Source: a virus
Direction: 5' to 3' (one strand)
Length of the DNA: 64,000 nt
Virus record (IMG/VR): IMGVR_UViG_3300048583_000056
Coordinates: 1-64,000 of that record
Shown: positions 1 through 64,000 of the stretch, piece by piece
Numbering within the stretch: position 1 is the first letter of the stretch
How the letters are laid out: each line of letters starts with the position of its first letter
Program-made: the position numbers and the translations under genes
The notes under the pieces: model-generated
What the model was told of the DNA's origin: nothing
Seen by the model: the letters and a program-made list of their open reading frames with translations, nothing else
Databases searched by the model: none

Positions 1-52
1 CTAAACAGATTAGTGATTAGGTCTGGGGTATCATGATTACATGTGACAATAG

Positions 53-574
53 TTAGATCCATTTTAAATCGTTTCGAACTCTCATCAAACATTTACCTAG
101 GTTATTTTCTCCAACCCCGTTACAAACACCCCAAAAGGTATCTTTCCACCAATTGGTTTCTTCGAGATATAAATCTCCAGTATCTTTCAACTTCTGTTTG
201 ATATCTTCATTCAAAGTAAACTTGGATAGAAGTGCTTCTTCCATTACCTTAATCTTGATATCGTTCCAATCTGGACGTAGATCAACTGTTCTACCCCAAG
301 CTTTGACATCTTTGCAAGACATGAGAATAACTTCGTCATACCAAGTGGTCATGTCAACTGGAATAGGATCACTATCTACACATTTTTCCAAACGATGAAA
401 TCTTTCTTCTTTTGCTTTATCGGTTAGCTTTCCATACATGAACGCATGTTCACTCGACGGGAATAATTTTCCATCAACTACAACATTACAGACATGGAAA
501 TTGGATAGGTATCGATATTCACCGAAGAACCCATAAATCCCTGTCTCATCAACTCTCGCTATTTCTATTCCCAT
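53..574 (-). CDS. NADAR (YbiA-like) domain protein
   Basis: A 173-aa protein of the NADAR/YbiA family. Seen: YLSNF at residues 22-26, SEHAFMYGK at 41-49, W-x2-D-x2-FWGV around 143-150 and GENNLGK at 155-161, in the family order and at the usual length. Known: NADAR proteins act on ADP-ribose and N-glycosidic linkages; some remove ADP-ribose from guanine in DNA, and YbiA acts on riboflavin intermediates. It is the last gene of a minus-strand operon and its start overlaps the end of the glycosyltransferase gene by 26 bp. Inference: it may undo host ADP-ribosylation-based defence or recycle NAD-derived metabolites. Family call firm, substrate unknown. Confidence 0.85.
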   Translation of the reverse strand: MGIEIARVDETGIYGFFGEYRYLSNFHVCNVVVDGKLFPSSEHAFMYGKLTDKAKEERFHRLEKCVDSDPIPVDMTTWYDEVILMSCKDVKAWGRTVDLRPDWNDIKIKVMEEALLSKFTLNEDIKQKLKDTGDLYLEETNWWKDTFWGVCNGVGENNLGKCLMRVRNDLKWI

Positions 575-1418
575 AAGTTTCTTTAATTTCTCTTAGTGTT
601 TTACCAACCACATCCTTATGTGCATAAGGAATTTGCACTGGCAAGCATCCATGTTTTTCAAGGAAAACTTTATCAGCATTTTGCACAATCTCTCGATGAT
701 TTGATTTAGATGAAATGGTTGATTGTCTCAGAGACCATTCTTCATCGCCCAAATATTCCCAAGAATTTTCAATATCTGCAAAGTTCCAAAATGGTGGGTG
801 CATTCCAGCTTTGATTATCGCCAATGTGTGGTCCACATGCTCACACGCATTGAAGAAGTTTTCATCCATCAATCCAACAGCATCTAAAGCCTTTTTAGAA
901 TAATAAGAAAATGCTCCTACACAATGTGAATATAATGGGATATTCACTTCGCCATAATATCCAACTGTCATATTTGGATTTGGTGTAGCCCAACCATCAA
1001 AGGTTTTGTTCATCCTCCCATGTTGGGAAAAATTGAAGTGTTGAATCCCGCTAATCTTGGAAGCTTCGATATACTTTTCGAAAACTGAAAGGTCTCTGAT
1101 AAAGATATCATCCTCGATAAGAAAAATATGGTCACACTCTTCAGTCTGTAATGAAGCCAAGGCATGATTCTTAGATCTTGCAACTCCCATGTTGACATCG
1201 GTGATGACCTTTTTCAAAGTCCCGTCGTTTTTCCATCGACCACTTGTCACACCATCAATATAATTGATATAATCTGGATTGTTTACCATGGAATCCTCGA
1301 CCACACAAAGATGGTCTATAAATTCTTTACAAGGCAAAAGAGAATCGAACAACTTGGAGAAGTTATCCAATCTACCACAGGTTATTATCCCCACCCCTAT
1401 AGTCTCTCCGTTGATCAT
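549..1418 (-). CDS. glycosyltransferase, GT-A (family 2-like)
   Basis: 289 aa. The N-terminus (GVGIITCGRLDNF, residues 8-20) looks like the first beta strand and nucleotide-sugar loop of GT-A enzymes, and HIFLIEDDIFI (97-107) supplies the metal-binding acidic triplet (EDD). The C-terminal half is rich in aromatic residues and His, as expected of an acceptor domain. It probably transfers a sugar from a nucleotide donor to phage DNA, a virion protein or a host glycan; the acceptor cannot be read. Its ATG overlaps the stop of the upstream P-loop gene (ATGA), which implies translational coupling. It is one of four glycosyltransferases in the window. Confidence 0.75.
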   Translation of the reverse strand: MINGETIGVGIITCGRLDNFSKLFDSLLPCKEFIDHLCVVEDSMVNNPDYINYIDGVTSGRWKNDGTLKKVITDVNMGVARSKNHALASLQTEECDHIFLIEDDIFIRDLSVFEKYIEASKISGIQHFNFSQHGRMNKTFDGWATPNPNMTVGYYGEVNIPLYSHCVGAFSYYSKKALDAVGLMDENFFNACEHVDHTLAIIKAGMHPPFWNFADIENSWEYLGDEEWSLRQSTISSKSNHREIVQNADKVFLEKHGCLPVQIPYAHKDVVGKTLREIKETYGNRNSES

Positions 1419-2146
1419 CTTCCTGATTTGATTTGTTTCATCAAGGTATTAATTTGGTTATCTTTGACCATCTCACCTTTTTGTTCGTTTAACATCTGTT
1501 CTAGAAGATCTGCATTGCTAGGATCAAGAATACTACTCTCGGTCTCGATTAGATCTCCCTTATAGTCGATAAATTCACCAATGAACCATAGTCTATCGTC
1601 AACAGTCAATCCTTCTAATTGGATTATCGCTGGACAATCCTCTTTCGGGAAAAAGATATCTGATTCCAGATTCTCGCAATACTGGTGATATAGATCTTGA
1701 AAAATTTGATCTGTCTCAGCAATGAATTTTGGATCTGCTTCTCTCATCCCATCATTAACAATCGGAATGGATGGATCACTCTTAATCCAGAAGATGATAT
1801 CTAAGTTTTTAAGTGATTCACGAACTAAACTAATACTAGCTGCGGTTACTTCGTCTGAAATAATCCCAGCAGCATTTGCTTGGAGTGTATACGCCAAGTT
1901 ATCCAATGGATTTCTATCGAAGATGATCTTGGATTTTGGACCATGCTTTTCATGTTCCTTCATCATCCAATCTAAAATACCTAATTGGGTTTCCTCTGAA
2001 GTATTCGAAGAATGGCTAAGATTGTTTTCTACAAGATAATCTCTATATGTTGATGTTGGGGTTGTATACATCGGCCATTTCTTTAGAAATGCCTTCACTA
2101 AAGTTGTTTTTCCCGTATTCGCTGCCCCTGTGACACTTACTCTCAT
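1415..2146 (-). CDS. NadR-like P-loop nucleotide kinase (AAA_28 type)
   Basis: 243 aa. Walker A is GAANTGKT at residues 7-14 on a short N-terminal strand, and FDRNPLDN (76-83) matches the acidic motif of NadR-type kinases. Known: this family phosphorylates small molecules; NadR itself handles nicotinamide riboside. It is the first gene of the operon ending in the NADAR gene, behind a TTGACA-N16-TAAATT promoter. Inference: operon sharing with NADAR suggests a role in nicotinamide/ADP-ribose metabolism, but a deoxynucleoside or sugar kinase is equally possible. The C-terminal ~40 residues are charged and probably lie outside the kinase fold. Confidence 0.65.
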   Translation of the reverse strand: MRVSVTGAANTGKTTLVKAFLKKWPMYTTPTSTYRDYLVENNLSHSSNTSEETQLGILDWMMKEHEKHGPKSKIIFDRNPLDNLAYTLQANAAGIISDEVTAASISLVRESLKNLDIIFWIKSDPSIPIVNDGMREADPKFIAETDQIFQDLYHQYCENLESDIFFPKEDCPAIIQLEGLTVDDRLWFIGEFIDYKGDLIETESSILDPSNADLLEQMLNEQKGEMVKDNQINTLMKQIKSGR

Positions 2147-2155
2147 ATACCAGTA

Positions 2156-2183
2156 AATTTACCATGAAATGTTGATTTGTCAA
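2156..2183 (-). promoter_or_regulatory. early-type promoter for the kinase-GT-NADAR operon
   Basis: On the minus strand: TTGACA (2178-2183), a 16-nt spacer, TAAATT (2156-2161), then 9 nt to the ATG at 2146. The box ATGGTAAATTTA is shared exactly with the promoter at 20885-20912. Confidence 0.7.
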
Positions 2184-2187
2184 GAAC

Positions 2188-2215
2188 TTGAATGACACTC
2201 AATTTAGATTAAATA
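2188..2215 (+). promoter_or_regulatory. promoter for the PhoH gene
   Basis: TTGAAT (2188-2193), 16 nt, TAAATA (2210-2215), then 7 nt to the ATG at 2223. It combines an early-type -35 with the TAAATA box of the late class and diverges from the promoter at 2156-2183. Confidence 0.55.
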
Positions 2216-2222
2216 ATAATGA

Positions 2223-2963
2223 ATGACAGCTAAAAAAGCACCTCGCAAGAGGAAAGAGTCGGTCGATATAACTAATGAATTTAGTGACGGTTTTAAGCAA
2301 ACCTTCAATTGCTCAAACATCAAAATGAAGAAGATGCTTCCTATTACGGATAATCAGACCTCATTTTACTACCTGACCCAAAATGAGAAAACTAATATGA
2401 TCTTGTTGGATGGTCCTGCGGGTTCTGCAAAGACCTATTGTGCAGTATATACTGCTTTAGAGTTGCTGAAAGAAGCCAAGGTTGATAAAATTATCTATAT
2501 TAGAACGGTCGTTGAGAGTGCTTCTAAATCTATAGGATTCTTGAAAGGTGATGAAGACTCCAAATTAGCACCATACATTCTACCATTCATTGATAAAGCT
2601 CTGGAATCCACTGATAAAGTGACGGTCAATTCTTTAATAGAACAAGAATATATCAAAGCTATTCCCGTAAACTTCGTCAGAGGTTTGACATTCAACAACT
2701 CTGTCGTTATCTTCGATGAAGTTCAAAACGCTACCAGATCCGAGATCACAACTGTTCTCACTAGATTTGGTAGAAACAGCAAATTCATTTTAATTGGTGA
2801 TTCCAAACAGAAGGACATCAAAGACTCTGGGTTTGAAACAGTTTATAACTTGTTCGATACACCGTTTTCTGATAAGAACAACATCCATTGTATCAAATTT
2901 GATAACTCGGATATTGTAAGATCTCCCATACTCAAACACATAACCCAAGTGCTCTCGGTATAA
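2223..2963 (+). CDS. phoH: PhoH-like ATPase
   Basis: 246 aa, normal for phage PhoH. Walker A GPAGSAKT at 64-71, Walker B VVIFDEVQNA at 161-170 and the sensor motif IGDSKQKD at 191-198 are all intact. Known: PhoH is a P-loop ATPase/nuclease-helicase-like protein very common in T4-like phages of aquatic bacteria; its role in infection is unresolved. It stands alone on the plus strand with its own promoter and a hairpin terminator 5 nt after the stop. Confidence 0.92.
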   Translation: MTAKKAPRKRKESVDITNEFSDGFKQTFNCSNIKMKKMLPITDNQTSFYYLTQNEKTNMILLDGPAGSAKTYCAVYTALELLKEAKVDKIIYIRTVVESASKSIGFLKGDEDSKLAPYILPFIDKALESTDKVTVNSLIEQEYIKAIPVNFVRGLTFNNSVVIFDEVQNATRSEITTVLTRFGRNSKFILIGDSKQKDIKDSGFETVYNLFDTPFSDKNNIHCIKFDNSDIVRSPILKHITQVLSV

Positions 2964-2967
2964 AATC

Positions 2968-3001
2968 AAAAACCCATTCTAGATATCTAGAATGGGTTTT
3001 T
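2968..3001. terminator. bidirectional rho-independent terminator
   Basis: A perfect 34-bp palindrome centred on GATATC, with A5 at one end and T5 at the other. It sits exactly between the convergent stops at 2963 (plus) and 3003 (minus), so it can end transcripts from both sides. Confidence 0.93.
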
Positions 3002-3002
3002 C

Positions 3003-3461
3003 TTATTTGATAAGAAGTTTAAAATGTTCTCTCATAGAGAACATCATAGATTTGAAAATCTTACTACGTGTGGGTTTATACATATCGTAATATATGTTTT
3101 TAATCTTCAAACAATCCTCTGTCGAGAAATATGCACCATTTCTAGCTTGCAACATTTGAGATGTTGGCCCATTGGCTAGACCCATACTCCTAATCAAGTT
3201 ATCGATTATGGCATCCTTTGTGAAATCTGGTTCACCCAACCATTCGTAAGATGCTTCCCACTTTTTAGGATCTCTTTTGCTTTGAAAGAACTCTAATTTT
3301 TCCAAATTAACATCAACATCAATACCATAATAAGTTAATGAGAAATTTCTCATATATCCCACGATGTCCTTAATGTTTTCTGGATTGACTTTATATTCAT
3401 CACCAACCAATTCGAGGTATTCTTCTGGCAATGTATAATTAACAAATAATAGTTGTCTCAT
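3003..3461 (-). CDS. hypothetical protein (last gene of ATPase cassette)
   Basis: 152 aa, family not recognised. Mixed alpha/beta composition with no membrane segment or signal peptide and no Cys/His metal cluster. The N-terminus MRQLLFVNYTLPEEYLELV reads like a soluble enzyme or adaptor. Its start overlaps the preceding gene by 4 bp (ATGA), so it is translated with it. It is the fourth and last gene of the early cassette 4729-3003. Confidence 0.7.
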   Translation of the reverse strand: MRQLLFVNYTLPEEYLELVGDEYKVNPENIKDIVGYMRNFSLTYYGIDVDVNLEKLEFFQSKRDPKKWEASYEWLGEPDFTKDAIIDNLIRSMGLANGPTSQMLQARNGAYFSTEDCLKIKNIYYDMYKPTRSKIFKSMMFSMREHFKLLIK

Positions 3462-3673
3462 ACCAATCCTCCTCTCATTTCGATCACGGCTTGCTCAACG
3501 TTGATAGAGCCAACCAATCTTACATGATTCTCGTAAATTTCCCCCAAAGCTTTCCCGTCTCTAGTATTTAAAATACCTTCTAGAAAGCCTAGAGAAATGT
3601 TACATTCGTTGTCATTTAATACTGCTCTGCCGCCAACCATTGTGACTTGGTCTGGTTCTTTATAATGTTTCAT
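3458..3673 (-). CDS. hypothetical small protein
   Basis: 71 aa, not recognised. It is framed by overlaps with both neighbours: 14 bp with the ATPase gene and 4 bp with the downstream gene. These support it as a real gene co-translated in the cassette. It has no recognisable motif. Confidence 0.6.
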   Translation of the reverse strand: MKHYKEPDQVTMVGGRAVLNDNECNISLGFLEGILNTRDGKALGEIYENHVRLVGSINVEQAVIEMRGGLV

Positions 3674-4466
3674 TTTCTTTATTTATTTGGGTTTCAACAC
3701 AGGTTTTAAAAATTTGGATACACTCATCGGAAAATCCTTCTTTGATATCAAAGATTTTCATGTTGTCTTGAAACAAGACAAACGGTGAATGAGTGGCAAT
3801 AATAATCTGATATTGTTCGGTTAACTCGGATAAAATTTTATACAACTCAACTTGTTTTGGTAGAGACAACGCACGCTCCGGTTCGTCCAGAATCAAAGTC
3901 GGTTTACCGTTTCTTGGTAAAGTTCTGATATAATTCGACTCGGCAATTTGTGTAGGATGAGCGGAAACATATCTCGTAAGATCTGGTGGATTCTTAGCCA
4001 TATTCAAGAGTTTGTTAATCTTGATCATTCTATACTGTCCAGACGAGGGCTTGTCCATCAGATATTGAAATTGTTCTTCTTCGGTTGTCATACCATCCTC
4101 TGACAGAGAAATGTTATTGGAGAACCATGCCCATTCATCGATTTTGATATCGCCATCATTATAGAATGATGCAATCCCATCCCATTCAACAATACAATCA
4201 GAAGATGCTGGGGAATATGCGCGATACACCCAAGGAAAGTGATGTTGAACTTGAGCACCCAAAGCTAGTTCGGAACTAATTTGTGACCAACCACCTTTAG
4301 CGATTCCACAATAAGCTTTGATCATTTTTAATAGGGTGGATTTTCCACAACCATTAGGACCAAGTAAAACATTTACTTTATTTGACTCGAAATCAAATCG
4401 AATACCCGGATAGAACCCCGGCATTTCCGTCAAGAATCCATTTTTTACAGTTATACTCTTTACCAT
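3660..4466 (-). CDS. ABC-type ATPase (AAA_21/OLD-like)
   Basis: 268 aa with a complete ABC ATPase core: Walker A GPNGCGKS (36-43), signature SSGQ (141-144), Walker B LILDEPE (191-197) and H-loop ATHSP (224-228). There are no membrane segments and no nuclease, Toprim or coiled-coil domain, so it is a stand-alone soluble ATPase of the AAA_21 kind rather than a transporter. Known: such ATPases serve as sensors or motors in SMC-like repair proteins and in several defence systems. It sits between small unknown proteins in an early-promoted, sharply terminated cassette, so host takeover or superinfection exclusion is conceivable. Confidence 0.85.
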   Translation of the reverse strand: MVKSITVKNGFLTEMPGFYPGIRFDFESNKVNVLLGPNGCGKSTLLKMIKAYCGIAKGGWSQISSELALGAQVQHHFPWVYRAYSPASSDCIVEWDGIASFYNDGDIKIDEWAWFSNNISLSEDGMTTEEEQFQYLMDKPSSGQYRMIKINKLLNMAKNPPDLTRYVSAHPTQIAESNYIRTLPRNGKPTLILDEPERALSLPKQVELYKILSELTEQYQIIIATHSPFVLFQDNMKIFDIKEGFSDECIQIFKTCVETQINKENETL

Positions 4467-4468
4467 AA

Positions 4469-4729
4469 TTAACGATTATTGGTTGACCAAGGTGTTCCTT
4501 CGAACCATCCTGTTCCACTATATGATTTATTAATAATGGGTGCTGGCTTTGGTCCTCTGTCTACCTCGGTAGGTTTTGGAATAGATTGTTCTTCCAATTT
4601 TTTGATTGCTTTTTCTGGGGTTGGTGCAATTGCCACTTGTTCCCCGTCTGAAGCAAGATACTGTTCTCCGAATTTTTTAGTGATGATCTTAAAATTGTCA
4701 TCTTCGTCTACTTTAATTTCTGCATTCAC
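4469..4729 (-). CDS. hypothetical protein, GTG start
   Basis: 86 aa, rich in Lys, Glu and Pro, with no recognised fold. The GTG at 4729 is supported by the promoter (TTGACT-N16-TTTAAT) ending 6 nt upstream, the same spacing as at other early genes. It is first in the ATPase cassette and its stop lies 2 bp before the ATPase start. Confidence 0.65.
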   Translation of the reverse strand: MNAEIKVDEDDNFKIITKKFGEQYLASDGEQVAIAPTPEKAIKKLEEQSIPKPTEVDRGPKPAPIINKSYSGTGWFEGTPWSTNNR

Positions 4730-4735
4730 GCTCTC

Positions 4736-4763
4736 ATTAAAGCATATATTTTCACCAAGTCAA
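4736..4763 (-). promoter_or_regulatory. early-type promoter for the ATPase cassette
   Basis: Minus strand TTGACT (4758-4763), 16 nt, TTTAAT (4736-4741), 6 nt to the GTG start. The -35 lies inside the 3' end of the neighbouring late gene. Confidence 0.65.
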
Positions 4764-5257
4764 GGTTTTTTCTTGACGGTCTTATATTTTGTTGGTCTTC
4801 GAACATTTAGCCTTGATGTATCGTTGGCGGAAGTGTTGATAATCTTAAATTGATTATCCTTGTTGAAGATGAAACTGAGTTTTCTTTTGGGATCACCATA
4901 AGGCTTTCCGCTTTTGGTGTGACCAATGATTCTAGACCCGATAACAACTTTATTTTTACCGGATTTGGTAACACCTTTACTCATATCCATGATATATCCA
5001 GCATCTAAAAGAATATCTTTGTAAGCTTTTTGGAGACCACCAGAACCAACATCATAACCTTGTCTGATGGCATCACCAACATCTCTTGCACCTGCTTCGA
5101 GTTTATCCAAAGGATTTGTGATCTCTGGAGCGACTTTACGTAATAGTGAAGCACCACCTTTAACAGCAGCACCAGCTACGCCACCAGCGACTCTCAAAGG
5201 AGCAGAGATATTACTCCAGAACCCTTCAGATAAAATTTCTCGTTGAGTTAATTTCAT
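4760..5257 (-). CDS. putative capsid-targeted virion protein
   Basis: 165 aa, not assigned to a family. The N-terminus MKLTQREILSE-GFW fits a capsid-targeting peptide ending in a [L/I]-x-E cleavage motif. Residues ~15-60 are Gly/Ala/Val-rich (GGVAGAAVKGGAS), resembling the protein at 53217-53831. The C-terminal half is basic (pattern KSGKPYGDPKRK). Its ATG overlaps the previous stop (ATGA). Inference: an internal head or DNA-binding virion protein. Confidence 0.65.
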   Translation of the reverse strand: MKLTQREILSEGFWSNISAPLRVAGGVAGAAVKGGASLLRKVAPEITNPLDKLEAGARDVGDAIRQGYDVGSGGLQKAYKDILLDAGYIMDMSKGVTKSGKNKVVIGSRIIGHTKSGKPYGDPKRKLSFIFNKDNQFKIINTSANDTSRLNVRRPTKYKTVKKKP

Positions 5258-5697
5258 ATATAATCAGCGTTTAAATTTTTATCTGCCACATTATTTAACC
5301 CAACATCTATAAGGGCATCTAACTCATCCAAAATAAATTGCTTACCGATCAAAACTTTGTGATTGTTTTCAGAACGATTACCGATTGAGAACGGAATATT
5401 TTTGAATGTTCTATTCCCAAGCTTAACATCAAAATTTACAACGGGTCGTTCCTCTTTGTTGCCAGCACCTAAGTTGATAACAATCGTATCACTTACAGGC
5501 TTCTCAATACTGATACCGCCATCGGTTGTAAACCTGACAGTCGAACCATCAGTTTGTATATCTTCACCATGTAAAACGTTAAACGCGCCATTTCCAGAAT
5601 CTAGTTTAGCTTTAAACGCACCCACTCCGTCAATATGGATAATTTCTTCCAAACCTAATACAGTTTTCTCTAGATAAAATTGTTTGAAAGTTATCAT
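5254..5697 (-). CDS. retropepsin-like aspartic protease fold (RimB/PF05618-like)
   Basis: 147 aa. VGAFKAKLDSGNGAFN (25-40) matches the strand-turn of retropepsin-like proteins (usual form AKIDTGA), with DSG at 33-35 as the catalytic Asp triplet. The later VLIGKQFILDEL (115-126) matches the family's second hallmark (LLGR-x-FL). Length fits a single-lobe enzyme that works as a dimer. The N-terminus (MITFKQFYLEKTVLGLEE) resembles the capsid-targeting leaders of its neighbours. Inference: a protease packaged in or acting on the head. The substrate is unknown, and fold without activity is possible. Confidence 0.7.
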   Translation of the reverse strand: MITFKQFYLEKTVLGLEEIIHIDGVGAFKAKLDSGNGAFNVLHGEDIQTDGSTVRFTTDGGISIEKPVSDTIVINLGAGNKEERPVVNFDVKLGNRTFKNIPFSIGNRSENNHKVLIGKQFILDELDALIDVGLNNVADKNLNADYI

Positions 5698-5701
5698 TCA
5701 T

Positions 5702-6106
5702 TTACATGGAGATATTATCGGAATCTTCAAATCCGTCGTTAGCAAAGTCCGCGACATCGTCTAGTTCATTCCAAACATCAGAGATATAATCTTCAGCTTT
5801 GATGATCTTAGCAACCATCCAAGTTTCCAATTCTTCTGATTCACAATGACTTAGCAGAATGTTTGCACGTTTGACGAGTTTACGGAGACATTTCGTGATG
5901 ATTTCGTTATCTAGTTCATCTTCTTCTCCAAACATATCATCACCAAGGTCTTCTTCGGTTCCAGTGTCTAAAGGACCAACTGGTTCCATAGAGATAATAG
6001 CTTCTGCGTCTTCAGGGTATTGCTCCTGTGAATATTGTGCATCAGGACTTTTGTTCCCATATGATTCCCAGATCAAACTATTTTCAAAAGTTTTAAATTT
6101 TTTCAT
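5702..6106 (-). CDS. acidic late virion-associated protein
   Basis: 134 aa, strongly acidic in the middle (EEDLGDDMFGEEDELDNE). The leader MKKFKTFENSLIWE-SYG ends in an I-x-E motif like T4 internal-protein leaders. The C-terminal segment VAKIIKAEDYISDVWNEL resembles a short helical motif common in small structural proteins of T4-like marine phages (from memory, not searched). A TAAATA box lies 5 nt upstream of the ATG, marking it as late. Probably a head-core or internal protein. Confidence 0.7.
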   Translation of the reverse strand: MKKFKTFENSLIWESYGNKSPDAQYSQEQYPEDAEAIISMEPVGPLDTGTEEDLGDDMFGEEDELDNEIITKCLRKLVKRANILLSHCESEELETWMVAKIIKAEDYISDVWNELDDVADFANDGFEDSDNISM

Positions 6107-6111
6107 AATAA

Positions 6112-6117
6112 TATTTA
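6112..6117 (-). promoter_or_regulatory. late TAAATA promoter
   Basis: TAAATA on the minus strand, 5 nt before the ATG at 6106. Confidence 0.7.
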
Positions 6118-6118
6118 A

Positions 6119-6496
6119 TTAAACTGATTCAATACTGTTTAATTGCTTGCGAAGATCTCCACCAGAAGTAGAAGAAGCAATAATCCCTAGGATGCTTGGG
6201 AGAACTTCTTCTCTAGCATTTGTATACTTCTTCATTTTCATTTGAGATTGAAGATTTAGTAAAGTGTTTGCTTGTTCGGCAGAAGGTTCAAAAAGTGCGG
6301 CATCAATCAAATCAGAAATATACTTATCTTCTCCAGCAGATGACAACGGCATTGTTTCTTGTGGGGGAGGAGCAGGATTATCTATGACGCTTCCAGCTTG
6401 CTCTGGTGGGGCTTCATGACCCTGTGTAGGATCTTGTCCATCTTGTTCCACCAAAAATCTTTGATAGTCTCGGATTAGTTGTAAAGTTTTGCTCAT
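6119..6496 (-). CDS. hypothetical late protein with targeting-like leader
   Basis: 125 aa, not recognised. The leader MSKTLQLIRDYQRFLVE-QDG ends in L-x-E. A Pro/Gln/Glu-rich, probably disordered linker (residues ~18-50) follows, then a helical C-terminal domain. It sits 2 bp after the stop of the upstream gene, whose TAAATA promoter probably serves both. Likely another internal head protein. Confidence 0.65.
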   Translation of the reverse strand: MSKTLQLIRDYQRFLVEQDGQDPTQGHEAPPEQAGSVIDNPAPPPQETMPLSSAGEDKYISDLIDAALFEPSAEQANTLLNLQSQMKMKKYTNAREEVLPSILGIIASSTSGGDLRKQLNSIESV

Positions 6497-6498
6497 GA

Positions 6499-6942
6499 TT
6501 AATAATTAGTTGGGATTGTGCTAGTGCGTCTCGTGTTTTGAAGTGCCTTTTCGATTTCTCTAGTGCTGTCCTCATATGTCTTGACAGCTTTTCCAGCAAT
6601 ATTTTGACGTTTCTTAACAGCGGTCTTAGCTCTTTGTGCAGAAGTTCCTAAGCCTCTTGCAGCTAATCCTTTTAGTCCAGAATTTGCTTTAGCTCCAAGT
6701 TTTTCAACTTCTTGATCGACTTTGTATGCACCAGTTCCAGCTTCAATACTTTCAGCTTCTTCCTCATTACCAGAGATGTTGACAGCAATGGTTTTGCTAC
6801 CAGTATCAATGTAAAGCATATCAGTATCCCTAACCAAGGATACTTTGATTCCTTTAGATTTCAGAAAATCTATCAATTCCCACTTGGGATCACCGGAATT
6901 TTGTGGATTGAATTCTTCGATTAAATGAAGGAACTTACTCAT
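6499..6942 (-). CDS. hypothetical late protein with targeting-like leader
   Basis: 147 aa. The leader MSKFLHLIEE-FNPQN ends in I-E-E. Residues ~20-60 look like a small alpha/beta domain; residues ~75-135 are rich in Lys, Arg and Ala and probably helical and DNA-binding. Late TAAATA box 5 nt before the ATG. Family unknown; internal capsid protein is the best guess. Confidence 0.65.
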   Translation of the reverse strand: MSKFLHLIEEFNPQNSGDPKWELIDFLKSKGIKVSLVRDTDMLYIDTGSKTIAVNISGNEEEAESIEAGTGAYKVDQEVEKLGAKANSGLKGLAARGLGTSAQRAKTAVKKRQNIAGKAVKTYEDSTREIEKALQNTRRTSTIPTNY

Positions 6943-6947
6943 TTACA

Positions 6948-6953
6948 TATTTA
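6948..6953 (-). promoter_or_regulatory. late TAAATA promoter
   Basis: TAAATA on the minus strand, 5 nt before the ATG at 6942. It overlaps the 3' end of the upstream gene. Confidence 0.7.
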
Positions 6954-7517
6954 ATGCATTATGAGCAACTTCGAAGAGACTTCTTTAAAAAACTTTCCCA
7001 TATCTTTCAATCCTTCCTTTTCCAGATATTTTTTGATATGTTTAAACGTTTTAGGTTTGGTTTCCTTTGCAAAGAATAGTTCAAGCCTAGGAATCAACTC
7101 ACTATCCTCGAACCTGAGTTTTGTGACAACTTCATCGAAGTCCATCACATCCTCCAAAACCTTAAATCCAAATATTCTTTTGATTTTGCCTAGGAGTTTA
7201 TTTCTGAAAGGATCTTTTGTCAGAGAATTGCTGTAGAAGCAAAGTTGATAAGGTAATTCCTGATTCTTGATGTTATCACAAATAACTTGCAAAAATGCGT
7301 GCGTATAAATCGTTTTGTTGTATTTGTTGGTGAAATCAAATGATACATCCAAAAAGCATCCCTTTAAAATCTTAGCAAAGTATATATTGGTCTCCCTAAA
7401 CAAAACGTCAATATCCATGAAGATGATACCAGTATCAGTAAAGATAATGCTGGTATGTTTTTCCTCAGTCTTTACTTCATAATAGTTCATTGGAGTGGGT
7501 AGTAAGCATTTGGCCAT
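6951..7517 (-). CDS. hypothetical protein
   Basis: 188 aa from the first ATG. An ATG at 7490 overlaps the upstream stop (ATGA) and may be the true start, giving 179 aa beginning MNYYEVKTEE. The protein is rich in Phe, Lys and Asp with no recognised motif, signal or membrane segment. It is downstream of the early-promoted 68-aa gene, so probably an early accessory gene. Confidence 0.65.
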   Translation of the reverse strand: MAKCLLPTPMNYYEVKTEEKHTSIIFTDTGIIFMDIDVLFRETNIYFAKILKGCFLDVSFDFTNKYNKTIYTHAFLQVICDNIKNQELPYQLCFYSNSLTKDPFRNKLLGKIKRIFGFKVLEDVMDFDEVVTKLRFEDSELIPRLELFFAKETKPKTFKHIKKYLEKEGLKDMGKFFKEVSSKLLIMH

Positions 7518-7693
7518 TTCATATCCTCAATGGGTTGTTCCTCATTAAGATTTATTGGACCGATAAAGTCTCGGTGTGTTTTACAAGCCTTTATAGCTTT
7601 TTCCTCTGAATCAAAAATACCACTAAGGGACCATTGATCATCACTTGGACCAATATAAGTTCCCATAGCCCAAAGTTTTGTTGTTTCGCTCAT
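7487..7693 (-). CDS. hypothetical small protein
   Basis: 68 aa. WSLSGIFDSEEKAIKAC (22-38) resembles small alpha/beta domains that recur in phage accessory regions. It starts 7 nt after an early-type promoter. No function can be given. Confidence 0.65.
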   Translation of the reverse strand: MSETTKLWAMGTYIGPSDDQWSLSGIFDSEEKAIKACKTHRDFIGPINLNEEQPIEDMKWPNAYYPLQ

Positions 7694-7700
7694 AATAATG

Positions 7701-7728
7701 CTTATACCACATTAAAAATTAAAGTCAA
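7701..7728 (-). promoter_or_regulatory. early-type promoter
   Basis: Minus strand TTGACT (7723-7728), 16 nt, TATAAG (7701-7706), 7 nt to the ATG at 7693. The -35 lies in the 3' end of the GIY-YIG-like gene. Confidence 0.65.
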
Positions 7729-8236
7729 GCTTGAAGTTTTTGTATTTCTCTCTTAAATGAGCAGGCATTTTACATAAACGAATATTAATTATGCCATTTA
7801 GGTAATCATCAGAAGAAATTGCATTATTTTGTAGTTGATATAATAACTCTAGAAAAGAGGCTTCCCATTTACACGATGCTACATCTAAAACTTCTCTAGT
7901 AAAGTTTTCTTTACCAAATTCTATTAAGTCTTTTTTTAATTGCTCAGAAGAGCCATAATATTGCATGTAATTACTTGGTTTATTAATCTTTCTCTTTCTT
8001 TTTGTTCCCTTTAATGGTGGTTTAGTTAATTTGCTCCACAATTGACACTTACCTATATACTTCTTACCAGTAATTGTATTGGTAATGCAATAAATTATGC
8101 TGAAATGTTCAGTTTCATTTATGTTTTCTGGTAAATTTACCCAATCGCTCATGGGATTACTTAGCTTTTCAGGAACAAAATCCTTAAGTACAATATAGTC
8201 GCGTAGCGACAGAGTAAGGTAGCTATAACTAGCCAA
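7712..8236 (-). CDS. GIY-YIG-like endonuclease, putative homing enzyme
   Basis: 174 aa. IIYCITN...KKYIGK (47-63) is a GIY-YIG-type strand pair with degenerate GIY. YYGSSEQLKKDL and FGKENFTREVL follow as in free-standing phage endonucleases, and an acidic/aromatic helix (ASFLELLYQLQ) completes the core. There is no NUMOD3 tail, unlike the two other homing genes here. The first ~28 residues (LTLSLRDYI...) are coded partly by a palindromic repeat and may be leader rather than protein; an internal Met at residue 29 (about 8152) is an alternative start. Confidence 0.65.
   Translation of the reverse strand: MASYSYLTLSLRDYIVLKDFVPEKLSNPMSDWVNLPENINETEHFSIIYCITNTITGKKYIGKCQLWSKLTKPPLKGTKRKRKINKPSNYMQYYGSSEQLKKDLIEFGKENFTREVLDVASCKWEASFLELLYQLQNNAISSDDYLNGIINIRLCKMPAHLREKYKNFKLDFNF
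8198..8210. repeat. GTCGC-GTA-GCGAC palindrome, copy 1
   Basis: A perfect 5-bp stem with a 3-nt loop. It is GC-rich in an AT-rich region and lies near the 5' end of the GIY-YIG-like gene. An identical copy is at 8477-8489. Confidence 0.6.
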
Positions 8237-8541
8237 ATAAACTATTTTTCATCTAACATATTGAATATTGAAACTTTTAGATTAATTAATGGGTGTAGTG
8301 GGCGGGCTTTGGTACAATAATAAATAGAATTCAATTATAATAGTCTATATTAAATAACCTGACTATACTTTGAATGATGTTATTGGTTATGGTTACATCA
8401 ACATCAATAATAATATATTATTATTAATTACAATTTATACTTATAAAGAATAAGATATTGTACCATTTACACTTTTGTCGCGTAGCGACTATTTATGTAC
8501 TAATCGAGTCTAAAGCCAGATTCGCATGCCGATTGCGAAAG
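8237..8541. other. 305-bp gap without a gene
   Basis: Very AT-rich, with many stops in every frame and no convincing coding potential, tRNA fold or terminator. It contains the second copy of the GTCGC-GTA-GCGAC palindrome. Together with the endonuclease gene it looks like sequence brought in by, or decaying around, a mobile insertion. Confidence 0.5.
8477..8489. repeat. GTCGC-GTA-GCGAC palindrome, copy 2
   Basis: Identical to 8198-8210, 279 bp away in the same orientation. The flanking bases differ apart from one or two. Confidence 0.6.
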
Positions 8542-8790
8542 TCAAGCGGATTTCTTCGACTTTTTCTTCTTTCTTTTCACAGAACCATTTCGAGAAACAA
8601 TATTTCCTCCGAAAATGGACACGGGGATGCGTTGATCACCTGTGGCATAGTCGTCATCGTTTTCTTCTCCTAAGTCGCCTGTGCCATCGCTGGACCCACC
8701 TAAAATTGATCCTGCGTCCATATCTTCCAAAATTTGTTGATAAAGATCGGCAATTTTACCTTCTTCTATAGTTGACAATCTTTTACTCAT
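8542..8790 (-). CDS. hypothetical late small protein with Lys-rich tail
   Basis: 82 aa. The N-terminal helix (STIEEGKIADLYQQILEDM) is followed by a Gly/Asp-rich linker and a tail of Lys/Arg/Ser (VKRKKKKSKKSA). The tail suggests nucleic-acid or capsid-lattice contact. TAAATA lies 7 nt upstream of the ATG. Not recognised; a minor head or core protein is possible. Confidence 0.65.
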   Translation of the reverse strand: MSKRLSTIEEGKIADLYQQILEDMDAGSILGGSSDGTGDLGEENDDDYATGDQRIPVSIFGGNIVSRNGSVKRKKKKSKKSA

Positions 8791-8800
8791 ATGTTATTAT
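8772..8800 (+). promoter_or_regulatory. early-type promoter for the uvsY-uvsW operon
   Basis: TTGACA (8772-8777), 17 nt, TATTAT (8795-8800), then 9 nt to the ATG at 8810. It lies inside the start of the divergent late gene. Confidence 0.6.
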
Positions 8801-8803
8801 TTA
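8798..8803 (-). promoter_or_regulatory. late TAAATA promoter
   Basis: TAAATA on the minus strand, 7 nt before the ATG at 8790. Confidence 0.6.
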
Positions 8804-8809
8804 ATACAT

Positions 8810-9050
8810 ATGAGAAGTAGGGTTGTCGATATGGACAGAGTTGGTGGTGTTGAAGGATTACAAAATCTTTTAGACTCAAACCCAACATGGAAATTTGTGG
8901 GTGGTGGAAGTTGTATGGTATCCAACACTTATACAACTAAAGGTGGAAACGGTAGACCTTCTATGACCTTCTATGATGTTTTCTGACCCACCATCCAAAG
9001 TTAATTATGGAGTATTTGAGACCGCAGGCGAACACATGTTTATGTTATGA
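8810..9050 (+). pseudogene. small gene broken by a 10-bp tandem duplication
   Basis: As written, the frame from 8810 stops at 8986 after 58 aa. An exact 10-bp repeat, ACCTTCTATG twice (8956-8965, 8966-8975), shifts the frame. Removing one copy gives one 76-aa frame (…NGRPSMMFSDPPSKVNYG…) whose TGA (9048-9050) overlaps the uvsY ATG (9047) in the ATGA arrangement used elsewhere in this genome. That fit argues the restored frame is ancestral. Function unknown. It could be a true mutation or an assembly or sequencing error. Confidence 0.75.
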
Positions 9051-9457
9051 TTGATTACGATAGAGAATACGAACGTTTAAAGAGAGATTTTTCCGAATGG
9101 TGCTCTTTTGATCGAATGAACATTGGTGATAAAGCCATGGGTGCGGTCAACAAGAAACAATGGGTAGTAGCTCGTTTATTTGACTACAAGAGGGACAGAG
9201 ACAAGCTTGGGAAACAAAGAACTGCTCTTATTAGGGAGAAGCTCGTTGAACTTGAGAAATCTTCACCCGTTAACTTTGTGGCGAATAAAGCTTTGGTTGA
9301 AAATATTTCCAAATCGGAAGATTTAGAGCCTCTAAATCAGCAAATCAAGGATTGTGAATTCCTGATAGCATATTTGGAGAGTGTGGTTAAAATGATCACA
9401 TATATTGCACAAGATATCAAGAATATCATCGACGCAATTAATTTAGAAGACAAATAA
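9047..9457 (+). CDS. uvsY: UvsY-like recombination mediator
   Basis: 136 aa; T4 UvsY is 137 aa. All-helical, with a charged middle (RLFDYKRDRDKLGKQRTAL, residues ~43-61) and a C-terminal helix (MITYIAQDIKNIIDAIN) that fits UvsY. Known: UvsY loads UvsX recombinase on gp32-covered single-stranded DNA. The call leans on length, composition and position just upstream of uvsW, as in T4. Start overlaps the previous restored gene's stop. Confidence 0.75.
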   Translation: MIDYDREYERLKRDFSEWCSFDRMNIGDKAMGAVNKKQWVVARLFDYKRDRDKLGKQRTALIREKLVELEKSSPVNFVANKALVENISKSEDLEPLNQQIKDCEFLIAYLESVVKMITYIAQDIKNIIDAINLEDK

Positions 9458-9458
9458 T

Positions 9459-9635
9459 ATGAAAGAATCAAAATTACCAGCATCATTTAATGCAAGAGAC
9501 TGGGCCGAAGAGTTTGTGGAGATCGTAAAAGAGAATCCTTTAATCGCTACTGATATAGCTACGATGACTGGTTGGTTCGCAAATGCTTTAATGAGAGGCT
9601 GGGATGAGCGTGATTGGCGACATAATGATGATTGA
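9459..9635 (+). CDS. conserved small protein of T4-like phages
   Basis: 58 aa. The pattern ASFNARDWAEEFVEIVKENP...MTGWFANALMRGWDE recalls a small protein repeatedly found in T4-like marine phages (recognised from memory, no name known). It begins one base after the uvsY stop and overlaps the start of uvsW, so it lies inside the recombination operon. Helical; no catalytic motif. Confidence 0.7.
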   Translation: MKESKLPASFNARDWAEEFVEIVKENPLIATDIATMTGWFANALMRGWDERDWRHNDD

Positions 9636-11049
9636 ATTGGATTATAACAATTCCTATAGAAGGGGAAAAATATTTGGTGATCCCGACTTAATTTTTAAAG
9701 TCAGGGATCACTTTTCTGTGGACAAGGTAGAAGTTAATAATCCCAATGCGAAAGATCTCCGATTTGATATTGAAACGAAGGACTATGCAATCCAACCAAC
9801 TGGATATTTTGATTTCGGATTAGCATCCGAAATTGAGCATTTCATACAATGTTCAAATATTCCATATACTAGAACAGAAAATTATGAAAAGAACAAAGAT
9901 TGTGGATACTCTTCTGGTGATATTTTTGATGGGCTTAATTATCCTAACCGCTATTACGGACTGGATACACTACAAATTTGCCTCCAAGAAGGGCGCGGGA
10001 CAGTAGTTTGGGCAACTGGTGCAGGTAAAAGCTTTCTCCAAGCATCTCTAGTTGAAAATATATGGAGAAAATCTGATAGACCATTCAAATGCATAATTGT
10101 AGTTCCGGGATTGAACCTAGTTCATCAGCTTGTGGACAACTTTGAGGAATATGGTGTGAATTTCACTTATTCTGGGTGGACTGGTGGAGCGAAAGGTTTA
10201 CCCTTGCAACAAACAGAAGTGGTTATTTCTAATAGTGAGAACTTCAATTCCAAATTTGATGATAACCTGAAGTGGTTGAGAGAAGTTGATTTGGTTTTAG
10301 TTGATGAGTGTCACAAAATCCGTAAGGGGAATGTCCTATCCAAGAACATTGGTAAAATAAAGACTCCCCATAAGTTTGGGTTCACAGGAACCTTGCCTAA
10401 GCCACAAGTTGATATCTGGAAGATCACTGGAAGTTTTGGTCCAGTTGTATACGAAAAGAAATCCAAAGAGCTTAGAGATGAAGGATTTTTGACCAATGCT
10501 AGGATCAAGATGGTGAAACTGATGCACCCTAATGTCCGATATATGAACTATAAACGCGAATTAAGCTTTGTATATCAGTCATTACAGAGAAACCACACAA
10601 TCAAGAAAATAGCTTCTGGATTGTCAGAGAATACATTGATTCTAGTCAACCATATCGAGCACGGTGAGAGTATTCTGAAGTTGATGGCGACTATACCCAA
10701 CAAAGAAGCTTATTTTATCTGTGGAGAGATGCCAGTCGAGGAAAGACAGGACATTATCCATAAAATGGAAGAACAAAACGATATAATCGTTGTCGCCATG
10801 GCATCTATCTTTTCCACCGGGATAAATATAAAGAATCTTCACTACATACTTTTCATTGCTGGTGGAAAAAGCTTCATTCGAATCGTTCAAGGTATCGGTA
10901 GAGGTCTTAGGTTGCACGAAAATAAAAACTTCTTGACAATCATAGATGTGTATGATAATCTCGAATATAGTGAGCAACATGCTGAAGAGAGAAAGCTTAT
11001 ATATGACGATGAACAAATTGAGTGGAAGGAAATCGAAGTAATTTTATGA
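9604..11049 (+). CDS. uvsW: UvsW-like SF2 DNA/RNA helicase
   Basis: 481 aa (T4 UvsW ~500). Walker A ATGAGKS (137-143), DECH box (234-237), motif III TGTL (261-264) and motif VI QGIGRGLR (429-436) are intact, with an N-terminal ~110-residue domain as in T4. Known: UvsW unwinds branched DNA and R-loops and drives the switch from origin- to recombination-dependent replication. The start at 9604 has GAGAGG 7 nt upstream; an ATG at 9625 that overlaps the upstream stop is an alternative. Confidence 0.93.
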   Translation: MSVIGDIMMIELDYNNSYRRGKIFGDPDLIFKVRDHFSVDKVEVNNPNAKDLRFDIETKDYAIQPTGYFDFGLASEIEHFIQCSNIPYTRTENYEKNKDCGYSSGDIFDGLNYPNRYYGLDTLQICLQEGRGTVVWATGAGKSFLQASLVENIWRKSDRPFKCIIVVPGLNLVHQLVDNFEEYGVNFTYSGWTGGAKGLPLQQTEVVISNSENFNSKFDDNLKWLREVDLVLVDECHKIRKGNVLSKNIGKIKTPHKFGFTGTLPKPQVDIWKITGSFGPVVYEKKSKELRDEGFLTNARIKMVKLMHPNVRYMNYKRELSFVYQSLQRNHTIKKIASGLSENTLILVNHIEHGESILKLMATIPNKEAYFICGEMPVEERQDIIHKMEEQNDIIVVAMASIFSTGINIKNLHYILFIAGGKSFIRIVQGIGRGLRLHENKNFLTIIDVYDNLEYSEQHAEERKLIYDDEQIEWKEIEVIL

Positions 11050-11609
11050 AGAAAAAACGTGCTCTTGTAGAAAAAGAAGAATTCTTCAATGGATTTGAGA
11101 AATTTGTTCCCGAAGAAAAACCACCTTTGGAACAAGTGGTTAAGAAGACCAAAAAGGTTAAGACTGAATTGGAACTTAATTACTATGTTTCACCGAAGCT
11201 ATTCCGTCAACAAATCCAAACATATTACGAGTCAGACATCATGAATGATGAACTTGCTATGAATCTGGTGAAGATTGCCGAAGGACTCAGTTACAAATAC
11301 AATTTTATCAACTATACTAAGACTTGGAAGGATGAAATGATCGGTGATGCAATCGTTAAGATGTATACCGCTCTAGAATCCAAGAAATTTCGAATAGAAT
11401 CAGAGTTCTCACCATTTGCTTATTTCAATCAGATTGCTTGGAATGCTTTCTCTAACCGAATCAAAAAGGAGAAGAAACAACACGACGGACTGGAAGAATA
11501 TAAACAAATGTGTTATGAGGATTCCATGAATGATCCAGAATCACAAGGACATGTTTACGTTAAGCCAATGATGGATTCAGATGAAAACGATGGAGGATAC
11601 GACGACTAA
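11046..11609 (+). CDS. 55: late-promoter sigma factor gp55
   Basis: 187 aa (T4 gp55 185 aa). NYYVSPKLFRQQIQTYY, then INYTKTWKDEMIGDAI and FSPFAYFNQIAWNAFSNRI are sigma region 2-like segments typical of gp55. Known: gp55 directs host RNA polymerase to late promoters reading TATAAATA in T4, with gp33 and clamp gp45. The ATG at 11046 overlaps the uvsW stop (ATGA) and is preferred over an upstream in-frame ATG at 11022. It is the likely reader of the TAAATA boxes in this window. The C-terminus is acidic (DSDENDGGYDD). Confidence 0.92.
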   Translation: MKKKRALVEKEEFFNGFEKFVPEEKPPLEQVVKKTKKVKTELELNYYVSPKLFRQQIQTYYESDIMNDELAMNLVKIAEGLSYKYNFINYTKTWKDEMIGDAIVKMYTALESKKFRIESEFSPFAYFNQIAWNAFSNRIKKEKKQHDGLEEYKQMCYEDSMNDPESQGHVYVKPMMDSDENDGGYDD

Positions 11610-12016
11610 TGTTTGACACTCATAATTATAGAACTGGCGACTCTTATACTAGAGTCGATGTGATAGAAAAAAGAGCAGCAACCGATGAATCTGTCCGTCT
11701 TCTTAGGGAGATGGAAGAAAAGGCACTGAATAATATCTTGGCTTGTGTCAAAGTTGATGATAACGAATTCAAAGCTACTTGGTGGACCTATACCGACAAT
11801 TTTTCATATAATGATAAAGTTGGATGTAGATTTAACTTGAATGGTAAACAATATGAATTCAAAATTGACCTACCTTGCAAGTATTCTGGTAATGTTTCCG
11901 AAATTGGACTCTTAGTTAAGAATGCTGTTCAAGAAGAGATATCAAAGATTTTGACACTGGATTTGTTTGTTAATAGCGGTAGAATAATCAGAGACGTATA
12001 TGCTCAAAAAATCTAA
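11609..12016 (+). CDS. hypothetical protein between gp55 and gp47
   Basis: 135 aa, not recognised. A helical N-terminal third is followed by a beta-rich part (WWTYTDNFSYNDKVGCRFNLN). It overlaps gp55 by one base and gp47 by 17 bp, so it belongs to the same translational unit. Position suggests an accessory to late transcription or recombination, but nothing in the sequence proves it. Confidence 0.7.
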   Translation: MFDTHNYRTGDSYTRVDVIEKRAATDESVRLLREMEEKALNNILACVKVDDNEFKATWWTYTDNFSYNDKVGCRFNLNGKQYEFKIDLPCKYSGNVSEIGLLVKNAVQEEISKILTLDLFVNSGRIIRDVYAQKI

Positions 12017-13016
12017 AGTAGCCATTTTCTCAGATCTTCACTTGGGGGTTCATGGTAACTCCGAAGAGTGGCATAAGATCGCTCTTGAGTGGGCGGATTG
12101 GATCATTGCTGAATTGAACGAAAAAGGTATCAAGGATATTTTCTTTCTTGGTGACTTTTTTGATAATCGTGCAGAGATCTCGGTGCAAACATTGCATATA
12201 GCATCTATCATCCTTGATAAGTTTAGAGATTTCAATCTTTTCATGATTATCGGGAACCATGATGCGTTCTATAAGAACCGTTCCGACATTCATAGTCTTG
12301 GTCTAGCCAATGGCTACCCGAATATCACTATTATCGATAAGAATTTGGAGTTTGAAGACTATGGCAAGAAATTACTATTTGTTCCATGGGAGAACGAGCT
12401 TCCTAAAGGGAAATTCGACCATATTTTTGGACACTTTGAAATTCAGAGTTTCAAGATGAATAATTTCAAGGTTTGTGATAAAGGATTTCAGGTTTCTGAT
12501 CTTTTATCGAAAACTAAGAGTGTATTCTCTGGACACTTTCACCGTAGAAGCACAGGAACATATAATAATGGAGTTATTACATACGTCGGTAATCCCTTCT
12601 CTATGGATTTTGCTGATGTGGCCAACAAGAAAGGTTATCACATCCTAAACATCGAAACTGGTGGTTTAGAGTTCTTCGAAAACACCGTATCTCCAAAGTT
12701 TAATAAAATCATTCTGTCAAACATCAAATCTGTTAAAGAGGAAGATGTGAAAAACAATTTCGTCAAATTGGTGGTGGACTTGGTGATGGAAGATGCTAAA
12801 CTGGACAAGTTCAAGGCGTATCTGAACAAATTTTCTCCTTACCGCTTGATTATGGAACACAACACAGCATCAAATACTATTGATAATGTGGAAGAACTGG
12901 ATTCGATCAATATCATGGAGATGTTTGACGAGTTTATCGAACAGATGAACTTGGAAGAAGCGCAAGAGACTAGAATCAATAAGATAATCGGTGAGCTATA
13001 TGAAAAATGTAAATAA
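12000..13016 (+). CDS. 47: recombination nuclease subunit gp47 (SbcD/Mre11-like)
   Basis: 338 aa (T4 gp47 339 aa). Calcineurin-like phosphoesterase motifs in order: SDLHLG (11-16), GDFFDNR (51-57), GNHD (85-88) and SGHFHRR in the middle. Known: gp46/gp47 resect DNA ends to give 3' tails for UvsX. gp46 lies downstream but is separated by a small Cys-rich gene and a homing endonuclease gene. Confidence 0.95.
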   Translation: MLKKSKVAIFSDLHLGVHGNSEEWHKIALEWADWIIAELNEKGIKDIFFLGDFFDNRAEISVQTLHIASIILDKFRDFNLFMIIGNHDAFYKNRSDIHSLGLANGYPNITIIDKNLEFEDYGKKLLFVPWENELPKGKFDHIFGHFEIQSFKMNNFKVCDKGFQVSDLLSKTKSVFSGHFHRRSTGTYNNGVITYVGNPFSMDFADVANKKGYHILNIETGGLEFFENTVSPKFNKIILSNIKSVKEEDVKNNFVKLVVDLVMEDAKLDKFKAYLNKFSPYRLIMEHNTASNTIDNVEELDSINIMEMFDEFIEQMNLEEAQETRINKIIGELYEKCK

Positions 13017-13209
13017 CACAGCAATTTTGAAGAACGCTGAATGTGTGGATTGTGGATGGGCCATAATTGATATATGTTGCAATGGGCAAGATGAACCATT
13101 TGCCTTATGGGATTGGTGGTGGTATTGTTCGAATAAATCATGTAAAAATCATTTTGGTGAAGGGGTATTTCAGAATATCCCAGATTTTGTCAAATATGAA
13201 GAAAATTGA
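13000..13209 (+). CDS. small Cys/Trp-rich putative zinc-ribbon protein
   Basis: 69 aa from the ATG at 13000 (a GTG at 12991 is an alternative). Four main cysteines form a ribbon-like set: CVDC near the N-terminus, then C-x4-C in CSNKSC; a WDWWW run lies between. Overlaps the end of gp47 by 17 bp. Probably zinc-binding; role unknown. Confidence 0.7.
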   Translation: MKNVNNTAILKNAECVDCGWAIIDICCNGQDEPFALWDWWWYCSNKSCKNHFGEGVFQNIPDFVKYEEN

Positions 13210-13220
13210 ATATAAGATAC

Positions 13221-13226
13221 TAAATA
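13221..13226 (+). promoter_or_regulatory. late TAAATA promoter of homing endonuclease 1
   Basis: TAAATA 5 nt before the ATG at 13232, inside the recombination operon. It would let the endonuclease be expressed late, apart from its neighbours. Confidence 0.65.
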
Positions 13227-13231
13227 ATTGA

Positions 13232-13969
13232 ATGAGAAAACATTCACAGTATCCAAAAGAAGCAGGGATTTATAAAATAACTAGCAATATTACAGGAAAA
13301 ATATACATAGGAAAATCGGTTAATATTTATAATAGAATAGCTAGTCATAAGTCTGCAACAGAGGATGGACATCTACATAATGCTATTAGAAAATATGGTT
13401 GGGACTCATTTTCGGTAGAGATCTTAGAAATTTTTGAAGATTTTAGAATAGAAGATAACGAGACTTTACTACAAAGAGAGGCATATTATATAAATTTATT
13501 TGAATCTGCAAATAGGGATATAGGTTATAATATATGTGAATTTTCGAATGATAGAACTGGAGTATTGGCGTCAAATCAAACTAAAGAAAAGATGAGAAAT
13601 AAGATAGTTTCTCAAGAAACTAGAGAAAAGATGAGAAAATCTATGCTGGGTAAAACTCATACCAAAGAAACTAGGGAAAAAATGAGCAAGGCCAGAATGG
13701 GTATGGTATTTTCCGAGTCAACTAAAGAAAAAATGAGTAATTGGGTTCGTAATGATGAGACTAGAGAAAAAATTCGACAAGCAAATTTAGGGCGAAAACA
13801 TTCAGAAGAAACTAAAAAGAAGATGCGTGATGCTAAATTGGGGTGTAGCAAATCAGAAGAGACCAAGGAAAAAATGAGAAAACCTAAATCTGCTTCCCAT
13901 AGAGAAAATATAAGGCTCAGTTGGATTAAGAGAAAACATGAGAAGAAAATAAGTCAAGAACATGCGTAA
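13232..13969 (+). CDS. GIY-YIG homing endonuclease with NUMOD3 repeats
   Basis: 245 aa. The catalytic domain has GIYK (12-15) and KIYIGKS (23-29), an Arg in NRIASHKS, then YGWDSFSVEIL and a Glu-rich helix. From residue ~110 it carries at least five copies of the NUMOD3 pattern (T-x-E-K/R-M-x-K, e.g. KETREKMSKARMG), a DNA-binding array. It is free-standing, between the zinc-ribbon gene and gp46, and overlaps the gp46 start by 8 bp. Closely resembles the endonuclease at 28595-29320. Confidence 0.9.
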   Translation: MRKHSQYPKEAGIYKITSNITGKIYIGKSVNIYNRIASHKSATEDGHLHNAIRKYGWDSFSVEILEIFEDFRIEDNETLLQREAYYINLFESANRDIGYNICEFSNDRTGVLASNQTKEKMRNKIVSQETREKMRKSMLGKTHTKETREKMSKARMGMVFSESTKEKMSNWVRNDETREKIRQANLGRKHSEETKKKMRDAKLGCSKSEETKEKMRKPKSASHRENIRLSWIKRKHEKKISQEHA

Positions 13970-15755
13970 TATAAAATATAAAACCCTTAAGATTCAGAAC
14001 TTTCTGAGTGTTGGAAATGATGTGGTAGAAATTGAATTCCAGAAAGGTCTTAATCAGATTGACGGAATCAATTGCGATATCCCCGATAGAAAAAATGGTG
14101 TCGGTAAGTCTGTCGGCATGAACGCTTTCTTCTTTGCATTGTTTGGTGAAACAATCGATAAGATCAAATCCGAATTCGTGGTAAACAACATCACGAAAGG
14201 TAAAGGTATGATTGAGTTGGAATTTGATGTAGAGACTGCACAAGGAATCAATTCTTATACCATTAAGAGACAGGTGAAACCATCCAAGGTATCCTTGTTT
14301 CAAGGGATCGAAGATATCACCAAACCAAGTATCCGTGATACGGACAAATACATCTGTGATCTACTATCTACGAATGCTAGTATCTATAGGTGCTGTGATA
14401 TCATGACTGTTCGTGATACTAAGCCTTTCATGGATATGAAAGCTGAAGATAAGCGTGCTTTCATCGATGACATCTTCTCTATCAATGTTTTTGGGGTTAT
14501 GCTCAAAGACTTGAAGAAGACAATTACTGAAACAAAAAAGGATAGAGATATTTCATCTGCCAAATATACAGAAATTCTTAGGAACTACGAGTCTTTGGAA
14601 AAACAGAGAGCTATCATCATCAAGGAAAACGAAGAAAGAGAAGAAATTCTCCAAAAACGAAAAGATGATCTCGATGCAAAAATCGAGGATATGAAGGCTA
14701 GGATTGATGAGATAGAAATTCTAGATGTTGAACCTATCAACGATAACATCAAAAAACTCAACGATGCGTGGACTGCTTTAGATGGGCAGATTGCTAGTTG
14801 CGTTTTCAGATCTTCCCAAGCGGAAGTTATAATCAACACCAAACAATCAGAGATTGATAAATGTTCTCATATTGATTCCGGTGTCGATTGCCCGAAGTGC
14901 TTACAATTAATTGGTGTTGAACATGTCGAACGATTAAAAGGGTTGGCGACTGAATACCAAGTTGTTCTGGATGCTGCTATAGAAGAATTAGCATCCGCTA
15001 AAGCTGATAAAGAAGCTCTCAATAACAAGAAGACCAAAATTCAAACCAAATTGGGTGAATTGAGTGATCAAGTTAAAAAAGCAGTTGCGGATCAACAAAG
15101 AAAAGATTCTTACCGTGGCACTCTTGCTGATTATTATGTCATGATGGATGAAATCGATGATGACATGGGTAAGAAATCATCATCACTCGAAGCATTTGAT
15201 TCTGGTCTAGAATCTGAAGGTAAGAGAAAGAAAGAAGAACTTGAGATCTTAGATGGTTTGAATGAAAAACTTGCCGATTTGGAAGTTTGTAAATTCATCC
15301 TTGGTGAAGAAGGGGTTAAGAGTTTTGTTGTTAAAAAGCTTCTAGATCTATTGAATAATACCATCGAAAAGTATCTGGTTGCACTCGGTCTTGATGTCAG
15401 AGTGAAATTTGATGAATATTTCGAAGAGATTATTACTTCTGGCGGAAAGGTTTTCTCCTATAAGAATGCTTCTGGTGCAGAAAAGAAGTCTCTGGATTTT
15501 GCATGTGCATTTAGCTTCTCTGATATGAGAAGAAAGATCAACCAAGTATCATCTAATCTGGAATTCTTCGATGAGGTTTTTGACAGTGCCGTGGATGGTA
15601 AAGGATTAGATCTTGTTATGGGCGTAATCAAAGACAGGATCGATAAAAACGATATGTCGGTTTATGTGATTTCCCATAGAAAAGAAATGGCCTCACATAT
15701 CGACGGGGAGGTTGTTTTACTCGAAAAGAGGGGTAAAATTACTCGAAGAATCTAA
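13962..15755 (+). CDS. 46: recombination nuclease subunit gp46 (SbcC/Rad50-like ATPase)
   Basis: 597 aa (T4 gp46 560 aa). Walker A NGVGKS (45-50) in the N-terminal lobe; long coiled coils from ~190 to ~450 interrupted by the zinc hook CPKC near residue 309; signature ASGAEKKSLDFA and Walker B LEFFDEVFD near 530 in the C-terminal lobe. Known: partners gp47 in end resection. Complete and uninterrupted despite the adjoining homing gene. Confidence 0.95.
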   Translation: MRNIKYKTLKIQNFLSVGNDVVEIEFQKGLNQIDGINCDIPDRKNGVGKSVGMNAFFFALFGETIDKIKSEFVVNNITKGKGMIELEFDVETAQGINSYTIKRQVKPSKVSLFQGIEDITKPSIRDTDKYICDLLSTNASIYRCCDIMTVRDTKPFMDMKAEDKRAFIDDIFSINVFGVMLKDLKKTITETKKDRDISSAKYTEILRNYESLEKQRAIIIKENEEREEILQKRKDDLDAKIEDMKARIDEIEILDVEPINDNIKKLNDAWTALDGQIASCVFRSSQAEVIINTKQSEIDKCSHIDSGVDCPKCLQLIGVEHVERLKGLATEYQVVLDAAIEELASAKADKEALNNKKTKIQTKLGELSDQVKKAVADQQRKDSYRGTLADYYVMMDEIDDDMGKKSSSLEAFDSGLESEGKRKKEELEILDGLNEKLADLEVCKFILGEEGVKSFVVKKLLDLLNNTIEKYLVALGLDVRVKFDEYFEEIITSGGKVFSYKNASGAEKKSLDFACAFSFSDMRRKINQVSSNLEFFDEVFDSAVDGKGLDLVMGVIKDRIDKNDMSVYVISHRKEMASHIDGEVVLLEKRGKITRRI

Positions 15756-15758
15756 ATA
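15753..15758 (+). promoter_or_regulatory. late TAAATA promoter
   Basis: TAAATA 5 nt before the ATG at 15764. It overlaps the gp46 stop codon. Confidence 0.65.
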
Positions 15759-15763
15759 TAAAT

Positions 15764-16378
15764 ATGTTTCCGTCTCAAGAAAACCAAAGAATTTACAAAT
15801 TATATGAATCCCCTGATAATATCAGGGTTGGTGAGAAGAGGTATAATTATGACGACAGGTCTCTGGGAAACTACACGTGCATAATTGATGCATATGGCCA
15901 TTTTGTCATGACAAATAAAGTTCAAGGTCATGGTGAACTAAGAAGACTCGTCAGAGCGAGCACTGATCTTTCTGATATGGTGAAATCGAATACGGGATCG
16001 GATTCGGCTACAAGAGAATTAGCGGGTCAAACAAACGAAATTCGAATTTGGCCCAAGTTTGAAATTGTGAGCATGTGGAACTTGTATGGTCTTGGGGATT
16101 ATTTGCCAGCTATTTTTGCAGCTATCACTGCCGCTGGTGGAAATCCAGAGACATATATGTATGATAAATATGACTCCGATGGATATGTGTCATATGATGA
16201 AATAGTTGCAGAAGAATCTACCGATGAGGATAGGAAAAAACAAGCAGATGCAACTGCACAAAAAGCAAGAGATCAAAAAAAACTGGGTGATTATATGGCC
16301 AGAAGTAGAGACAAGGATTTTGGTTTGAATACTGGAGAACCTTCCTTTTACAACCAGAAGAAATTACCTAGATTTTAA
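15764..16378 (+). CDS. hypothetical late protein
   Basis: 204 aa, not recognised. Tyr- and Asp-rich N-terminal half; a possible short helix LPAIFAAITAAGG (~residues 118-130); charged C-terminal tail with Lys/Gln/Ala (KKQADATAQKARDQKK). No signal peptide. Late TAAATA box 5 nt upstream suggests a virion or assembly role. Confidence 0.7.
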   Translation: MFPSQENQRIYKLYESPDNIRVGEKRYNYDDRSLGNYTCIIDAYGHFVMTNKVQGHGELRRLVRASTDLSDMVKSNTGSDSATRELAGQTNEIRIWPKFEIVSMWNLYGLGDYLPAIFAAITAAGGNPETYMYDKYDSDGYVSYDEIVAEESTDEDRKKQADATAQKARDQKKLGDYMARSRDKDFGLNTGEPSFYNQKKLPRF

Positions 16379-16380
16379 AG

Positions 16381-16408
16381 TTGACAATAAAACATGATGA
16401 AATAAATA
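16381..16408 (+). promoter_or_regulatory. composite early/late promoter of the glycosyltransferase gene
   Basis: TTGACA (16381-16386), 16 nt, TAAATA (16403-16408), then 5 nt to the ATG at 16414. Both promoter classes coincide here, which fixes TAAATA as a -10 element. Confidence 0.75.
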
Positions 16409-16413
16409 TCGTC

Positions 16414-17616
16414 ATGTTCGTCAATGCTAGCCCATTTGTGTCCCCATTTCCAGCTTCTCCCTATGTTGTAAAAACTCCTGAAAAGGTTGTTGTTCGAGAA
16501 GAACCAAAGGAGAATAGATATCTGAATTTTGCTGCTGGTAGAGATGGTTGTTTCGCATATCGTCGTGGATTCCTATCCAATCATATCAACATGACCGGAA
16601 TCGGTGATTGTATGGATACCACTAAAATGGTTCTTGATAAGAACTTCTATTACGGGTTTAAAACCATCACTCTACAAAGACAAGCATCTGCTCACCAAAA
16701 AGAGTTTATGTCTTTCTTGAAATCTATTCAGAAAGAAATTGGGTTTAAATTAATCTACGAAGTGGATGATGTTGTCTTCAGAGAAGAGATTCCTGACTAT
16801 AATGCATCAAAATTTGGCTTCGACTCCGAAGAGATTCGTCAGAATTGTATTGATATGATCAATATGGTGGACGAAGTCACGGTTACATGTAAATTCATGC
16901 GTGATTTATACATCGAAAAAACTGGTAAAAAAGAGATTTCGGTTGTCCCAAACTTTACACCTTATTCTTGGATCGGTCATCAATACGATTATCGTAAAAT
17001 TTGTGACAATTTTGAGAAATTCAAGAAAAAACCACGTATTGTATACGCTGGGTCTGGAGCACATTTTGACATGAAAAATGTCACTGGTCAGAAAGATGAC
17101 TTTACACACGTTCTGAAGTTCATTATCGACAATAGATTTAAGTATCAGTTCGTCTTTATTGGTGCCTATCCGCCACCTCTACAGCCTTACGTGGTCGCCC
17201 GTGAGATCGAGTTCCACCCATGGAAGAATCTCCTAGAATACCCCACATTCTTGGCTTCTTTGAATGCACAATTATTCATTGCTCCTTTACAAGAAAACAA
17301 CTTCAACAAGTCTAAGTCTGATATCAAGTTTATCGAAGCAGCGCAACTAGGAATTCCTTGTTTATGCCAAGATTTGGTGACATATTCTAGTGCGCCAGAT
17401 TTCCTTAGATTCACTACAGGTGAAGATTTGGCTGATAAAGTTGAAAAAATTATAAGTTGGAAGAATCGTGCGAACTATTATCGCTTGATTCCAGAACTTC
17501 GTAAAGTGGGATCTTTCAGATTTTTGGAACTGGAACAAAATGTTGGTTCATTTCTCGAAGTCTTGGATACTGGTTACAATGATCCAAAAAGACGATTTTG
17601 GAAAATGTGGAATTGA
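16414..17616 (+). CDS. glycosyltransferase, GT-B (GT1/GT4-like)
   Basis: 400 aa from the ATG at 16414, chosen because the promoter ends 5 nt upstream; the in-frame TTG at 16381 is the -35 box itself. The C-terminal half looks like a GT-B nucleotide-sugar domain: RIVYAGSGAHF, QFVFIGAYPPPL, and FIAPLQENNFNKSKSDIKFIEAAQLGIP with the conserved Lys and Glu. The N-terminal domain has LIYEVDD. Acceptor unknown: DNA, virion or host surface sugar. Confidence 0.8.
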   Translation: MFVNASPFVSPFPASPYVVKTPEKVVVREEPKENRYLNFAAGRDGCFAYRRGFLSNHINMTGIGDCMDTTKMVLDKNFYYGFKTITLQRQASAHQKEFMSFLKSIQKEIGFKLIYEVDDVVFREEIPDYNASKFGFDSEEIRQNCIDMINMVDEVTVTCKFMRDLYIEKTGKKEISVVPNFTPYSWIGHQYDYRKICDNFEKFKKKPRIVYAGSGAHFDMKNVTGQKDDFTHVLKFIIDNRFKYQFVFIGAYPPPLQPYVVAREIEFHPWKNLLEYPTFLASLNAQLFIAPLQENNFNKSKSDIKFIEAAQLGIPCLCQDLVTYSSAPDFLRFTTGEDLADKVEKIISWKNRANYYRLIPELRKVGSFRFLELEQNVGSFLEVLDTGYNDPKRRFWKMWN

Positions 17617-17640
17617 CAATTTTTGAGATCATGGTAAGCT
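17613..17640 (+). promoter_or_regulatory. early-type promoter upstream of the gp43 region
   Basis: TTGACA (17613-17618), 16 nt ending ATGG, TAAGCT (17635-17640), 6 nt to the ATG at 17647. Confidence 0.7.
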
Positions 17641-17646
17641 CTGGTC

Positions 17647-18051
17647 ATGAAGAAGAGTTCCAAGATTTGGAAAATTGTTAAATACGGTCATTCTTATTAT
17701 TCTGGGCAATATATGTGTTCTACTTTTGGGCCGTATGCTATAGATATTCAAAAAATATACGACACGGAACTGGACTGTTTGTTAGATATTGTAACGGAAC
17801 CAGATAATCATGGACTCAAAGTTTACAAGCACCAAGATCGTGAAGTATGTGAACGGGACTTATCCTCTAAAAAGGAATTTATACTAATCACCCCATCGAC
17901 GAAGAGATGGACATTCGAGGGTAAGTATCACACCAAAGAAGAAATAGATTCAATGGACCCGTCCACTTACAAGATAACATTTCCAGATCATCCAGTAATA
18001 GAATCATACGAAAAAACGGTTTATCATTGGGTGGACGCCTTTCTTCAATGA
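17647..18051 (+). CDS. hypothetical early protein
   Basis: 134 aa, not recognised. Rich in Tyr, Lys and His; no membrane segment, Cys cluster or P-loop. It is the first gene after an early promoter, 59 bp ahead of the polymerase gene, so expected with early replication functions. Confidence 0.65.
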   Translation: MKKSSKIWKIVKYGHSYYSGQYMCSTFGPYAIDIQKIYDTELDCLLDIVTEPDNHGLKVYKHQDREVCERDLSSKKEFILITPSTKRWTFEGKYHTKEEIDSMDPSTYKITFPDHPVIESYEKTVYHWVDAFLQ

Positions 18052-18064
18052 TATCAAATATTTT

Positions 18065-18092
18065 CCAAGATTCTCCTAGTAAGGTTTCTTGG
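18065..18092 (+). promoter_or_regulatory. hairpin in the gp43 leader, possible translational operator
   Basis: CCAAGA and TCTTGG form a 6-bp stem; an inner CCT/AGG pair closes a 4-nt loop. It sits 18 nt before the polymerase ATG. Known: T4 gp43 represses its own mRNA by binding a hairpin near its ribosome-binding site. A parallel role here is inferred from position only. Confidence 0.4.
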
Positions 18093-18110
18093 TTTTACAG
18101 AAATTAAATT

Positions 18111-20648
18111 ATGTATAGAAATTGCGTTTATAACAACAAAACGAAAAGTGTGCATCTCTGGACTTGGGACGCAAGCGGAAATAGAGTAAAACAAGAGATA
18201 CCATTCTCCCCATATATCCACTTAGAGGATAAAAATGGGACAGATAGAAGTATCTATGGGACCACTCTAAAGAAGAAGTCTTTTGAGACTCAATATGATC
18301 GAGGAAAATTTGTCAAAGAAAGCGGAGTAAAACGCATCTTTGAAAATCTCCCAGCATATCAACAATTTTTGGTGGATGAATATTATAGGAATTGTCACGA
18401 TGATGACTTTGCCCAATTTCCCCTAAAGGTATGTTTTGTGGATATAGAGTGTCCACATCCTGACAAATTTCCCGAACCTGAACTAGCAGAAGCAGTGGTT
18501 AACCTTATTGTTTGCCATGATGGACTAGGTGGTAAAAAGACCGCATTTGGACTCAAGGCATATACACCAAAAGACTCAAATGTGAAGTATTACCATTGTA
18601 AATCTGAGCATGATTTATTGAAGAGATTTATTGGTTATATCTCAAGTGATTTTCCAGATGTTTTGTGTGGGTATAACTCCAACGCTTTCGATATTCCGTA
18701 TCTTATAAATCGAATCACATTTGAACTAGGCACAGACTGGGCAAATGAATTGTCTCCTATCGGTAGAATCTACGAGAAGATAAATAATGCCGGGAAATTC
18801 GGGCAATCATCCAAGGAATATGTTATAGAAGGAATGGCATGTCTCGATTATTACGTCATGTATATGAAGTTCAATATGGAGAAGCAACAGTCTTACAAAT
18901 TGGACGCAATTGCTGAACAAGAACTCGGAGAGAATAAGGTGGATTTCAGGGGTAGTTTGTGGGAGTTGGCTAGAGATGACTGGGAAACCTATGTTGATTA
19001 CTGTATAAAAGACGTAGATTTGGTGGTGAAACTAGACAAGAAATTGGACTATATTTCTCTACTCAGATTCCTTGCATATACTGGTTTGTGTTCCTTGGAT
19101 AATGCCATCAAAACCCTCCCTTGTATGAATGGCGCAATTGCTATCCAAGCTAGAGAGCGAGGAGAGCTAATCCCCACATTTGTTAAACCCGTTACCGATT
19201 ATAGAGCACCGGGTGGATATGTCTCAGACCCTATTATCGGGTTTTCGAGAAATATTGTGTCTTTTGATGCCAACTCGCTTTACCCATCTGTGATGATTTC
19301 ATTGAATTTGTCCCCAGAAACAAAGCTTGGTAAAGTTGAGCAAAGCGGGGACAATGTCATAATCTATCATGTCTCCGGAAGAACCTTTGAGTTGACCAAA
19401 GAAAATTTTTTGAAGTATATTACAGAAGAACAAGCAGCACTATCAAAGTCCGGTCACTTATTTTCTCAAAAAAGAGTGGGAATTGTTCCGGAATTTTTGG
19501 ACATGCTTTACACCAAACGTAAAGAAATGAAAGCCAAGATGATAGAGGCCAAAAAACGTGGCGACAAAGAAGCAGAACAGAAATTTGACACAATCCAATA
19601 TGCTTATAAAATTCACTTGAATAGCTTGTATGGTTACATGCTTAATAAATATGCCCCCATGGGAGATGAGGATATTGGAACATCGGTGACATTGACAGGT
19701 CAAGCAGCAATCAAAGAAAGTAATAAGTTATTTTTGGAATTTTTGAACGCTTCGTGTGAAGATGCAGACGAAGCAACAAAGATGAATTCCGTTATTTATA
19801 ATGATACGGACAGTATTTATACCTCTTTGAAGATTTTCGAAGATTATGGCATCCCGTTAAAGGGTAAAGATGGTCTTATTTCACCAGAATTTTATGCTCT
19901 ATGTGATCAAATCGAAGACTATATCAATGCTGGGATGACTAAATGGGCCACAAAAAGTCTTAGAAGTACAGATCCTAGATTTGTGTTCAAGAGAGAGGCT
20001 ATTTGCGATTCCGGTATTTTTATCGGTAAGAAATATTATGTTCTACATAACCTAGATGACGAAGGTATTCCAGTAGATAAGTTCAAATATAAGGGAGTAG
20101 ATGTGGTTAAAACCACCATGCCAAAGGTCATTAAGCCACATATTAAGAAGATTATTGAACATATGATTTTGTCTCAGAATTTACAAGAGACGAATAACCT
20201 GTTTAATGAAGCATACGAAATCTTCAAAACATTACCGATTGAAAATATTTGTAAAATTAGTGGTATGAACAACTTCGAGAAATATTCGAAGCTTTGCAAT
20301 GGTCTACAAACAGCACCAAAAATGCCGTTCGCTTTAAAGGCTGCTTATTACCATGATTATATTATGGAGAAGATGGACTTGGTTGCAAAATATGAGAAGT
20401 TTAAGTCTGGTGATAAGGTCAGAACTGTCTACGTGAAGACCCCTAACAAATACAATATCACACACATTGGGTTCAAGGAGGATTACCCTGAAGAATTCGA
20501 GAAGATTTTTGAGGTTGACTACGAAAAAATGTTTGATAAGATGGTCTTTGCTGCCATTCAGAGATTTTACGAAGTGGTGCAATGGAAATTACGTAAACCA
20601 AATGAAAACGTAAAAATTGAACTGGAGGACTTTTTAGGAGAAGATTAA
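18111..20648 (+). CDS. 43: replicative DNA polymerase gp43 (family B)
   Basis: 845 aa (T4 898). Exonuclease motifs: DIECP (111-115), GYNSNAFDIPYL (187-198), YCIKDVDLV (~296). Polymerase motifs: A DANSLYPSVMIS (from ~386), B KIHLNSLYGYM (~500), C YNDTDSIYT (~564). All catalytic Asp/Glu are present, so both synthesis and proofreading should work. No intein or intron interrupts it. Downstream genes follow within 2 bp. Confidence 0.97.
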   Translation: MYRNCVYNNKTKSVHLWTWDASGNRVKQEIPFSPYIHLEDKNGTDRSIYGTTLKKKSFETQYDRGKFVKESGVKRIFENLPAYQQFLVDEYYRNCHDDDFAQFPLKVCFVDIECPHPDKFPEPELAEAVVNLIVCHDGLGGKKTAFGLKAYTPKDSNVKYYHCKSEHDLLKRFIGYISSDFPDVLCGYNSNAFDIPYLINRITFELGTDWANELSPIGRIYEKINNAGKFGQSSKEYVIEGMACLDYYVMYMKFNMEKQQSYKLDAIAEQELGENKVDFRGSLWELARDDWETYVDYCIKDVDLVVKLDKKLDYISLLRFLAYTGLCSLDNAIKTLPCMNGAIAIQARERGELIPTFVKPVTDYRAPGGYVSDPIIGFSRNIVSFDANSLYPSVMISLNLSPETKLGKVEQSGDNVIIYHVSGRTFELTKENFLKYITEEQAALSKSGHLFSQKRVGIVPEFLDMLYTKRKEMKAKMIEAKKRGDKEAEQKFDTIQYAYKIHLNSLYGYMLNKYAPMGDEDIGTSVTLTGQAAIKESNKLFLEFLNASCEDADEATKMNSVIYNDTDSIYTSLKIFEDYGIPLKGKDGLISPEFYALCDQIEDYINAGMTKWATKSLRSTDPRFVFKREAICDSGIFIGKKYYVLHNLDDEGIPVDKFKYKGVDVVKTTMPKVIKPHIKKIIEHMILSQNLQETNNLFNEAYEIFKTLPIENICKISGMNNFEKYSKLCNGLQTAPKMPFALKAAYYHDYIMEKMDLVAKYEKFKSGDKVRTVYVKTPNKYNITHIGFKEDYPEEFEKIFEVDYEKMFDKMVFAAIQRFYEVVQWKLRKPNENVKIELEDFLGED

Positions 20649-20649
20649 T

Positions 20650-20898
20650 ATGACGATACAGGAAGCTTATTTGAGGGGTCTCGATGATAGCGAGGCCATA
20701 ACTATCAAGATTTTGACACAATTAGTCAAAAACGAACCATTGGATACATACAATAATCCAAATTTAGAAGCTCTCAAGAACGCTCTCAAGATACAACTTG
20801 ATTACATTAATGGATTAGCTAATAATCCTAAGAGCAATATTGCGAGATTTGCCAGAAAAGAGATAACAAATTCACTGGCACTCATTGACAATCCATAA
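20650..20898 (+). CDS. hypothetical small helical protein
   Basis: 82 aa, predicted all-helical (EALKNALKIQLDYINGLA). One base after the gp43 stop, so co-transcribed with it. Not recognised. Confidence 0.65.
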   Translation: MTIQEAYLRGLDDSEAITIKILTQLVKNEPLDTYNNPNLEALKNALKIQLDYINGLANNPKSNIARFARKEITNSLALIDNP

Positions 20899-20912
20899 TT
20901 TTATGGTAAATT
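20885..20912 (+). promoter_or_regulatory. early-type promoter for the uvsX cluster
   Basis: TTGACA (20885-20890), 16 nt ending ATGG, TAAATT (20907-20912), 9 nt to the ATG at 20922. Near-identical core to the promoter at 2156-2183. Confidence 0.72.
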
Positions 20913-20921
20913 TATTCACAT

Positions 20922-21263
20922 ATGAAAGAAAAGCACGTAGCTATAATCGATCACGTAGGTCGTAACATCATCGGAAAAGTAATCTCTGAAACAGAGACAA
21001 CGATTTCTATCGAGAATCCAGTTATTCTCCATTGTCAACCACAACAAAACGGTCAACTGGAAGTCCAAACTTTCCCAGTATTCTTTTTCGAGTTTATTGA
21101 CAAGGCATTTCGCAACACAAATATTTGGACCTATACAAAGGCAAATATTATTACATCTGAAGTTGTTCTAGATGAGCGTATTCTTTCTCAATACGAGAAG
21201 ATTAATGTAGCGCCCGAAGAACCGAAGAAAAATGCGAAAGTAATCTCTATTGACGATCTGTGA
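20922..21263 (+). CDS. conserved hypothetical phage protein, beta-rich
   Basis: 113 aa. HVAIIDHVGRNIIGKVISET, then TISIENPVILHCQPQQNG and FPVFFFEFID suggest a small beta-barrel of the kind seen next to uvsX in other T4-like phages (from memory). The C-terminal tail is Lys/Glu/Pro-rich. Early promoter. Function unknown. Confidence 0.7.
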   Translation: MKEKHVAIIDHVGRNIIGKVISETETTISIENPVILHCQPQQNGQLEVQTFPVFFFEFIDKAFRNTNIWTYTKANIITSEVVLDERILSQYEKINVAPEEPKKNAKVISIDDL

Positions 21264-21265
21264 TC

Positions 21266-21421
21266 ATGTATAAAGACACCTTGGAGCGATTGGAGGCACA
21301 TACGATCATTTTAGAGAGATTGAGAAGACTCTATGAAAATGAAACCAGATCGGTAATGTTTAAATTCATCGAAGAATTAGAAAAACATATTATTAAAGAA
21401 TTTAAGTTGAATGACACCTGA
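21266..21421 (+). CDS. hypothetical 51-aa protein
   Basis: 51 aa, amphipathic helical (TLERLEAHTIILERLRRLYE). It begins 2 bp after the previous stop and overlaps the next start by 11 bp, so context supports translation. Confidence 0.55.
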   Translation: MYKDTLERLEAHTIILERLRRLYENETRSVMFKFIEELEKHIIKEFKLNDT

Positions 21422-21617
21422 AAATTTTACATACTGGTTACAGGGATACTTTGAGATCTCTGGGACAAAGACTCTAGATGTTAGAGAAGTTCAGATCATT
21501 AAAGATCATTTAGATTTGGTCTTTAAAAAAGTTACACCTGATGCCCCAAAAGAAGAGTTGGGATGGCAACTATTAGACACTAAGTTTACAGGAAGTTCTT
21601 CATTACTACTTTGTTAA
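21411..21617 (+). CDS. conserved small phage protein
   Basis: 68 aa. MTPENFTYWLQGYFE followed by a helix with IIKDHLDLVF is a pattern recognised from many phage genomes, without a known function. It sits 2 bp before the uvsX start. Confidence 0.75.
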   Translation: MTPENFTYWLQGYFEISGTKTLDVREVQIIKDHLDLVFKKVTPDAPKEELGWQLLDTKFTGSSSLLLC

Positions 21618-21619
21618 TT

Positions 21620-22837
21620 ATGGATAAAGATATTCTAGCAGCATTAAATGTGATTGACGAGATCAATCCATACGCATCATTTTTGAATGAGTCAACATTG
21701 TCTCATATTGATGGTTATATCGACACTGGAAGTATGGTTTTAAACGCCATTATTTCTGGATCATGTCATGGTGGAGTTCCAAAAGGACGATTAACTCAAT
21801 TCGCTGGACCATCACAGACATTCAAATCTGGGTTCATTCAACAGATCCTAGCAAATGCTCAAAAAGATGGACTAACTGTAGTCATTTTTGATAGTGAAAA
21901 TGCTATTGATGAAGTTGGCGCAGCAAATTTGGGTCTTGATACAAGCAAAGTTAAGCACGTTCCGACCACAACTCTTGAAGGTTGTCGAAATGAAATCTAT
22001 AAGTTCCTAACAAAGGTCAAAGAAAAGGGTCTTGAAGGTAAATTTATCATCGCTATTGACTCTATTGCGAACATGCATTCCGAGATGGAACTAACTCGTA
22101 TGGACAAAGAGAGCACATCTGCGGATATGGGATCTTTTGCCAAGGCGGTTAAGAGCTTACTCAAGCTTTGCACCAACATGTCAACTCTAACTAAGACTAC
22201 TATTATCATGTCCAATCACGTTCATGATAACCCAGCACAGATGTTTCCTTCGATTGAACAGAACATCTCTGGTGGCAAAGCTGCATACTACCTCCCTACG
22301 GTGACTGTGCAGCTTGCTAGGAAGCTTGTAGCTGACGATGACGGTAAAACTCTCGACTCTAAGCTTGCGGTCGGTCAGAAGAAGTATTCTGGCGTTGTTA
22401 TTCGTGCGCTCACAACTAAAAATCGTATCATTCAACAGTATTTGGAAGGTGAGATGTATCTTTCCTTCTCAAAGGGACTCCATAAGTATTATGGTCTATT
22501 AGAAATCATGCGAGGAATGGGTGTTATCACCAACAAAGGTTCAATCTATTACGATTGGAATGATAATAAACTCGGTTTCCAAAAAGCATTCCGAAATGAT
22601 ACTGATCTTTGGGAGAATACTCTGATCCCAGAACTAGAAAAACGTATCAAGAGAGAGTGGTCTTATGGCAACGACAAACATCTAGAGGCACCCGAAGAGG
22701 ACGAGTTGGTCGAAGACGAGTTGGATGAACCAGAATTAGTTCAGGTTAATCTTGTGCCCACAGCTTTAGATAAACTCAAAGAGTTGAAGGCTAAAGTTTC
22801 TAGTAAACTCGATTCTATTAACGCTGACGCTGAGTAA
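21620..22837 (+). CDS. uvsX: UvsX recombinase (RecA-like)
   Basis: 405 aa from the ATG at 21620 (an in-frame TTG lies 9 bp upstream). Walker A GPSQTFKS (63-70), Walker B in KFIIAIDSIANM (~140-151), then a RecA-type core with the L1/L2 region ISGGKAAYY. The C-terminus is acidic (EDELVEDELDEPEL), as in T4 UvsX (391 aa). Known: strand exchange with UvsY and gp32. Its 3' end overlaps a minus-strand gene by 20 bp. Confidence 0.93.
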   Translation: MDKDILAALNVIDEINPYASFLNESTLSHIDGYIDTGSMVLNAIISGSCHGGVPKGRLTQFAGPSQTFKSGFIQQILANAQKDGLTVVIFDSENAIDEVGAANLGLDTSKVKHVPTTTLEGCRNEIYKFLTKVKEKGLEGKFIIAIDSIANMHSEMELTRMDKESTSADMGSFAKAVKSLLKLCTNMSTLTKTTIIMSNHVHDNPAQMFPSIEQNISGGKAAYYLPTVTVQLARKLVADDDGKTLDSKLAVGQKKYSGVVIRALTTKNRIIQQYLEGEMYLSFSKGLHKYYGLLEIMRGMGVITNKGSIYYDWNDNKLGFQKAFRNDTDLWENTLIPELEKRIKREWSYGNDKHLEAPEEDELVEDELDEPELVQVNLVPTALDKLKELKAKVSSKLDSINADAE

Positions 22838-23258
22838 AATCTAATGCACTTGGAGGTAATCCCGTTTCCCTAGCTTTACCCAAAGCTCTGTTTCCTCTTT
22901 GGGCTAGAGTTCTGGTGACATAAGTTCTAACCATATCTTCATTAGTCATGGCATCGATGAGTTCATTCTTGTCGATGCTATTTTGGTGTCGTATTAAGAA
23001 GTCTCTAATAAATCCTTTGATATTGTCGGTCCTTAAACGTTTTTTCTCTGCACTTTCTTGCTCAGTTTTCACTTCTTCTGGTAAGTTTAGCCATATATAC
23101 TCCCAAGCCGCAAATGTTGCAGCATTAGTTTCCCCATATTTACGCATATACCCTAATAGTATAGCATATGCACTATTCATAGTTTGATCGTGTCTAAACC
23201 CTGTTACAGGTCTAGCCATTTCAGACATTAATTGTCTATATGTCTCATCAAATTCCAT
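22818..23258 (-). CDS. putative capsid-targeted protein, small paralogue
   Basis: 146 aa. The N-terminus MEFDETYRQLMSE-MARP parallels MNFDYFVERQEVLTE-MAKP of the gene immediately upstream, so the two share a leader ending in x-E-MA-[RK]-P. The rest is helical and charged, ending in QRQR. Overlaps the uvsX end by 20 bp on the opposite strand and the upstream gene by one base. Probably a late virion protein co-expressed from 24643. Confidence 0.65.
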   Translation of the reverse strand: MEFDETYRQLMSEMARPVTGFRHDQTMNSAYAILLGYMRKYGETNAATFAAWEYIWLNLPEEVKTEQESAEKKRLRTDNIKGFIRDFLIRHQNSIDKNELIDAMTNEDMVRTYVTRTLAQRGNRALGKARETGLPPSALDFTQRQR

Positions 23259-24637
23259 TATACTGACCAGTAAGAATATTTGTCTGCTTTTTTAAAGCCT
23301 CTATCCACAAATTCACCCAAAGGTTTACCGAATTTAGAATCCTTGGCGACTTGTTCTTCCATATAAGATAAGACCGATTCTTGTTGGACCGGAGTATCTT
23401 TTTCTGGGACTTTGAATTCTCTAGTATTGGGGACATTTTTATTTTTTAAATATGCATTCAATTTTGCTTTTTCTTCTTCTGGGGAAACATATGTCCCTTT
23501 AAGTTGAGCCATTTTATTAGCAAAATCATCCTCATGTTTTTCGTTGAGTTTTCGGTCAAGTTCTTCTCTCCATCTCCTATGGGAAAGTAACCAATCCGAA
23601 AACATTTGTTGTTGTTCTGGGGTTTGTAGAACCTGTTTTACAACATCTTCATCATAACCTTCAAATTTATTTGCGTCTTCGACAGATTGATACATATCTT
23701 CCACATTAGAAGATTGTAGTTGTGATAAAATATAGTCAAATAATTTACCCAAAGCAGGTGGAGTGGATGGATGTTGCTTGATGTTGTTCACAAGCTTAAC
23801 AAAACCTTCCATAGTTTGACCAGAACCAGCATCAATTTTTTGTTCTATTAGGTTAATAAGTAGACCGACAGATGCCTCAAATGCTTTATCGGAAATACCC
23901 TTAAGCGTTTGTTTGAGATTGTTGGAAGGATCTTTAGTTGCAAATAAACTTTGCTCTGAATTATCATCTAATTCACCAGAATCTCTCATTTTCGATCTTA
24001 GTGTAGAAATTTGCCCGAGAACATTAGAGATGTCGATAGCAGTTTGAACGTTTGGGTCAACTGCTTCGGTTTCTGGTTTCGCATTATATCTACTAGCATC
24101 TCCAAGACGACTTCTAGAGCCTTTTCTAGCCCCCATAATTTTATTCATCTTTATAATTAGATCGCCGATACTTTTTTTAGTGTCGAGATAATCATTATGA
24201 TCAACTCCAGTGATTTCTTTATATTCTCTGTCTCTGCCAGTAGCTCTATTGCTATTAGAGATGATTTTTTTTAATCTTAAAAAATCATCTATTTTTTCTT
24301 CGTTGGACATCTCTTGCACCAAAGGTCCAAAATCAAACCCCCCTCTAGCCAATTTCTTCATCAAATCTCGAATATAGACACCGAATGGCGTTCTTCCTTT
24401 TTTAGAAGCGTCGAATTCCTTCTGCATTTCTTCTGGTAATTGATCATACAAAAGACTCATAACATAATGAAATCCCAATACGTCTATACCTGCCGAATTT
24501 GTTATACCTGTTTTAGCTCTTAAAATTTTTCTAAGTGGACCCCACCCAATATCTGCTTGAGGTGTTTGAAAAATAGAAATTGGCTTTGCCATTTCGGTCA
24601 AAACTTCCTGACGCTCAACAAAATAATCAAAATTCAT
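23258..24637 (-). CDS. putative capsid-targeted late protein
   Basis: 459 aa, largely helical and rich in Lys, Asp and Gln, with no enzymatic motif. The leader ends VLTE-MAKP. Residues ~80-300 contain several heptad-like stretches; the C-terminal third is highly charged. TAAATA lies 5 nt before the ATG. Size, lateness and leader suggest an internal head protein, possibly ejected with the DNA. Family not recognised. Confidence 0.7.
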   Translation of the reverse strand: MNFDYFVERQEVLTEMAKPISIFQTPQADIGWGPLRKILRAKTGITNSAGIDVLGFHYVMSLLYDQLPEEMQKEFDASKKGRTPFGVYIRDLMKKLARGGFDFGPLVQEMSNEEKIDDFLRLKKIISNSNRATGRDREYKEITGVDHNDYLDTKKSIGDLIIKMNKIMGARKGSRSRLGDASRYNAKPETEAVDPNVQTAIDISNVLGQISTLRSKMRDSGELDDNSEQSLFATKDPSNNLKQTLKGISDKAFEASVGLLINLIEQKIDAGSGQTMEGFVKLVNNIKQHPSTPPALGKLFDYILSQLQSSNVEDMYQSVEDANKFEGYDEDVVKQVLQTPEQQQMFSDWLLSHRRWREELDRKLNEKHEDDFANKMAQLKGTYVSPEEEKAKLNAYLKNKNVPNTREFKVPEKDTPVQQESVLSYMEEQVAKDSKFGKPLGEFVDRGFKKADKYSYWSV

Positions 24638-24642
24638 ACTAT

Positions 24643-24648
24643 TATTTA
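24643..24648 (-). promoter_or_regulatory. late TAAATA promoter
   Basis: TAAATA on the minus strand, 5 nt before the ATG at 24637, in the 3' end of the methylase gene. Confidence 0.7.
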
Positions 24649-25377
24649 GCTATTTCGCGTCCAAATGACTTCTGTAGAACGTTTTCTACCTTTCCCAATA
24701 CCTTTTAGCTCACATAGATCCTCAAACGGCAACCATTCAGCACCTTTACTCTCACAAACAATCGTTTGACCATTCCTAGTTTGACACCATTCCCCCAAAT
24801 CGTCGTAGTTGATGAACTTATTCGATTTTCTATACCATTTACCTTCTTTGATATATGGTGGATCGATGAACCAAGTTGCTGGTGTGTCATTATGTCTTTC
24901 AGAATTTTCCCAAGATTCGTGATAAACTTTCCAGTGACCTATCTTGGCCACAGTTTTAGCCAATCTGATTCTGCAATCAGTTCCCCAGAAATTCATAGTA
25001 AGATTTGGCCATTCTCTTTTTTCTGTGGCCCACTTAGACAATCTTTTATTTGGATTTTGTTTAGCAGAAGCCATCCAATAACCAATAGCCCACTTTGCTT
25101 CTTGGCACAAATCATAGTCGTCTACATTTTTATCTGGTGGGATCAGTGGGAGATTCATAATATCTTCTGGTTCGGATTTGATTAAGAAATCCAAAACCCC
25201 AGCAATAATTTCATCTTTTTCATACAGGATAACTTGTTTATGTGGATAAAGACAAGCATAACCAGCAGCACCAGCGAAAGGTTCTATGATTGTGTCATGA
25301 ATTGGTTTGGGATATTTGGGAGCTATTCTGGCTTTGCTTCCGAAAAATCCGAATAAAACTGTTTCTACTTTCGCCAT
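24646..25377 (-). CDS. dam: DNA adenine methyltransferase (Dam/D12 class)
   Basis: 243 aa. FGFFGSKARIAPKYP (9-23), motif I EPFAGAAGYA (32-41) and catalytic motif IV IDPPYIKEG (171-179) are in the order of D12-class N6-adenine methylases. Known: these methylate adenine in short sites and may protect phage DNA from restriction. No matching restriction enzyme is nearby. Its promoter diverges from that of the plus-strand glycosyltransferase. Confidence 0.88.
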   Translation of the reverse strand: MAKVETVLFGFFGSKARIAPKYPKPIHDTIIEPFAGAAGYACLYPHKQVILYEKDEIIAGVLDFLIKSEPEDIMNLPLIPPDKNVDDYDLCQEAKWAIGYWMASAKQNPNKRLSKWATEKREWPNLTMNFWGTDCRIRLAKTVAKIGHWKVYHESWENSERHNDTPATWFIDPPYIKEGKWYRKSNKFINYDDLGEWCQTRNGQTIVCESKGAEWLPFEDLCELKGIGKGRKRSTEVIWTRNS

Positions 25378-25383
25378 AGCTTT

Positions 25384-25411
25384 TATTTACTGTGAAGTTC
25401 TTGACTTTCAA
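25384..25411 (-). promoter_or_regulatory. promoter of the adenine methylase gene
   Basis: Minus strand TTGAAA (25406-25411), 16 nt, TAAATA (25384-25389), 6 nt to the ATG at 25377. It overlaps the divergent promoter at 25401-25428. Confidence 0.6.
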
Positions 25412-25428
25412 GTGTCTGGTGCTACCAT
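25401..25428 (+). promoter_or_regulatory. early-type promoter of the GT-gp41 operon
   Basis: TTGACT (25401-25406), 16 nt, TACCAT (25423-25428), 6 nt to the ATG at 25435. Confidence 0.6.
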
Positions 25429-25434
25429 TCGGGA

Positions 25435-26130
25435 ATGGAAATCAAAAAACCGAGGGTATTTTCAGCGACTCAAAATTTAATCCCATCAAAAACACTATTG
25501 GGCGGATACAAAGATTGGCAAACATTTTCTAGAGTTCCTTGGGGAGAGGGACACTTTGTATTCGAGGTTGGAAATAATAGATCTTTGCCAGTAGTCTATA
25601 ACGAAGCAATAGAACAAGCACTTAGTGATAATGTTGACTGTCTTATTTTAGTTCATGATGATGTGATTCTAGAAGAAGATCCAATTCCTAAACTTGAACA
25701 GTTGTTTGATGGTTATGATTTGATTGGTGTGGCTGGCCCATCTAAAATAGAAATCGGAAGTCCCGCTTTATGGCATATCATGGGTGGTGGATTTCATGGC
25801 GGAACTTTACATGGTAAAGTCAATCATTTGGATGCGTTGTATGGACCACAACCAACTTATTTTGGACCATATCCCAATAGAGTAGTAATGATTGATGGGG
25901 TTTTCATGGCTTTAAGTAGAAAGCTCTTGGAGAGCGGAGTTCGCTTCGATGAAAACATCCCTTCAAAATTTCACTTTTATGATCTTGACTTTTCCCTATC
26001 AGTAGCGCAAACTGAGAACCTCAAAGTTGGTGTTGGTGATATCTTAATCACTCACGCATCACCCGGCCTTAGAGAATTTACCCCTGAGTGGCTCGCAGGA
26101 GAACAATACTTTATTTTAAAATATTCATAA
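25435..26130 (+). CDS. glycosyltransferase, GT-A (family 2-like)
   Basis: 231 aa. LILVHDDVILEEDPI (70-84) supplies the DXD-like metal site, LPVVYNEAIEQAL precedes it, and a C-terminal MIDGVFMALSRKLL matches the acceptor-side motif of small phage and capsule GT-A enzymes. First gene of the operon that continues into gp41. Acceptor unknown. Confidence 0.78.
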   Translation: MEIKKPRVFSATQNLIPSKTLLGGYKDWQTFSRVPWGEGHFVFEVGNNRSLPVVYNEAIEQALSDNVDCLILVHDDVILEEDPIPKLEQLFDGYDLIGVAGPSKIEIGSPALWHIMGGGFHGGTLHGKVNHLDALYGPQPTYFGPYPNRVVMIDGVFMALSRKLLESGVRFDENIPSKFHFYDLDFSLSVAQTENLKVGVGDILITHASPGLREFTPEWLAGEQYFILKYS

Positions 26131-26133
26131 TAC

Positions 26134-27456
26134 ATGGTTCTAGATCTCGATGAGTATGAGAAAGTGATAGCATACAAGGCTATGACCGACTCTGAATATC
26201 TCAGCACTATTGCTGATTATATAAAGCCTGATTATTTTGAGAACCAGAATATTGCCGAGTATTTTAAAATTGTTTTAGAGTTTTACGACAAGAGAAAAAA
26301 ACTGCCAACTATGGCAGAGGTTAAGACTTATTTAAACTCAGATATTCTTAAATCCAACTTCATTAAGTTGGTTAAATCATTCAAAGAATTTGATCAGGAA
26401 TTTGATAAGGATGAATTGTATGCAAATACAGAGAAATTCTTAAAAGAAAGAGCGGCATTTGTAGAAATGTCGAAGATCTATGAGGATGTTGAGAACAAAC
26501 TCAAAGATCCTCAGTCTGTTTTAGATGCATTTGATAGCATTTGTAAGATTAATCTGATCACTGATAATGGTATCGAACTCTTCAAAGATAAAGATAAGAT
26601 CATTGACGACATTCTTAATGTTGAAAGTTATATATCCTCTGGGTGGAAATGGTTTGACGATGCGACTGGTGGTGGATTTATAGCAAATGGCAAAGCTTTG
26701 TATTTGTTGGGTGGACAAGCCAACATCGGTAAGAGCATCTTCTTGGGCAACATAGCAGTAAACATCGCCAAACAGGGTAAGAGCGTCCTTGTGATCTCGC
26801 TGGAGATGTCTGAGATGGTTTATGCGAAGAGAATGTGTTCGAACATAACCAAGATCCCGCTGAGAGATTTTAAATTCAACACCCACCCGCTTAGAAGTTT
26901 GTTAGTTGATGAAGAAGAGGAAAATCCAGAGGGTAAAGTTTATATTAAAGAGTTCCCACCTTCCACAATGTCTCCAAAACAAATCGAGGCATTCATTAAA
27001 AAACTTATCAATTCTGGAATTACACTAGATGCAATAATCGTTGATTATATCGGATTATTAACCACAACTTTTGGAGCGAACTCATATGAAAGAGGAAAAT
27101 ATATTTGCGAACAAGTCAGGGCATGGTCTTATCCACAAATATTTGGTATTCCTGTCATATCAGCATTCCAATTGAATAGATCGGGTTATGGTAAAGATAA
27201 TCCCGGAATGGAAACCGCCTCTGAAAGTATTGGTGTCATGCAGACTGGTGATGTTGGTGTATCTATCTTCCAAAGTGAAGAGGACAAGGAATTGGGTATT
27301 ATCAAATTAGGTATGATGCGAAATAGATATGGACCTATGGGAATGGTTCAGTCGATGAAAATTGAATACGATACACTATCCATCGTTCAAAGTGATGAAG
27401 ATGAAGAAGTGATGGGTGATTCGGAGATGGGATTATTGGAAAGGTTAGCAAGTTAA
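26134..27456 (+). CDS. 41: replicative DNA helicase gp41 (DnaB-like)
   Basis: 440 aa (T4 475). The N-terminal helical domain is typical of DnaB-like helicases; Walker A GGQANIGKS near 193-201, followed by VLVISLEMSE and Walker B AIIVDYIGLL. Known: hexameric 5'-3' helicase working with primase gp61 (34403-35476). No gp59-like loader was recognised nearby. Confidence 0.93.
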   Translation: MVLDLDEYEKVIAYKAMTDSEYLSTIADYIKPDYFENQNIAEYFKIVLEFYDKRKKLPTMAEVKTYLNSDILKSNFIKLVKSFKEFDQEFDKDELYANTEKFLKERAAFVEMSKIYEDVENKLKDPQSVLDAFDSICKINLITDNGIELFKDKDKIIDDILNVESYISSGWKWFDDATGGGFIANGKALYLLGGQANIGKSIFLGNIAVNIAKQGKSVLVISLEMSEMVYAKRMCSNITKIPLRDFKFNTHPLRSLLVDEEEENPEGKVYIKEFPPSTMSPKQIEAFIKKLINSGITLDAIIVDYIGLLTTTFGANSYERGKYICEQVRAWSYPQIFGIPVISAFQLNRSGYGKDNPGMETASESIGVMQTGDVGVSIFQSEEDKELGIIKLGMMRNRYGPMGMVQSMKIEYDTLSIVQSDEDEEVMGDSEMGLLERLAS

Positions 27457-27457
27457 T

Positions 27458-28207
27458 ATGAAATGGTTACTACAAAACAATATCTGGAACGAATATGGAT
27501 ATCATAAATTCGAAGAATCCATAATAAGCGAAGGAATTGATCATGAATTTGTTCATCTTATTCCTTTTACTGAGAACTTTACGAAGGAAATTGACTTTAC
27601 ACCGACTCATATATTTGGGTCTGGTAGATTTGTGAACGTTTGTAGAAAATTGGGATATCCAACATACAAATCTTTCGATCCCATCGAGACATTTTACCCA
27701 AAAGAACTATGGATTAATGGCGAAGGTGAGGATATCAAGTGGGGAGATCTCCCAAATTACGATTATAGCATTCCAAAATTCGTAAAACCATATACTGAAA
27801 AGTTTTTCACTGGCAGATTGATAGAATCCGTAAAGGATTTGGATAAAGTTCAATTAGCATCTTCATTTATCACGAATGACGAAGAAGAATTGGTGAGAAT
27901 TTCCGATGCTGTCAATATTCAACACGAAGTTAGGTTCTATGTCATAGGTGGGAAGGTCATAACTGGCTCATACTATAGAGTAAATGGCCAAGTATCACAC
28001 TTAGCATGTCCATGTTACGAACAACCACACATCGTATGTGAAGAAATTGTTCTAGAATATGGGAACATAGACGAAGCATTTGTAATGGATCTTGGAAAAG
28101 TTGGTGACGAGTGGAAAATCGTGGAGCTAAACAATCTAAATTCTTCTGGGTTATATGAATGTGACACCAATGCTATAGTAAGAGCGTTTAAACAGCTTGA
28201 CAAATAA
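27458..28207 (+). CDS. ATP-grasp protein (R2K-type)
   Basis: 249 aa. FVKPY (108-112), EVRFYVIGGKVITGSYYR (157-174) and metal-binding VMDLGK plus KIVELNNLNSSG (220-231) reproduce the ATP-grasp core of the phage R2K clade. Known: ATP-grasp enzymes form amide or peptide-like bonds through acyl-phosphate; R2K members are found in phages, often near modification genes, and their substrates are mostly unknown. It follows gp41 by one base. Confidence 0.75.
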   Translation: MKWLLQNNIWNEYGYHKFEESIISEGIDHEFVHLIPFTENFTKEIDFTPTHIFGSGRFVNVCRKLGYPTYKSFDPIETFYPKELWINGEGEDIKWGDLPNYDYSIPKFVKPYTEKFFTGRLIESVKDLDKVQLASSFITNDEEELVRISDAVNIQHEVRFYVIGGKVITGSYYRVNGQVSHLACPCYEQPHIVCEEIVLEYGNIDEAFVMDLGKVGDEWKIVELNNLNSSGLYECDTNAIVRAFKQLDK

Positions 28208-28221
28208 AAACATGGGTATTT

Positions 28222-28521
28222 ATGATAAGAATAAAAAAACAAGAAATGGCGTTGAAACATTTGGATGATTGTGGTTGGAAGGTCCACCCAGATTATTTAC
28301 ATTCCCATATAAAACAAGCGATGAGCGTGGTTAATTCCATTTATTTGAAAGATGGATCTGATGAATTTTATCCGAAAGATAAAATTATGACATGTTTGAA
28401 ATCTGCGTTAAAATATAAAACGTATAAAAATATGGAAAGGTATATATCAGAATGTAAATGGTACATAGCTCATATATTCGATACTATTCCACCTGAATTG
28501 GTTCCCTATGAAAAAGATTAA
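28222..28521 (+). CDS. hypothetical protein
   Basis: 99 aa (91 from the second Met at 28246, MALKHLDDCGW). Helical with many Lys, Tyr and His; no known motif. Last gene of the gp41 operon before the homing-endonuclease insertion. Confidence 0.6.
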   Translation: MIRIKKQEMALKHLDDCGWKVHPDYLHSHIKQAMSVVNSIYLKDGSDEFYPKDKIMTCLKSALKYKTYKNMERYISECKWYIAHIFDTIPPELVPYEKD

Positions 28522-28530
28522 TAGGTTAAC

Positions 28531-28562
28531 AACCGATTACATCCATAAGTATGGATGTGGTT
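28531..28562. repeat. intergenic inverted repeat
   Basis: ACATCCATA and TATGGATGT form a 9-bp stem with a 2-nt loop, extended by AACC/GGTT across a 4-nt bulge. No T-run follows, so a classic terminator is doubtful. It separates the gp41 operon from the homing gene's late promoter and may be a processing or attenuation site. Confidence 0.5.
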
Positions 28563-28583
28563 AGTAAAATATAATATATTTGT

Positions 28584-28589
28584 TAAATA
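28584..28589 (+). promoter_or_regulatory. late TAAATA promoter of homing endonuclease 2
   Basis: TAAATA 5 nt before the ATG at 28595, the same arrangement as for the paralogue at 13232. Confidence 0.65.
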
Positions 28590-28594
28590 TATGA

Positions 28595-29320
28595 ATGAGT
28601 GAAAAGTTAAACGGGGCGGGGATTTATAAATTGACTTGTATTATTAATGGCAAAATCTACATCGGTAAAACTGTTAACTTTAATAGAAGATTAAATCGAC
28701 ACAAAAATTCCTCAAATGATAAAGGAGATTCTCATTTAAAGAGAGCTATTATAAAATATGGTTGGGAGTCTTTTTATTGTGAAATTTTAGAAAGATTTGA
28801 TAATTTTGACAAAGCTCTCGACAATACAAAACTTTTAGATAAAGAATCATATTATATTCAATTATTTGATTCCACGAATGTTGACAAAGGATACAACCTA
28901 TGTAAATATTCCACAGATAGAACAGGAATACCTTGCTCAGAAGAGCACAAATCAAAAATTGGAAAATCTAATCTAGGAAAGAAACACACCGAAGAAGCAA
29001 AGAAAAAGATAAGTCAAACACATTTAGGTAAACCCAAATCAGACAAACATAAAGAAAAAATAAGAATAGGGCGATTGGGTAAAAAACATTCTGAAGAGAC
29101 AAAGAAAAAATTACAACAGTTGAGATTGAACAATCCTAGATCCAAAGAGTGTAATGAAGGAGTGAGGCAAAAATTATTGGGTAGAACATATTCGGAAGAA
29201 ACAATAGAAAAAATGAAATTAGCTAGTAAGGGTAGGAATATGGGAAGAAAGCATACAGATGAGGCCAAGGAAAAAATGAAATTAGCTAAAATCAAGAACA
29301 AATGCAATTCATCAACTTAA
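28595..29320 (+). CDS. GIY-YIG homing endonuclease with NUMOD3 repeats
   Basis: 241 aa. GIYK (9-12) and KIYIGKT (20-26), RRLNRHKN, YGWESFYCEIL and a C-terminal array of NUMOD3 repeats (e.g. HTEEAKKKISQTHLGK, HSEETKKKLQQL). It aligns over its length with the enzyme at 13232, so the two are paralogues from one invading lineage. Inserted one base ahead of the DHH gene, with its own late promoter. Confidence 0.9.
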   Translation: MSEKLNGAGIYKLTCIINGKIYIGKTVNFNRRLNRHKNSSNDKGDSHLKRAIIKYGWESFYCEILERFDNFDKALDNTKLLDKESYYIQLFDSTNVDKGYNLCKYSTDRTGIPCSEEHKSKIGKSNLGKKHTEEAKKKISQTHLGKPKSDKHKEKIRIGRLGKKHSEETKKKLQQLRLNNPRSKECNEGVRQKLLGRTYSEETIEKMKLASKGRNMGRKHTDEAKEKMKLAKIKNKCNSST

Positions 29321-29321
29321 C

Positions 29322-30179
29322 ATGAAACAAAAAATCTTCATTTGGGCGAACTCTGATCTCGATGGTGCGGCATCGGTGATTGCCCTTGGACACATCTTTC
29401 CAGAATTTGAATACCAATCTTGTTTCTTTGGTAAGTTTCAAGAACAATATATCAAATGGGCAAAGACCAATCTTGAAAACTATGATAAAATTTTCGTAGT
29501 TGGTATGGTTATTGATCAAGATCTGATGCGAAAGCTGGATGATCCTAGAATTGTTATCATTTCTGATCGTGCTGACGTATTGAAGGTCCATGATTCTACT
29601 TTGATTGTCGAAGAAAGCACTTCATGTTGTAGATTGATTTATCTCAAATTCAATCACCTGAGAGCTTTACCAAAACCTGTAAAGGAATTGATCCTTTATG
29701 TGGATGATTACAACAGATACTCATTAACATACGATGAATCCAAGTATTTGAATGCTCTCTACCGTAAAATGGGTGTGAGAAAGTTTAAAGAGTTTGTAGA
29801 ACGTTTCTCCGATGGATATGATGGGCTAACTGAAAAAGAAGTAGCCTTAGCTGATACCTTTCTCAAGGAAATCCAAGACGAATTACCCAAACTCGATTTA
29901 TATACTGGTCTATGGGATGGTTGGAGCGTTCTATCTACATTCTCCAAGTGCTCAGTTAATGAGATAGCTAAGGAATTGATGGATGCACACGACTACGATA
30001 TCATCATTATTGTGAATACTGACACAAAATTCATTTCTTTCAGAAAACCCCCAACTTCAACTGCCAACATTGCTAATATGGCAGAGTCATTATGTGGTGG
30101 AGGTGGTGGAGAATGGGCTGCTGGTGGCAATATTACACAAAAATTTCTGGAATTTACCGAGGATCTTACATTGTTATGA
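29322..30179 (+). CDS. DHH-family phosphoesterase with degenerate DHH motif
   Basis: 285 aa. IWANSDLDGAASVIAL (7-22) is motif I of DHH phosphoesterases (D12, D14), VDDYNRYS near 125 is motif IV, and GGGGGEWAAGG near 257 is the DHHA1 substrate loop. The central DHH triplet is not recognisable: SDRAD follows the expected strand. Known relatives cut nano-RNA, pAp or cyclic dinucleotides. Inference: removal of small nucleotides or signals, if still active. Confidence 0.75.
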   Translation: MKQKIFIWANSDLDGAASVIALGHIFPEFEYQSCFFGKFQEQYIKWAKTNLENYDKIFVVGMVIDQDLMRKLDDPRIVIISDRADVLKVHDSTLIVEESTSCCRLIYLKFNHLRALPKPVKELILYVDDYNRYSLTYDESKYLNALYRKMGVRKFKEFVERFSDGYDGLTEKEVALADTFLKEIQDELPKLDLYTGLWDGWSVLSTFSKCSVNEIAKELMDAHDYDIIIIVNTDTKFISFRKPPTSTANIANMAESLCGGGGGEWAAGGNITQKFLEFTEDLTLL

Positions 30180-30565
30180 AATATAAATTTTTAGAGTTGG
30201 ATAAACCCAACAAAAATGGTAGAATCTATCCTAAAGTGGATATAAGTAACATCATAATTTCATTGGAAATGAAACAACAAATAGAGGACAATCGACTCTT
30301 TGTTGAATGTAGTATGGACTCATCCTTTTCTAGACCTGATGTTGACCCAGAGAATATTTGTGGAATAGTGACAGGACTTTCTATAGAGGGTGAAAATGCT
30401 TATTGTGATATAATACCATTACAAAATAAAGCACATTTATTTGATCTTATAGACGAGAAAAATTTTGCCATCAGACCAAAAGGAATCGGATCTTTTGAAG
30501 AAGATGGCAAAACCATAAAAGACTATACTTTAGTATCACTAGCAATCACCCAAGATCCCTCATGA
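30176..30565 (+). CDS. small prohead-protease-like domain protein
   Basis: 129 aa from the ATG at 30176, which overlaps the DHH stop. PNKNGRIYP (11-19) and the later pattern IRPKGIGSFEEDGKTIKDY resemble the core of T4 gp21-type prohead proteases, but the length is far below a full protease and no catalytic Ser/His pair can be assigned. It lies in a replication operon. Most likely a stand-alone relative of that fold. Confidence 0.5.
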   Translation: MKYKFLELDKPNKNGRIYPKVDISNIIISLEMKQQIEDNRLFVECSMDSSFSRPDVDPENICGIVTGLSIEGENAYCDIIPLQNKAHLFDLIDEKNFAIRPKGIGSFEEDGKTIKDYTLVSLAITQDPS

Positions 30566-30864
30566 CATTTGACCCTAGCCACAATATGATCGAAGAAGAA
30601 TGTTCACACATTTTTCTATGTTTCTGCACCTTTGTTATGAACCTGAAGGGTAAAAAGCTCTCAGTTCAAAATGTATTTGTTCAAACTTTGAGCGACGAGA
30701 AGCTTAAAAACGTCATGAAAACCATGATGTCCCTTGACAATGACTACGAGCTTGTTAAGGTGTTCTTGGACTTCGATCCCAGCATTGCCAAAAGCAAGTA
30801 TGTGACGAAATTCTTGAATACTAAAGATCAAAAGAATGACAAGCCTTCTAGAAAAGCATCCTAA
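30562..30864 (+). CDS. hypothetical protein
   Basis: 100 aa. A Cys/Phe-rich stretch (HIFLCFCTFVMNLKG) precedes a helical, charged C-terminus. Overlaps both neighbours (4 bp and 29 bp). In T4 this place, upstream of gene 32, holds 59 and 33, but no similarity is visible. Confidence 0.6.
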   Translation: MTFDPSHNMIEEECSHIFLCFCTFVMNLKGKKLSVQNVFVQTLSDEKLKNVMKTMMSLDNDYELVKVFLDFDPSIAKSKYVTKFLNTKDQKNDKPSRKAS

Positions 30865-31303
30865 TATATGCCAAGAGGAATTTTACAATGCGATTCCTCC
30901 TTGGGAGATTTCTGAAGAAGAAGCTATCAAACTATATGTGAAACACATGAAAGAGATCGAGTTGGAAGATCCAGATTCGGATGATTCCATTCTCAGATTG
31001 AAGAAGAGTTTAAAATTTGTGTATCTATATTGCCAAGAGCACGGAATCAAAATGGAAGACTATGTAAAACATGGATCTGGACCAATGGTTGATTGTGTTT
31101 CACATTTAAAAGCACACAACATCACTTTTTACACGCTTCACGCATTGACATTCTCTGCAACCATGGTAGACTCCGAATTGTTGGAGTTCGTGATACCAAA
31201 TTTTTACATCACCTACCAGAAAACGAAGAATAAGTTCTATGCTTCGAAAAAAATGAAAGCACTTTCAAAGTTGGCAAAGGAAAAATTAAATGAGAGGTTG
31301 TGA
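30836..31303 (+). CDS. hypothetical protein upstream of gp32
   Basis: 155 aa, acidic N-terminal half with long helices, basic C-terminus (KKMKALSKLAKEKLNERL). Position just before gene 32 matches T4 33/dsbA, but sequence does not decide. Could be a late-transcription or replication accessory. Confidence 0.6.
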   Translation: MTSLLEKHPNICQEEFYNAIPPWEISEEEAIKLYVKHMKEIELEDPDSDDSILRLKKSLKFVYLYCQEHGIKMEDYVKHGSGPMVDCVSHLKAHNITFYTLHALTFSATMVDSELLEFVIPNFYITYQKTKNKFYASKKMKALSKLAKEKLNERL

Positions 31304-31325
31304 AATAAAAATTGAACTCGTAGAC

Positions 31326-31331
31326 TAAATA
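31326..31331 (+). promoter_or_regulatory. TAAATA promoter of gp32, with leader
   Basis: TAAATA 58 nt before the gp32 ATG. Unlike other sites it leaves a real 5' leader of about 50 nt. Confidence 0.6.
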
Positions 31332-31336
31332 CTTTC

Positions 31337-31389
31337 CTCCTGTGGAGACTAAAAAGAAAAACAAAATAGAAAAGAAAGAAATAAACAAA
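31337..31389 (+). promoter_or_regulatory. gp32 mRNA leader, putative autoregulatory operator
   Basis: A small hairpin CTCC-TGT-GGAG (31337-31347) is followed by ~42 nt that are almost all A/G and unstructured, up to the ATG. Known: T4 gp32 represses its own translation by binding a leader pseudoknot and then coating an unstructured A/U-rich stretch across the start. The layout here is analogous; function inferred. Confidence 0.5.
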
Positions 31390-32343
31390 ATGGCAAAAAA
31401 ATTCAATGCATCAATGTTTGAGAGTTTGAAAGAATCTCTCAATAAACCAAGTAACAACGGTTCATTTTCGAACCTAATGAAGTTCCCAGCGGGACATACT
31501 TACACAATCAGACTAATCCCAAATGTGGATAATGTCGATGACACATTCTTCCATCACTGGATCAACTCATGGAAGAGTAAAGCAGATGGTAGTTACATCT
31601 CAGCAATTTCTCTCCAATCTTTTGGGGAGGACGATCCAATCACTTCAACTTATTGGAAGTTGTATAAGGAATGGAAAGCAGCTAACCCAAATCCTCCACT
31701 AGGACCGGATGGTAAGAAAGCTAAGTTTGCTAATCCTATTTCCAATAAGGAACAATGGTTGGTAAATGCACTCTGGGTCAACAACCCAGCTAATCCCGAG
31801 TTGAACGGAACTGTTCAAATTCTCAGAATGGGGTTCCAACTGAAGGGATTGATTGACGATGCGATGACTGGTGATCGTGCCGAAGAATTCGGCGCAGCAA
31901 TCTTTGATCTATCAAAGGATGGTGCTGATCTCAAGATCAAAGCAGAAGAACAAGGCGAATTCACAACCTATAAGAATTCATTCTTCACAACCGTTTCTAA
32001 ATTGGATCTGGATGACGATGAAATCGAAAAGGTCTATGAACAAGTTCATGATCTGAAGGCAATCTATCCGGTTAAGACCAAGGATGAGTTGATCAAACTT
32101 CTCGAAGACCACTTCTATGTTGGTGCCGAGAAGAAATTGGAAGTCAAGAAAGCTCTTAAAGACATCAAGCAAGAGGTTGCCCCTGTTGCGGATGAAGGAG
32201 ACGACGATGAAATTCCGATGGAGTTTGACGAACCTGTAAAGGCGGAAGTCAAAGAAAAAGTTAAGCCTGTTAAAGAAAAGGTTAAAATATCACCTGTCAA
32301 GGATGATGTTGATGAACTTCTTGAAGGGTTGAACGTAGGTTAA
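31390..32343 (+). CDS. 32: single-stranded DNA-binding protein gp32
   Basis: 317 aa from the ATG at 31390 (T4 301). The basic N-terminus MAKKFNASMFESLKESL stands where T4 has its cooperativity domain; the OB-fold core includes TYTIRLIPNVD, FFHHWINSW and WLVNALWVNNPANPELNG; the acidic C-terminal tail (ADEGDDDEIPMEFDE) is the usual partner-binding region. The Cys residues of the T4 zinc site are absent: the protein has no Cys at all. A GTG at 31342 in frame lies inside the leader and is not preferred. Confidence 0.92.
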   Translation: MAKKFNASMFESLKESLNKPSNNGSFSNLMKFPAGHTYTIRLIPNVDNVDDTFFHHWINSWKSKADGSYISAISLQSFGEDDPITSTYWKLYKEWKAANPNPPLGPDGKKAKFANPISNKEQWLVNALWVNNPANPELNGTVQILRMGFQLKGLIDDAMTGDRAEEFGAAIFDLSKDGADLKIKAEEQGEFTTYKNSFFTTVSKLDLDDDEIEKVYEQVHDLKAIYPVKTKDELIKLLEDHFYVGAEKKLEVKKALKDIKQEVAPVADEGDDDEIPMEFDEPVKAEVKEKVKPVKEKVKISPVKDDVDELLEGLNVG

Positions 32344-32351
32344 TCATAATT

Positions 32352-32867
32352 ATGTCCGAACAATACGAACCACTCAATCCAGAAGATATTGGTCTTTTGG
32401 TAGACATTGCGGGTCCGGTCTATCAAGAGTCAAAATATATTGATTCTATGACAGGACAACCACCTCAAGATAGTAGGGGAGCTATTACGTCGGGGACTAA
32501 TCAATTGAAGCAGGGGTTGGAGAGAATTGTCCAAACGGCAATTCGCCAACCCCCACCTCTTCCGGGTTATAGGCAACCTGCACCACAGTATGTACCGATT
32601 CCTATATCGGAACCTATACCAACACATTATTATCATGAACAGCCTTCAACAGCAGTTCCAAATATTGCAAACTTCGGTGAACCAAGTCCTCAATTGGAAT
32701 TTGATTTCAATTTATCAGAACAGAAGAAGACAAACGATCTTCTTGAAAAGAACAATAAACTCTTGCAAAAGATCATTCAACTGTTACAATCGAAAAAATT
32801 AGATGAGCCAGTCAAACTTAACACTCAAGTCAAAGGAAATAATCCAGTTTCTAACAAGCCTGTCTAA
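32352..32867 (+). CDS. Pro-rich hypothetical protein with coiled coil
   Basis: 171 aa. The middle (residues ~65-110) is rich in Pro, Gln and Tyr and likely disordered; residues ~122-145 form a Leu/Lys coiled coil (NDLLEKNNKLLQKIIQLLQ). The last 65 bp overlap gp45. A scaffolding or adaptor role is possible; family unknown. Confidence 0.65.
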   Translation: MSEQYEPLNPEDIGLLVDIAGPVYQESKYIDSMTGQPPQDSRGAITSGTNQLKQGLERIVQTAIRQPPPLPGYRQPAPQYVPIPISEPIPTHYYHEQPSTAVPNIANFGEPSPQLEFDFNLSEQKKTNDLLEKNNKLLQKIIQLLQSKKLDEPVKLNTQVKGNNPVSNKPV

Positions 32868-33522
32868 ACTTAGCGATTCTTCTATCTTAGAAGTAACTTC
32901 TGATGAAATATACTCCATCGCCGCTTCTGACGATAGGAGTATGTTTCTTTGGTCTACTTTGAGTGGAGACTTTGAGTTTGAGACGACGCTAAATCTACCA
33001 TCTTTAACCAAGCTATCTGATCTATTGAAGATGGTTGGCGACGATGTCACATTTAAAGTGTTGAGCAACAAACTTTCATATAAAGGGAACGGTGTCAAGT
33101 TTGACTATCACCTATATGATGAGGGCATCTTGAATAAACCGAAGGTCACACTCAAAAAGATCAAGTCTCTGACTTATGATTATGAGTTCTCGTTCACCAA
33201 GTCTTATTTGAGACAGACCATTCTAAAGAATAGTTCTATCCTAAAGGATACCAACAAACTGTATATCTATACAGAAGACGATCATCTTGTTTGGAATCTC
33301 GGAGACCGAACCAAAACAAATACAGACAACCTAACTATTATAGGTGACAAGGTGGATTTTGAGATGGATGAATTTATCATGAATCTAGATAATCTACGTT
33401 TAGTGGAATTTGGATCATCCGAAGTGGCGAAATTTGAGGTTTCTAAGAATGGGATCGGTAAGATATCAATCGATTCTGATCCGTTACAACTAAATTATAT
33501 TATATCATCTCTCACAAAATGA
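32803..33522 (+). CDS. 45: sliding clamp gp45
   Basis: 239 aa (T4 228). Two clamp-like beta-alpha-beta repeats: LTLKSKEIIQFLTSLSKLSDSS at the start (split here as LTLKSKEIIQF and LTSLSKLSD), LPSLTKLSDLLKMVGDD in the middle and LDNLRLVEFGSSEVAKF near the end. Known: trimeric processivity clamp, also needed for gp55-dependent late transcription. Overlaps the next gene by 4 bp. Confidence 0.85.
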   Translation: MSQSNLTLKSKEIIQFLTSLSKLSDSSILEVTSDEIYSIAASDDRSMFLWSTLSGDFEFETTLNLPSLTKLSDLLKMVGDDVTFKVLSNKLSYKGNGVKFDYHLYDEGILNKPKVTLKKIKSLTYDYEFSFTKSYLRQTILKNSSILKDTNKLYIYTEDDHLVWNLGDRTKTNTDNLTIIGDKVDFEMDEFIMNLDNLRLVEFGSSEVAKFEVSKNGIGKISIDSDPLQLNYIISSLTK

Positions 33523-33854
33523 CTCACAAAAATAAAATTACGACTTTCAGCTATTTCCTTAAAAGGTTAAGAGATTCTGGATTTATCGCAATCAAGGTAT
33601 TTAAAGACTATGCCATCATAGACCCACGCAGATGGACTATCATGGTAGATCCCGAAGGAGCATCCTTACTTATAACATGTTATGAGAACAAAGACTTCCA
33701 AGGTGATATTGTATTTGAATTTAATGATGGTGGAAATAAGTTCCCGAAGAATTATAATCTGAAGACGAAATCCATGGAGATTATTGTAACTACTCTGATT
33801 GAGCGAGGGATCTCTCAAAAAGAGGATGGTTGCTCTTTTGAAAAAAAGAGTTAA
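33519..33854 (+). CDS. hypothetical protein downstream of gp45
   Basis: 111 aa, alpha/beta, ending in Lys/Ser. It starts within the gp45 stop overlap (ATGA), so is translated with the clamp. No motif recognised. Confidence 0.65.
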   Translation: MTHKNKITTFSYFLKRLRDSGFIAIKVFKDYAIIDPRRWTIMVDPEGASLLITCYENKDFQGDIVFEFNDGGNKFPKNYNLKTKSMEIIVTTLIERGISQKEDGCSFEKKS

Positions 33855-33857
33855 ATA
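33852..33857 (+). promoter_or_regulatory. late TAAATA promoter
   Basis: TAAATA 5 nt before the ATG at 33863. Confidence 0.65.
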
Positions 33858-33862
33858 GTTTA

Positions 33863-34162
33863 ATGGAAGAGGAATTCGAAGATTCTAGTAAACTATTGAG
33901 CGAGCAAGAGTTGGAAGCACTTCTGAAGGAAGCTTTAACGACCAAACTAAAAGGTCAAAAAAAAGTTCCTAAGAAGGTTGAACTTAACAAGGCTTTAATT
34001 TCCACATTAACCGAGTTCCTCACATGTTTCAAAATTCTAGGTTATGATTACAACGGAGATCCGGTTAATCTGACGGTCTATAAAGAAAAGTTGGAGAAAT
34101 CTGCTTTAGATAATCAGTTTATGGAAGAGGTTAGTAAATTCATGAGTAGTAAAATGGGATGA
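33863..34162 (+). CDS. hypothetical late protein, possible gp33-like
   Basis: 99 aa. Acidic N-terminus (EEEFEDSSKLLSEQELEALL), a basic middle and two C-terminal helices. Size and a late promoter would suit a late-transcription coactivator like T4 gp33 (112 aa), but no sequence similarity can be claimed. Confidence 0.55.
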   Translation: MEEEFEDSSKLLSEQELEALLKEALTTKLKGQKKVPKKVELNKALISTLTEFLTCFKILGYDYNGDPVNLTVYKEKLEKSALDNQFMEEVSKFMSSKMG

Positions 34163-34455
34163 TCTGGAAGAAACCTAAATGGAATAAGGCTTTAGCTCTT
34201 GGCGACACTTATGGTGTTCTCGATGGTGATTATAAAGGATACACACTAATTTATATTAAGAGTGTAAAGAACCAACACGCATTCTGCTCTATCTTCGATG
34301 GGAAGATGGATTATAGTTGGATTCCGAAAAAAGATTTTGATTTTGGACTGGAGAATGGTATTATCGAATTTGCCACCATCCAACCTAGCCTAGCAGCAAA
34401 AAATGAGATTAAAAAAATTGCCGAACCTAAAATCAAAGATCCAGAAGGAGTTTGA
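34159..34455 (+). CDS. hypothetical protein before gp61
   Basis: 98 aa, beta-rich with many Lys and Trp (MIWKKPKWNKALALGDTYG). ATGA overlap with the previous gene and a 53-bp overlap with gp61. Function unknown. Confidence 0.65.
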   Translation: MIWKKPKWNKALALGDTYGVLDGDYKGYTLIYIKSVKNQHAFCSIFDGKMDYSWIPKKDFDFGLENGIIEFATIQPSLAAKNEIKKIAEPKIKDPEGV

Positions 34456-35476
34456 TTTTGATTTGCCAGTAGATTACGTTGTCTCTAAATTTTATGAGTT
34501 GGGCTATAAGGTTAGTCATAACAAAGCTCTAGGTAGTTACCAATCATGCTGCCCTCTGTGTAGAGAGGGTAAGTCATGGGGTAAAAAGAAACGATGTGTT
34601 TATACCCCTTCAGAGGGTATTATCGGTTGTTATAATTGCGGTGAAGTTTTGTCCACGTATAATTGGATCAGACGAGTCTCTGGCATGACTCATAAAGAGT
34701 TGGCTGATGCTCTAGAAGCTGATAATTATGATATCTACACAACATTCGAGGAAAATACTCGACCAGAGATAGTTGTTGCTACTCTCCCAGAAGATTCTAT
34801 CAATCTTTTTGACCCAATTCAGAAGAAATTCTATGCTAATGATAAGAAGGTCAAGTTCACTCTGGACTACATCAAGAAGAGACGACTAGACACGGCGGTA
34901 AATCGCCCTGATGCCCTCTATATCAGCCTCAAGGACAAGTTCCAAGGTGATAGACTAGTCATCCCATTCAAGGACGAGCAAGGGGATATTGTGTTCTTCC
35001 AAACTAGGAAGTTGTTCGACTATGACGACAAGCCAAGTTACCTTTCTAAACTCAAAGCAGACAAGACTTTGTATGGGATTGATAAGATTGATCCTAATAT
35101 GGATACCGTCTTCCTATTCGAGGGACCAATCGATGCATTCTTTGTCAAGAATGGTATTGGAGTGGCTGGTATTAATAAAGGTCATCATACCTTAACCCCT
35201 ACTCAGAAGGAACAGATGGAATCTTTGAGACTTTTCAAAAAGATTTGGGTTCTAGATTCACAATGGAAGGACGAGACCGCTAGAGAGAAGACTATATCTC
35301 TTTTGGAATTGGGTGAAACCGTATTTATCTGGCCAAAGAAGTGGGGAGAGGCTTACAAAGACCTCAATGAGATGTGCATCGACTGTGAAATTGACCAAAT
35401 CTCACCGGAGTTCATAAAAAAGAACGCTGTTTCTGGAATGAACAGCGTTCTTAAATTTAAAATGATGATTCGTTAA
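34403..35476 (+). CDS. 61: DNA primase gp61
   Basis: 357 aa (T4 342). The zinc-binding domain uses CPLC (50-53) and CYNC (76-79); the Toprim-like core has FLFEGPIDAFF near 237 and WVLDSQWKDE further on. Known: synthesises primers with helicase gp41. The last ~18 codons encode a 12-bp hairpin, so a transcription terminator is embedded in the coding end. Confidence 0.9.
   Translation: MRLKKLPNLKSKIQKEFDFDLPVDYVVSKFYELGYKVSHNKALGSYQSCCPLCREGKSWGKKKRCVYTPSEGIIGCYNCGEVLSTYNWIRRVSGMTHKELADALEADNYDIYTTFEENTRPEIVVATLPEDSINLFDPIQKKFYANDKKVKFTLDYIKKRRLDTAVNRPDALYISLKDKFQGDRLVIPFKDEQGDIVFFQTRKLFDYDDKPSYLSKLKADKTLYGIDKIDPNMDTVFLFEGPIDAFFVKNGIGVAGINKGHHTLTPTQKEQMESLRLFKKIWVLDSQWKDETAREKTISLLELGETVFIWPKKWGEAYKDLNEMCIDCEIDQISPEFIKKNAVSGMNSVLKFKMMIR
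35420..35452 (+). terminator. terminator-like hairpin inside the 3' end of gp61
   Basis: AAGAACGCTGTT, a 9-nt loop, then AACAGCGTTCTT: a perfect 12-bp stem followed by TAAATTT. It lies in coding sequence 24 nt before the gp61 stop and just upstream of an independent promoter, consistent with insulation of the next gene. Confidence 0.65.
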
Positions 35477-35493
35477 TTCGTCTAGCAGAAAGC

Positions 35494-35521
35494 TTGACAA
35501 ATTGGGAAAAGTTGCTATGAT
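35494..35521 (+). promoter_or_regulatory. near-consensus sigma-70 promoter
   Basis: TTGACA (35494-35499), 16 nt, TATGAT (35516-35521). Unlike the other early promoters it leaves ~52 nt of leader before the ATG at 35581. Confidence 0.8.
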
Positions 35522-35557
35522 ACAGAGACATCAGAGGGCTTTCCGACGATAAATCAA

Positions 35558-35580
35558 ATACTCAAAATACTCAAAATACT
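35558..35580 (+). repeat. 9-bp tandem repeat abutting the start codon
   Basis: ATACTCAAA at 35558-35566 and 35567-35575, then ATACT, directly followed by ATG. It is unstructured and without a Shine-Dalgarno; could be a translational enhancer or slippage product. Confidence 0.6.
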
Positions 35581-36468
35581 ATGACAATCACAAAATATGA
35601 CAGCTCTAAAAATAAAGACTTTATCTATTCATCAATAAATGATTTACAGATCGATAAATCTCAGGGGGATGCTTACAAGGTAAGATTGAATAGTATGGGT
35701 ATAGACTGCTATACCCCTAGAAATGGATATGCTATCGCACCAGTCATAGTTGAAAACGGTGATGAACTTTTCAACAGGTCTCTGTTTTTTACTTTAATGT
35801 CTGGAGGAAATCAAAAAATAAAGACAACCACCAAATCTATCCCAAAAACCAAACCAAAAACAACCATGAAACAAGTTGCCCCCGAAGTGATGTATACCCT
35901 TGATCACTTGAAAAAACATTTTATATTCGATAATATTAAAAAAGGAGGTGATCGTTTAAGAGTTAAACGTTACAACTCTGGAATATACACTTCTAAAGAA
36001 AGAGTTGTATATATCGATGGAGCATCCCCTAATACTAGCGGTAAAGTAGAAATTGGTGCTAATACTTATGATATTAGAGCAGTAATCAAGTGTTTAAAAG
36101 ATAAACATCATTATTATCCGATTAGATCGTCCATCATCACACCAAATTTGAAAGATATTACCAAAGATGGTAAACTAGTATTTGGTATCGATGAAATTGA
36201 TTGTGTATTAAAAGTTAATAAGGTTCGCTGGAGCGATGTTGAACAATCAGAAGATCAAATGACTTTAGAATTGGATGATACTACCCCTGTTCTAGTAGAT
36301 ACTAGATTTGGTAATAATCCACCAGTTCCGGTTCCGAGTGAACCTCCTGTCACCACATACAAATATTTCGTGAAAATATTTGGAGACGATGGATTATCGT
36401 ATCAAGTCCCATTAACCGCAGAAAATACGAAGAAGACTCTATCCTTTTTGACAGAGTTGGTGAGTTAA
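35581..36468 (+). CDS. hypothetical early protein with its own strong promoter
   Basis: 295 aa, not recognised. Three parts can be seen: an N-terminal ~80 residues; a Lys/Thr/Pro-rich linker (TKSIPKTKPKTTMKQ) at ~87-101; a beta-rich middle; and a Pro-rich linker (NPPVPVPSEPPV) before a C-terminal ~45-residue domain (TYKYFVKIFGDDGLSYQVPL). It is isolated between the gp61 terminator and a convergent late gene with a 4-bp overlap. The strong promoter suggests early, high expression, as for host-takeover or anti-defence proteins; that is inference. Confidence 0.75.
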   Translation: MTITKYDSSKNKDFIYSSINDLQIDKSQGDAYKVRLNSMGIDCYTPRNGYAIAPVIVENGDELFNRSLFFTLMSGGNQKIKTTTKSIPKTKPKTTMKQVAPEVMYTLDHLKKHFIFDNIKKGGDRLRVKRYNSGIYTSKERVVYIDGASPNTSGKVEIGANTYDIRAVIKCLKDKHHYYPIRSSIITPNLKDITKDGKLVFGIDEIDCVLKVNKVRWSDVEQSEDQMTLELDDTTPVLVDTRFGNNPPVPVPSEPPVTTYKYFVKIFGDDGLSYQVPLTAENTKKTLSFLTELVS

Positions 36469-36908
36469 ACGTATTTATATCTGCTGTTTGCAGTTTGCGC
36501 CATGAATCCTAAGAAGTTTTGATGCAAGGATGCCAAGTCAGCAGCCACACGGGAGATCTTAGTTTGTTGTGATTGCTTCATTTTGTCCATAACTGTGTCT
36601 GGTTCAGCAGCAGCAAGACGAGATTGGATAGAAGTTGGATCTTCAGAGTTTAGGAACGATAGGAATCCTTCGATTTCGGTGATCCAAGATTGAAGTTCAT
36701 CGATAGTTTGTTGATTCTTTTGAGACATCGCATCAGCAACTTGCTTGGATGTCTGGTCAACCTCACCATTAGTGTTGGGAGTCATATCCAGTTCAAAATC
36801 TGCTGGATTAGTCCCATCGTCTAGGGATGATTCCATAGCTGCGCGTTCCATGTCACTCGCATCAGATTCACGAAGAGCTAGTATGAAATTCTTTTTGAAC
36901 TTAGTCAT
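36465..36908 (-). CDS. putative capsid-targeted late protein
   Basis: 147 aa. The leader MTKFKKNFILALRE-SDAS ends in L-x-E. The rest is helical: WITEIEGFLSFLN and KISRVAADLASLHQNFLGF recall small virion proteins of T4-like aquatic phages (from memory). TAAATA lies 5 nt before the ATG. Convergent with the gene ending at 36468. Confidence 0.7.
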   Translation of the reverse strand: MTKFKKNFILALRESDASDMERAAMESSLDDGTNPADFELDMTPNTNGEVDQTSKQVADAMSQKNQQTIDELQSWITEIEGFLSFLNSEDPTSIQSRLAAAEPDTVMDKMKQSQQTKISRVAADLASLHQNFLGFMAQTANSRYKYV

Positions 36909-36913
36909 GAGTA

Positions 36914-36919
36914 TATTTA
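36914..36919 (-). promoter_or_regulatory. late TAAATA promoter
   Basis: TAAATA on the minus strand, 5 nt before the ATG at 36908. Its 16-base context through the ATG is identical to sites at 53837 and 54825 (CTAAATATACTCATG). Confidence 0.75.
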
Positions 36920-36930
36920 GTCAAATGTGT

Positions 36931-36936
36931 TAAATA
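36931..36936 (+). promoter_or_regulatory. late TAAATA promoter
   Basis: TAAATA 5 nt before the ATG at 36942, divergent from 36914-36919. Confidence 0.7.
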
Positions 36937-36941
36937 TTCCT

Positions 36942-37337
36942 ATGGCTACTAAGGGAGAATCTCCGTATTCAACAAAATTTGCATCACCAGATATAGATCA
37001 TAATCTAGATCCGTCTGCACAGATGAAGAAATATAAAAAAGAGGAGAGAGAGACCCATGCTGGGCCTAATGCTCTACCATATGAGATGCAGAACCTACCA
37101 CAATACTTTGGCGCTATGGTGGACAACGGAATGCAGGCAGCTAAGTGCATCGAAGATCTTTTAAAGACAAAAGATGTCAAACATAAGGAAGAACTCCTAA
37201 AATTGAAGAAAAATACCGAGAAGATGGTCCTATATCTCATGCAAAATGTTGATTATGTCCTCGAAAAATACACCATCGGTGCTAAACACGCGATGGATGA
37301 CCTCGAAGATGCTAAGTTAGAAGACGAATTGTATTGA
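36942..37337 (+). CDS. hypothetical late protein
   Basis: 131 aa from the ATG at 36942, placed by the late promoter (an in-frame GTG at 36927 overlaps the box itself). Highly charged; helical middle with many Lys and Met; acidic C-terminus (DDLEDAKLEDELY). Unknown; expected in virion or assembly. Confidence 0.7.
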   Translation: MATKGESPYSTKFASPDIDHNLDPSAQMKKYKKEERETHAGPNALPYEMQNLPQYFGAMVDNGMQAAKCIEDLLKTKDVKHKEELLKLKKNTEKMVLYLMQNVDYVLEKYTIGAKHAMDDLEDAKLEDELY

Positions 37338-37361
37338 TTTTTGGTCAAAGACTGCTAAAAT
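37334..37361 (+). promoter_or_regulatory. early-type promoter
   Basis: TTGATT (37334-37339), 16 nt, TAAAAT (37356-37361), 5 nt to the ATG at 37367. Confidence 0.6.
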
Positions 37362-37366
37362 AGGGT

Positions 37367-37837
37367 ATGTTAAACGATATTTGGAAGAAGCGTGCGGTCA
37401 TTTTTGGTGTTTGGACCCTATTAATACTTGCATTCTCCGCAAGTTCACCATTTGGTATAGAGTTCAAGACGATTTTCCCTATGCTTCTCGCGGCACCTTT
37501 GGGGGTGTTAACATATCTGATGTATAAAGATCCAGATCCACAAGATAATGAGGAAATTATAGCTCTCACAGAGACTATTACAGACTTTGAGAAGATTGTG
37601 GAAGAACAAATCATCGTAATCAAGGAATATGAAGACATTTTTGATACTCAACTGGTAGAATTACCATGTGTATGTGGTGGAAACACCTTTAAAGGTCTGT
37701 TTTCCCCAAATACAGAGAACTTAGTGGAGTGTGAGAAGTGTAAAAATCGTTATCAGGTTACTATTAACTACGATACGGTGCTTTTGAGTGAACCACTCGA
37801 CCAGAAGTCTCTCGAAAGAGAACTTGGGCAAATCTAA
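37367..37837 (+). CDS. membrane protein with coiled coil and zinc ribbon
   Basis: 156 aa. Two hydrophobic segments (about 10-25 and 37-52) form an N-terminal hairpin in the inner membrane. A Glu/Ile-rich coiled coil follows (~62-95), then a Cys set CVCGG...CEKC suited to zinc (about 102-126). Known: similar membrane/zinc-ribbon proteins occur in T4-like cyanophages, function unknown. Confidence 0.75.
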   Translation: MLNDIWKKRAVIFGVWTLLILAFSASSPFGIEFKTIFPMLLAAPLGVLTYLMYKDPDPQDNEEIIALTETITDFEKIVEEQIIVIKEYEDIFDTQLVELPCVCGGNTFKGLFSPNTENLVECEKCKNRYQVTINYDTVLLSEPLDQKSLERELGQI

Positions 37838-37867
37838 TCATAAAACACTAGGCCATAATCAGTTTAA

Positions 37868-38062
37868 ATGAAAAGAAAACTGAGGGATAGTGATGTGGCG
37901 TTGTGGAGATCGTGTTGTTTTGATAAACTAGTGGAGTGGGATTGCTATTGTTCGTGGGGTTGTAATAGTTGTGATATTTCTTGGCAGTGTTCGATCTGTA
38001 ATGCCAGATATACAGACTCGGATGTAGCCAGATTGAAAGATAAGTGTAAAACACTAGTGTAA
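37868..38062 (+). CDS. small Cys-rich putative zinc-binding protein
   Basis: 64 aa with ten Cys, including CYCSWGCNSC and CSIC. Tight CxC/CxxC spacing suggests one or two zinc sites. Thirty bp after the membrane protein gene; probably the same transcript. Confidence 0.65.
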   Translation: MKRKLRDSDVALWRSCCFDKLVEWDCYCSWGCNSCDISWQCSICNARYTDSDVARLKDKCKTLV

Positions 38063-38077
38063 ATTCATTTAACCCTT

Positions 38078-38314
38078 ATGAAAACAGTCTCAATAGAGAA
38101 GCAGGATGGGTCCATGGAGGAAATGGGCGTGGAAGAGTTCACAAGATGGATGTGTTTAGTAGAAGCGTTCCACTTTATCGAAGAAAAAGCTAAAGATCTT
38201 AACGTTGATTGGGTAGATTTGGTCAAACCCTTAGCGGTTGAGACTTATATCAAGTCCAGATACGATGGAATGCTCCATGATGTAAAGTGTGAGGTGGAAT
38301 TAGGGCTATTATGA
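38078..38314 (+). CDS. hypothetical small protein
   Basis: 78 aa, acidic, helical (VEEFTRWMCLVEAFHFIEEKA). Converges on the glycosyltransferase gene with a 6-bp overlap. Not recognised. Confidence 0.6.
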   Translation: MKTVSIEKQDGSMEEMGVEEFTRWMCLVEAFHFIEEKAKDLNVDWVDLVKPLAVETYIKSRYDGMLHDVKCEVELGLL

Positions 38315-39097
38315 CTTAATAACACCTTTGAAGTGCTCTTTTAGCTGTGAAGTATCCAAACCAAGTTCTTCGAAGCCGATTAAGTAGTTATTATACCTCT
38401 CAGAGAGGATATTCGGGTATGTAATACCATTTGGTCGTTCGAAACGATGTAACCATCTTAAAAATGGGAGACACAGAGTCTTTTTACCATGTTTACGATA
38501 CTTTTCATGGATGTAACCCTCTTCTCCACCAAATCCTCTGAAGTCTTTGTTGTAACCCAGCCAAGAGTCTTTACGACAAGAGAACAATCCCATGCCTTGA
38601 GCGGGTATTTCGAATGGTTCATCGTAAATATTGATACCCCTAGGGTCGGTTCCCCACTTTCCCCACATATATCCATCCCATATTAAGTCAAAATGAGTGG
38701 AAATACTCTTCATATCGTCATAAACGAGTGGCCCTTGGAGTAAATTACCATCATCTAGACCAGCCTCGTAAAACATTATGAGTCTTTTTAGAGATCCGGG
38801 GTGAACCAGAACATGTGAGTCTAAACAAAGAACGTAAGGAGTATCTGCAAGATCAAAAACCTTATTTTTTACTGAAGTTGACTTGTATTTGGTGAATGGG
38901 AGGTATTGAACAGGCTCTTTAATCCATTCCAAGAGTTTTCGATTGGAAATTCCATGATTACTATTGGGATTGTTGTCAATAATGACGAATTCAATGTCTT
39001 CTAAAATTTCTGGATGAAACATTCGAATATTTTGGATGGTGAAATACAATCCATCGTAATCATCGTGAGTTGCCATCCCAATTGTAAGCTTTTTCAT
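38309..39097 (-). CDS. glycosyltransferase, GT-A (family 2)
   Basis: 262 aa. KLTIGMATHDDYDGL (3-17), EFVIIDNNPNS (36-46) and VLCLDSHVLVHPGSL (89-103, DxH as metal site) are GT2 landmarks; the C-terminal FGGEEGYIHEKYRKHG resembles the catalytic-base region. It lies directly downstream of two Thr-rich surface-type proteins in the same orientation, which are possible acceptors. Confidence 0.85.
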   Translation of the reverse strand: MKKLTIGMATHDDYDGLYFTIQNIRMFHPEILEDIEFVIIDNNPNSNHGISNRKLLEWIKEPVQYLPFTKYKSTSVKNKVFDLADTPYVLCLDSHVLVHPGSLKRLIMFYEAGLDDGNLLQGPLVYDDMKSISTHFDLIWDGYMWGKWGTDPRGINIYDEPFEIPAQGMGLFSCRKDSWLGYNKDFRGFGGEEGYIHEKYRKHGKKTLCLPFLRWLHRFERPNGITYPNILSERYNNYLIGFEELGLDTSQLKEHFKGVIKS

Positions 39098-39107
39098 ACT
39101 CTAATTA

Positions 39108-39824
39108 TCAAAAATTGAGATAATTGCAACCTTCTTCGGGTCTTATTGACATAAAACTAAGAGATGGGGCTAATGTCGTAGAAGTAGTGGGTATTATAGG
39201 GGCAGCAGTGGTTGTAGTGGTCACAATATTAAGAGAAAGAGACTTGTCTGCGACTGGTGGATTGGTTGTGATGGACACATTCAACCCATTAATAGTCGTC
39301 GGTAAAACAAATACTAATTCTTCTGGAAATAATTCTTCTAAACCTTCATCGGGACAGCAACAAACACAAGAAAGTTCTTCTGTTTCTGTCCCATCTGGAC
39401 AAGCAAAATCAAAATTAAAGGAAAAGCTTTCTCCGTCCCCACCACTATATGTTAAATCTTGTATGACTACAGGGTTGACTAAATTAGAACCCACTAAATC
39501 ATATGCTCTGATCCCAACAGTTCCGAAATTTCCGAACCCATTCATTTGAACATTGATCATGTTCAATGTATTTGTGCCAATATTTAATAAAGCATCATCG
39601 AACCTGTAAACATCCATGAGTGCTAATGGACAAGGAAAATCTGGTTGGGTTATAACTAAAGTCGGATCAACTGATCCTATAAAAACTGCACCAACTTGAG
39701 CATCCGCATTTAAATCCAATAATCCTAAGAGAGTGCCATTGATCACAATATTAAAATTGTCATCGATAACAGAGTTTTCGTTACATATTTGAAAAACGAT
39801 AACTTTACCGGGACAGAGTGCCAT
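39108..39824 (-). CDS. Thr/Pro-rich structural protein, paralogue A
   Basis: 238 aa. A beta-rich N-terminal domain (~1-140) is followed by CVCCCPDEG, a short domain (ELVFVLPTTINGLNVSI) and a Thr/Pro linker (TTTTTAAPIIPTTSTT), ending CNYLNF. The Cys cluster, the short domain and the C-terminal CNYLNF are shared with the neighbouring gene, so the pair arose by duplication. No signal peptide. Probably a virion surface or fibre-associated protein. Confidence 0.7.
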   Translation of the reverse strand: MALCPGKVIVFQICNENSVIDDNFNIVINGTLLGLLDLNADAQVGAVFIGSVDPTLVITQPDFPCPLALMDVYRFDDALLNIGTNTLNMINVQMNGFGNFGTVGIRAYDLVGSNLVNPVVIQDLTYSGGDGESFSFNFDFACPDGTETEELSCVCCCPDEGLEELFPEELVFVLPTTINGLNVSITTNPPVADKSLSLNIVTTTTTAAPIIPTTSTTLAPSLSFMSIRPEEGCNYLNF

Positions 39825-39827
39825 TTC

Positions 39828-40499
39828 TTAAAAATTTAAATAGTTACAATTAGTGTCCCCACATTTACAAGGATTTGTAGTAGAAATAGTGGTGGGGGGT
39901 GAAGTCTGAGTCGTAGTAGAAGTCTGAGTCGTAGTAGAAGTTTGTGTAGTATTTATATTAACAGATAATGAAGAAGATTTAATATTTGGTGTGGTCAATA
40001 ACGAAATAGATTGCCCATTTACTGGTAGGGGGAGTGTGAAAACCAAAGGTGCTATTGTTACAGTCGAAAAATCATCTGGACAACATCCACAGCAAGGCTT
40101 TGTAGTGGGTTCTGGCGAAGATGTTGTTGTTGTTGTTGTTGTTGTTGTTGTCCCAGAGGGTGCTGGTGTCGTCGTGGTGGTCGTTGGTGGAACCAACGAC
40201 ACACTTATCCCATAATCACCCACGACCGACCCAGAATATCCCCTAGCCTTTACCCAATACTCTGTCCCTGCTGCTAGACCCCAAACAATTTTGGCATTGG
40301 AGCCAACACCGCTATCATCATCCGACGTTATTAAAGTGATCGCATCTGTTTCATATAATTCTAAAAATGTATCAATCGAGCCATTCGTTTCTATTATATA
40401 ATCGCCAGAAAAAATTGTGAAAAAATTATACCACTCTTCTTCCGATGGATCGAAGTATGACGCATATGGCGGGTCATTAACAGTCAGAAGAACACTCAT
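39828..40499 (-). CDS. Thr-rich structural protein with PPC-like domain, paralogue B
   Basis: 223 aa. The N-terminal ~105 residues resemble bacterial pre-peptidase C-terminal (PPC) beta domains (SIDTFLELYETDAITLITSDDDSG in two pieces, then GTEYWVKARGYSG). A run of Thr coded by triplet repeats follows, then CCGCCPDD, a short domain like paralogue A's, a (TTTQTS) repeat and terminal CNYLNF. TAAATA lies 6 nt upstream of the ATG. Thr runs are typical of exposed, possibly O-glycosylated linkers. Confidence 0.7.
   Translation of the reverse strand: MSVLLTVNDPPYASYFDPSEEEWYNFFTIFSGDYIIETNGSIDTFLELYETDAITLITSDDDSGVGSNAKIVWGLAAGTEYWVKARGYSGSVVGDYGISVSLVPPTTTTTTPAPSGTTTTTTTTTTSSPEPTTKPCCGCCPDDFSTVTIAPLVFTLPLPVNGQSISLLTTPNIKSSSLSVNINTTQTSTTTQTSTTTQTSPPTTISTTNPCKCGDTNCNYLNF
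39901..39936. repeat. 18-bp tandem repeat in paralogue B
   Basis: GAAGTCTGAGTCGTAGTA occurs twice in tandem, then decays. Codes for repeated Thr/Gln/Ser hexads. Confidence 0.8.
40123..40151. repeat. GTT triplet microsatellite (poly-Thr)
   Basis: About nine GTT units in a row, read on the minus strand as ACA Thr codons. Length change would alter linker length without shifting the frame. Confidence 0.85.
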
Positions 40500-40505
40500 C
40501 TCCTA

Positions 40506-40511
40506 TATTTA
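40506..40511 (-). promoter_or_regulatory. late TAAATA promoter
   Basis: TAAATA on the minus strand, 6 nt before the ATG at 40499. AGGAG lies between them, one of the few Shine-Dalgarno-like sequences in the window. Confidence 0.65.
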
Positions 40512-41234
40512 GAATGGTATAGCCGATATACCAGATAATAATGTAAATGTTGTAGGTATGGATGCGGTTAAAGCAATCATAGGAATAATTTCATATGAAG
40601 GTAATTCTGTGCTACCATTCACATGAAAATTTTTCAAAAACATGGTTGATGGTGTGATGGAAACAGAAGATATCGGAGAACAGAATGAAAATCCCGGATA
40701 AACAATAGTATTATCCGATATCTGTAAACTACTTATAGTCACAGAAGTCAAATTTCTAAATTTATGATCGGGAGTTTTATAATCCACATACAATTTCTTC
40801 CCGGCATTAGAATATCTAAATCTCAAGGTTTGGTATACCTTGGTGGAAGAAGATAATACAAATCTTGTGTCTAATGCCGACAATGCTTGATTAAAAATCA
40901 CAGAATTGGTCGAATCTCTTATAACCAAACTATTAGCTTTAATAGATGATCTCGGAACACCAGATCTTATCGGAGTCGATAGTGCGAAATATCCAGTGGA
41001 GTCAAAAGCGATACCTATAACACTACTCAAAAGAGGATATCCTAGGTAATGTCCCGGATATGATGTTAGTCTCGGATTTAGTGTTAAGTATGTGCAAAAA
41101 CCATGTTGAGATCCGGTCAAAGCATATGTAAAACTCCAGACAACATCCCAGTTTAGGTTGTAGTCTTTTTTATCATCAATAAAACCAATATACTTGGCAC
41201 TTGATGATAATGATATGTTATAAGGGAAAGCCAT
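40509..41234 (-). CDS. lectin-like virion protein
   Basis: 241 aa, almost all beta with many Ser and Tyr. GIAFDSTGYFALS and TLRFRYSNAGKKLYVDYK fit the jelly-roll strands of legume-lectin/LamG-like domains; the remainder (~170-241) is a short beta extension. Likely a carbohydrate-binding tail or adhesion component. Similarity judged by eye; fold prediction needed. Confidence 0.55.
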   Translation of the reverse strand: MAFPYNISLSSSAKYIGFIDDKKDYNLNWDVVWSFTYALTGSQHGFCTYLTLNPRLTSYPGHYLGYPLLSSVIGIAFDSTGYFALSTPIRSGVPRSSIKANSLVIRDSTNSVIFNQALSALDTRFVLSSSTKVYQTLRFRYSNAGKKLYVDYKTPDHKFRNLTSVTISSLQISDNTIVYPGFSFCSPISSVSITPSTMFLKNFHVNGSTELPSYEIIPMIALTASIPTTFTLLSGISAIPF

Positions 41235-41235
41235 C

Positions 41236-42105
41236 TTAATATGATAGTAACAAGGTCACAACAGCATCAGCCTTTGATCCATCCGCGCTTAAAACTTGAA
41301 CTTGGCAACCAGTTGAAGACATAAATGTGGTTCTGGCAGAATATCCAACAGATGGAGTAATTCCAAATATTTGCACATTTGGTATCAAGTTTGCCGTGGG
41401 TAGTTGGGCATATTTGAATACGTAATGTCCAGTGGACAACTTATCAACCGATGTTATATGTCTAGAATAGTTTATAGTTGATGTGTTGCCATCATACTTG
41501 GCATATAATTGATTTGATTGGATGACTATATTGGAAGAAAGCGGGTTCATAGCAGAACCCGTAGAGCTTAGTCCATTAGAGGTCGAGGTTAATCCGCTAG
41601 AAACCGTAATAGTTTTTGTGGAAACCCTTTGGAATGGAATGTTTGCAGATAAGCCTATTCTACCACTATTTAAAATCAGTGGTGCATCGATTAGGTCAAT
41701 ACTCACAGAGTTGGCAGATAATGCATTCAAAGTTATCACATTTGATGAGTTGATGCTGATCAAATTACTTCCAGATGTATAAATCCCACCAACTTCTTTC
41801 CAGTCGGTGGTATTGCTTCCAATATTTCCAGATAGTGTGTATAATTTGTTGCTATCTATAATAAATCCAAAATCTCCAACAACCGCAGGGGATTTATTAA
41901 GTGCCAATGAAGCTAAACTCGTTTCATAACCTAAAAAAAGATTTCCAACAACATCTCCACCACTTAGAGAACCGTTTCCAACAAACAAACGTCTAGTATT
42001 AGTAGTATATACGGGTTCGCCTGATGTAAAAACAATATGTCTTCTATCGTTGTCTGAACCTTGTCGAAAAACAAGTTTTAAAATGGTATCTTGTAGAATA
42101 GTCAT
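41236..42105 (-). CDS. tail-fibre protein with MTD-like N-terminal domain
   Basis: 289 aa. The first ~55 residues (FRQGSDNDRRHIVFTSGEPVY, split here, then TTNTRRLFVGNGSLSGGDVVGN) match the intertwined N-terminal fold of phage tropism determinants: R-x-G, G-E-x, T-x-R-L-x-V-G-N-G, GG. The rest is beta-rich with LSAN/LSSN motifs. Resembles the next gene. Receptor-binding or fibre role. Confidence 0.7.
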   Translation of the reverse strand: MTILQDTILKLVFRQGSDNDRRHIVFTSGEPVYTTNTRRLFVGNGSLSGGDVVGNLFLGYETSLASLALNKSPAVVGDFGFIIDSNKLYTLSGNIGSNTTDWKEVGGIYTSGSNLISINSSNVITLNALSANSVSIDLIDAPLILNSGRIGLSANIPFQRVSTKTITVSSGLTSTSNGLSSTGSAMNPLSSNIVIQSNQLYAKYDGNTSTINYSRHITSVDKLSTGHYVFKYAQLPTANLIPNVQIFGITPSVGYSARTTFMSSTGCQVQVLSADGSKADAVVTLLLSY

Positions 42106-42112
42106 ATATTAA

Positions 42113-43201
42113 TTAATAAGAGAAGATAGGAATTGCAAATCTTCCAATAACTTGACCACTTTGTGTAGTGCTTGGGCTACTAAACAGGATGAATCCTGCT
42201 GAAGATAGAGAAACTGTCATACCGTTTGATGATAATGCAGTGAAGTATGCTAGTTCTATTCCGGGAATTGTCCCAGTTATAGTTTGCGCTGGTGAACCAT
42301 TAAAGATACAAGATAGTGAGTTTGAACTATTGGCTGGACTCAGTGTAGAATTCCCAGTTAATACATCAAAAATGGCCGATTGGTTCACTGTCACTCTACC
42401 GTATACATCAGTTGAGATAGATGCTAGTTGATTTGATGTAGATACACCAATAACCTTGCTACTAATTTCACCACTTAAGTTTTTCGTTAGAGTGGTTTCG
42501 TCCACGCTCGCCAATGAAGCACTTAAAGTTGGCGAATTGTAAACTAGGCCAGCACCAAAGAACGATGAAGGTAAAGAAGAAATTTTTAAAGTGTTCGTAT
42601 CGAAATAAAAATGGTTGGTGTCCACATCTAGCGAGATTTTTCCACCGGACCCACCAACAATACCACCACCGAATGATGTAGAGACAACTTCTCGCTCAGA
42701 TACTCCAGATGGTCTCAACCCGAGCTTGTTTGCAGATAATTGTAGAGACGATGGGTCTATGTTGAGTTGGAGAATACCGTTTTGGATCTTGATGCCGGAT
42801 AATACTGTCGTGGGATTTATATAACCAGCAGACAAACTCGATGGTATAACAGTTATGCCATTGCTTGCGTTATATTGTAAAATTGTTGGGTCTAGTTTTG
42901 GTCCAACATTGGCCCAAGATGCCACATTTGCATAATTAGTTGCAGTTAATTGGTAGAATATATTATTAACCAAAACAATATCACCAATTTCGGAAACCAA
43001 AGTGGATAATGAGAAGTAATTTATAATTGGAGAATGAATTCTATTGCCGACAACCGATCCACCATAACCAGAACCACTTCCGATATATACTCTCTTAGTA
43101 TCTGTCGTGGATACGATTTCACCTTGGTCTAAGGCAGTAATATCTAACTGTGCCTTGGTCCCTCGTCTTGGCTTAACTTTCGAAATTTTTAATTCAGGCA
43201 T
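42113..43201 (-). CDS. tail-fibre protein with MTD-like N-terminal domain
   Basis: 362 aa. The N-terminus (PRRGTKAQLDITALDQGEIV, then TTDTKRVYIGSGSGYGG) is a clearer copy of the same N-terminal domain as the neighbour at 41236. Long Ser/Asn/Leu-rich beta repeats follow, typical of trimeric fibres. No reverse transcriptase or variable-repeat pair is present, so it is not a diversity-generating element. Confidence 0.75.
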   Translation of the reverse strand: MPELKISKVKPRRGTKAQLDITALDQGEIVSTTDTKRVYIGSGSGYGGSVVGNRIHSPIINYFSLSTLVSEIGDIVLVNNIFYQLTATNYANVASWANVGPKLDPTILQYNASNGITVIPSSLSAGYINPTTVLSGIKIQNGILQLNIDPSSLQLSANKLGLRPSGVSEREVVSTSFGGGIVGGSGGKISLDVDTNHFYFDTNTLKISSLPSSFFGAGLVYNSPTLSASLASVDETTLTKNLSGEISSKVIGVSTSNQLASISTDVYGRVTVNQSAIFDVLTGNSTLSPANSSNSLSCIFNGSPAQTITGTIPGIELAYFTALSSNGMTVSLSSAGFILFSSPSTTQSGQVIGRFAIPIFSY

Positions 43202-43209
43202 AAATTATA

Positions 43210-44043
43210 TTAGGCTGTGCGTTGCCATACGAAAACACCAAATGATGGGGGTGTAACATTATGTGCAGCATTTCCACCAGTAGCATTTAGAATAACCTCA
43301 CCATCATTTCTTCCGAATTGGGAGTTTACTCCGGTTCCGCCAAGAGTAGGAACACCGGATGTGTGCCCATCATCTTGATGTCGAATAACTTGTTGGTTTA
43401 ATAAAGTGTTGAATGACGCTGTCCCGGTTCCGTCCTCATAAGATGCAACAGTTTTACCAGTATGCGTGTGTGATGGCATCTCATTGGGGGTTAAAGCGTG
43501 GTAATATTCCCCATTATTTAAACCGACCCCAAATCCTCTACTGAGACCATTTTCATCATACCCAACACCAGCACCAACCAAAAATCTACCCTCCGAAGCT
43601 TTTATCCAAGTAGTTCCAGAGAAATATGTTCCCGGATTTACATCGACCACATTCAAATAAATGGAACCAACTGGGTATAGTAAACCGAATAGAGTAATAT
43701 CTGTCAAAGATATTGGATACGTCACATTACCAGCTTTTAAATTTTGTGTAACAATACTATTTGCACTAAGAGATAACGTATTGATATCTAATGCATTTAG
43801 TCTACTGACCCCCAAATTACTTGCATTTACCGTCGCAGCATCCAGTGTTTGATCAATAGTAGCATTAGTAGCTTGCAGTGTCCCAGTAATTTTGGCCCCA
43901 TTGTTGATTCTTCCTAAAGATAGAGATGATTGGTTACCATCACCGTCAAATATTTCAGAAAGTCCAGATGCGCTGATATTTACATCTGAGTGTAAAACAC
44001 CGTGATATGTATCAGCAATAAATTTATCTAAAAAAGAACTCAT
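43210..44043 (-). CDS. tail fibre/receptor-binding protein with tail-collar domain
   Basis: 277 aa. An N-terminal ~110 residues of short repeats (LDINTLSLSANSIVTQNLKAG) precede a tail-collar domain: LLYPVGSIYLNVVDVNPGTYF, SEGRFLVGAG, MPSHTHTG (His pairs for metal) and the closing VTPPSFGVFVWQRTA. Known: this domain occurs in T4 gp12 short tail fibres and related adhesins. Late TAAATA promoter 6 nt upstream. Confidence 0.88.
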   Translation of the reverse strand: MSSFLDKFIADTYHGVLHSDVNISASGLSEIFDGDGNQSSLSLGRINNGAKITGTLQATNATIDQTLDAATVNASNLGVSRLNALDINTLSLSANSIVTQNLKAGNVTYPISLTDITLFGLLYPVGSIYLNVVDVNPGTYFSGTTWIKASEGRFLVGAGVGYDENGLSRGFGVGLNNGEYYHALTPNEMPSHTHTGKTVASYEDGTGTASFNTLLNQQVIRHQDDGHTSGVPTLGGTGVNSQFGRNDGEVILNATGGNAAHNVTPPSFGVFVWQRTA

Positions 44044-44076
44044 TTGATTTATTTAATCAAGAGTTTGATAAATCAA
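44044..44076 (-). terminator. possible terminator overlapping a late promoter
   Basis: TTGATTTAT (44044-44052) and ATAAATCAA (44068-44076) can form a 9-bp AT-rich stem with a 15-nt loop between two minus-strand genes. It overlaps the promoter at 44050-44055. Weak stem, so tentative. Confidence 0.35.
44050..44055 (-). promoter_or_regulatory. late TAAATA promoter
   Basis: TAAATA on the minus strand, 6 nt before the ATG at 44043. Confidence 0.65.
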
Positions 44077-44077
44077 C

Positions 44078-45883
44078 TCAAGAAGGGATAATGCGTTTTT
44101 GTAACTCCAATATTTGGAACAATATTCTTTGTAGCATCAAAACATTGAAGGTCTCGTTGCCATTCATGTATAAATTGTCCACGATTATGGCATAATCCTG
44201 TATTTCCTTGTGTAGGACTTCTCTTTCCTCAATCACGAAGGAATTCGACGCATTTCGAAGTATACTCAAGGTGTCATCCAGTAGATTTCTTATGATGATG
44301 TTCAATTGTATACCAATGGACGAATCTGAGCACACAACACCCCCAAATTTTTGAGGAAGATCTAGAGGAATAGAAGTCAAGAACCTATCATTCATTGGTT
44401 GGGCAATCGCATATAGTCTTCCAACGTTGTGGAGAAGCATATACATCTTATTATTTTTCAAAGTTGTAGCAGTAGCTAAATTTTTATAGAAATTTGCCTT
44501 GTTATTGGAGGTATCCCATTTTGTTGGGATATAGTTCCAAAATTCCAATGTATTATTCCAAGTAGTAGGAGTAGAATAGTCCAATTCACAAGTTTCTAGT
44601 CTACCTGATGGATAGGTGGGTTTGGATAGGTATCTAGTTTGATACTCTACATCATTTGATAAGATGAAAATATCGGAATCGTAGTCCACGAACTTCACTT
44701 TGAAATTAGCACCATTTAAGTTGACACTTTCGATGCTGTTATGTAAAATCGTGGACGTATCAGTTGGATCGAACTGTGTCACAGTCATTTTACCCAATAG
44801 ATTATGTAGAACGATGATATAATCATCAATTGCTCTTATATCTAGATCCAATACGTCTCCTATCCCCAGAGCTTTCAGTGAAAGGGTAGCGAACACATCA
44901 GAAGAATACTTGTTTAATAGAAGAAGATTGAGATTATCATCCAATAAAGTTCTATAGTTGTATCCGAATCGGATGCTGTTTGGGTTGTTTGGATTATCGA
45001 CAGTATATTTGGAATCCCAAGTAAATCTTATCTCTGGAGCAGACCAGATTTCGTCTGGGGTATTCCATTTTATAAATTTGAACTTACTTTCCTTCAAAGC
45101 AATGATATCTTCCAAGACAGTGTTATCACATTCACCATAAGTAGTAGCATCATGCACTTCAATAGTGCTGGACTTCACATATAAGATCTTTTTCTTGTAT
45201 TGGTCATGGTGAATAGAGTAAACATAATCAGGGTTCTCATATCCTCTAGTCCCGCTTACGAAATTGATGTTGTTATATACACTTAGAAGCTCTAGAGGTG
45301 CTTTGTCGCCATAGTTCCCTCTGAAGGTAAAGGTTCCTTCACCATTTGTGCAAACATACTTAAAATCTTCCGAAGCATTAACTACAATTGCACCAGAAAA
45401 AACCTCGTCTAGATAACTGAATGTAGGAATCTTTGAAAACGGTTCTATATGTCCGAGATAATTTTGTTTTGCTGGTATTGTGGTGAAGCTACCACCTTCC
45501 ACAACACTAGATAGTCCATAAAAGAAGCATTTGTTCTCCTCATACTTATAAACTGTAGGATTTGCAAGCACCAGACCTTTAACACAGATAAGATTGTTGC
45601 CTGTGATGTTACTTGTCAGGTCTTTCATCCCCTGATTATCAAAAATATCAAACGAATTACTCAAATTAGCAACAGGTTGCTCAATATTTTGATAAGTCGT
45701 GTTAGTTTCTTTACGATTTAGGTATAAATTAGCAAGGAAAGTATTTTTTGGAGATAGTTCATCTGATTCTGCGTCAAGAGATTGACCAGAATACGCCACA
45801 CCATCAACAATATTGAAGAATCCTAGATAATTGGAGCTGTCGAGGGTGAAAGATTCACCATTTGTGTATTTGAAATAACTCAT
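44078..45883 (-). CDS. large structural protein
   Basis: 601 aa, not recognised. Beta-rich, many Tyr, Asn and Asp, few Cys; the last ~60 residues are helical (ETFNVLMLQRILFQILELQKR). No enzyme motif. It lies in a block of very large minus-strand structural genes with 4-bp overlap to the next; a baseplate, neck or fibre-network component is likely. Confidence 0.7.
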   Translation of the reverse strand: MSYFKYTNGESFTLDSSNYLGFFNIVDGVAYSGQSLDAESDELSPKNTFLANLYLNRKETNTTYQNIEQPVANLSNSFDIFDNQGMKDLTSNITGNNLICVKGLVLANPTVYKYEENKCFFYGLSSVVEGGSFTTIPAKQNYLGHIEPFSKIPTFSYLDEVFSGAIVVNASEDFKYVCTNGEGTFTFRGNYGDKAPLELLSVYNNINFVSGTRGYENPDYVYSIHHDQYKKKILYVKSSTIEVHDATTYGECDNTVLEDIIALKESKFKFIKWNTPDEIWSAPEIRFTWDSKYTVDNPNNPNSIRFGYNYRTLLDDNLNLLLLNKYSSDVFATLSLKALGIGDVLDLDIRAIDDYIIVLHNLLGKMTVTQFDPTDTSTILHNSIESVNLNGANFKVKFVDYDSDIFILSNDVEYQTRYLSKPTYPSGRLETCELDYSTPTTWNNTLEFWNYIPTKWDTSNNKANFYKNLATATTLKNNKMYMLLHNVGRLYAIAQPMNDRFLTSIPLDLPQKFGGVVCSDSSIGIQLNIIIRNLLDDTLSILRNASNSFVIEEREVLHKEIQDYAIIVDNLYMNGNETFNVLMLQRILFQILELQKRIIPS

Positions 45884-48174
45884 TGCTTATAATTATTGAA
45901 CTCGATATTATTTATAGTGGTGTTGGCTGGTAGAGAATCTTCTATGTTATCTCTCAGATGTTTAGATAGATCATTTAGAATAGTTTCTTGCTCAATATTA
46001 GTATTTTTAACATTGATATTGATGTATGTTGATTTGAATGTTGATGCACCACAAACACTATTGAGTAATCCGATGGAATCTGTGCTGTTTCTCATACCAC
46101 AAGGTAAGCTGATAGTGATATCATCCACGATAGTAGCCTTGTTTAATAGGAGTAGAACGCTAGCCAGTTCGCTAGGTGCAAATTGATTAGATACAAACAC
46201 ATTATATATGTTGGAAGATGATATGTTCAGTAGCTTCGTCTTGGTATCGCCAGAAAACACGAAGAAGTCTCCATATACGAGATGTTTTATGTATAGTTGA
46301 TACGTTGGTAGCTTAAATGTGGTCACGATTTGGTTGTTGACGAAGAAATAGGACTCTTTGTTCTTTGTGTTGATACCAATACAGATAAAGTTGGGCTTAT
46401 ATGGTTGAATATCCACAGTTTTGGTAGTTCTGATCCAAGAAAACTCTGTCAGATCATATTCAAACATAGTGGAGTCATAAACATCGTAAGCTATAGTCAA
46501 TGTTTGACCAGATTTAGTGATAGTTAACCCAGAATCGATCTCATTTCGATCACTCTTAACAACCCAAGAGGAATCGTCACCATCGAATGTGAATCCTATG
46601 GTCATTTCACCATTTTCGTTGATATCTCTGAAGTAGTTGATATCATCCAGAGCAATATTCCTAACTATACTAGACAGATTGGAAAAAGTGGAGGCATCGA
46701 TTCGAGAATAGTTATAACTATTGTTTGGGATAAACACTAGGTCGCTTTTTTTATCGAAGAACTTCTTAAATTGGCAAGAACTGAGAACATTTGTATTCAA
46801 AAGAATCAAATTCTCTATTTGGTCATCATATGTGTCATATGATTCCGAAACTGCGGATAAAGCTGCTTGTTTCTCGATAAGGTCTGGGTAATAGTATCTA
46901 TCTACCCAGACCTTATCGTCAGAGTTTGGCGCTCCTGATAACCATGTGCATAGTAAGTGCTGATCATGCGTTTTATTGTTGTGATCGGTTGATATATGAT
47001 AAACTTTATCAGAATATTGTGGAGTAATGTAAGAAAATGCTCCACTATCAATGAATTTGGTATCATTGATGTTCAATTGTGCGAATGGATACATGCTCGA
47101 CGGGCTGTAGAATAAATTACTCCCCGGCTTGATGATATATGGTTTGTTGTAGAAGACATAGTTCAATTCAAGAGATTCTGAGTTCTCTTCAGGAATATCT
47201 GATAAAATAGTGGAGTATTCTCTTAAGTTATCGACATAGATCCCAGCACTTTCACCTGATAACAGGTTATTCGCTGATGAGAAGATGTCACACTGTAGTA
47301 ATTGATTTTTTAAGACAATTGTATTGGTAGATGAGTCTTTTGAACCATAAGTCTTATGTAGAAGTAGGTTATTGACCAGATTAAACTTGCTCTTGTCTCC
47401 GTTAATGGTGTTATCCCCCTCATATGTTATGAATGATACATCTGGAATGACTTGAGCATCGTTATATATAGACTTGAATATCTTAAACGGTGTTGATGTG
47501 TTTGATATCAGGTCATTTGCGATAACTGGGCTAAGGATCAGAGAATCGTTGAAATTTGTTACATTATAGTCTCCATTAGGAGTTCTCTTGTAGAAGAATA
47601 TGAAATTTTGGTCCTCGGAGAAGATATAGTCAAAATCCTGTGGTTGTACAACGTCTTGGTTGAAGGTTAGTAATTGATCTTTGACGAAAATCAACCTCAA
47701 ATCGATATCTGAGCATAGATAGAATTTTTTATAATTCAGAGTGAAGAATATGCGACATCTATTGTTTTCTAGGATGGCTATAGTGAAATTGGTGTTGCTA
47801 TCTTGGGTAGATGAGAACACCCCGGCCCCATAATTTTTATGTTCACCAAATCGTTTAAGAGCAGCATATGGTCTAGGGTCGATTTCACTGAATTTCAGAT
47901 ACTTGCCACCATAACTGATTGGGCCAAAAATATGTGGAACTTTAGTTCTTAATGTGTCTTGTTCGAAGACATCAGATATCTTGTTGGTATTGGTTAAGTA
48001 GAAATTTGTATAATTTTTAGTATCTACACCATTGATTGCAGATAAACAATTAACAAAGTTGATACTGAAGTTACCCGGATAAGTTCTTTTGTATTGTTTC
48101 AACGAAAAAACAGCATCATTCGTTTGAATAATGCTATTTTTTAAAGAGGATAAGTGCTTCGTAGATGTTTCCAC
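45880..48174 (-). CDS. large structural protein with LamG-like region, GTG start
   Basis: 764 aa. GTG at 48174 is fixed by a TAAATA box 5 nt upstream. Residues ~540-670 (MTIGFTFDGDDSSWVV, PNFICIGINTKNKESYFFVNN) resemble a LamG/concanavalin-type jelly roll; the rest is beta-rich and Asn/Ser/Tyr-rich. The C-terminal ~100 residues hold helices. Probably virion surface or tail. Confidence 0.7.
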   Translation of the reverse strand: METSTKHLSSLKNSIIQTNDAVFSLKQYKRTYPGNFSINFVNCLSAINGVDTKNYTNFYLTNTNKISDVFEQDTLRTKVPHIFGPISYGGKYLKFSEIDPRPYAALKRFGEHKNYGAGVFSSTQDSNTNFTIAILENNRCRIFFTLNYKKFYLCSDIDLRLIFVKDQLLTFNQDVVQPQDFDYIFSEDQNFIFFYKRTPNGDYNVTNFNDSLILSPVIANDLISNTSTPFKIFKSIYNDAQVIPDVSFITYEGDNTINGDKSKFNLVNNLLLHKTYGSKDSSTNTIVLKNQLLQCDIFSSANNLLSGESAGIYVDNLREYSTILSDIPEENSESLELNYVFYNKPYIIKPGSNLFYSPSSMYPFAQLNINDTKFIDSGAFSYITPQYSDKVYHISTDHNNKTHDQHLLCTWLSGAPNSDDKVWVDRYYYPDLIEKQAALSAVSESYDTYDDQIENLILLNTNVLSSCQFKKFFDKKSDLVFIPNNSYNYSRIDASTFSNLSSIVRNIALDDINYFRDINENGEMTIGFTFDGDDSSWVVKSDRNEIDSGLTITKSGQTLTIAYDVYDSTMFEYDLTEFSWIRTTKTVDIQPYKPNFICIGINTKNKESYFFVNNQIVTTFKLPTYQLYIKHLVYGDFFVFSGDTKTKLLNISSSNIYNVFVSNQFAPSELASVLLLLNKATIVDDITISLPCGMRNSTDSIGLLNSVCGASTFKSTYININVKNTNIEQETILNDLSKHLRDNIEDSLPANTTINNIEFNNYKQ

Positions 48175-48179
48175 TTCAA

Positions 48180-48185
48180 TATTTA
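48180..48185 (-). promoter_or_regulatory. late TAAATA promoter before a GTG start
   Basis: TAAATA on the minus strand, 5 nt before the GTG at 48174. It overlaps the stop codon of the upstream gene. Confidence 0.6.
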
Positions 48186-48680
48186 ACTACTACGAAGTTC
48201 AACCAAGAAGCCACCAACATCTGTTTTTAATTGATATTGTTTTGCATTGTTTTCAGATGGTAGAATATTAGTATTGGCTAAAGTCAGATCGTATATAGAC
48301 TCATAATAGTCATATGTTCTAATTTTAACCGGGAATAAGAACCACGTTTGTTCAGAATTGGTGTATTTGATCAAGATCTGACCAGTCAAACTCTTGTATA
48401 GGCTTGTTTCCGACGGATAATAGTCGTGAGTGTATTCGGAAAGGAATACTGGGCTAGTATTGAAGTTGTTGATTACCTTTAAATTAGACTGAAGGATGTT
48501 ATTATCGTAAAATTGTGACGATCCATCCCCCCAATCTATGTTTAGGTAGATTGGCATAGAAGACTCGTCCATGTTTTCGAATTGAATGATCAATTTCGTG
48601 ATATCATTCAGTTCAATGGGTGGAAGTTGTTGAACATTGTTGGTCGATCCTGATGATAGTTTTAAAGTATAAGTATTCAT
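48183..48680 (-). CDS. PKD-like domain structural protein
   Basis: 165 aa. LNIDWGDGSSQFYDNNI (~47-63) and EYTHDYYPSETS (~88-99) are the two landmarks of PKD-like beta sandwiches (W-G-D-G and Y-x-H-x-Y). Overlaps the gene upstream by 4 bp. Related to the N-terminal PKD domain of the protein at 58943. Probably a structural module on the tail or baseplate. Confidence 0.65.
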   Translation of the reverse strand: MNTYTLKLSSGSTNNVQQLPPIELNDITKLIIQFENMDESSMPIYLNIDWGDGSSQFYDNNILQSNLKVINNFNTSPVFLSEYTHDYYPSETSLYKSLTGQILIKYTNSEQTWFLFPVKIRTYDYYESIYDLTLANTNILPSENNAKQYQLKTDVGGFLVELRSS

Positions 48681-51352
48681 AAGATTAGTTCTTCTTGAAT
48701 TGTGGTTGGGGTGGACGCTGATAAGTATATAGACAAGGTTGACAGGTTGTCAAACGTGTTGGATACTTGATTATTAGAGAATTTGTAGATATTATGCTTG
48801 GAGAATACCGCATCTGGTGCCAAGTGGAAGTCAAATTCATGAATACATGGCATGTTGTTCTGATCTTTCAATAGAAGAGAGATATTGAAGATGTCATTTA
48901 TACTACTATACGTCAATACAGGCACATCAGCCGACACATATCGAACACCGCCACCAGAAACGCTGAAGAACTCGGTGTTGGTCACATCACTTAAAGTTTT
49001 TGGAAATATCTTAGTAGATTTGAAGTTGACGGTATCAATTTTGTATATCTCTGGGTATAGTGTGAAGTTATTGGATGACAAAGAGTCGCTCAACACGTTC
49101 ATTTTACAGTAAAATATCAAATTCTTCACTTTGAATCTGTTTGATATCTTATCAAACGAATTTTCGGAGTGTTGGACATATATAGGGCTGATATTTGGGT
49201 CTTTGAATACCCCATCGAATAGGATCTTGCTTGTCACAAGATAAGATGGAGTCTCTAGGAACATAACATCATTAGAAACGTCGAATTTGACTATGTTGCT
49301 GCTCAATTCTTCTACGATATTATCATCATAGAGGGTTTTTAGATATGGCATAGCATCTAATAGCGGATATATCTGCTTAGTATACTTATTTTTAACAAAA
49401 ATAACACCATTGGAATTGAAATCGTTATCATATGTAAATGACGAGAGTGTCAAAATGGTTGGATTGAATACTGTTGCGTCATATGCGTATCCATCTTCAA
49501 TTAGATTGTATCCAGTATCGGTAGAAGCTCTAAAATAACCACCATCTACAACGTTTAAAGCTGATCCCCTGATGTATTGTGTCATATCAGCAGATAGTAA
49601 TGGCGTAAGAAGTGGTCTTTGAACTGGAGAAGAGGTGAAAAGACCACCTTCGATAAGATCAGTGTAGTAAAACTCTCCAGTGGAAGTATCCCATGCAATA
49701 TTATCAGAAGATTCGGCATCTGGATATGGTGTTAAGTCATATCTGGATAGATATGCCCCCTCAACGATGTCCACCGCTGGTTCTACATTGAATACTTCAT
49801 CATATATAGGTTCAGCATATTGAAATAGCTTTCCAAATGATAACACAACATCGAAATCGTTCGTTGATAATGGCGCAGTCGCAGTATATAATCCAGTTCT
49901 GTATGGATTATCGTCTTCTGAGTTGGCTGTAGTATAATTAAAATTGAATCCCTCTCCAAATATGTCATCATATATGGTGTGACCAGTGATAATCATCGCA
50001 TTGATATCAACACTGTCCACAACTTCTATACTTTGTCTAAATCGGTGATCATTTTTAAATAATCCGAATAGATTTCCAAAGATATCATACTTGCCATCCT
50101 GTATAAATCCCGAATCAAAGATAGAATCTAGGTATTTTTGTGGATTCGGGTCGATATTCGACACATACCCATAATACTTGGTATCATGAGGAGTGGAATA
50201 AGGCTGATTGACAGCATTTCCAGACGAGAAATTCCTCTTTATGAATGAAGTATCAACAATAAACGTTAAAACATCACCATTATCTCCTGTTATCTTCGGA
50301 TCAGCGAAGTAATATAGAGAATTTGGTTCTAAGTTCTGTAAATTGAATGAAAATGTGTTGTTTACACCATCGAGTAGTAGAATAGAGGTCTTGGAAGGCT
50401 TGAAGAACCCAATATCTTGCTTCTTCTGTAGATAATCTACATTAGGAGTAGACGCAGTGGTTGGATAATGTCTGTTAAACAGATTCGAGATATCATTTTC
50501 TGATTCGAATAGCTTACCAGAAAGAAAATCGTTGACAGTATTACCAGTTGAGAGATAATAGAAGTCAGTTGCGATATATTTCTGTGTTAGCTTTCTCTTA
50601 TTCTCAAATAATTGGTCTACTTCCTTAATATCCCTTAGCTCTTGTGATACGTTGCTAAAAATTTGATTGATTAGAGTAGCATCGTCCTTTAAAAAGATAT
50701 CAAACCCATAATCTAGATCTTTATTGTCGTATTTTTTCTCGTCGGGAAGCTGATCGAAGTATAATGGGTATGTATCATACAATTCATCAATTTCAATCTG
50801 GAGATTTTCTTTAATCTCATTTAAGTCGTAGAGCATTTTACCATCATCATAATTTTTTAAGTATGAAATGGTCAGTTCTAGAATACTTTTTTCGATACCT
50901 TGATTGGAACCAATCAATTTATTTTTTAAAACGCTAAACTTTATATTGTTCCTTTTATTATTGTAGAATTGGATTAGTTCTTTGATCTTGTCGCCATAAA
51001 ATCCCATGGCGGTGTCCAAATCATATGGATCATTGAAGTCTATTTTGGATAAGAAATCCTTTTCTTCTAAAGTAGTATAATTTAGAGAGATGTCTTTCAA
51101 GAAATCTCTATATCTTTCGATAATGATATTATAATTCTCTAAATCCTTTCCATTAGTCTGAACATTCCACAGATTTAAGTAGTGGTTGTAATAACCCTGT
51201 AAAGAATCTGGTTCAAATGAAACATTTATTAATTTAATGAATGTTAAAAATGACATTGGTGAACCAACATCCAAAGAATCGTTAATGTTAACGTTTGGGT
51301 TGGTTATAGATTTCGGAACTACTGGAAATCCAAGCTGTAGAGATAAGGCCAT
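48677..51352 (-). CDS. very large structural protein
   Basis: 891 aa. The N-terminal ~240 residues are helical and charged (YRDFLKDISLNYTTLEEKDF); then a long beta-rich region with repeated I-x-E-G/D-G-x-F/Y patterns (e.g. LIEGGLFTSS, VVDGGYFRAS, LIEDGYAYDA at ~540-620). Family not recognised. First gene of the block 51352-44078, with TAAATA 7 nt upstream. Confidence 0.7.
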   Translation of the reverse strand: MALSLQLGFPVVPKSITNPNVNINDSLDVGSPMSFLTFIKLINVSFEPDSLQGYYNHYLNLWNVQTNGKDLENYNIIIERYRDFLKDISLNYTTLEEKDFLSKIDFNDPYDLDTAMGFYGDKIKELIQFYNNKRNNIKFSVLKNKLIGSNQGIEKSILELTISYLKNYDDGKMLYDLNEIKENLQIEIDELYDTYPLYFDQLPDEKKYDNKDLDYGFDIFLKDDATLINQIFSNVSQELRDIKEVDQLFENKRKLTQKYIATDFYYLSTGNTVNDFLSGKLFESENDISNLFNRHYPTTASTPNVDYLQKKQDIGFFKPSKTSILLLDGVNNTFSFNLQNLEPNSLYYFADPKITGDNGDVLTFIVDTSFIKRNFSSGNAVNQPYSTPHDTKYYGYVSNIDPNPQKYLDSIFDSGFIQDGKYDIFGNLFGLFKNDHRFRQSIEVVDSVDINAMIITGHTIYDDIFGEGFNFNYTTANSEDDNPYRTGLYTATAPLSTNDFDVVLSFGKLFQYAEPIYDEVFNVEPAVDIVEGAYLSRYDLTPYPDAESSDNIAWDTSTGEFYYTDLIEGGLFTSSPVQRPLLTPLLSADMTQYIRGSALNVVDGGYFRASTDTGYNLIEDGYAYDATVFNPTILTLSSFTYDNDFNSNGVIFVKNKYTKQIYPLLDAMPYLKTLYDDNIVEELSSNIVKFDVSNDVMFLETPSYLVTSKILFDGVFKDPNISPIYVQHSENSFDKISNRFKVKNLIFYCKMNVLSDSLSSNNFTLYPEIYKIDTVNFKSTKIFPKTLSDVTNTEFFSVSGGGVRYVSADVPVLTYSSINDIFNISLLLKDQNNMPCIHEFDFHLAPDAVFSKHNIYKFSNNQVSNTFDNLSTLSIYLSASTPTTIQEELIL

Positions 51353-51359
51353 CTACGAG

Positions 51360-51365
51360 TATTTA
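51360..51365 (-). promoter_or_regulatory. late TAAATA promoter of the large structural block
   Basis: TAAATA on the minus strand, 7 nt before the ATG at 51352. Confidence 0.6.
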
Positions 51366-51381
51366 ATGGCATGTGTTTAGT

Positions 51382-51404
51382 ATATGGTAATAAAATAACC
51401 ATAT
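51382..51404 (-). terminator. weak intergenic hairpin
   Basis: ATATGGT and ACCATAT (7 bp) flank a 9-nt loop between two minus-strand genes. AT-rich and without a clean T-run, so its role as a terminator is uncertain. Confidence 0.35.
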
Positions 51405-51423
51405 TAGAGGAATTCACATTTAA

Positions 51424-51825
51424 TTATGGTGGGGTTACGGACGAGCCAAATAACCAAAATATAGAACCATTGATATCAATTGGATAAGCGTAGAGATATG
51501 TATTCGCCCCATCCCCATAAGCCACCACATCCCCATTTAATTTTAATGTTCTATTACCCCCAAAAGTGGCGTAATTAGATACTGTTAACCCACCCGCACT
51601 TAAATTGTTGGAACTTAATCCGTTCATAGTATTTATTGATCCAGTAAATCTATTGTTTGCGGATAGATTTGCATATTTCATCGATGTTTCTGTACTACCA
51701 ATATAAGATTTTACGCTGCTAAGAAAAGATGTGACAGTTACACCATTTTGATTCATGACAACAGTTTCGTGTCCAGATAAGGGTATAGTTGAATTTGGTA
51801 ATTGAGAAATTTTAACGTTTGCCAT
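51424..51825 (-). CDS. small fibre-type protein
   Basis: 133 aa. MANVKISQLPNSTIPLSGHETVVMNQNG (given in part) is the short head domain found at the start of many phage fibres (similar to KFSQFPVLNNPAPNAGIPVIQ of the 925-aa fibre at 61169). LSANNRFTG and LSSNNLSAG repeats follow. Late promoter 5 nt upstream. Confidence 0.7.
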   Translation of the reverse strand: MANVKISQLPNSTIPLSGHETVVMNQNGVTVTSFLSSVKSYIGSTETSMKYANLSANNRFTGSINTMNGLSSNNLSAGGLTVSNYATFGGNRTLKLNGDVVAYGDGANTYLYAYPIDINGSIFWLFGSSVTPP

Positions 51826-51829
51826 GATA

Positions 51830-52012
51830 TTATTTAATAATTAAATTGTTATTTTCTGTCTCTAATGACATAGCATCTTCGTTCGACACATAAACTATGT
51901 TAGAAGGGTCATCAAGGTTTACTTCCTGAGTGGTGCAATATTTGACACCGAAAAATTTTTGACAAATCCAGTTATAAAAAACGACTAATAGTAGTATTAA
52001 TTTTTTCCACAT
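51830..52012 (-). CDS. small single-span membrane protein
   Basis: 60 aa. Residues 4-22 form one hydrophobic segment (KLILLLVVFYNWICQKFFG), with a short basic N-terminus and an acidic soluble tail. Late TAAATA promoter 5 nt upstream. Candidate lysis-related or membrane-anchored phage protein; no holin or spanin family can be named. Confidence 0.65.
   Translation of the reverse strand: MWKKLILLLVVFYNWICQKFFGVKYCTTQEVNLDDPSNIVYVSNEDAMSLETENNNLIIK
51831..51836 (-). promoter_or_regulatory. late TAAATA promoter
   Basis: TAAATA on the minus strand, 5 nt before the ATG at 51825. Confidence 0.65.
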
Positions 52013-52017
52013 ATTGC

Positions 52018-52023
52018 TATTTA
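52018..52023 (-). promoter_or_regulatory. late TAAATA promoter
   Basis: ATAAATA on the minus strand, 5 nt before the ATG at 52012. Closest of all sites to the T4 form TATAAATA. Confidence 0.7.
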
Positions 52024-52034
52024 TAAAATATTGC

Positions 52035-52040
52035 TAAATA
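52035..52040 (+). promoter_or_regulatory. late TAAATA promoter
   Basis: TAAATA 7 nt before the ATG at 52048, divergent from 52018-52023. Confidence 0.6.
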
Positions 52041-52047
52041 GTCCCAT

Positions 52048-52263
52048 ATGAGTAAAAAATTACTTAAAAAAATCAAGGAGAAGGAAGAAAAATTATTAGA
52101 TTCGGTCTATGAATTACAAGAATTACTCGATTCCACAGAAGATGGTGAGTTGAGTTCGATGGGTGATACTTTTTGTGAAGCCATCGTAGATTTCATATAC
52201 CATAATGATACGATCACATTGACAGATATCCAAGTTTTTATTGAGGAAGATTTAAATTCTTGA
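52048..52263 (+). CDS. hypothetical small protein
   Basis: 71 aa, N-terminal Lys/Glu coiled coil (KKIKEKEEKLLDSVYELQELL), acidic C-terminus. The next gene's -35 box overlaps its 3' end. Function unknown. Confidence 0.65.
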   Translation: MSKKLLKKIKEKEEKLLDSVYELQELLDSTEDGELSSMGDTFCEAIVDFIYHNDTITLTDIQVFIEEDLNS

Positions 52264-52287
52264 TTTCTGGGTGGAGTGTGTTACACT
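52260..52287 (+). promoter_or_regulatory. early-type promoter of gp44
   Basis: TTGATT (52260-52265), 16 nt, TACACT (52282-52287), 6 nt to the ATG at 52294. Confidence 0.6.
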
Positions 52288-52293
52288 TCACAT

Positions 52294-53226
52294 ATGAATG
52301 AATTCGACAATTTATGGTGTGAGAAATATCGTCCACAAACACTTGATGATATTTCTCTCTCCGAAGAGAATAGAGAAGTTTTAAATGGGTATGTGAGGGA
52401 TGAGGAGATTCCAAATTTATTATTTGTTGGATCTCCGGGTGCAGGTAAGACAACATTAGCCAGAATTTTGGTTTTGGATGTGTTGGGGTGTGACTTTCTA
52501 TATATCAATGCTTCGGATGAGAATGGGATCGACACAGTCCGTAATAAAATATCTGGATTTGTGCAAACGAAGAGCTTTGATGGAAATATCAAAGTGGTTG
52601 TTCTTGATGAGGTTGACGGATTTACAAAGAATGGTCAAGATGCCCTAAGAAATATGATGGAATCTTATGCAGACAACGCAAGGTTCATATTGACAGGTAA
52701 TTATAAACACAAAATCACGAAAGCAATTCAATCCAGATGCCAAACACTGGACATCAGGGTTAGTATCAAACAAGCTCTCCAAAGATGCCTCCATATATTA
52801 GATCAAGAGGGGATAAGTATCGAATTGGAACAAAAGAGACAACTGGCTACATTAGTAAAAGCTCATTTTCCAGATTTGAGAAAATGTATCAATGAAATGC
52901 AGAAGTTTTGCACTTCGACCGAACTTAAAATTGCGGAGAAGAGTAATACCGAGATTTTATGTGCAAAAATTCTTGAAGACATTGCCGATGGTAATACATT
53001 GGAGACAAGAAAGTATCTTATCGAGAATGATGACATTTTTAATTCGGATTGGGGTCAATTATTAATTGATTTACTGAATAATGTCTACAAATCTCCTATT
53101 GAAGACATCCCAAAGAAACAAATGATACTCACAATTGCAGATCATTTAGAGAAATCAAGTAGAGTAATTGATCAAGAGATCAACTTCTTTGCATGTGTTC
53201 TTAATTTAGAACAAATTCAGGATTGA
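52294..53226 (+). CDS. 44: clamp loader large subunit gp44
   Basis: 310 aa from the ATG at 52294 (T4 319); an in-frame GTG at 52276 lies within the promoter. WCEKYRPQTLDDI (8-20), Walker A GSPGAGKT (46-53), Walker B VVLDEVDGF (~99-107) and the arginine finger in SRC (~148) are intact. Known: loads clamp gp45 together with gp62. No gp62 is visible next to it, and it is far from gp45 (32803). Confidence 0.94.
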   Translation: MNEFDNLWCEKYRPQTLDDISLSEENREVLNGYVRDEEIPNLLFVGSPGAGKTTLARILVLDVLGCDFLYINASDENGIDTVRNKISGFVQTKSFDGNIKVVVLDEVDGFTKNGQDALRNMMESYADNARFILTGNYKHKITKAIQSRCQTLDIRVSIKQALQRCLHILDQEGISIELEQKRQLATLVKAHFPDLRKCINEMQKFCTSTELKIAEKSNTEILCAKILEDIADGNTLETRKYLIENDDIFNSDWGQLLIDLLNNVYKSPIEDIPKKQMILTIADHLEKSSRVIDQEINFFACVLNLEQIQD

Positions 53227-53236
53227 AATCCTGAAT
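53215..53236. terminator. hairpin in the overlapping ends of convergent genes
   Basis: ATTCAGGATT and AATCCTGAAT form a perfect 10-bp inverted repeat with a 2-nt spacer, spanning the stop codons of gp44 (53226) and the minus-strand gene ending at 53217. Probably terminates transcription in one or both directions from within coding sequence. Confidence 0.6.
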
Positions 53237-53831
53237 TGAATGCGCTCTTAACGCCACCTGTAAAGCCTTTGTTTAGTGCTCCTTGGGCGAATGTGCCAGC
53301 GGATTGTTTGGCAGTCTCCAGCGTGTCCACAAGATCACTTAAAGTCATGTCAGTGATTGCGCCTTGCGCCTTGACAAACCCTTTTTGTTGTGCCTGAGTA
53401 ACTAAATCGATAAGTTGTTGAGTGAGTCCTCTAGCCTTTTCGATAGAATCATTGGCTCGATTGGTATCGGCCCCAGTATTATAAATATCTTTGGTGTTGT
53501 CGATAACCTGTTTACCAGCAGCAGCTAATCCAGATCCTACTTGTTTAGCACCTTGAACAGCTTGACTAGTTTTATTAGCAAGACCCTGTCCAGCTTGTTG
53601 AACTGCTTGTCCAGCACCTTTAGCCACCCCTTTAAGGCCAGCACCAAGATTACCGAAGAATCCTTCTAATAGTCTTTCTGAAACCGTGGCAACATACTCC
53701 AATTCGGACTCGGACATCAAATCTAAGTTAGAATAGACTTGTGTTAAAGACATTGTGGGGATAGATTCTTTTAAAAGCTGAACAGTATAAGCTTCCGTTA
53801 ACATTTGTTGATCTCTTTGGGAGTATGACAT
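53217..53831 (-). CDS. putative capsid-targeted late virion protein
   Basis: 204 aa. The leader MSYSQRDQQMLTE-AYT carries L-x-E, with a second site at LLKE-S. A Gly/Ala/Gln-rich region follows (GAGLKGVAKGAGQAVQQAG), resembling the protein at 4760, then a helical C-terminus. TAAATA lies 5 nt upstream. Likely an internal or head-decorating protein. Confidence 0.7.
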   Translation of the reverse strand: MSYSQRDQQMLTEAYTVQLLKESIPTMSLTQVYSNLDLMSESELEYVATVSERLLEGFFGNLGAGLKGVAKGAGQAVQQAGQGLANKTSQAVQGAKQVGSGLAAAGKQVIDNTKDIYNTGADTNRANDSIEKARGLTQQLIDLVTQAQQKGFVKAQGAITDMTLSDLVDTLETAKQSAGTFAQGALNKGFTGGVKSAFNSGFQS

Positions 53832-53836
53832 GAGTA

Positions 53837-53842
53837 TATTTA
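53837..53842 (-). promoter_or_regulatory. late TAAATA promoter
   Basis: TAAATA on the minus strand, 5 nt before the ATG at 53831. Context CTAAATATACTCATG is identical to sites at 36914 and 54825. Confidence 0.75.
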
Positions 53843-53843
53843 G

Positions 53844-54248
53844 TTAAGATGCGTATGCGACCACTTCAAATCTACCATCACGATTTAAATCTTCCCAGTT
53901 GAACGAGATTCTACTGTTTTCAATAGTCGGTTCTTCGGTATAAGGATCACCAGATAAGTTTTTACGTCTAAAGGCTAGAAGCTTAGAACCTTTTGAACCC
54001 GGTTGATGATGTGCTTGGGCAATTTCGTGGTCTCCAGATACCATATCTAAGGAATACCCCAAAGAATCGAGAGCTTTAGTTAAAGCATTCAGAGCTTCCC
54101 CGACAGTATTGAATCTCCCATTACCATCTAAACCATATTTGGTCACAACATTAGTTATACGGTGACGATCTTTTGCGGTGATACGATCAGCCATTACCAT
54201 TTCGTATAGTAATCCAATGTTTTGGGCATCTTTTTCTGAAATTTTCAT
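53844..54248 (-). CDS. putative capsid-targeted late protein
   Basis: 134 aa from the ATG at 54248, which lies 1 bp after the upstream stop. The leader MKISEKDAQNIGLLYE-MVM ends in L-x-E. The C-terminus has a Ca-binding-like or hydrolase-like acidic loop (NWEDLNRDGRFEV, resembling D-x-N-x-D-G). Family unknown; late by operon position. Confidence 0.65.
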   Translation of the reverse strand: MKISEKDAQNIGLLYEMVMADRITAKDRHRITNVVTKYGLDGNGRFNTVGEALNALTKALDSLGYSLDMVSGDHEIAQAHHQPGSKGSKLLAFRRKNLSGDPYTEEPTIENSRISFNWEDLNRDGRFEVVAYAS

Positions 54249-54249
54249 A

Positions 54250-54819
54250 TTATTGAGGTGTCCAGATTTCTTCAAGAATGTTTGCCAAGTTTGCGGAGTC
54301 TTTTGTCATTTTGACGGACTCACCAGCAAGCTTTAAATTGGTTGGTGTGTTTTTACCGTTACCTTTGTCTGTAACTCTGGTGATGTTTTTAGGGTCTGGC
54401 ATGTATTCTTCTGCTTTACCAGACAAATACTTTTCATCATCTCTATAAAATTGATCGGGAACCTTTGGACTAGGATCATTTGCATCAACTACGTCCAACA
54501 TCTCAGGGCTTACGGTAATAGTTCCATATGTTCTACCTCCACCATGATCACCACCAACAGTAATAACGACATTATCAGCCGTTTTGTGCTGATTTCCAGC
54601 GGAAGCACCAGAAAGTTTATCACCCACTTGGATAACCTTGATGTTCAGTCCACTTGAGACCAATTCATCTAGTTCTTTCTTCATAGCGGTATGCATTGCT
54701 TTATAAACCCCACTAGATTTATAGTCTGGTCTGAATTTTACGATGTCTCCGTTCAAATACCCACCAACTTGGTAGCGTGAAACAACAGATTCAAAGATTT
54801 GGTCAAATTTAAGTCCCAT
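54250..54819 (-). CDS. conserved late structural protein
   Basis: 189 aa from the ATG at 54819, placed by the promoter; longer frames upstream run through the promoter. The leader MGLKFDQIFE-SVVSRY ends in I-x-E, and RYQVGGYLNGDIVKF follows as in conserved small structural proteins of T4-like cyanophages (from memory). The middle carries a Gly-rich HGGGRTYGTITVSP segment. Virion role likely. Confidence 0.72.
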   Translation of the reverse strand: MGLKFDQIFESVVSRYQVGGYLNGDIVKFRPDYKSSGVYKAMHTAMKKELDELVSSGLNIKVIQVGDKLSGASAGNQHKTADNVVITVGGDHGGGRTYGTITVSPEMLDVVDANDPSPKVPDQFYRDDEKYLSGKAEEYMPDPKNITRVTDKGNGKNTPTNLKLAGESVKMTKDSANLANILEEIWTPQ

Positions 54820-54824
54820 GAGTA

Positions 54825-54830
54825 TATTTA
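54825..54830 (-). promoter_or_regulatory. late TAAATA promoter
   Basis: TAAATA on the minus strand, 5 nt before the ATG at 54819. Same CTAAATATACTCATG context as two other sites. Confidence 0.75.
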
Positions 54831-54842
54831 GTGAAAAGTCGT

Positions 54843-54848
54843 TAAATA
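54843..54848 (+). promoter_or_regulatory. late TAAATA promoter
   Basis: TAAATA 5 nt before the ATG at 54854, divergent from 54825-54830. Confidence 0.7.
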
Positions 54849-54853
54849 TATCT

Positions 54854-56632
54854 ATGAAGTTTTTAGAATTCCATAAGCTGATCACAGAAAAAGATGACAA
54901 ACCGGGTGCAAGGTTCCATTCTGTTCAAAATAGAGAAGGTCCAGCAGGTATCGTGTCTGGGCCTATTGGAAAATCTGATAATTTTGAATTGAGACAGAAT
55001 TTGGATCGTTGGGAATACAATCCCGAGTCTGATACCACAGTTGGTAAGTCTGGATTCTCAACAGAATCAAAATTATGGAAGAGTATGTTAACTTCTTTCC
55101 GTTTGCTGTTCAATGATCCATATTTCGATAAGCAAGTTCAAAAGATCTCAAAGAAATTCAATGATAGTCGTGATTCATATAAAAATATCAGAGGAAACGA
55201 AGATGGTGGATTTGACAAATACGATGAAGAGAACCAATTAGAGAAACTAGAGCGTAATCAGACCAAATATAGAAGTGATTTGACTGGATTCCGAGATGAT
55301 CTAGATGCTAAGACAAAAATTCTTAATAGAACAAAGCTTCCCCCATCTGAAAAGAACAAAATGGAGACAGAGATTGCTATGATGGAAGCAAAGGTCGCAT
55401 CTTTGAACGCTCAGATGAAAAGAGAGTCTACTGAACGTAGAAAAGCTGACTATATGGCTAAGATTAACGAGTTGGTTGTTCTTCTTGATAAAAAGAGAAC
55501 TCGTTACGACCAAGCAATGTTAAAAGGTCCAGAAGTTGAGAAGTTGAAGGTCAGTATCTTCGATCTAGACAAGAAAATTGAGAAGTATGAAGAAAAACTA
55601 GAAAAGACTACCGAAGAATTGGAAACTCTGTATTCTAGAATCAATACCATTAACGACACTAACGAAAAAGCTAACGAAGTTGCCACAACAGGGTTCCTAG
55701 ACCTTATCAAGTTCACTGCTAGTGGACTACTCAACGATTATAAGGACAAAATCACGGCAGGAGACCCGAGTAATGTTGATTGGTCGTCCGAATTGAAGTC
55801 TTTACAAGATGCTGTTGACAGATTGAGTGCTCTAGAGTCCGATGACTCTGCTTCGAACCCAATTTTAGGTTATCTAGAGAAGTTCCAAAGAGATTATGGG
55901 GACAAAGAGTTCAATGCTGGCCAAGCATTGGATAAGAATGTTAATATTACCAAAGCTAGAGACTTCAACAAGCTACCTTTCATGGTCCTCATGAGAGTAT
56001 ATAGCTCAATTAGATCTTCCGAGAAGACTCCTATTGCTCTAGACAAGTTGACAACTGTTCAAAATGATGCATCTCTTGGTGAATTAAATGGTGTTCTAGA
56101 TAGAATGTCAGTCGATACTCCAGAAGCAAAGGCAGAATGGGAAAATCCAAACACTAAAGCTTATATCAAAGGGGTGCTTGATCAATTACCTATCCCAGCG
56201 TTCTCTAAAAATACGTTCAAAGCACGTATTGACGCACCATGGGCAGTTAATAGAGCAAAGAAAACACCTGCAACACTTCTGAAGATGAATATCACTGATG
56301 AATTGAAACTGAAATCGGAATCATTTGATAGCGTGTTCTCGAATATGATCTCATTACTAGAATATGATCAAGATGACTACAAAACTGACTTGATAGAAGT
56401 ATTGGAAAAATGTAAAGGCCCCACAAAAAAAGCATCTAGTGACAGAAAAGATAAAAAATGGATGAAATGTGCCAAACAATCAGATGGATCTTATAAAAAA
56501 ATCCATTTTGGCCAAAAAGGAGTGAGAGCAGGTGGTGGCGACTCTAAAAGAGCTAAATCCTTTAGAGCTAGGCATGATTGTGCAAACGCTAAAAAGGGAT
56601 CACCTCAAGAGGCGTCTTGTCAAAATTGGTAA
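54854..56632 (+). CDS. large coiled-coil late protein with targeting-like leader
   Basis: 592 aa. The leader MKFLEFHKLITE-KDD is the closest here to T4 internal-protein leaders. Coiled coil from ~125 to ~275 (many E/K heptads), a helical middle, and a compact basic C-terminal domain from ~530: KKWMKCAKQSDG, KKIHFGQKGVRAGG, FRARHDC. From memory, this tail resembles a domain of unknown function in phage head-associated proteins. Possibly ejected with DNA. Confidence 0.72.
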   Translation: MKFLEFHKLITEKDDKPGARFHSVQNREGPAGIVSGPIGKSDNFELRQNLDRWEYNPESDTTVGKSGFSTESKLWKSMLTSFRLLFNDPYFDKQVQKISKKFNDSRDSYKNIRGNEDGGFDKYDEENQLEKLERNQTKYRSDLTGFRDDLDAKTKILNRTKLPPSEKNKMETEIAMMEAKVASLNAQMKRESTERRKADYMAKINELVVLLDKKRTRYDQAMLKGPEVEKLKVSIFDLDKKIEKYEEKLEKTTEELETLYSRINTINDTNEKANEVATTGFLDLIKFTASGLLNDYKDKITAGDPSNVDWSSELKSLQDAVDRLSALESDDSASNPILGYLEKFQRDYGDKEFNAGQALDKNVNITKARDFNKLPFMVLMRVYSSIRSSEKTPIALDKLTTVQNDASLGELNGVLDRMSVDTPEAKAEWENPNTKAYIKGVLDQLPIPAFSKNTFKARIDAPWAVNRAKKTPATLLKMNITDELKLKSESFDSVFSNMISLLEYDQDDYKTDLIEVLEKCKGPTKKASSDRKDKKWMKCAKQSDGSYKKIHFGQKGVRAGGGDSKRAKSFRARHDCANAKKGSPQEASCQNW

Positions 56633-56638
56633 AATATC

Positions 56639-57124
56639 ATGGCAATTAAAATTAAGTCATTAAAGGTTGATAATATATCAGAAAATTCTCTAAAAAAGGA
56701 CTTTCTCTATAAGGATATTGCATTTGACTTGTCTCAAGACGTAGCTTTCAACAACCAACTTAATAAAAACGAGTTTTTGAAGGATATTGTTGTATCATAT
56801 GATGTAGAAGCTGTTAAAAACAGTGTAGCAACAGCATTTTTGACTGCTCCGGGTGATAAAATACTCACTCCAACCTATGGTATCGACCTAAGAAGGTTTT
56901 TATTCGAAAGTGTTGATGACTTCACGGCAGAAATCATTCAAGATGAGATCGAAGTTAAGCTTCCAAGGATGGAACCAAGGATCACAGTATCTAATGTTAC
57001 CGTCGAAGCAGACGAAGATTCCAACCAATACAACATTTCCTTACAAATTGATGTTCCCAGTTTAAATGTTTATGGTCTATCCATCAAATCAGAACTGAAT
57101 AGCACTGGATATACAATTCTTTGA
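56639..57124 (+). CDS. 25: baseplate wedge protein gp25
   Basis: 161 aa (T4 132). FLTAPGDKILTPTYGIDLRRFLFE and EIIQDEIEVKLPRMEPRI (each quoted in part) are the conserved gp25 core. Known: gp25 with gp6 and gp53 builds the inner wedge, and shares its fold with T6SS TssE. It is not an active lysozyme. It is followed by gp6 as in other T4-like phages. Confidence 0.92.
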   Translation: MAIKIKSLKVDNISENSLKKDFLYKDIAFDLSQDVAFNNQLNKNEFLKDIVVSYDVEAVKNSVATAFLTAPGDKILTPTYGIDLRRFLFESVDDFTAEIIQDEIEVKLPRMEPRITVSNVTVEADEDSNQYNISLQIDVPSLNVYGLSIKSELNSTGYTIL

Positions 57125-57126
57125 GC

Positions 57127-57132
57127 TAAATA
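57127..57132 (+). promoter_or_regulatory. late TAAATA promoter of gp6
   Basis: TAAATA 6 nt before the ATG at 57139; it overlaps the end of the gp25 gene region. Confidence 0.65.
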
Positions 57133-57138
57133 ATCTCA

Positions 57139-58950
57139 ATGAGTAACATACCGGAATACAATCTTCCATCAAACGCATATGCGAACTTTGATGCAACGTC
57201 ACTGAAGACGTTCATGATAGAGCAGTTGAATAACTCTGGTAAATTCACTGATCAAAATTATGAAGGTTCTAATATATCTGCCTTGCTGGATGTATTGGCG
57301 TATTATACTCACGTTCTGATGTTCTATTTGAACCAAACGTCCTCAGAATCATCCTTTTCCCAAGCATCCATTTATGAAAACATGAATAGGATCGTTAAAC
57401 TGATTGGTTACAAACCAACAGGTAGACAAACTTCACTGATTTCCATAGATTGTTCAGCATTAGCTGATTTGGACAGAGGTAACTATGCAATTAAGAAGTA
57501 TAGTTACTTTTTAGTGGATAATATCCAATATACATTCATCAATGACCAAATTTTCGAGAAAAGCACAACCGCTTTAGAGAATATCGAGAGTATATCAAAT
57601 ACTGCTATCCTATATCAAGGGACAGTGGGCGAATACCCAGCATATACCGCTGAAGGTATCGAATTCGAATCATTTCCAATCGTTGTGGATAACTTGGTCG
57701 CGACCAACGATACGAGATTCATCTCACACGGAACTATCAGTGTATATGTGAAAGAATTGGATGATGATACTTGGGTGGAGTATTCTGAAGTCGATAGCTT
57801 GTTCTTATCGAAGTCCACTGATCGAGTATATGATCTAAGACTCAATGAAAATGGCCATTACGAGATAAAATTCGGAAATGGTGTATTTGCTCGTAAGCTA
57901 GATGTCGGTGATATCGTGAATGTGTTCTATATTCTCAGTGATGGTCAAAAGGGCCAAATCTCAAGAAATGCGATTAATGGCAACAAGCTATATATCTACA
58001 ATAGCCTAACATTTAACGAAATTCATGATTCTGTTACTGCGGAGTCAAGTGCCACAAGAATCACAGATTCCAACAAAACACTTCTGACATTCTCCAACCC
58101 ATCTAATTCTACTTTGATTCAGGATGGTGAGACCGTTGAACAGATTCGCCAAAACAGTTCTATATTTCTCTCCAATCAATTGAGATTGGTGACTGCATCG
58201 GATTACGAGAGATACCTAAACAAGGCTATCCCTAACGTATTGAATGATGTCAAGGTTGTGGACAACGATACATTCATCAAAGGCTACATTGCTTACTTCT
58301 ACGAAATCTGTGTCGATCCTAACAAGGTCAACAGAGTCATTCTCAACCAAGTTAACTTTGCAGACTCTTGCGACTTCAACAATGTCAACGTTTTCTGTGT
58401 TCCTAGATTCTTGAACACCTTAGATGGACAGTATCCAGAATTCATAAACAACAACTTCAAAACTCTGATTAAGAACATTACACAGGACAAGAAAATGATC
58501 AGCAATACAGTGGTTCCTAGAGACCCGTTGTACATGGCACTCGATATTGGTGTTACAAATCTACCAGTATCCAAGAACATCTATCCTAATTGTAAATTGG
58601 TCATCATCAGAGACAAGAACGATAGAACGAACAAGTCTGCCATCAAAACAAATGTTGTAAACATACTTCTACAATACTTCAATCCAGAGAATGTGACACT
58701 GGGACAAACTATAGACATGACTGATATTACTTCACAGATATCTAAGGTTGCAGGTATCAAAAAAATAAGAACATTCAACGAGACAGAAAACATCTATTTC
58801 GATGGTGTATCTTTCGTTATGTGGAATCCTCTATTCGAAGGAGTAGATGAGACTATCATAAATCAAACAGTGACATTACCATATTTCAAATTTCCATACA
58901 TCTATAACCCACAAACACTTTCAAACAGAATTGATGTAATCGATGAATAA
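57139..58950 (+). CDS. 6: baseplate wedge protein gp6
   Basis: 603 aa (T4 660). The N-terminal half has IEQLNNSGKFTDQNYEGSNIS and LLDVLAYYTHVLMFYLNQTSSE (each in part), the C-terminal part SNQLRLVTASDYERYLNK and the paired TDITSQISKVAGIK. This order is that of gp6/BaseplateJ proteins. Known: a dimer forming the inner baseplate ring; it binds gp25. Ends 8 bp inside the next gene. Confidence 0.9.
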   Translation: MSNIPEYNLPSNAYANFDATSLKTFMIEQLNNSGKFTDQNYEGSNISALLDVLAYYTHVLMFYLNQTSSESSFSQASIYENMNRIVKLIGYKPTGRQTSLISIDCSALADLDRGNYAIKKYSYFLVDNIQYTFINDQIFEKSTTALENIESISNTAILYQGTVGEYPAYTAEGIEFESFPIVVDNLVATNDTRFISHGTISVYVKELDDDTWVEYSEVDSLFLSKSTDRVYDLRLNENGHYEIKFGNGVFARKLDVGDIVNVFYILSDGQKGQISRNAINGNKLYIYNSLTFNEIHDSVTAESSATRITDSNKTLLTFSNPSNSTLIQDGETVEQIRQNSSIFLSNQLRLVTASDYERYLNKAIPNVLNDVKVVDNDTFIKGYIAYFYEICVDPNKVNRVILNQVNFADSCDFNNVNVFCVPRFLNTLDGQYPEFINNNFKTLIKNITQDKKMISNTVVPRDPLYMALDIGVTNLPVSKNIYPNCKLVIIRDKNDRTNKSAIKTNVVNILLQYFNPENVTLGQTIDMTDITSQISKVAGIKKIRTFNETENIYFDGVSFVMWNPLFEGVDETIINQTVTLPYFKFPYIYNPQTLSNRIDVIDE

Positions 58951-61165
58951 TACCACTTATATAAATTTCAGTGCATTCGATTACAACAAAGTTGATACCT
59001 TATCAACATACTGTATTGAGTTAACACCACTCACATTCATCCCGGATATTCCTGTTGGATTTCCGCATAGATTGGTGTGGGATTTCGGTGACGAGACAAC
59101 TTCCAAGAGTCCATCTGCGACCAAGATTTATAACTTTCCGGGAGTGTATAATGTATCGTTGATAGTATATGACTGTGACACGAATGCACAAATTTCGACA
59201 TATACTAAACAAATAGTTGTATACAACTATATCCCTTTCACGTTCAACATCAAAGTTAATAGCTTCAATTTCCTATTGACTGAAGATGGTGACTATATGT
59301 TGAATGAATTTGGTAATCGTATAAGTATCGATGGTCCAACAATGGATTTGAAGAATGGTCAATTTTCAAATAGCTTAGATATAAATGCGTTTTATCCGAG
59401 TTATCAAACACCTTCATCTATTTTCTACACAATCAAGGGATCTAATAGTTTGGATTACTGGGAAGTGAAGGACAATAAGTTTAACCATTTACAAAATACG
59501 AGAAGTCTATACGAAAAGGTTTACAACCACCATATAAAGACCTTTCAATATAAACCCATCGACAAAATAGATTTTCAAACATCGTCTATATATGTCAGAA
59601 TGGTTGACAACACTATTACCCCTTGTTCTAGTGACGATGAGGGTGCTGTTTTTGTTGGTTTATCTGGAACAAAATCTGTATATATCAAGGATGATACAGT
59701 TGTAGAAGACGCCATCATCAATTTTAAATTTGATAAGGTCAACAACTATATTTTCAATAGAAACAACTACGTCAATACTACATATCACAACAATTTGGGT
59801 ATACTTGTTAAGTATAATATTTTAGAAAACGATGAGATCGATAGATTGTCTGTAACCTCAAACGGTTTAGATGGTGAATTCTATTCAATCTCTTCATTTG
59901 ATATTTCAACGATCAAGTATTACGACACAAAAATTCCATTTGTGGTCAAGATAAAGGATTCGAAGAATACCTCACCGAAGAATTTCAATAGTATAGCTCT
60001 ATCAGCACTAGATATTCGTGTAAATGCGACGGTTGATGGTAATAGTATAGTTTTGTCATCAGGTGATTATAATATATACTCTCTAGAAGACTCCTTGTCT
60101 GCGCAAACACACAATGGAGCATTTAGAGGATATATCACCTTTCTGAATAACTATTCGACGTATTTGGACTCGGTTTATCTTAGCATCAGCGGTTCTTTCT
60201 TATCTGATGGCGCAGATACTTACGATATCTCAACAGAATCCACAAGATTTTCAGTATATCCAACAGATTACTATGATGTTTGGAAGAAAAACGAAGATTT
60301 TGATCCTAAAATGACTTTAATGGACCTAAGATTCCAAGAAACACTTATAGATAAAAATGTATTGTTTGAAAATTTCTTGGGTGGGATATTGGGCGATAGT
60401 GAGTCTGACCATGAAGCAATCGGAGTTAAGATATATGAAAAAATTGCGAATTTTACACAAAATACGCAAGATGTTGAAACTTGTGAGTTGGACTTTTTAG
60501 AATCCAATGGCCAATTTGTCGGATATAACGATCAAGGTGAGGAATATTACAATTATCCTGAAAAGATAAAACGTTTGGTTAACTTGGGGTCAATCGATAA
60601 AAATAAATTAATTGGGGCCACCAACAAATTTAGAGAAAATTTCGATATTCGTGGAAGAGCTAGCAAAACTGAGTTTGGTATCAATATAGGAGACAAAATT
60701 CGCCCAAATTCTTATGTGGTCAACAGAGAAGTTCCGATAGTAGCACTTGAGAAGTTTAGCAACACTTATATACTATTAAACACATATAGACCATCAACAA
60801 CAGAGACAATATCATTAACTGATGAGTTTGGAAATATTTTGACAGATGAGTTTGGTAATGTCATAGGATCTACTTATATCCATACTACAAATTACCCATT
60901 ATCGGGATATTCTAGTGATTGGGGTTGGCCATTAGTTTTACCAAATAATTTCAATTTTGAAGATATTGAAAAATATTATCTGTTTTTTGATTATGTTGAA
61001 AAATATGATGATAACATATTGGGTGGGGTAATAGATTTTGATAACACTAAAACCAATATTCCTTTAAGTATTGCCACCCCGCAATTATTTGATGTTTCCA
61101 CAATATTCAAAATCATGATCACCGATACTCTTTATAGTTCTTTATCATTACACACTAAATATTAA
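58943..61165 (+). CDS. baseplate-associated protein with N-terminal PKD domain (gp7 position)
   Basis: 740 aa. RLVWDFGDETTSKSPSATKI and FPGVYNVSLIVYDC (residues ~44-80) form a canonical PKD domain (W-D-F-G-D-G-like, Y-N-V-S-L). A TDEFGN motif is tandemly duplicated (~640-655). Most of the rest is beta-rich and not recognised. It follows gp6 where T4 has gp7/gp8, so a wedge or peripheral baseplate role is inferred. Confidence 0.7.
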   Translation: MNNTTYINFSAFDYNKVDTLSTYCIELTPLTFIPDIPVGFPHRLVWDFGDETTSKSPSATKIYNFPGVYNVSLIVYDCDTNAQISTYTKQIVVYNYIPFTFNIKVNSFNFLLTEDGDYMLNEFGNRISIDGPTMDLKNGQFSNSLDINAFYPSYQTPSSIFYTIKGSNSLDYWEVKDNKFNHLQNTRSLYEKVYNHHIKTFQYKPIDKIDFQTSSIYVRMVDNTITPCSSDDEGAVFVGLSGTKSVYIKDDTVVEDAIINFKFDKVNNYIFNRNNYVNTTYHNNLGILVKYNILENDEIDRLSVTSNGLDGEFYSISSFDISTIKYYDTKIPFVVKIKDSKNTSPKNFNSIALSALDIRVNATVDGNSIVLSSGDYNIYSLEDSLSAQTHNGAFRGYITFLNNYSTYLDSVYLSISGSFLSDGADTYDISTESTRFSVYPTDYYDVWKKNEDFDPKMTLMDLRFQETLIDKNVLFENFLGGILGDSESDHEAIGVKIYEKIANFTQNTQDVETCELDFLESNGQFVGYNDQGEEYYNYPEKIKRLVNLGSIDKNKLIGATNKFRENFDIRGRASKTEFGINIGDKIRPNSYVVNREVPIVALEKFSNTYILLNTYRPSTTETISLTDEFGNILTDEFGNVIGSTYIHTTNYPLSGYSSDWGWPLVLPNNFNFEDIEKYYLFFDYVEKYDDNILGGVIDFDNTKTNIPLSIATPQLFDVSTIFKIMITDTLYSSLSLHTKY
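61156..61161 (+). promoter_or_regulatory. late TAAATA promoter of the 925-aa fibre
   Basis: TAAATA 7 nt before the ATG at 61169, inside the end of the previous gene. Confidence 0.5.
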
Positions 61166-61168
61166 AAG

Positions 61169-63946
61169 ATGTATTTAAAATTTTCACAATTTCCTGTATT
61201 GAATAATCCTGCTCCAAATGCTGGTATCCCAGTAATACAGCAGGGTGAAAATTATCTAATTTCTGTAAGCTCTTTACAAATTAATTCTTCGGTGTTGTCC
61301 GTTGCCGGGAGACAGGGTAATATAACTTTATCTGCATCAGATATAATTGGATTGGATGCAAACGTTCTCACAATCTCCAATGCTTCTATTACATTTGCGC
61401 CTATTTCTGCGATTAATAAATTATCATTGACAACGAATGCTATTTCTGCTAATGTTTTGTCATTATCTTCTCAGTTGGAGCAAAAGGCTAACAAACATTT
61501 AGATAATGTTTTTACTGGTATAAATGTCTTCGAGGAAGAAGCAATTTTTTCTGGTTTGGCTACTTTTGATAGTAATGTTTCTGGTTTAAATAAATTTCAC
61601 GTTGGATTGGACCAAGTTGATAACACTTCCGATTTAAATAAACCAATTTCCACCGCAACAATGTCGGCTTTGAATGTAAAGGCCGATTTAACATTAGTTA
61701 ATAGTCTATCAACAAAAGTTAATACTTTATCTGCCGATCCTACTTTATCGTTAAGGATTAATACACTATCTTCAAATATTAGTAATTTGGGTAATAATAT
61801 AGAAACATTATCATCCAATATCAACATTATTGATAATAATGTAAATGCATTGTCTTCAAACGTTAATAATTTAAATAGTAATGTAATTTCGTTATCCTCA
61901 AATGTTAACGATGTCGAAGATAATTTATTATTAAAGACGGACCTAGTTTATTTTATAGAATTATCTAGTAATTGGGTAGAAACAGACACGGTTGTTCGTT
62001 CCAATTCTTCTATTTGGGTCGGGAGTGATTCTGGGAAGGCGAATTTGAGTGGGGGTAATATATTTTCGGGAACTCAAACAATAAATGAGCTGATTGTTGA
62101 TGGCAATGCATCATTTTCTAACGACGTGGATTTCACCTCCGCTAATATTGTGGGAATGAATAAATCTCAGGTTGGTTTAGATCAAGTTGATAATACTTCC
62201 GATCTGAATAAACCGATTTCGACTAATACTGCATCTGCATTAAATCTCAAAGCAGACTTGAATTTGGTTCGTGCGTTGTCTTCAAAGATAAACTCATTAT
62301 CATCCAACTCATTATCCACATATACCATTAGTGGAGTAGATTTATCTGATTATTTTAATGTTAATAATTATACTATTGTTAATGGTGAAACCGAATTTAA
62401 TAATCAAGTTTATTTTTTCGGCCCGGTAAATGGATTGATTTCTGAATATGTTGGATTAGAAAATTGCGATAATACTAGCGATATTAGTAAACCAGTATCA
62501 GGACCGCAGCAAACAGCTTTAAATTTAAAGGCCAATCAAACATCTTTTATAACACTGTCTTCGAGGACAGAATTTGGGTTGAATAATTTATCTTCGACCA
62601 AAGCAGATATTGCTTTGGTGTATACTCTTTCCGCTCAAACCCAAACACTCCTAAATTCGAAAGCCGACTCGATCAATGTCAATACATTATCATCTAATGT
62701 CAATACATTATCATCTAATGTCAACAGTTTGGGTAATGATGTGAATACATTATCATCTAATGTAAGTATTCACAACAATAACTTATTATTGAAGGCGGAT
62801 TTAACTTCTGTTAACAATTTATCCTCCAAGGTAATTTCTCTATCATCGAAGGTTGATAGTTTAACACAGACTACTCTCAGTGGATTCGACTTAAAAACAA
62901 TAAATAATTTATCTTTATTGGGAGACGGAAATATTAATATTTTGGGGCTGCCAAATCGTTCTGGTGAGTTGCCCAGTGGATCATATGAACTCACTTCACA
63001 AGATGCTGGGAAATTAGTATGGAAAATATCTGGTGATACCACAATAACTATGCCCGAACACCCAAATCTTCGAGCTTGGCATAGTAGTAGTTTGTCACGT
63101 ATAGCATTCCAAGCAGCTTTTGGATCAACCATTACTTTACCAGACACCGATTTTGATTGGCCTGATGGTATCGGTGAGGGACCACCAATTGTTCTCACTG
63201 GTGAAGATGGGATTGTTGTTTTTGAAGCCATTGGTAGTAGTTATGTTGGTTCTAGATTAAACTCTGCAAGAGTTGACAGGGGGGGATCTGGCACTAGTGG
63301 CAACATAGGTATATGGAATCATGTCGAAAAAAAATATAATTCTGTTCCTATGACTGGCGATGTAAGCATCGATGTCAACGGTATCACAGAAATTGAGGGT
63401 GCGGTAACACTAAGCATGAGTGCTGGGGCACTAGCCAAATATGATGGAACAAGTTTCATTGATGCGGTTGCGGGAGTAGATTATGCGACAGTGGCAAATA
63501 TAAATTCATTGTCTGCTAACATAGCAAATAAAGCAAATTTAACATCGGTTAATAACTTATCAGCAGAAGTAATAGCTTTAACTAATACACCAAAGATCTC
63601 GGCTTGTTTGAGTGTTGCTATAAGTGACGAAATTACTCCATTAACTATTGGAACTAATAAATTATCTATTCGTGCTCCTTTCAATATGACTATTCGATCA
63701 GTTAAAGCATCTCTAACGACCGCTGCTAGTAGTGGTATCACAACATTTGACATCAATATAAATGGTGTTAGCATGCTTGGCAATAAACTCAATATCGATT
63801 CATCAGAAACCAGCAGCAAAACTGCTGCTGTCTCTGCTACAATAACAACACCGTCGATAATTGATGATGATGTAATTACTTTTGATGTGGATGCCGCTGG
63901 AAGTGGTGCAACAGGGGCGAAAATTTATTTTATTTACACTCAATAA
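61169..63946 (+). CDS. long repeat-rich tail fibre protein
   Basis: 925 aa. Head segment YLKFSQFPVLNNPAPNAGIPV; a coiled-coil-like region of L-S-S-N heptads (NTLSSNVNTLSSNVNSL); and three copies of a ~35-residue module with VGLDQVDNTSDLNKPIS (two exact, one diverged VGLENCDNTSDISKPVS) at about residues 145-180, 330-365 and 428-460. A shaft follows and a beta C-terminal domain (from ~800) that ends the trimer. Known: such repeats build trimeric phage fibre shafts. Likely a host-recognition fibre. Confidence 0.85.
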   Translation: MYLKFSQFPVLNNPAPNAGIPVIQQGENYLISVSSLQINSSVLSVAGRQGNITLSASDIIGLDANVLTISNASITFAPISAINKLSLTTNAISANVLSLSSQLEQKANKHLDNVFTGINVFEEEAIFSGLATFDSNVSGLNKFHVGLDQVDNTSDLNKPISTATMSALNVKADLTLVNSLSTKVNTLSADPTLSLRINTLSSNISNLGNNIETLSSNINIIDNNVNALSSNVNNLNSNVISLSSNVNDVEDNLLLKTDLVYFIELSSNWVETDTVVRSNSSIWVGSDSGKANLSGGNIFSGTQTINELIVDGNASFSNDVDFTSANIVGMNKSQVGLDQVDNTSDLNKPISTNTASALNLKADLNLVRALSSKINSLSSNSLSTYTISGVDLSDYFNVNNYTIVNGETEFNNQVYFFGPVNGLISEYVGLENCDNTSDISKPVSGPQQTALNLKANQTSFITLSSRTEFGLNNLSSTKADIALVYTLSAQTQTLLNSKADSINVNTLSSNVNTLSSNVNSLGNDVNTLSSNVSIHNNNLLLKADLTSVNNLSSKVISLSSKVDSLTQTTLSGFDLKTINNLSLLGDGNINILGLPNRSGELPSGSYELTSQDAGKLVWKISGDTTITMPEHPNLRAWHSSSLSRIAFQAAFGSTITLPDTDFDWPDGIGEGPPIVLTGEDGIVVFEAIGSSYVGSRLNSARVDRGGSGTSGNIGIWNHVEKKYNSVPMTGDVSIDVNGITEIEGAVTLSMSAGALAKYDGTSFIDAVAGVDYATVANINSLSANIANKANLTSVNNLSAEVIALTNTPKISACLSVAISDEITPLTIGTNKLSIRAPFNMTIRSVKASLTTAASSGITTFDININGVSMLGNKLNIDSSETSSKTAAVSATITTPSIIDDDVITFDVDAAGSGATGAKIYFIYTQ
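62677..62718. repeat. 21-bp tandem repeat in the fibre gene
   Basis: Two exact copies of a 21-bp unit coding VNTLSSN, followed after 21 bp by a third near copy. In-frame; a site for shaft-length change. Confidence 0.85.
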
Positions 63947-63947
63947 T

Positions 63948-64000
63948 ATGTTAATAAATCCTTTCTGGTTTTCATCTATAATTTCATCTGATTATGCATT
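63948..64000 (+). CDS. partial CDS, continues beyond the window
   Basis: Starts 1 bp after the fibre stop: MLINPFWFSSIISSDYA, then the window ends. Same orientation and spacing as neighbours, so likely the next structural gene. Too short to identify. Confidence 0.55.
   Translation, partial: MLINPFWFSSIISSDYA

What the first reader, a model, noticed from the sequence alone, without database searches (positions are those of the whole stretch)
5254..5697. Retropepsin-like protease with a capsid-targeting-type leader
DSG (33-35) and VLIGKQFIL (115-123) are the two landmarks of the retropepsin-like PF05618 family, and the leader groups it with head-cargo proteins. A packaged aspartic protease would be unusual for a T4-like phage and could act in head maturation or inside the new host cell.
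Basis: partly seen in the sequence, partly recalled or inferred. Interest (0 to 1): 0.65.

Follow-up and report, generated by a model that had tools for sequence, protein, structure and literature searches.

The report
Phage RimB-like protease, likely head-packaged
A T4-like virus of bacteria, and hundreds of environmental relatives, carry a small HIV-protease-type enzyme related to bacterial enzymes that trim glutamate tails, with a 9-10-residue front tag resembling the one phage T4 uses to load proteins into its head, so it may be delivered into the host cell with the viral DNA.

Summary
In detail: window 5254-5697, on the MINUS strand (the finding gives no strand), encodes 147 aa with D33-S34-G35 and VLIGKQFIL at 115-123. 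It passes the PF05618 cut-off. Its predicted fold matches the bacterial retropepsins RloA/RloA2 and, more weakly, HIV protease. The first viral scan found 39 relatives and a profile scan reported 226; in 40 sequences D33 is invariant. The residues equivalent to the polyglutamate-contacting K46, R114 and R137 of RloA (here K31, R84, R108) are also invariant. The leader is a 9-10-residue add-on ending just before the retropepsin domain. Residues 4 and 7, the T4 capsid-targeting determinants, are aromatic in every relative. A leader profile trained only on this family ranks T4 internal proteins IPI, IPIII and IPII at 1, 3 and 4 of 65 T4 proteins. The upstream gene of the operon has a late-promoter-like motif. 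Relatives also encode the gp21 prohead protease, so the retropepsin does not replace it, and no encoded poly-Glu substrate was found in three phage sequences. Best reading: a RimB/RloA-type, polyglutamate-directed retropepsin packaged in the head and ejected, acting on host polyglutamylated protein. Fold and family are well supported; packaging is probable; the substrate is inferred.

The parts
5254..5697 (-). CDS, 147 aa, PF05618 retropepsin-like aspartic protease with 10-residue leader
5668..5697 (-). leader MITFKQFYLE (residues 1-10), T4 capsid-targeting-sequence-like; low-confidence short helix in the model
   Evidence: T4 CTS determinants from PMC9026906
5593..5601 (-). catalytic motif D33-S34-G35
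   Evidence: D33 invariant 40/40
5605..5607 (-). K31, equivalent of RloA K46 (polyglutamate contact)
   Evidence: invariant 40/40; alignment to 9g58; RloA roles from PMC12239564
5446..5448 (-). R84, equivalent of RloA R114
   Evidence: invariant 40/40
5374..5376 (-). R108, equivalent of RloA R137
   Evidence: invariant 40/40
5329..5355 (-). VLIGKQFIL (residues 115-123), the second retropepsin landmark
5702..6106 (-). acidic 134-aa protein (35 D+E, 11 K+R), start MKKFKTFENSLIWES; its homologue lies directly upstream of the retropepsin gene in 37 of the 38 relatives whose upstream is held
6112..6118 (-). TTAAATA late-promoter-like site 12 nt before the start of the acidic upstream gene; nearest such site upstream of the retropepsin
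4760..5257 (-). downstream gene, 165 aa (MKLTQREILSEGFW...), start overlaps the retropepsin stop (ATGA); conserved neighbour
6119..6496 (-). 125-aa conserved neighbour of the same operon
6499..6942 (-). 147-aa conserved neighbour of the same operon, with TTAAATA 12 nt before its start

Best explanation
A stand-alone RimB/RloA-type (PF05618) retropepsin-like endopeptidase of a deep T4-like phage lineage, made late in infection. Its 9-10-residue leader docks it into the prohead core as T4 IPII/IPIII leaders do; it stays in the head and enters the next host with the DNA. There it works as a homodimer with one D33 per subunit and cuts polyglutamate, most likely glutamate tails that host RimK-type ligases put on ribosomal protein S6 or another host protein. 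Shown: family, predicted fold, conserved catalytic and substrate-contact residues, leader conservation, co-existence with gp21. Inferred: late transcription, packaging, ejection, activity, substrate and benefit to the phage.
For: PF05618 over cut-off. Foldseek on the AlphaFold2 model (pLDDT 82): RloA 9g58 E=1.6e-9, 2pma, RloA2 9g59, HIV protease 3el4 E=5e-4. D33, K31, R84, R108 invariant in 40. In RloA the equivalents K46, R114, R137 contact polyglutamate and R114A/R137A hit activity hardest (PMC12239564; equivalence from the alignment and matching spacings). RimB cuts polyglutamate tails and its D31E is dead (PMC11957791). T4 CTS targeting maps to residues 4 and 7, processing to 8 and 10 (PMC9026906); here residue 4 is F and 7 is F/Y in all, terminal E in all. 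A leader profile trained only on this family puts IPI, IPIII and IPII at ranks 1, 3 and 4 of 65 T4 proteins. A leader regex chosen to cover both patterns hits only IPII and IPIII of those 65. Leader-bearing enzymes sit in the same operon of relatives. Late-promoter-like TTAAATA heads the upstream gene. RimK-PF05618 fusions occur in phages Mosig (leader-like start) and YerA41; the YerA41 one is annotated 'structural protein', and the paper reports 63 particle proteins by LC-MS/MS.
Against: No virion proteomics exists for this lineage. The leader ends FxE|K where T4 sites are L/I-x-E, and the major capsid protein of a relative keeps a T4-like IEE|AG, so removal of the leader is doubtful. The YerA41 protein has no such leader and lacks the lysine before D-T-G. 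The YerA41 particle list (Table S2) was not readable here, so its assignment rests on the record's annotation. No RimK was found in 24 records of relatives (many are fragments), so the polyglutamate would have to be the host's, and the host is unknown.
Confidence: 0.45

Rival explanations
1. Packaged maturation enzyme: the retropepsin sits in the prohead core and cuts acidic core or scaffold proteins, for example its always-adjacent acidic neighbour, alongside gp21.
For: Leader resemblance; constant adjacency to a very acidic protein; RimB-type enzymes cut acidic glutamate runs.
Against: gp21-type protease present in the ~200-kb relatives. No run of 5 or more Glu in any ORF of the window or two near-complete relatives, while RimB needs about six and RloA eight, and RloA left a mixed DDDDEEEDDD stretch uncut.
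Confidence: 0.18
2. Cytoplasmic enzyme, not packaged: the leader is a docking helix for a partner, and the protease trims polyglutamate late in the infected cell to retune host ribosomes.
For: Late-promoter-like site on the operon; RimB binds and stimulates RimK; packaging is unproven; leader ends FxE|K.
Against: The same leader type sits on unrelated enzymes of the operon in relatives (DUF6267, cytidylyltransferase-like, RNA-ligase-like) and matches T4 head proteins rather than a protein-specific docking element.
Confidence: 0.25
3. Retropepsin fold kept for binding only: a non-catalytic polyglutamate- or RimK-binding protein.
For: RimB has a second role, stimulating RimK (PMC11957791). The residue after D-[ST]-G is Asn where RloA proteins have Ala.
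Against: Catalytic Asp and Gly are invariant and Ser/Thr alternates as in active aspartic proteases.
Confidence: 0.07

Closest known systems
RimB (Pseudomonas fluorescens), PF05618 retropepsin that trims polyglutamate from ribosomal protein S6 (PMC11957791)
   Same: Same Pfam family, catalytic D-[ST]-G, small stand-alone domain, probable homodimer
   Different: Phage-encoded, with a 9-10-residue leader, D-[ST]-G-N motif, no rimK or rimA beside it
RloA/RloA2 (Pseudomonas; PDB 9g58, 9g59; PMC12239564)
   Same: Best sequence and fold match in the PDB; polyglutamate-contact residues K46, R114, R137 conserved as K31, R84, R108
   Different: RloA is periplasmic with a signal peptide; the phage protein has a T4-CTS-like leader instead, and Asn instead of Ala after D-[ST]-G
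RimK-PF05618 fusions of Pelagibacter phage Mosig (QOI68969) and Yersinia phage YerA41 (QSM00767)
   Same: PF05618 domain with D-T-G-N in a phage; Mosig also has an FKNYLEEA leader-like start
   Different: There the retropepsin is the C-terminal part of an ATP-grasp ligase; YerA41 lacks the leader and the lysine before D-T-G
T4 internal head proteins IPI/IPII/IPIII and their capsid-targeting sequence
   Same: 10-residue leader with aromatic residues at 4 and 7 (IPIII MKTYQEFIAE; here MITFKQFYLE)
   Different: T4 IPs are not proteases; the cleavage junction here is FxE|K, not IAE|A
T4 gp21 prohead protease (PF03420)
   Same: A protease that resides in the prohead
   Different: Unrelated serine-protease fold; present in addition to the retropepsin in relatives

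Membership tests
PF05618 (RimB/RloA-type retropepsin-like) | Profile score over the curated cut-off | tested here: met
   39.2 bits against 27, residues 27-140
PF05618 (RimB/RloA-type retropepsin-like) | Catalytic D-[ST]-G and a hydrophobic-hydrophobic-Gly second motif | tested here: met
   D33/G35 invariant, VL[IV]GK nearly invariant in 40
PF05618 (RimB/RloA-type retropepsin-like) | Retropepsin fold | tested here: met
   Top PDB matches 9g58, 2pma, 9g59, then HIV protease
PF05618 (RimB/RloA-type retropepsin-like) | Homodimer bringing two catalytic Asp together | not testable with these tools
   Only monomer prediction was available
RimB as a functional class (S6 deglutamylase) | Polyglutamate-contacting basic residues | tested here: met
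   K31, R84, R108 invariant; equivalence
RimB as a functional class (S6 deglutamylase) | rimK partner in the same genome | tested here: not met
   No PF08443 match in 24 records; many are fragments, so the phage may rely on the host's. It is therefore not filed as RimB proper
T4 internal-protein / CTS cargo | Leader with aromatic residues 4 and 7 | tested here: met
   F4 40/40, F/Y7 40/40; T4 determinants from PMC9026906
T4 internal-protein / CTS cargo | gp21-type cleavage site L/I-x-E after the leader | tested here: inconclusive
   E conserved 40/40, but the residue two before it is mostly F/Y and Lys follows
T4 internal-protein / CTS cargo | Presence in the virion | not testable with these tools
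   Needs proteomics; the only lead is the YerA41 annotation
Prohead maturation protease (replacing gp21) | No other prohead protease in the genome | tested here: not met
   PF03420 found in 9 of 17 records, including the three of about 200 kb

The most novel reading that the evidence does not exclude
A widespread lineage of T4-like phages packages a polyglutamate-directed retropepsin and ejects it to strip glutamate tails from the host ribosome or another host protein on entry: a virion-delivered eraser of a protein modification.
Probability: 0.25. Interest if true: 0.8.

Novelty: new variant of a known kind. Interest (0 to 1): 0.58.

Why it matters
RimB/RloA-type retropepsins have been characterised in bacteria only recently, and in the papers read here not in phages. 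A phage branch with conserved polyglutamate-contact residues and a T4-type head-loading leader suggests that some phages manipulate host polyglutamylation at entry, which can be tested by proteomics and a simple cleavage assay. It also supports the idea that the capsid-targeting leader is a general loading tag on which T4-like phages swap different enzymes.

Tried and rejected
PHROGs: no family for this protein or most of its neighbours. The acidic upstream gene and the downstream gene have no match in reference phages. The phage-branch patterns in GTDB contigs gave 74 stretches, none a relative, so the nearest cellular source is unknown. One search was a void query of a made-up 50-residue string and carries no information. 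Replacement of gp21 was rejected. An encoded poly-Glu substrate was sought and not found in the window and two near-complete relatives. The simple leader regex is only modestly enriched at gene starts of relatives (3/277 and 6/305 against 2/800 and 1/815 internal Met), so the argument rests on the family-trained profile and the T4 mutational map. Cyanophage RimK proteins (S-RIM8, S-RIM32) leave little room for such a leader before the match.

Full report
What is there. The ORF is real at 5254-5697, on the minus strand: 147 aa, ATG start, D33-S34-G35 and VLIGKQFIL at 115-123. Upstream by 4 nt is an acidic 134-aa gene and downstream, with overlapping stop and start, a 165-aa gene; all are on the minus strand with several small conserved genes.

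Family and fold. Pfam PF05618 is hit at E=8e-10, above its cut-off. The closest solved chain by sequence is RloA, 9g58, E=7e-6. An alignment of 28 sequences gave an AlphaFold2 model of pLDDT 82, with residues 1-9 below 50. Foldseek places it with RloA, the Legionella DUF785 protein 2pma, RloA2 and then HIV protease. Among predicted viral structures the best match is an uncharacterised uncultured-phage protein at 45% identity; others are named 'ATP-dependant zinc protease' or 'acid protease'. The family therefore exists in databases, but no functional description of it in phages turned up in the searches made here.

Conservation. A first scan of viral contigs gave 39 relatives; a profile scan reported 226 confirmed stretches, 80 of them kept as loci. 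In 40 sequences D33, G35, N36, G37, H43, K31, R84 and R108 are invariant. In RloA, K46, R114 and R137 contact polyglutamate and R114A/R137A reduce activity most (PMC12239564). The alignment equates them with K31, R84 and R108, and the D-to-R (66) and R-to-R (23) spacings that I counted in 9g58 equal those of the RloA numbering. This supports, without proving, the same kind of acidic substrate.

Leader. The add-on before the domain is 10 residues, or 9 in 11 sequences. In T4 the first 10 residues of IPIII suffice for head targeting; residues 4 and 7 matter for targeting, 8 and 10 for processing (PMC9026906). Here 4 is F in all, 7 is F/Y in all, 8 is F/Y/I, and the last is E in all. A profile trained only on these leaders and applied to 65 T4 proteins ranks IPI first, IPIII third and IPII fourth; the one intruder is vs.7. 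The same leader type occurs on other operon proteins of relatives: c12 and c24 (nucleotidyltransferase-like, PF01467 for c24), c11 (DUF6267), c25 (RNA-ligase-like, below cut-off) and c29. The cleavage junction FxE|K departs from T4 sites, so the leader may stay on.

Expression. YTAAATA occurs 39 times in the window; 19 sites lie 12-17 nt before a start codon against 0.29 expected. One stands before the acidic upstream gene, so the retropepsin is probably late-transcribed with it. The motif resembles T4-type and cyanophage late promoters (own knowledge); transcription was not measured.

Function. gp21-type protease is present in 9 of 17 records, including all three of about 200 kb, so the retropepsin is additional. 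RimB needs about six contiguous Glu and RloA eight. No run of five or more Glu occurs in any ORF of at least 40 aa in the window or in two relatives read over 195.5 of about 197 kb. If specificity is conserved, the substrate is a post-translational glutamate tail, and without a phage RimK it would be host-made.

Other phages. Mosig and YerA41 carry RimK fused to a C-terminal PF05618 domain. The Mosig protein starts MQVQPFKNYLEEA, and the Melnitz RimK starts LTQKFSQFITEE; both score like leader proteins. The YerA41 protein is annotated 'structural protein' in a phage with 63 particle proteins by LC-MS/MS, but I could not read the table that lists them.

Judgement. Retropepsin of the PF05618 family: about 0.97. 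Packaged head cargo: about 0.65. Acting on host polyglutamylated protein: about 0.4. New variant of a known kind.

Noticed in passing
whole window; also relatives G002 (L051-L060) and G012 (L061-L070): YTAAATA sites sit at a sharply fixed distance before start codons: 19 of 39 window sites at 12-17 nt (expected 0.29), and in relatives a peak at exactly 12 nt (31 of 65 and 30 of 45), while T4 TATAAATA sites lie 20 nt or more away. With T4 late-promoter geometry this would put the transcript start on or next to the AUG, i.e. leaderless late mRNAs.
   Followed up: partly
L034:1874-4110, L039:1273-2034, L028:3669-4970, L023:4448-4948 (operon slot upstream of the acidic gene): Relatives carry, between the same flanking genes, other proteins with the same F-K-x-[FY]-F-E type leader: DUF6267, cytidylyltransferase-like, RNA-ligase-like and an unknown. 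It looks like an exchangeable cargo slot that is empty in the window.
   Followed up: partly
L001:5017-6402 (phage Mosig) and L131:4851-6272 (phage YerA41): RimK ATP-grasp ligase fused to a C-terminal PF05618 retropepsin domain, the reverse of the bacterial RimBK order (RimB at the N-terminus, PMC11957791).
   Followed up: partly
L132:82-1131 (phage Melnitz-3): RimK-like ATP-grasp protein with a T4-CTS-like start (LTQKFSQFITEE), without a retropepsin domain.
   Followed up: no
L135:2761-3420 (uncultured 636-kb phage LR756504): 219-aa PF05618 protein (E=2e-13) with a D-S-G-A motif and an N-terminal extension of about 90 residues.
   Followed up: no
window 7712-8236 (-): GIY-YIG endonuclease of the SegE type (PF19835, E=4e-24) at a conserved position of the same gene cluster in relatives.
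   Followed up: no
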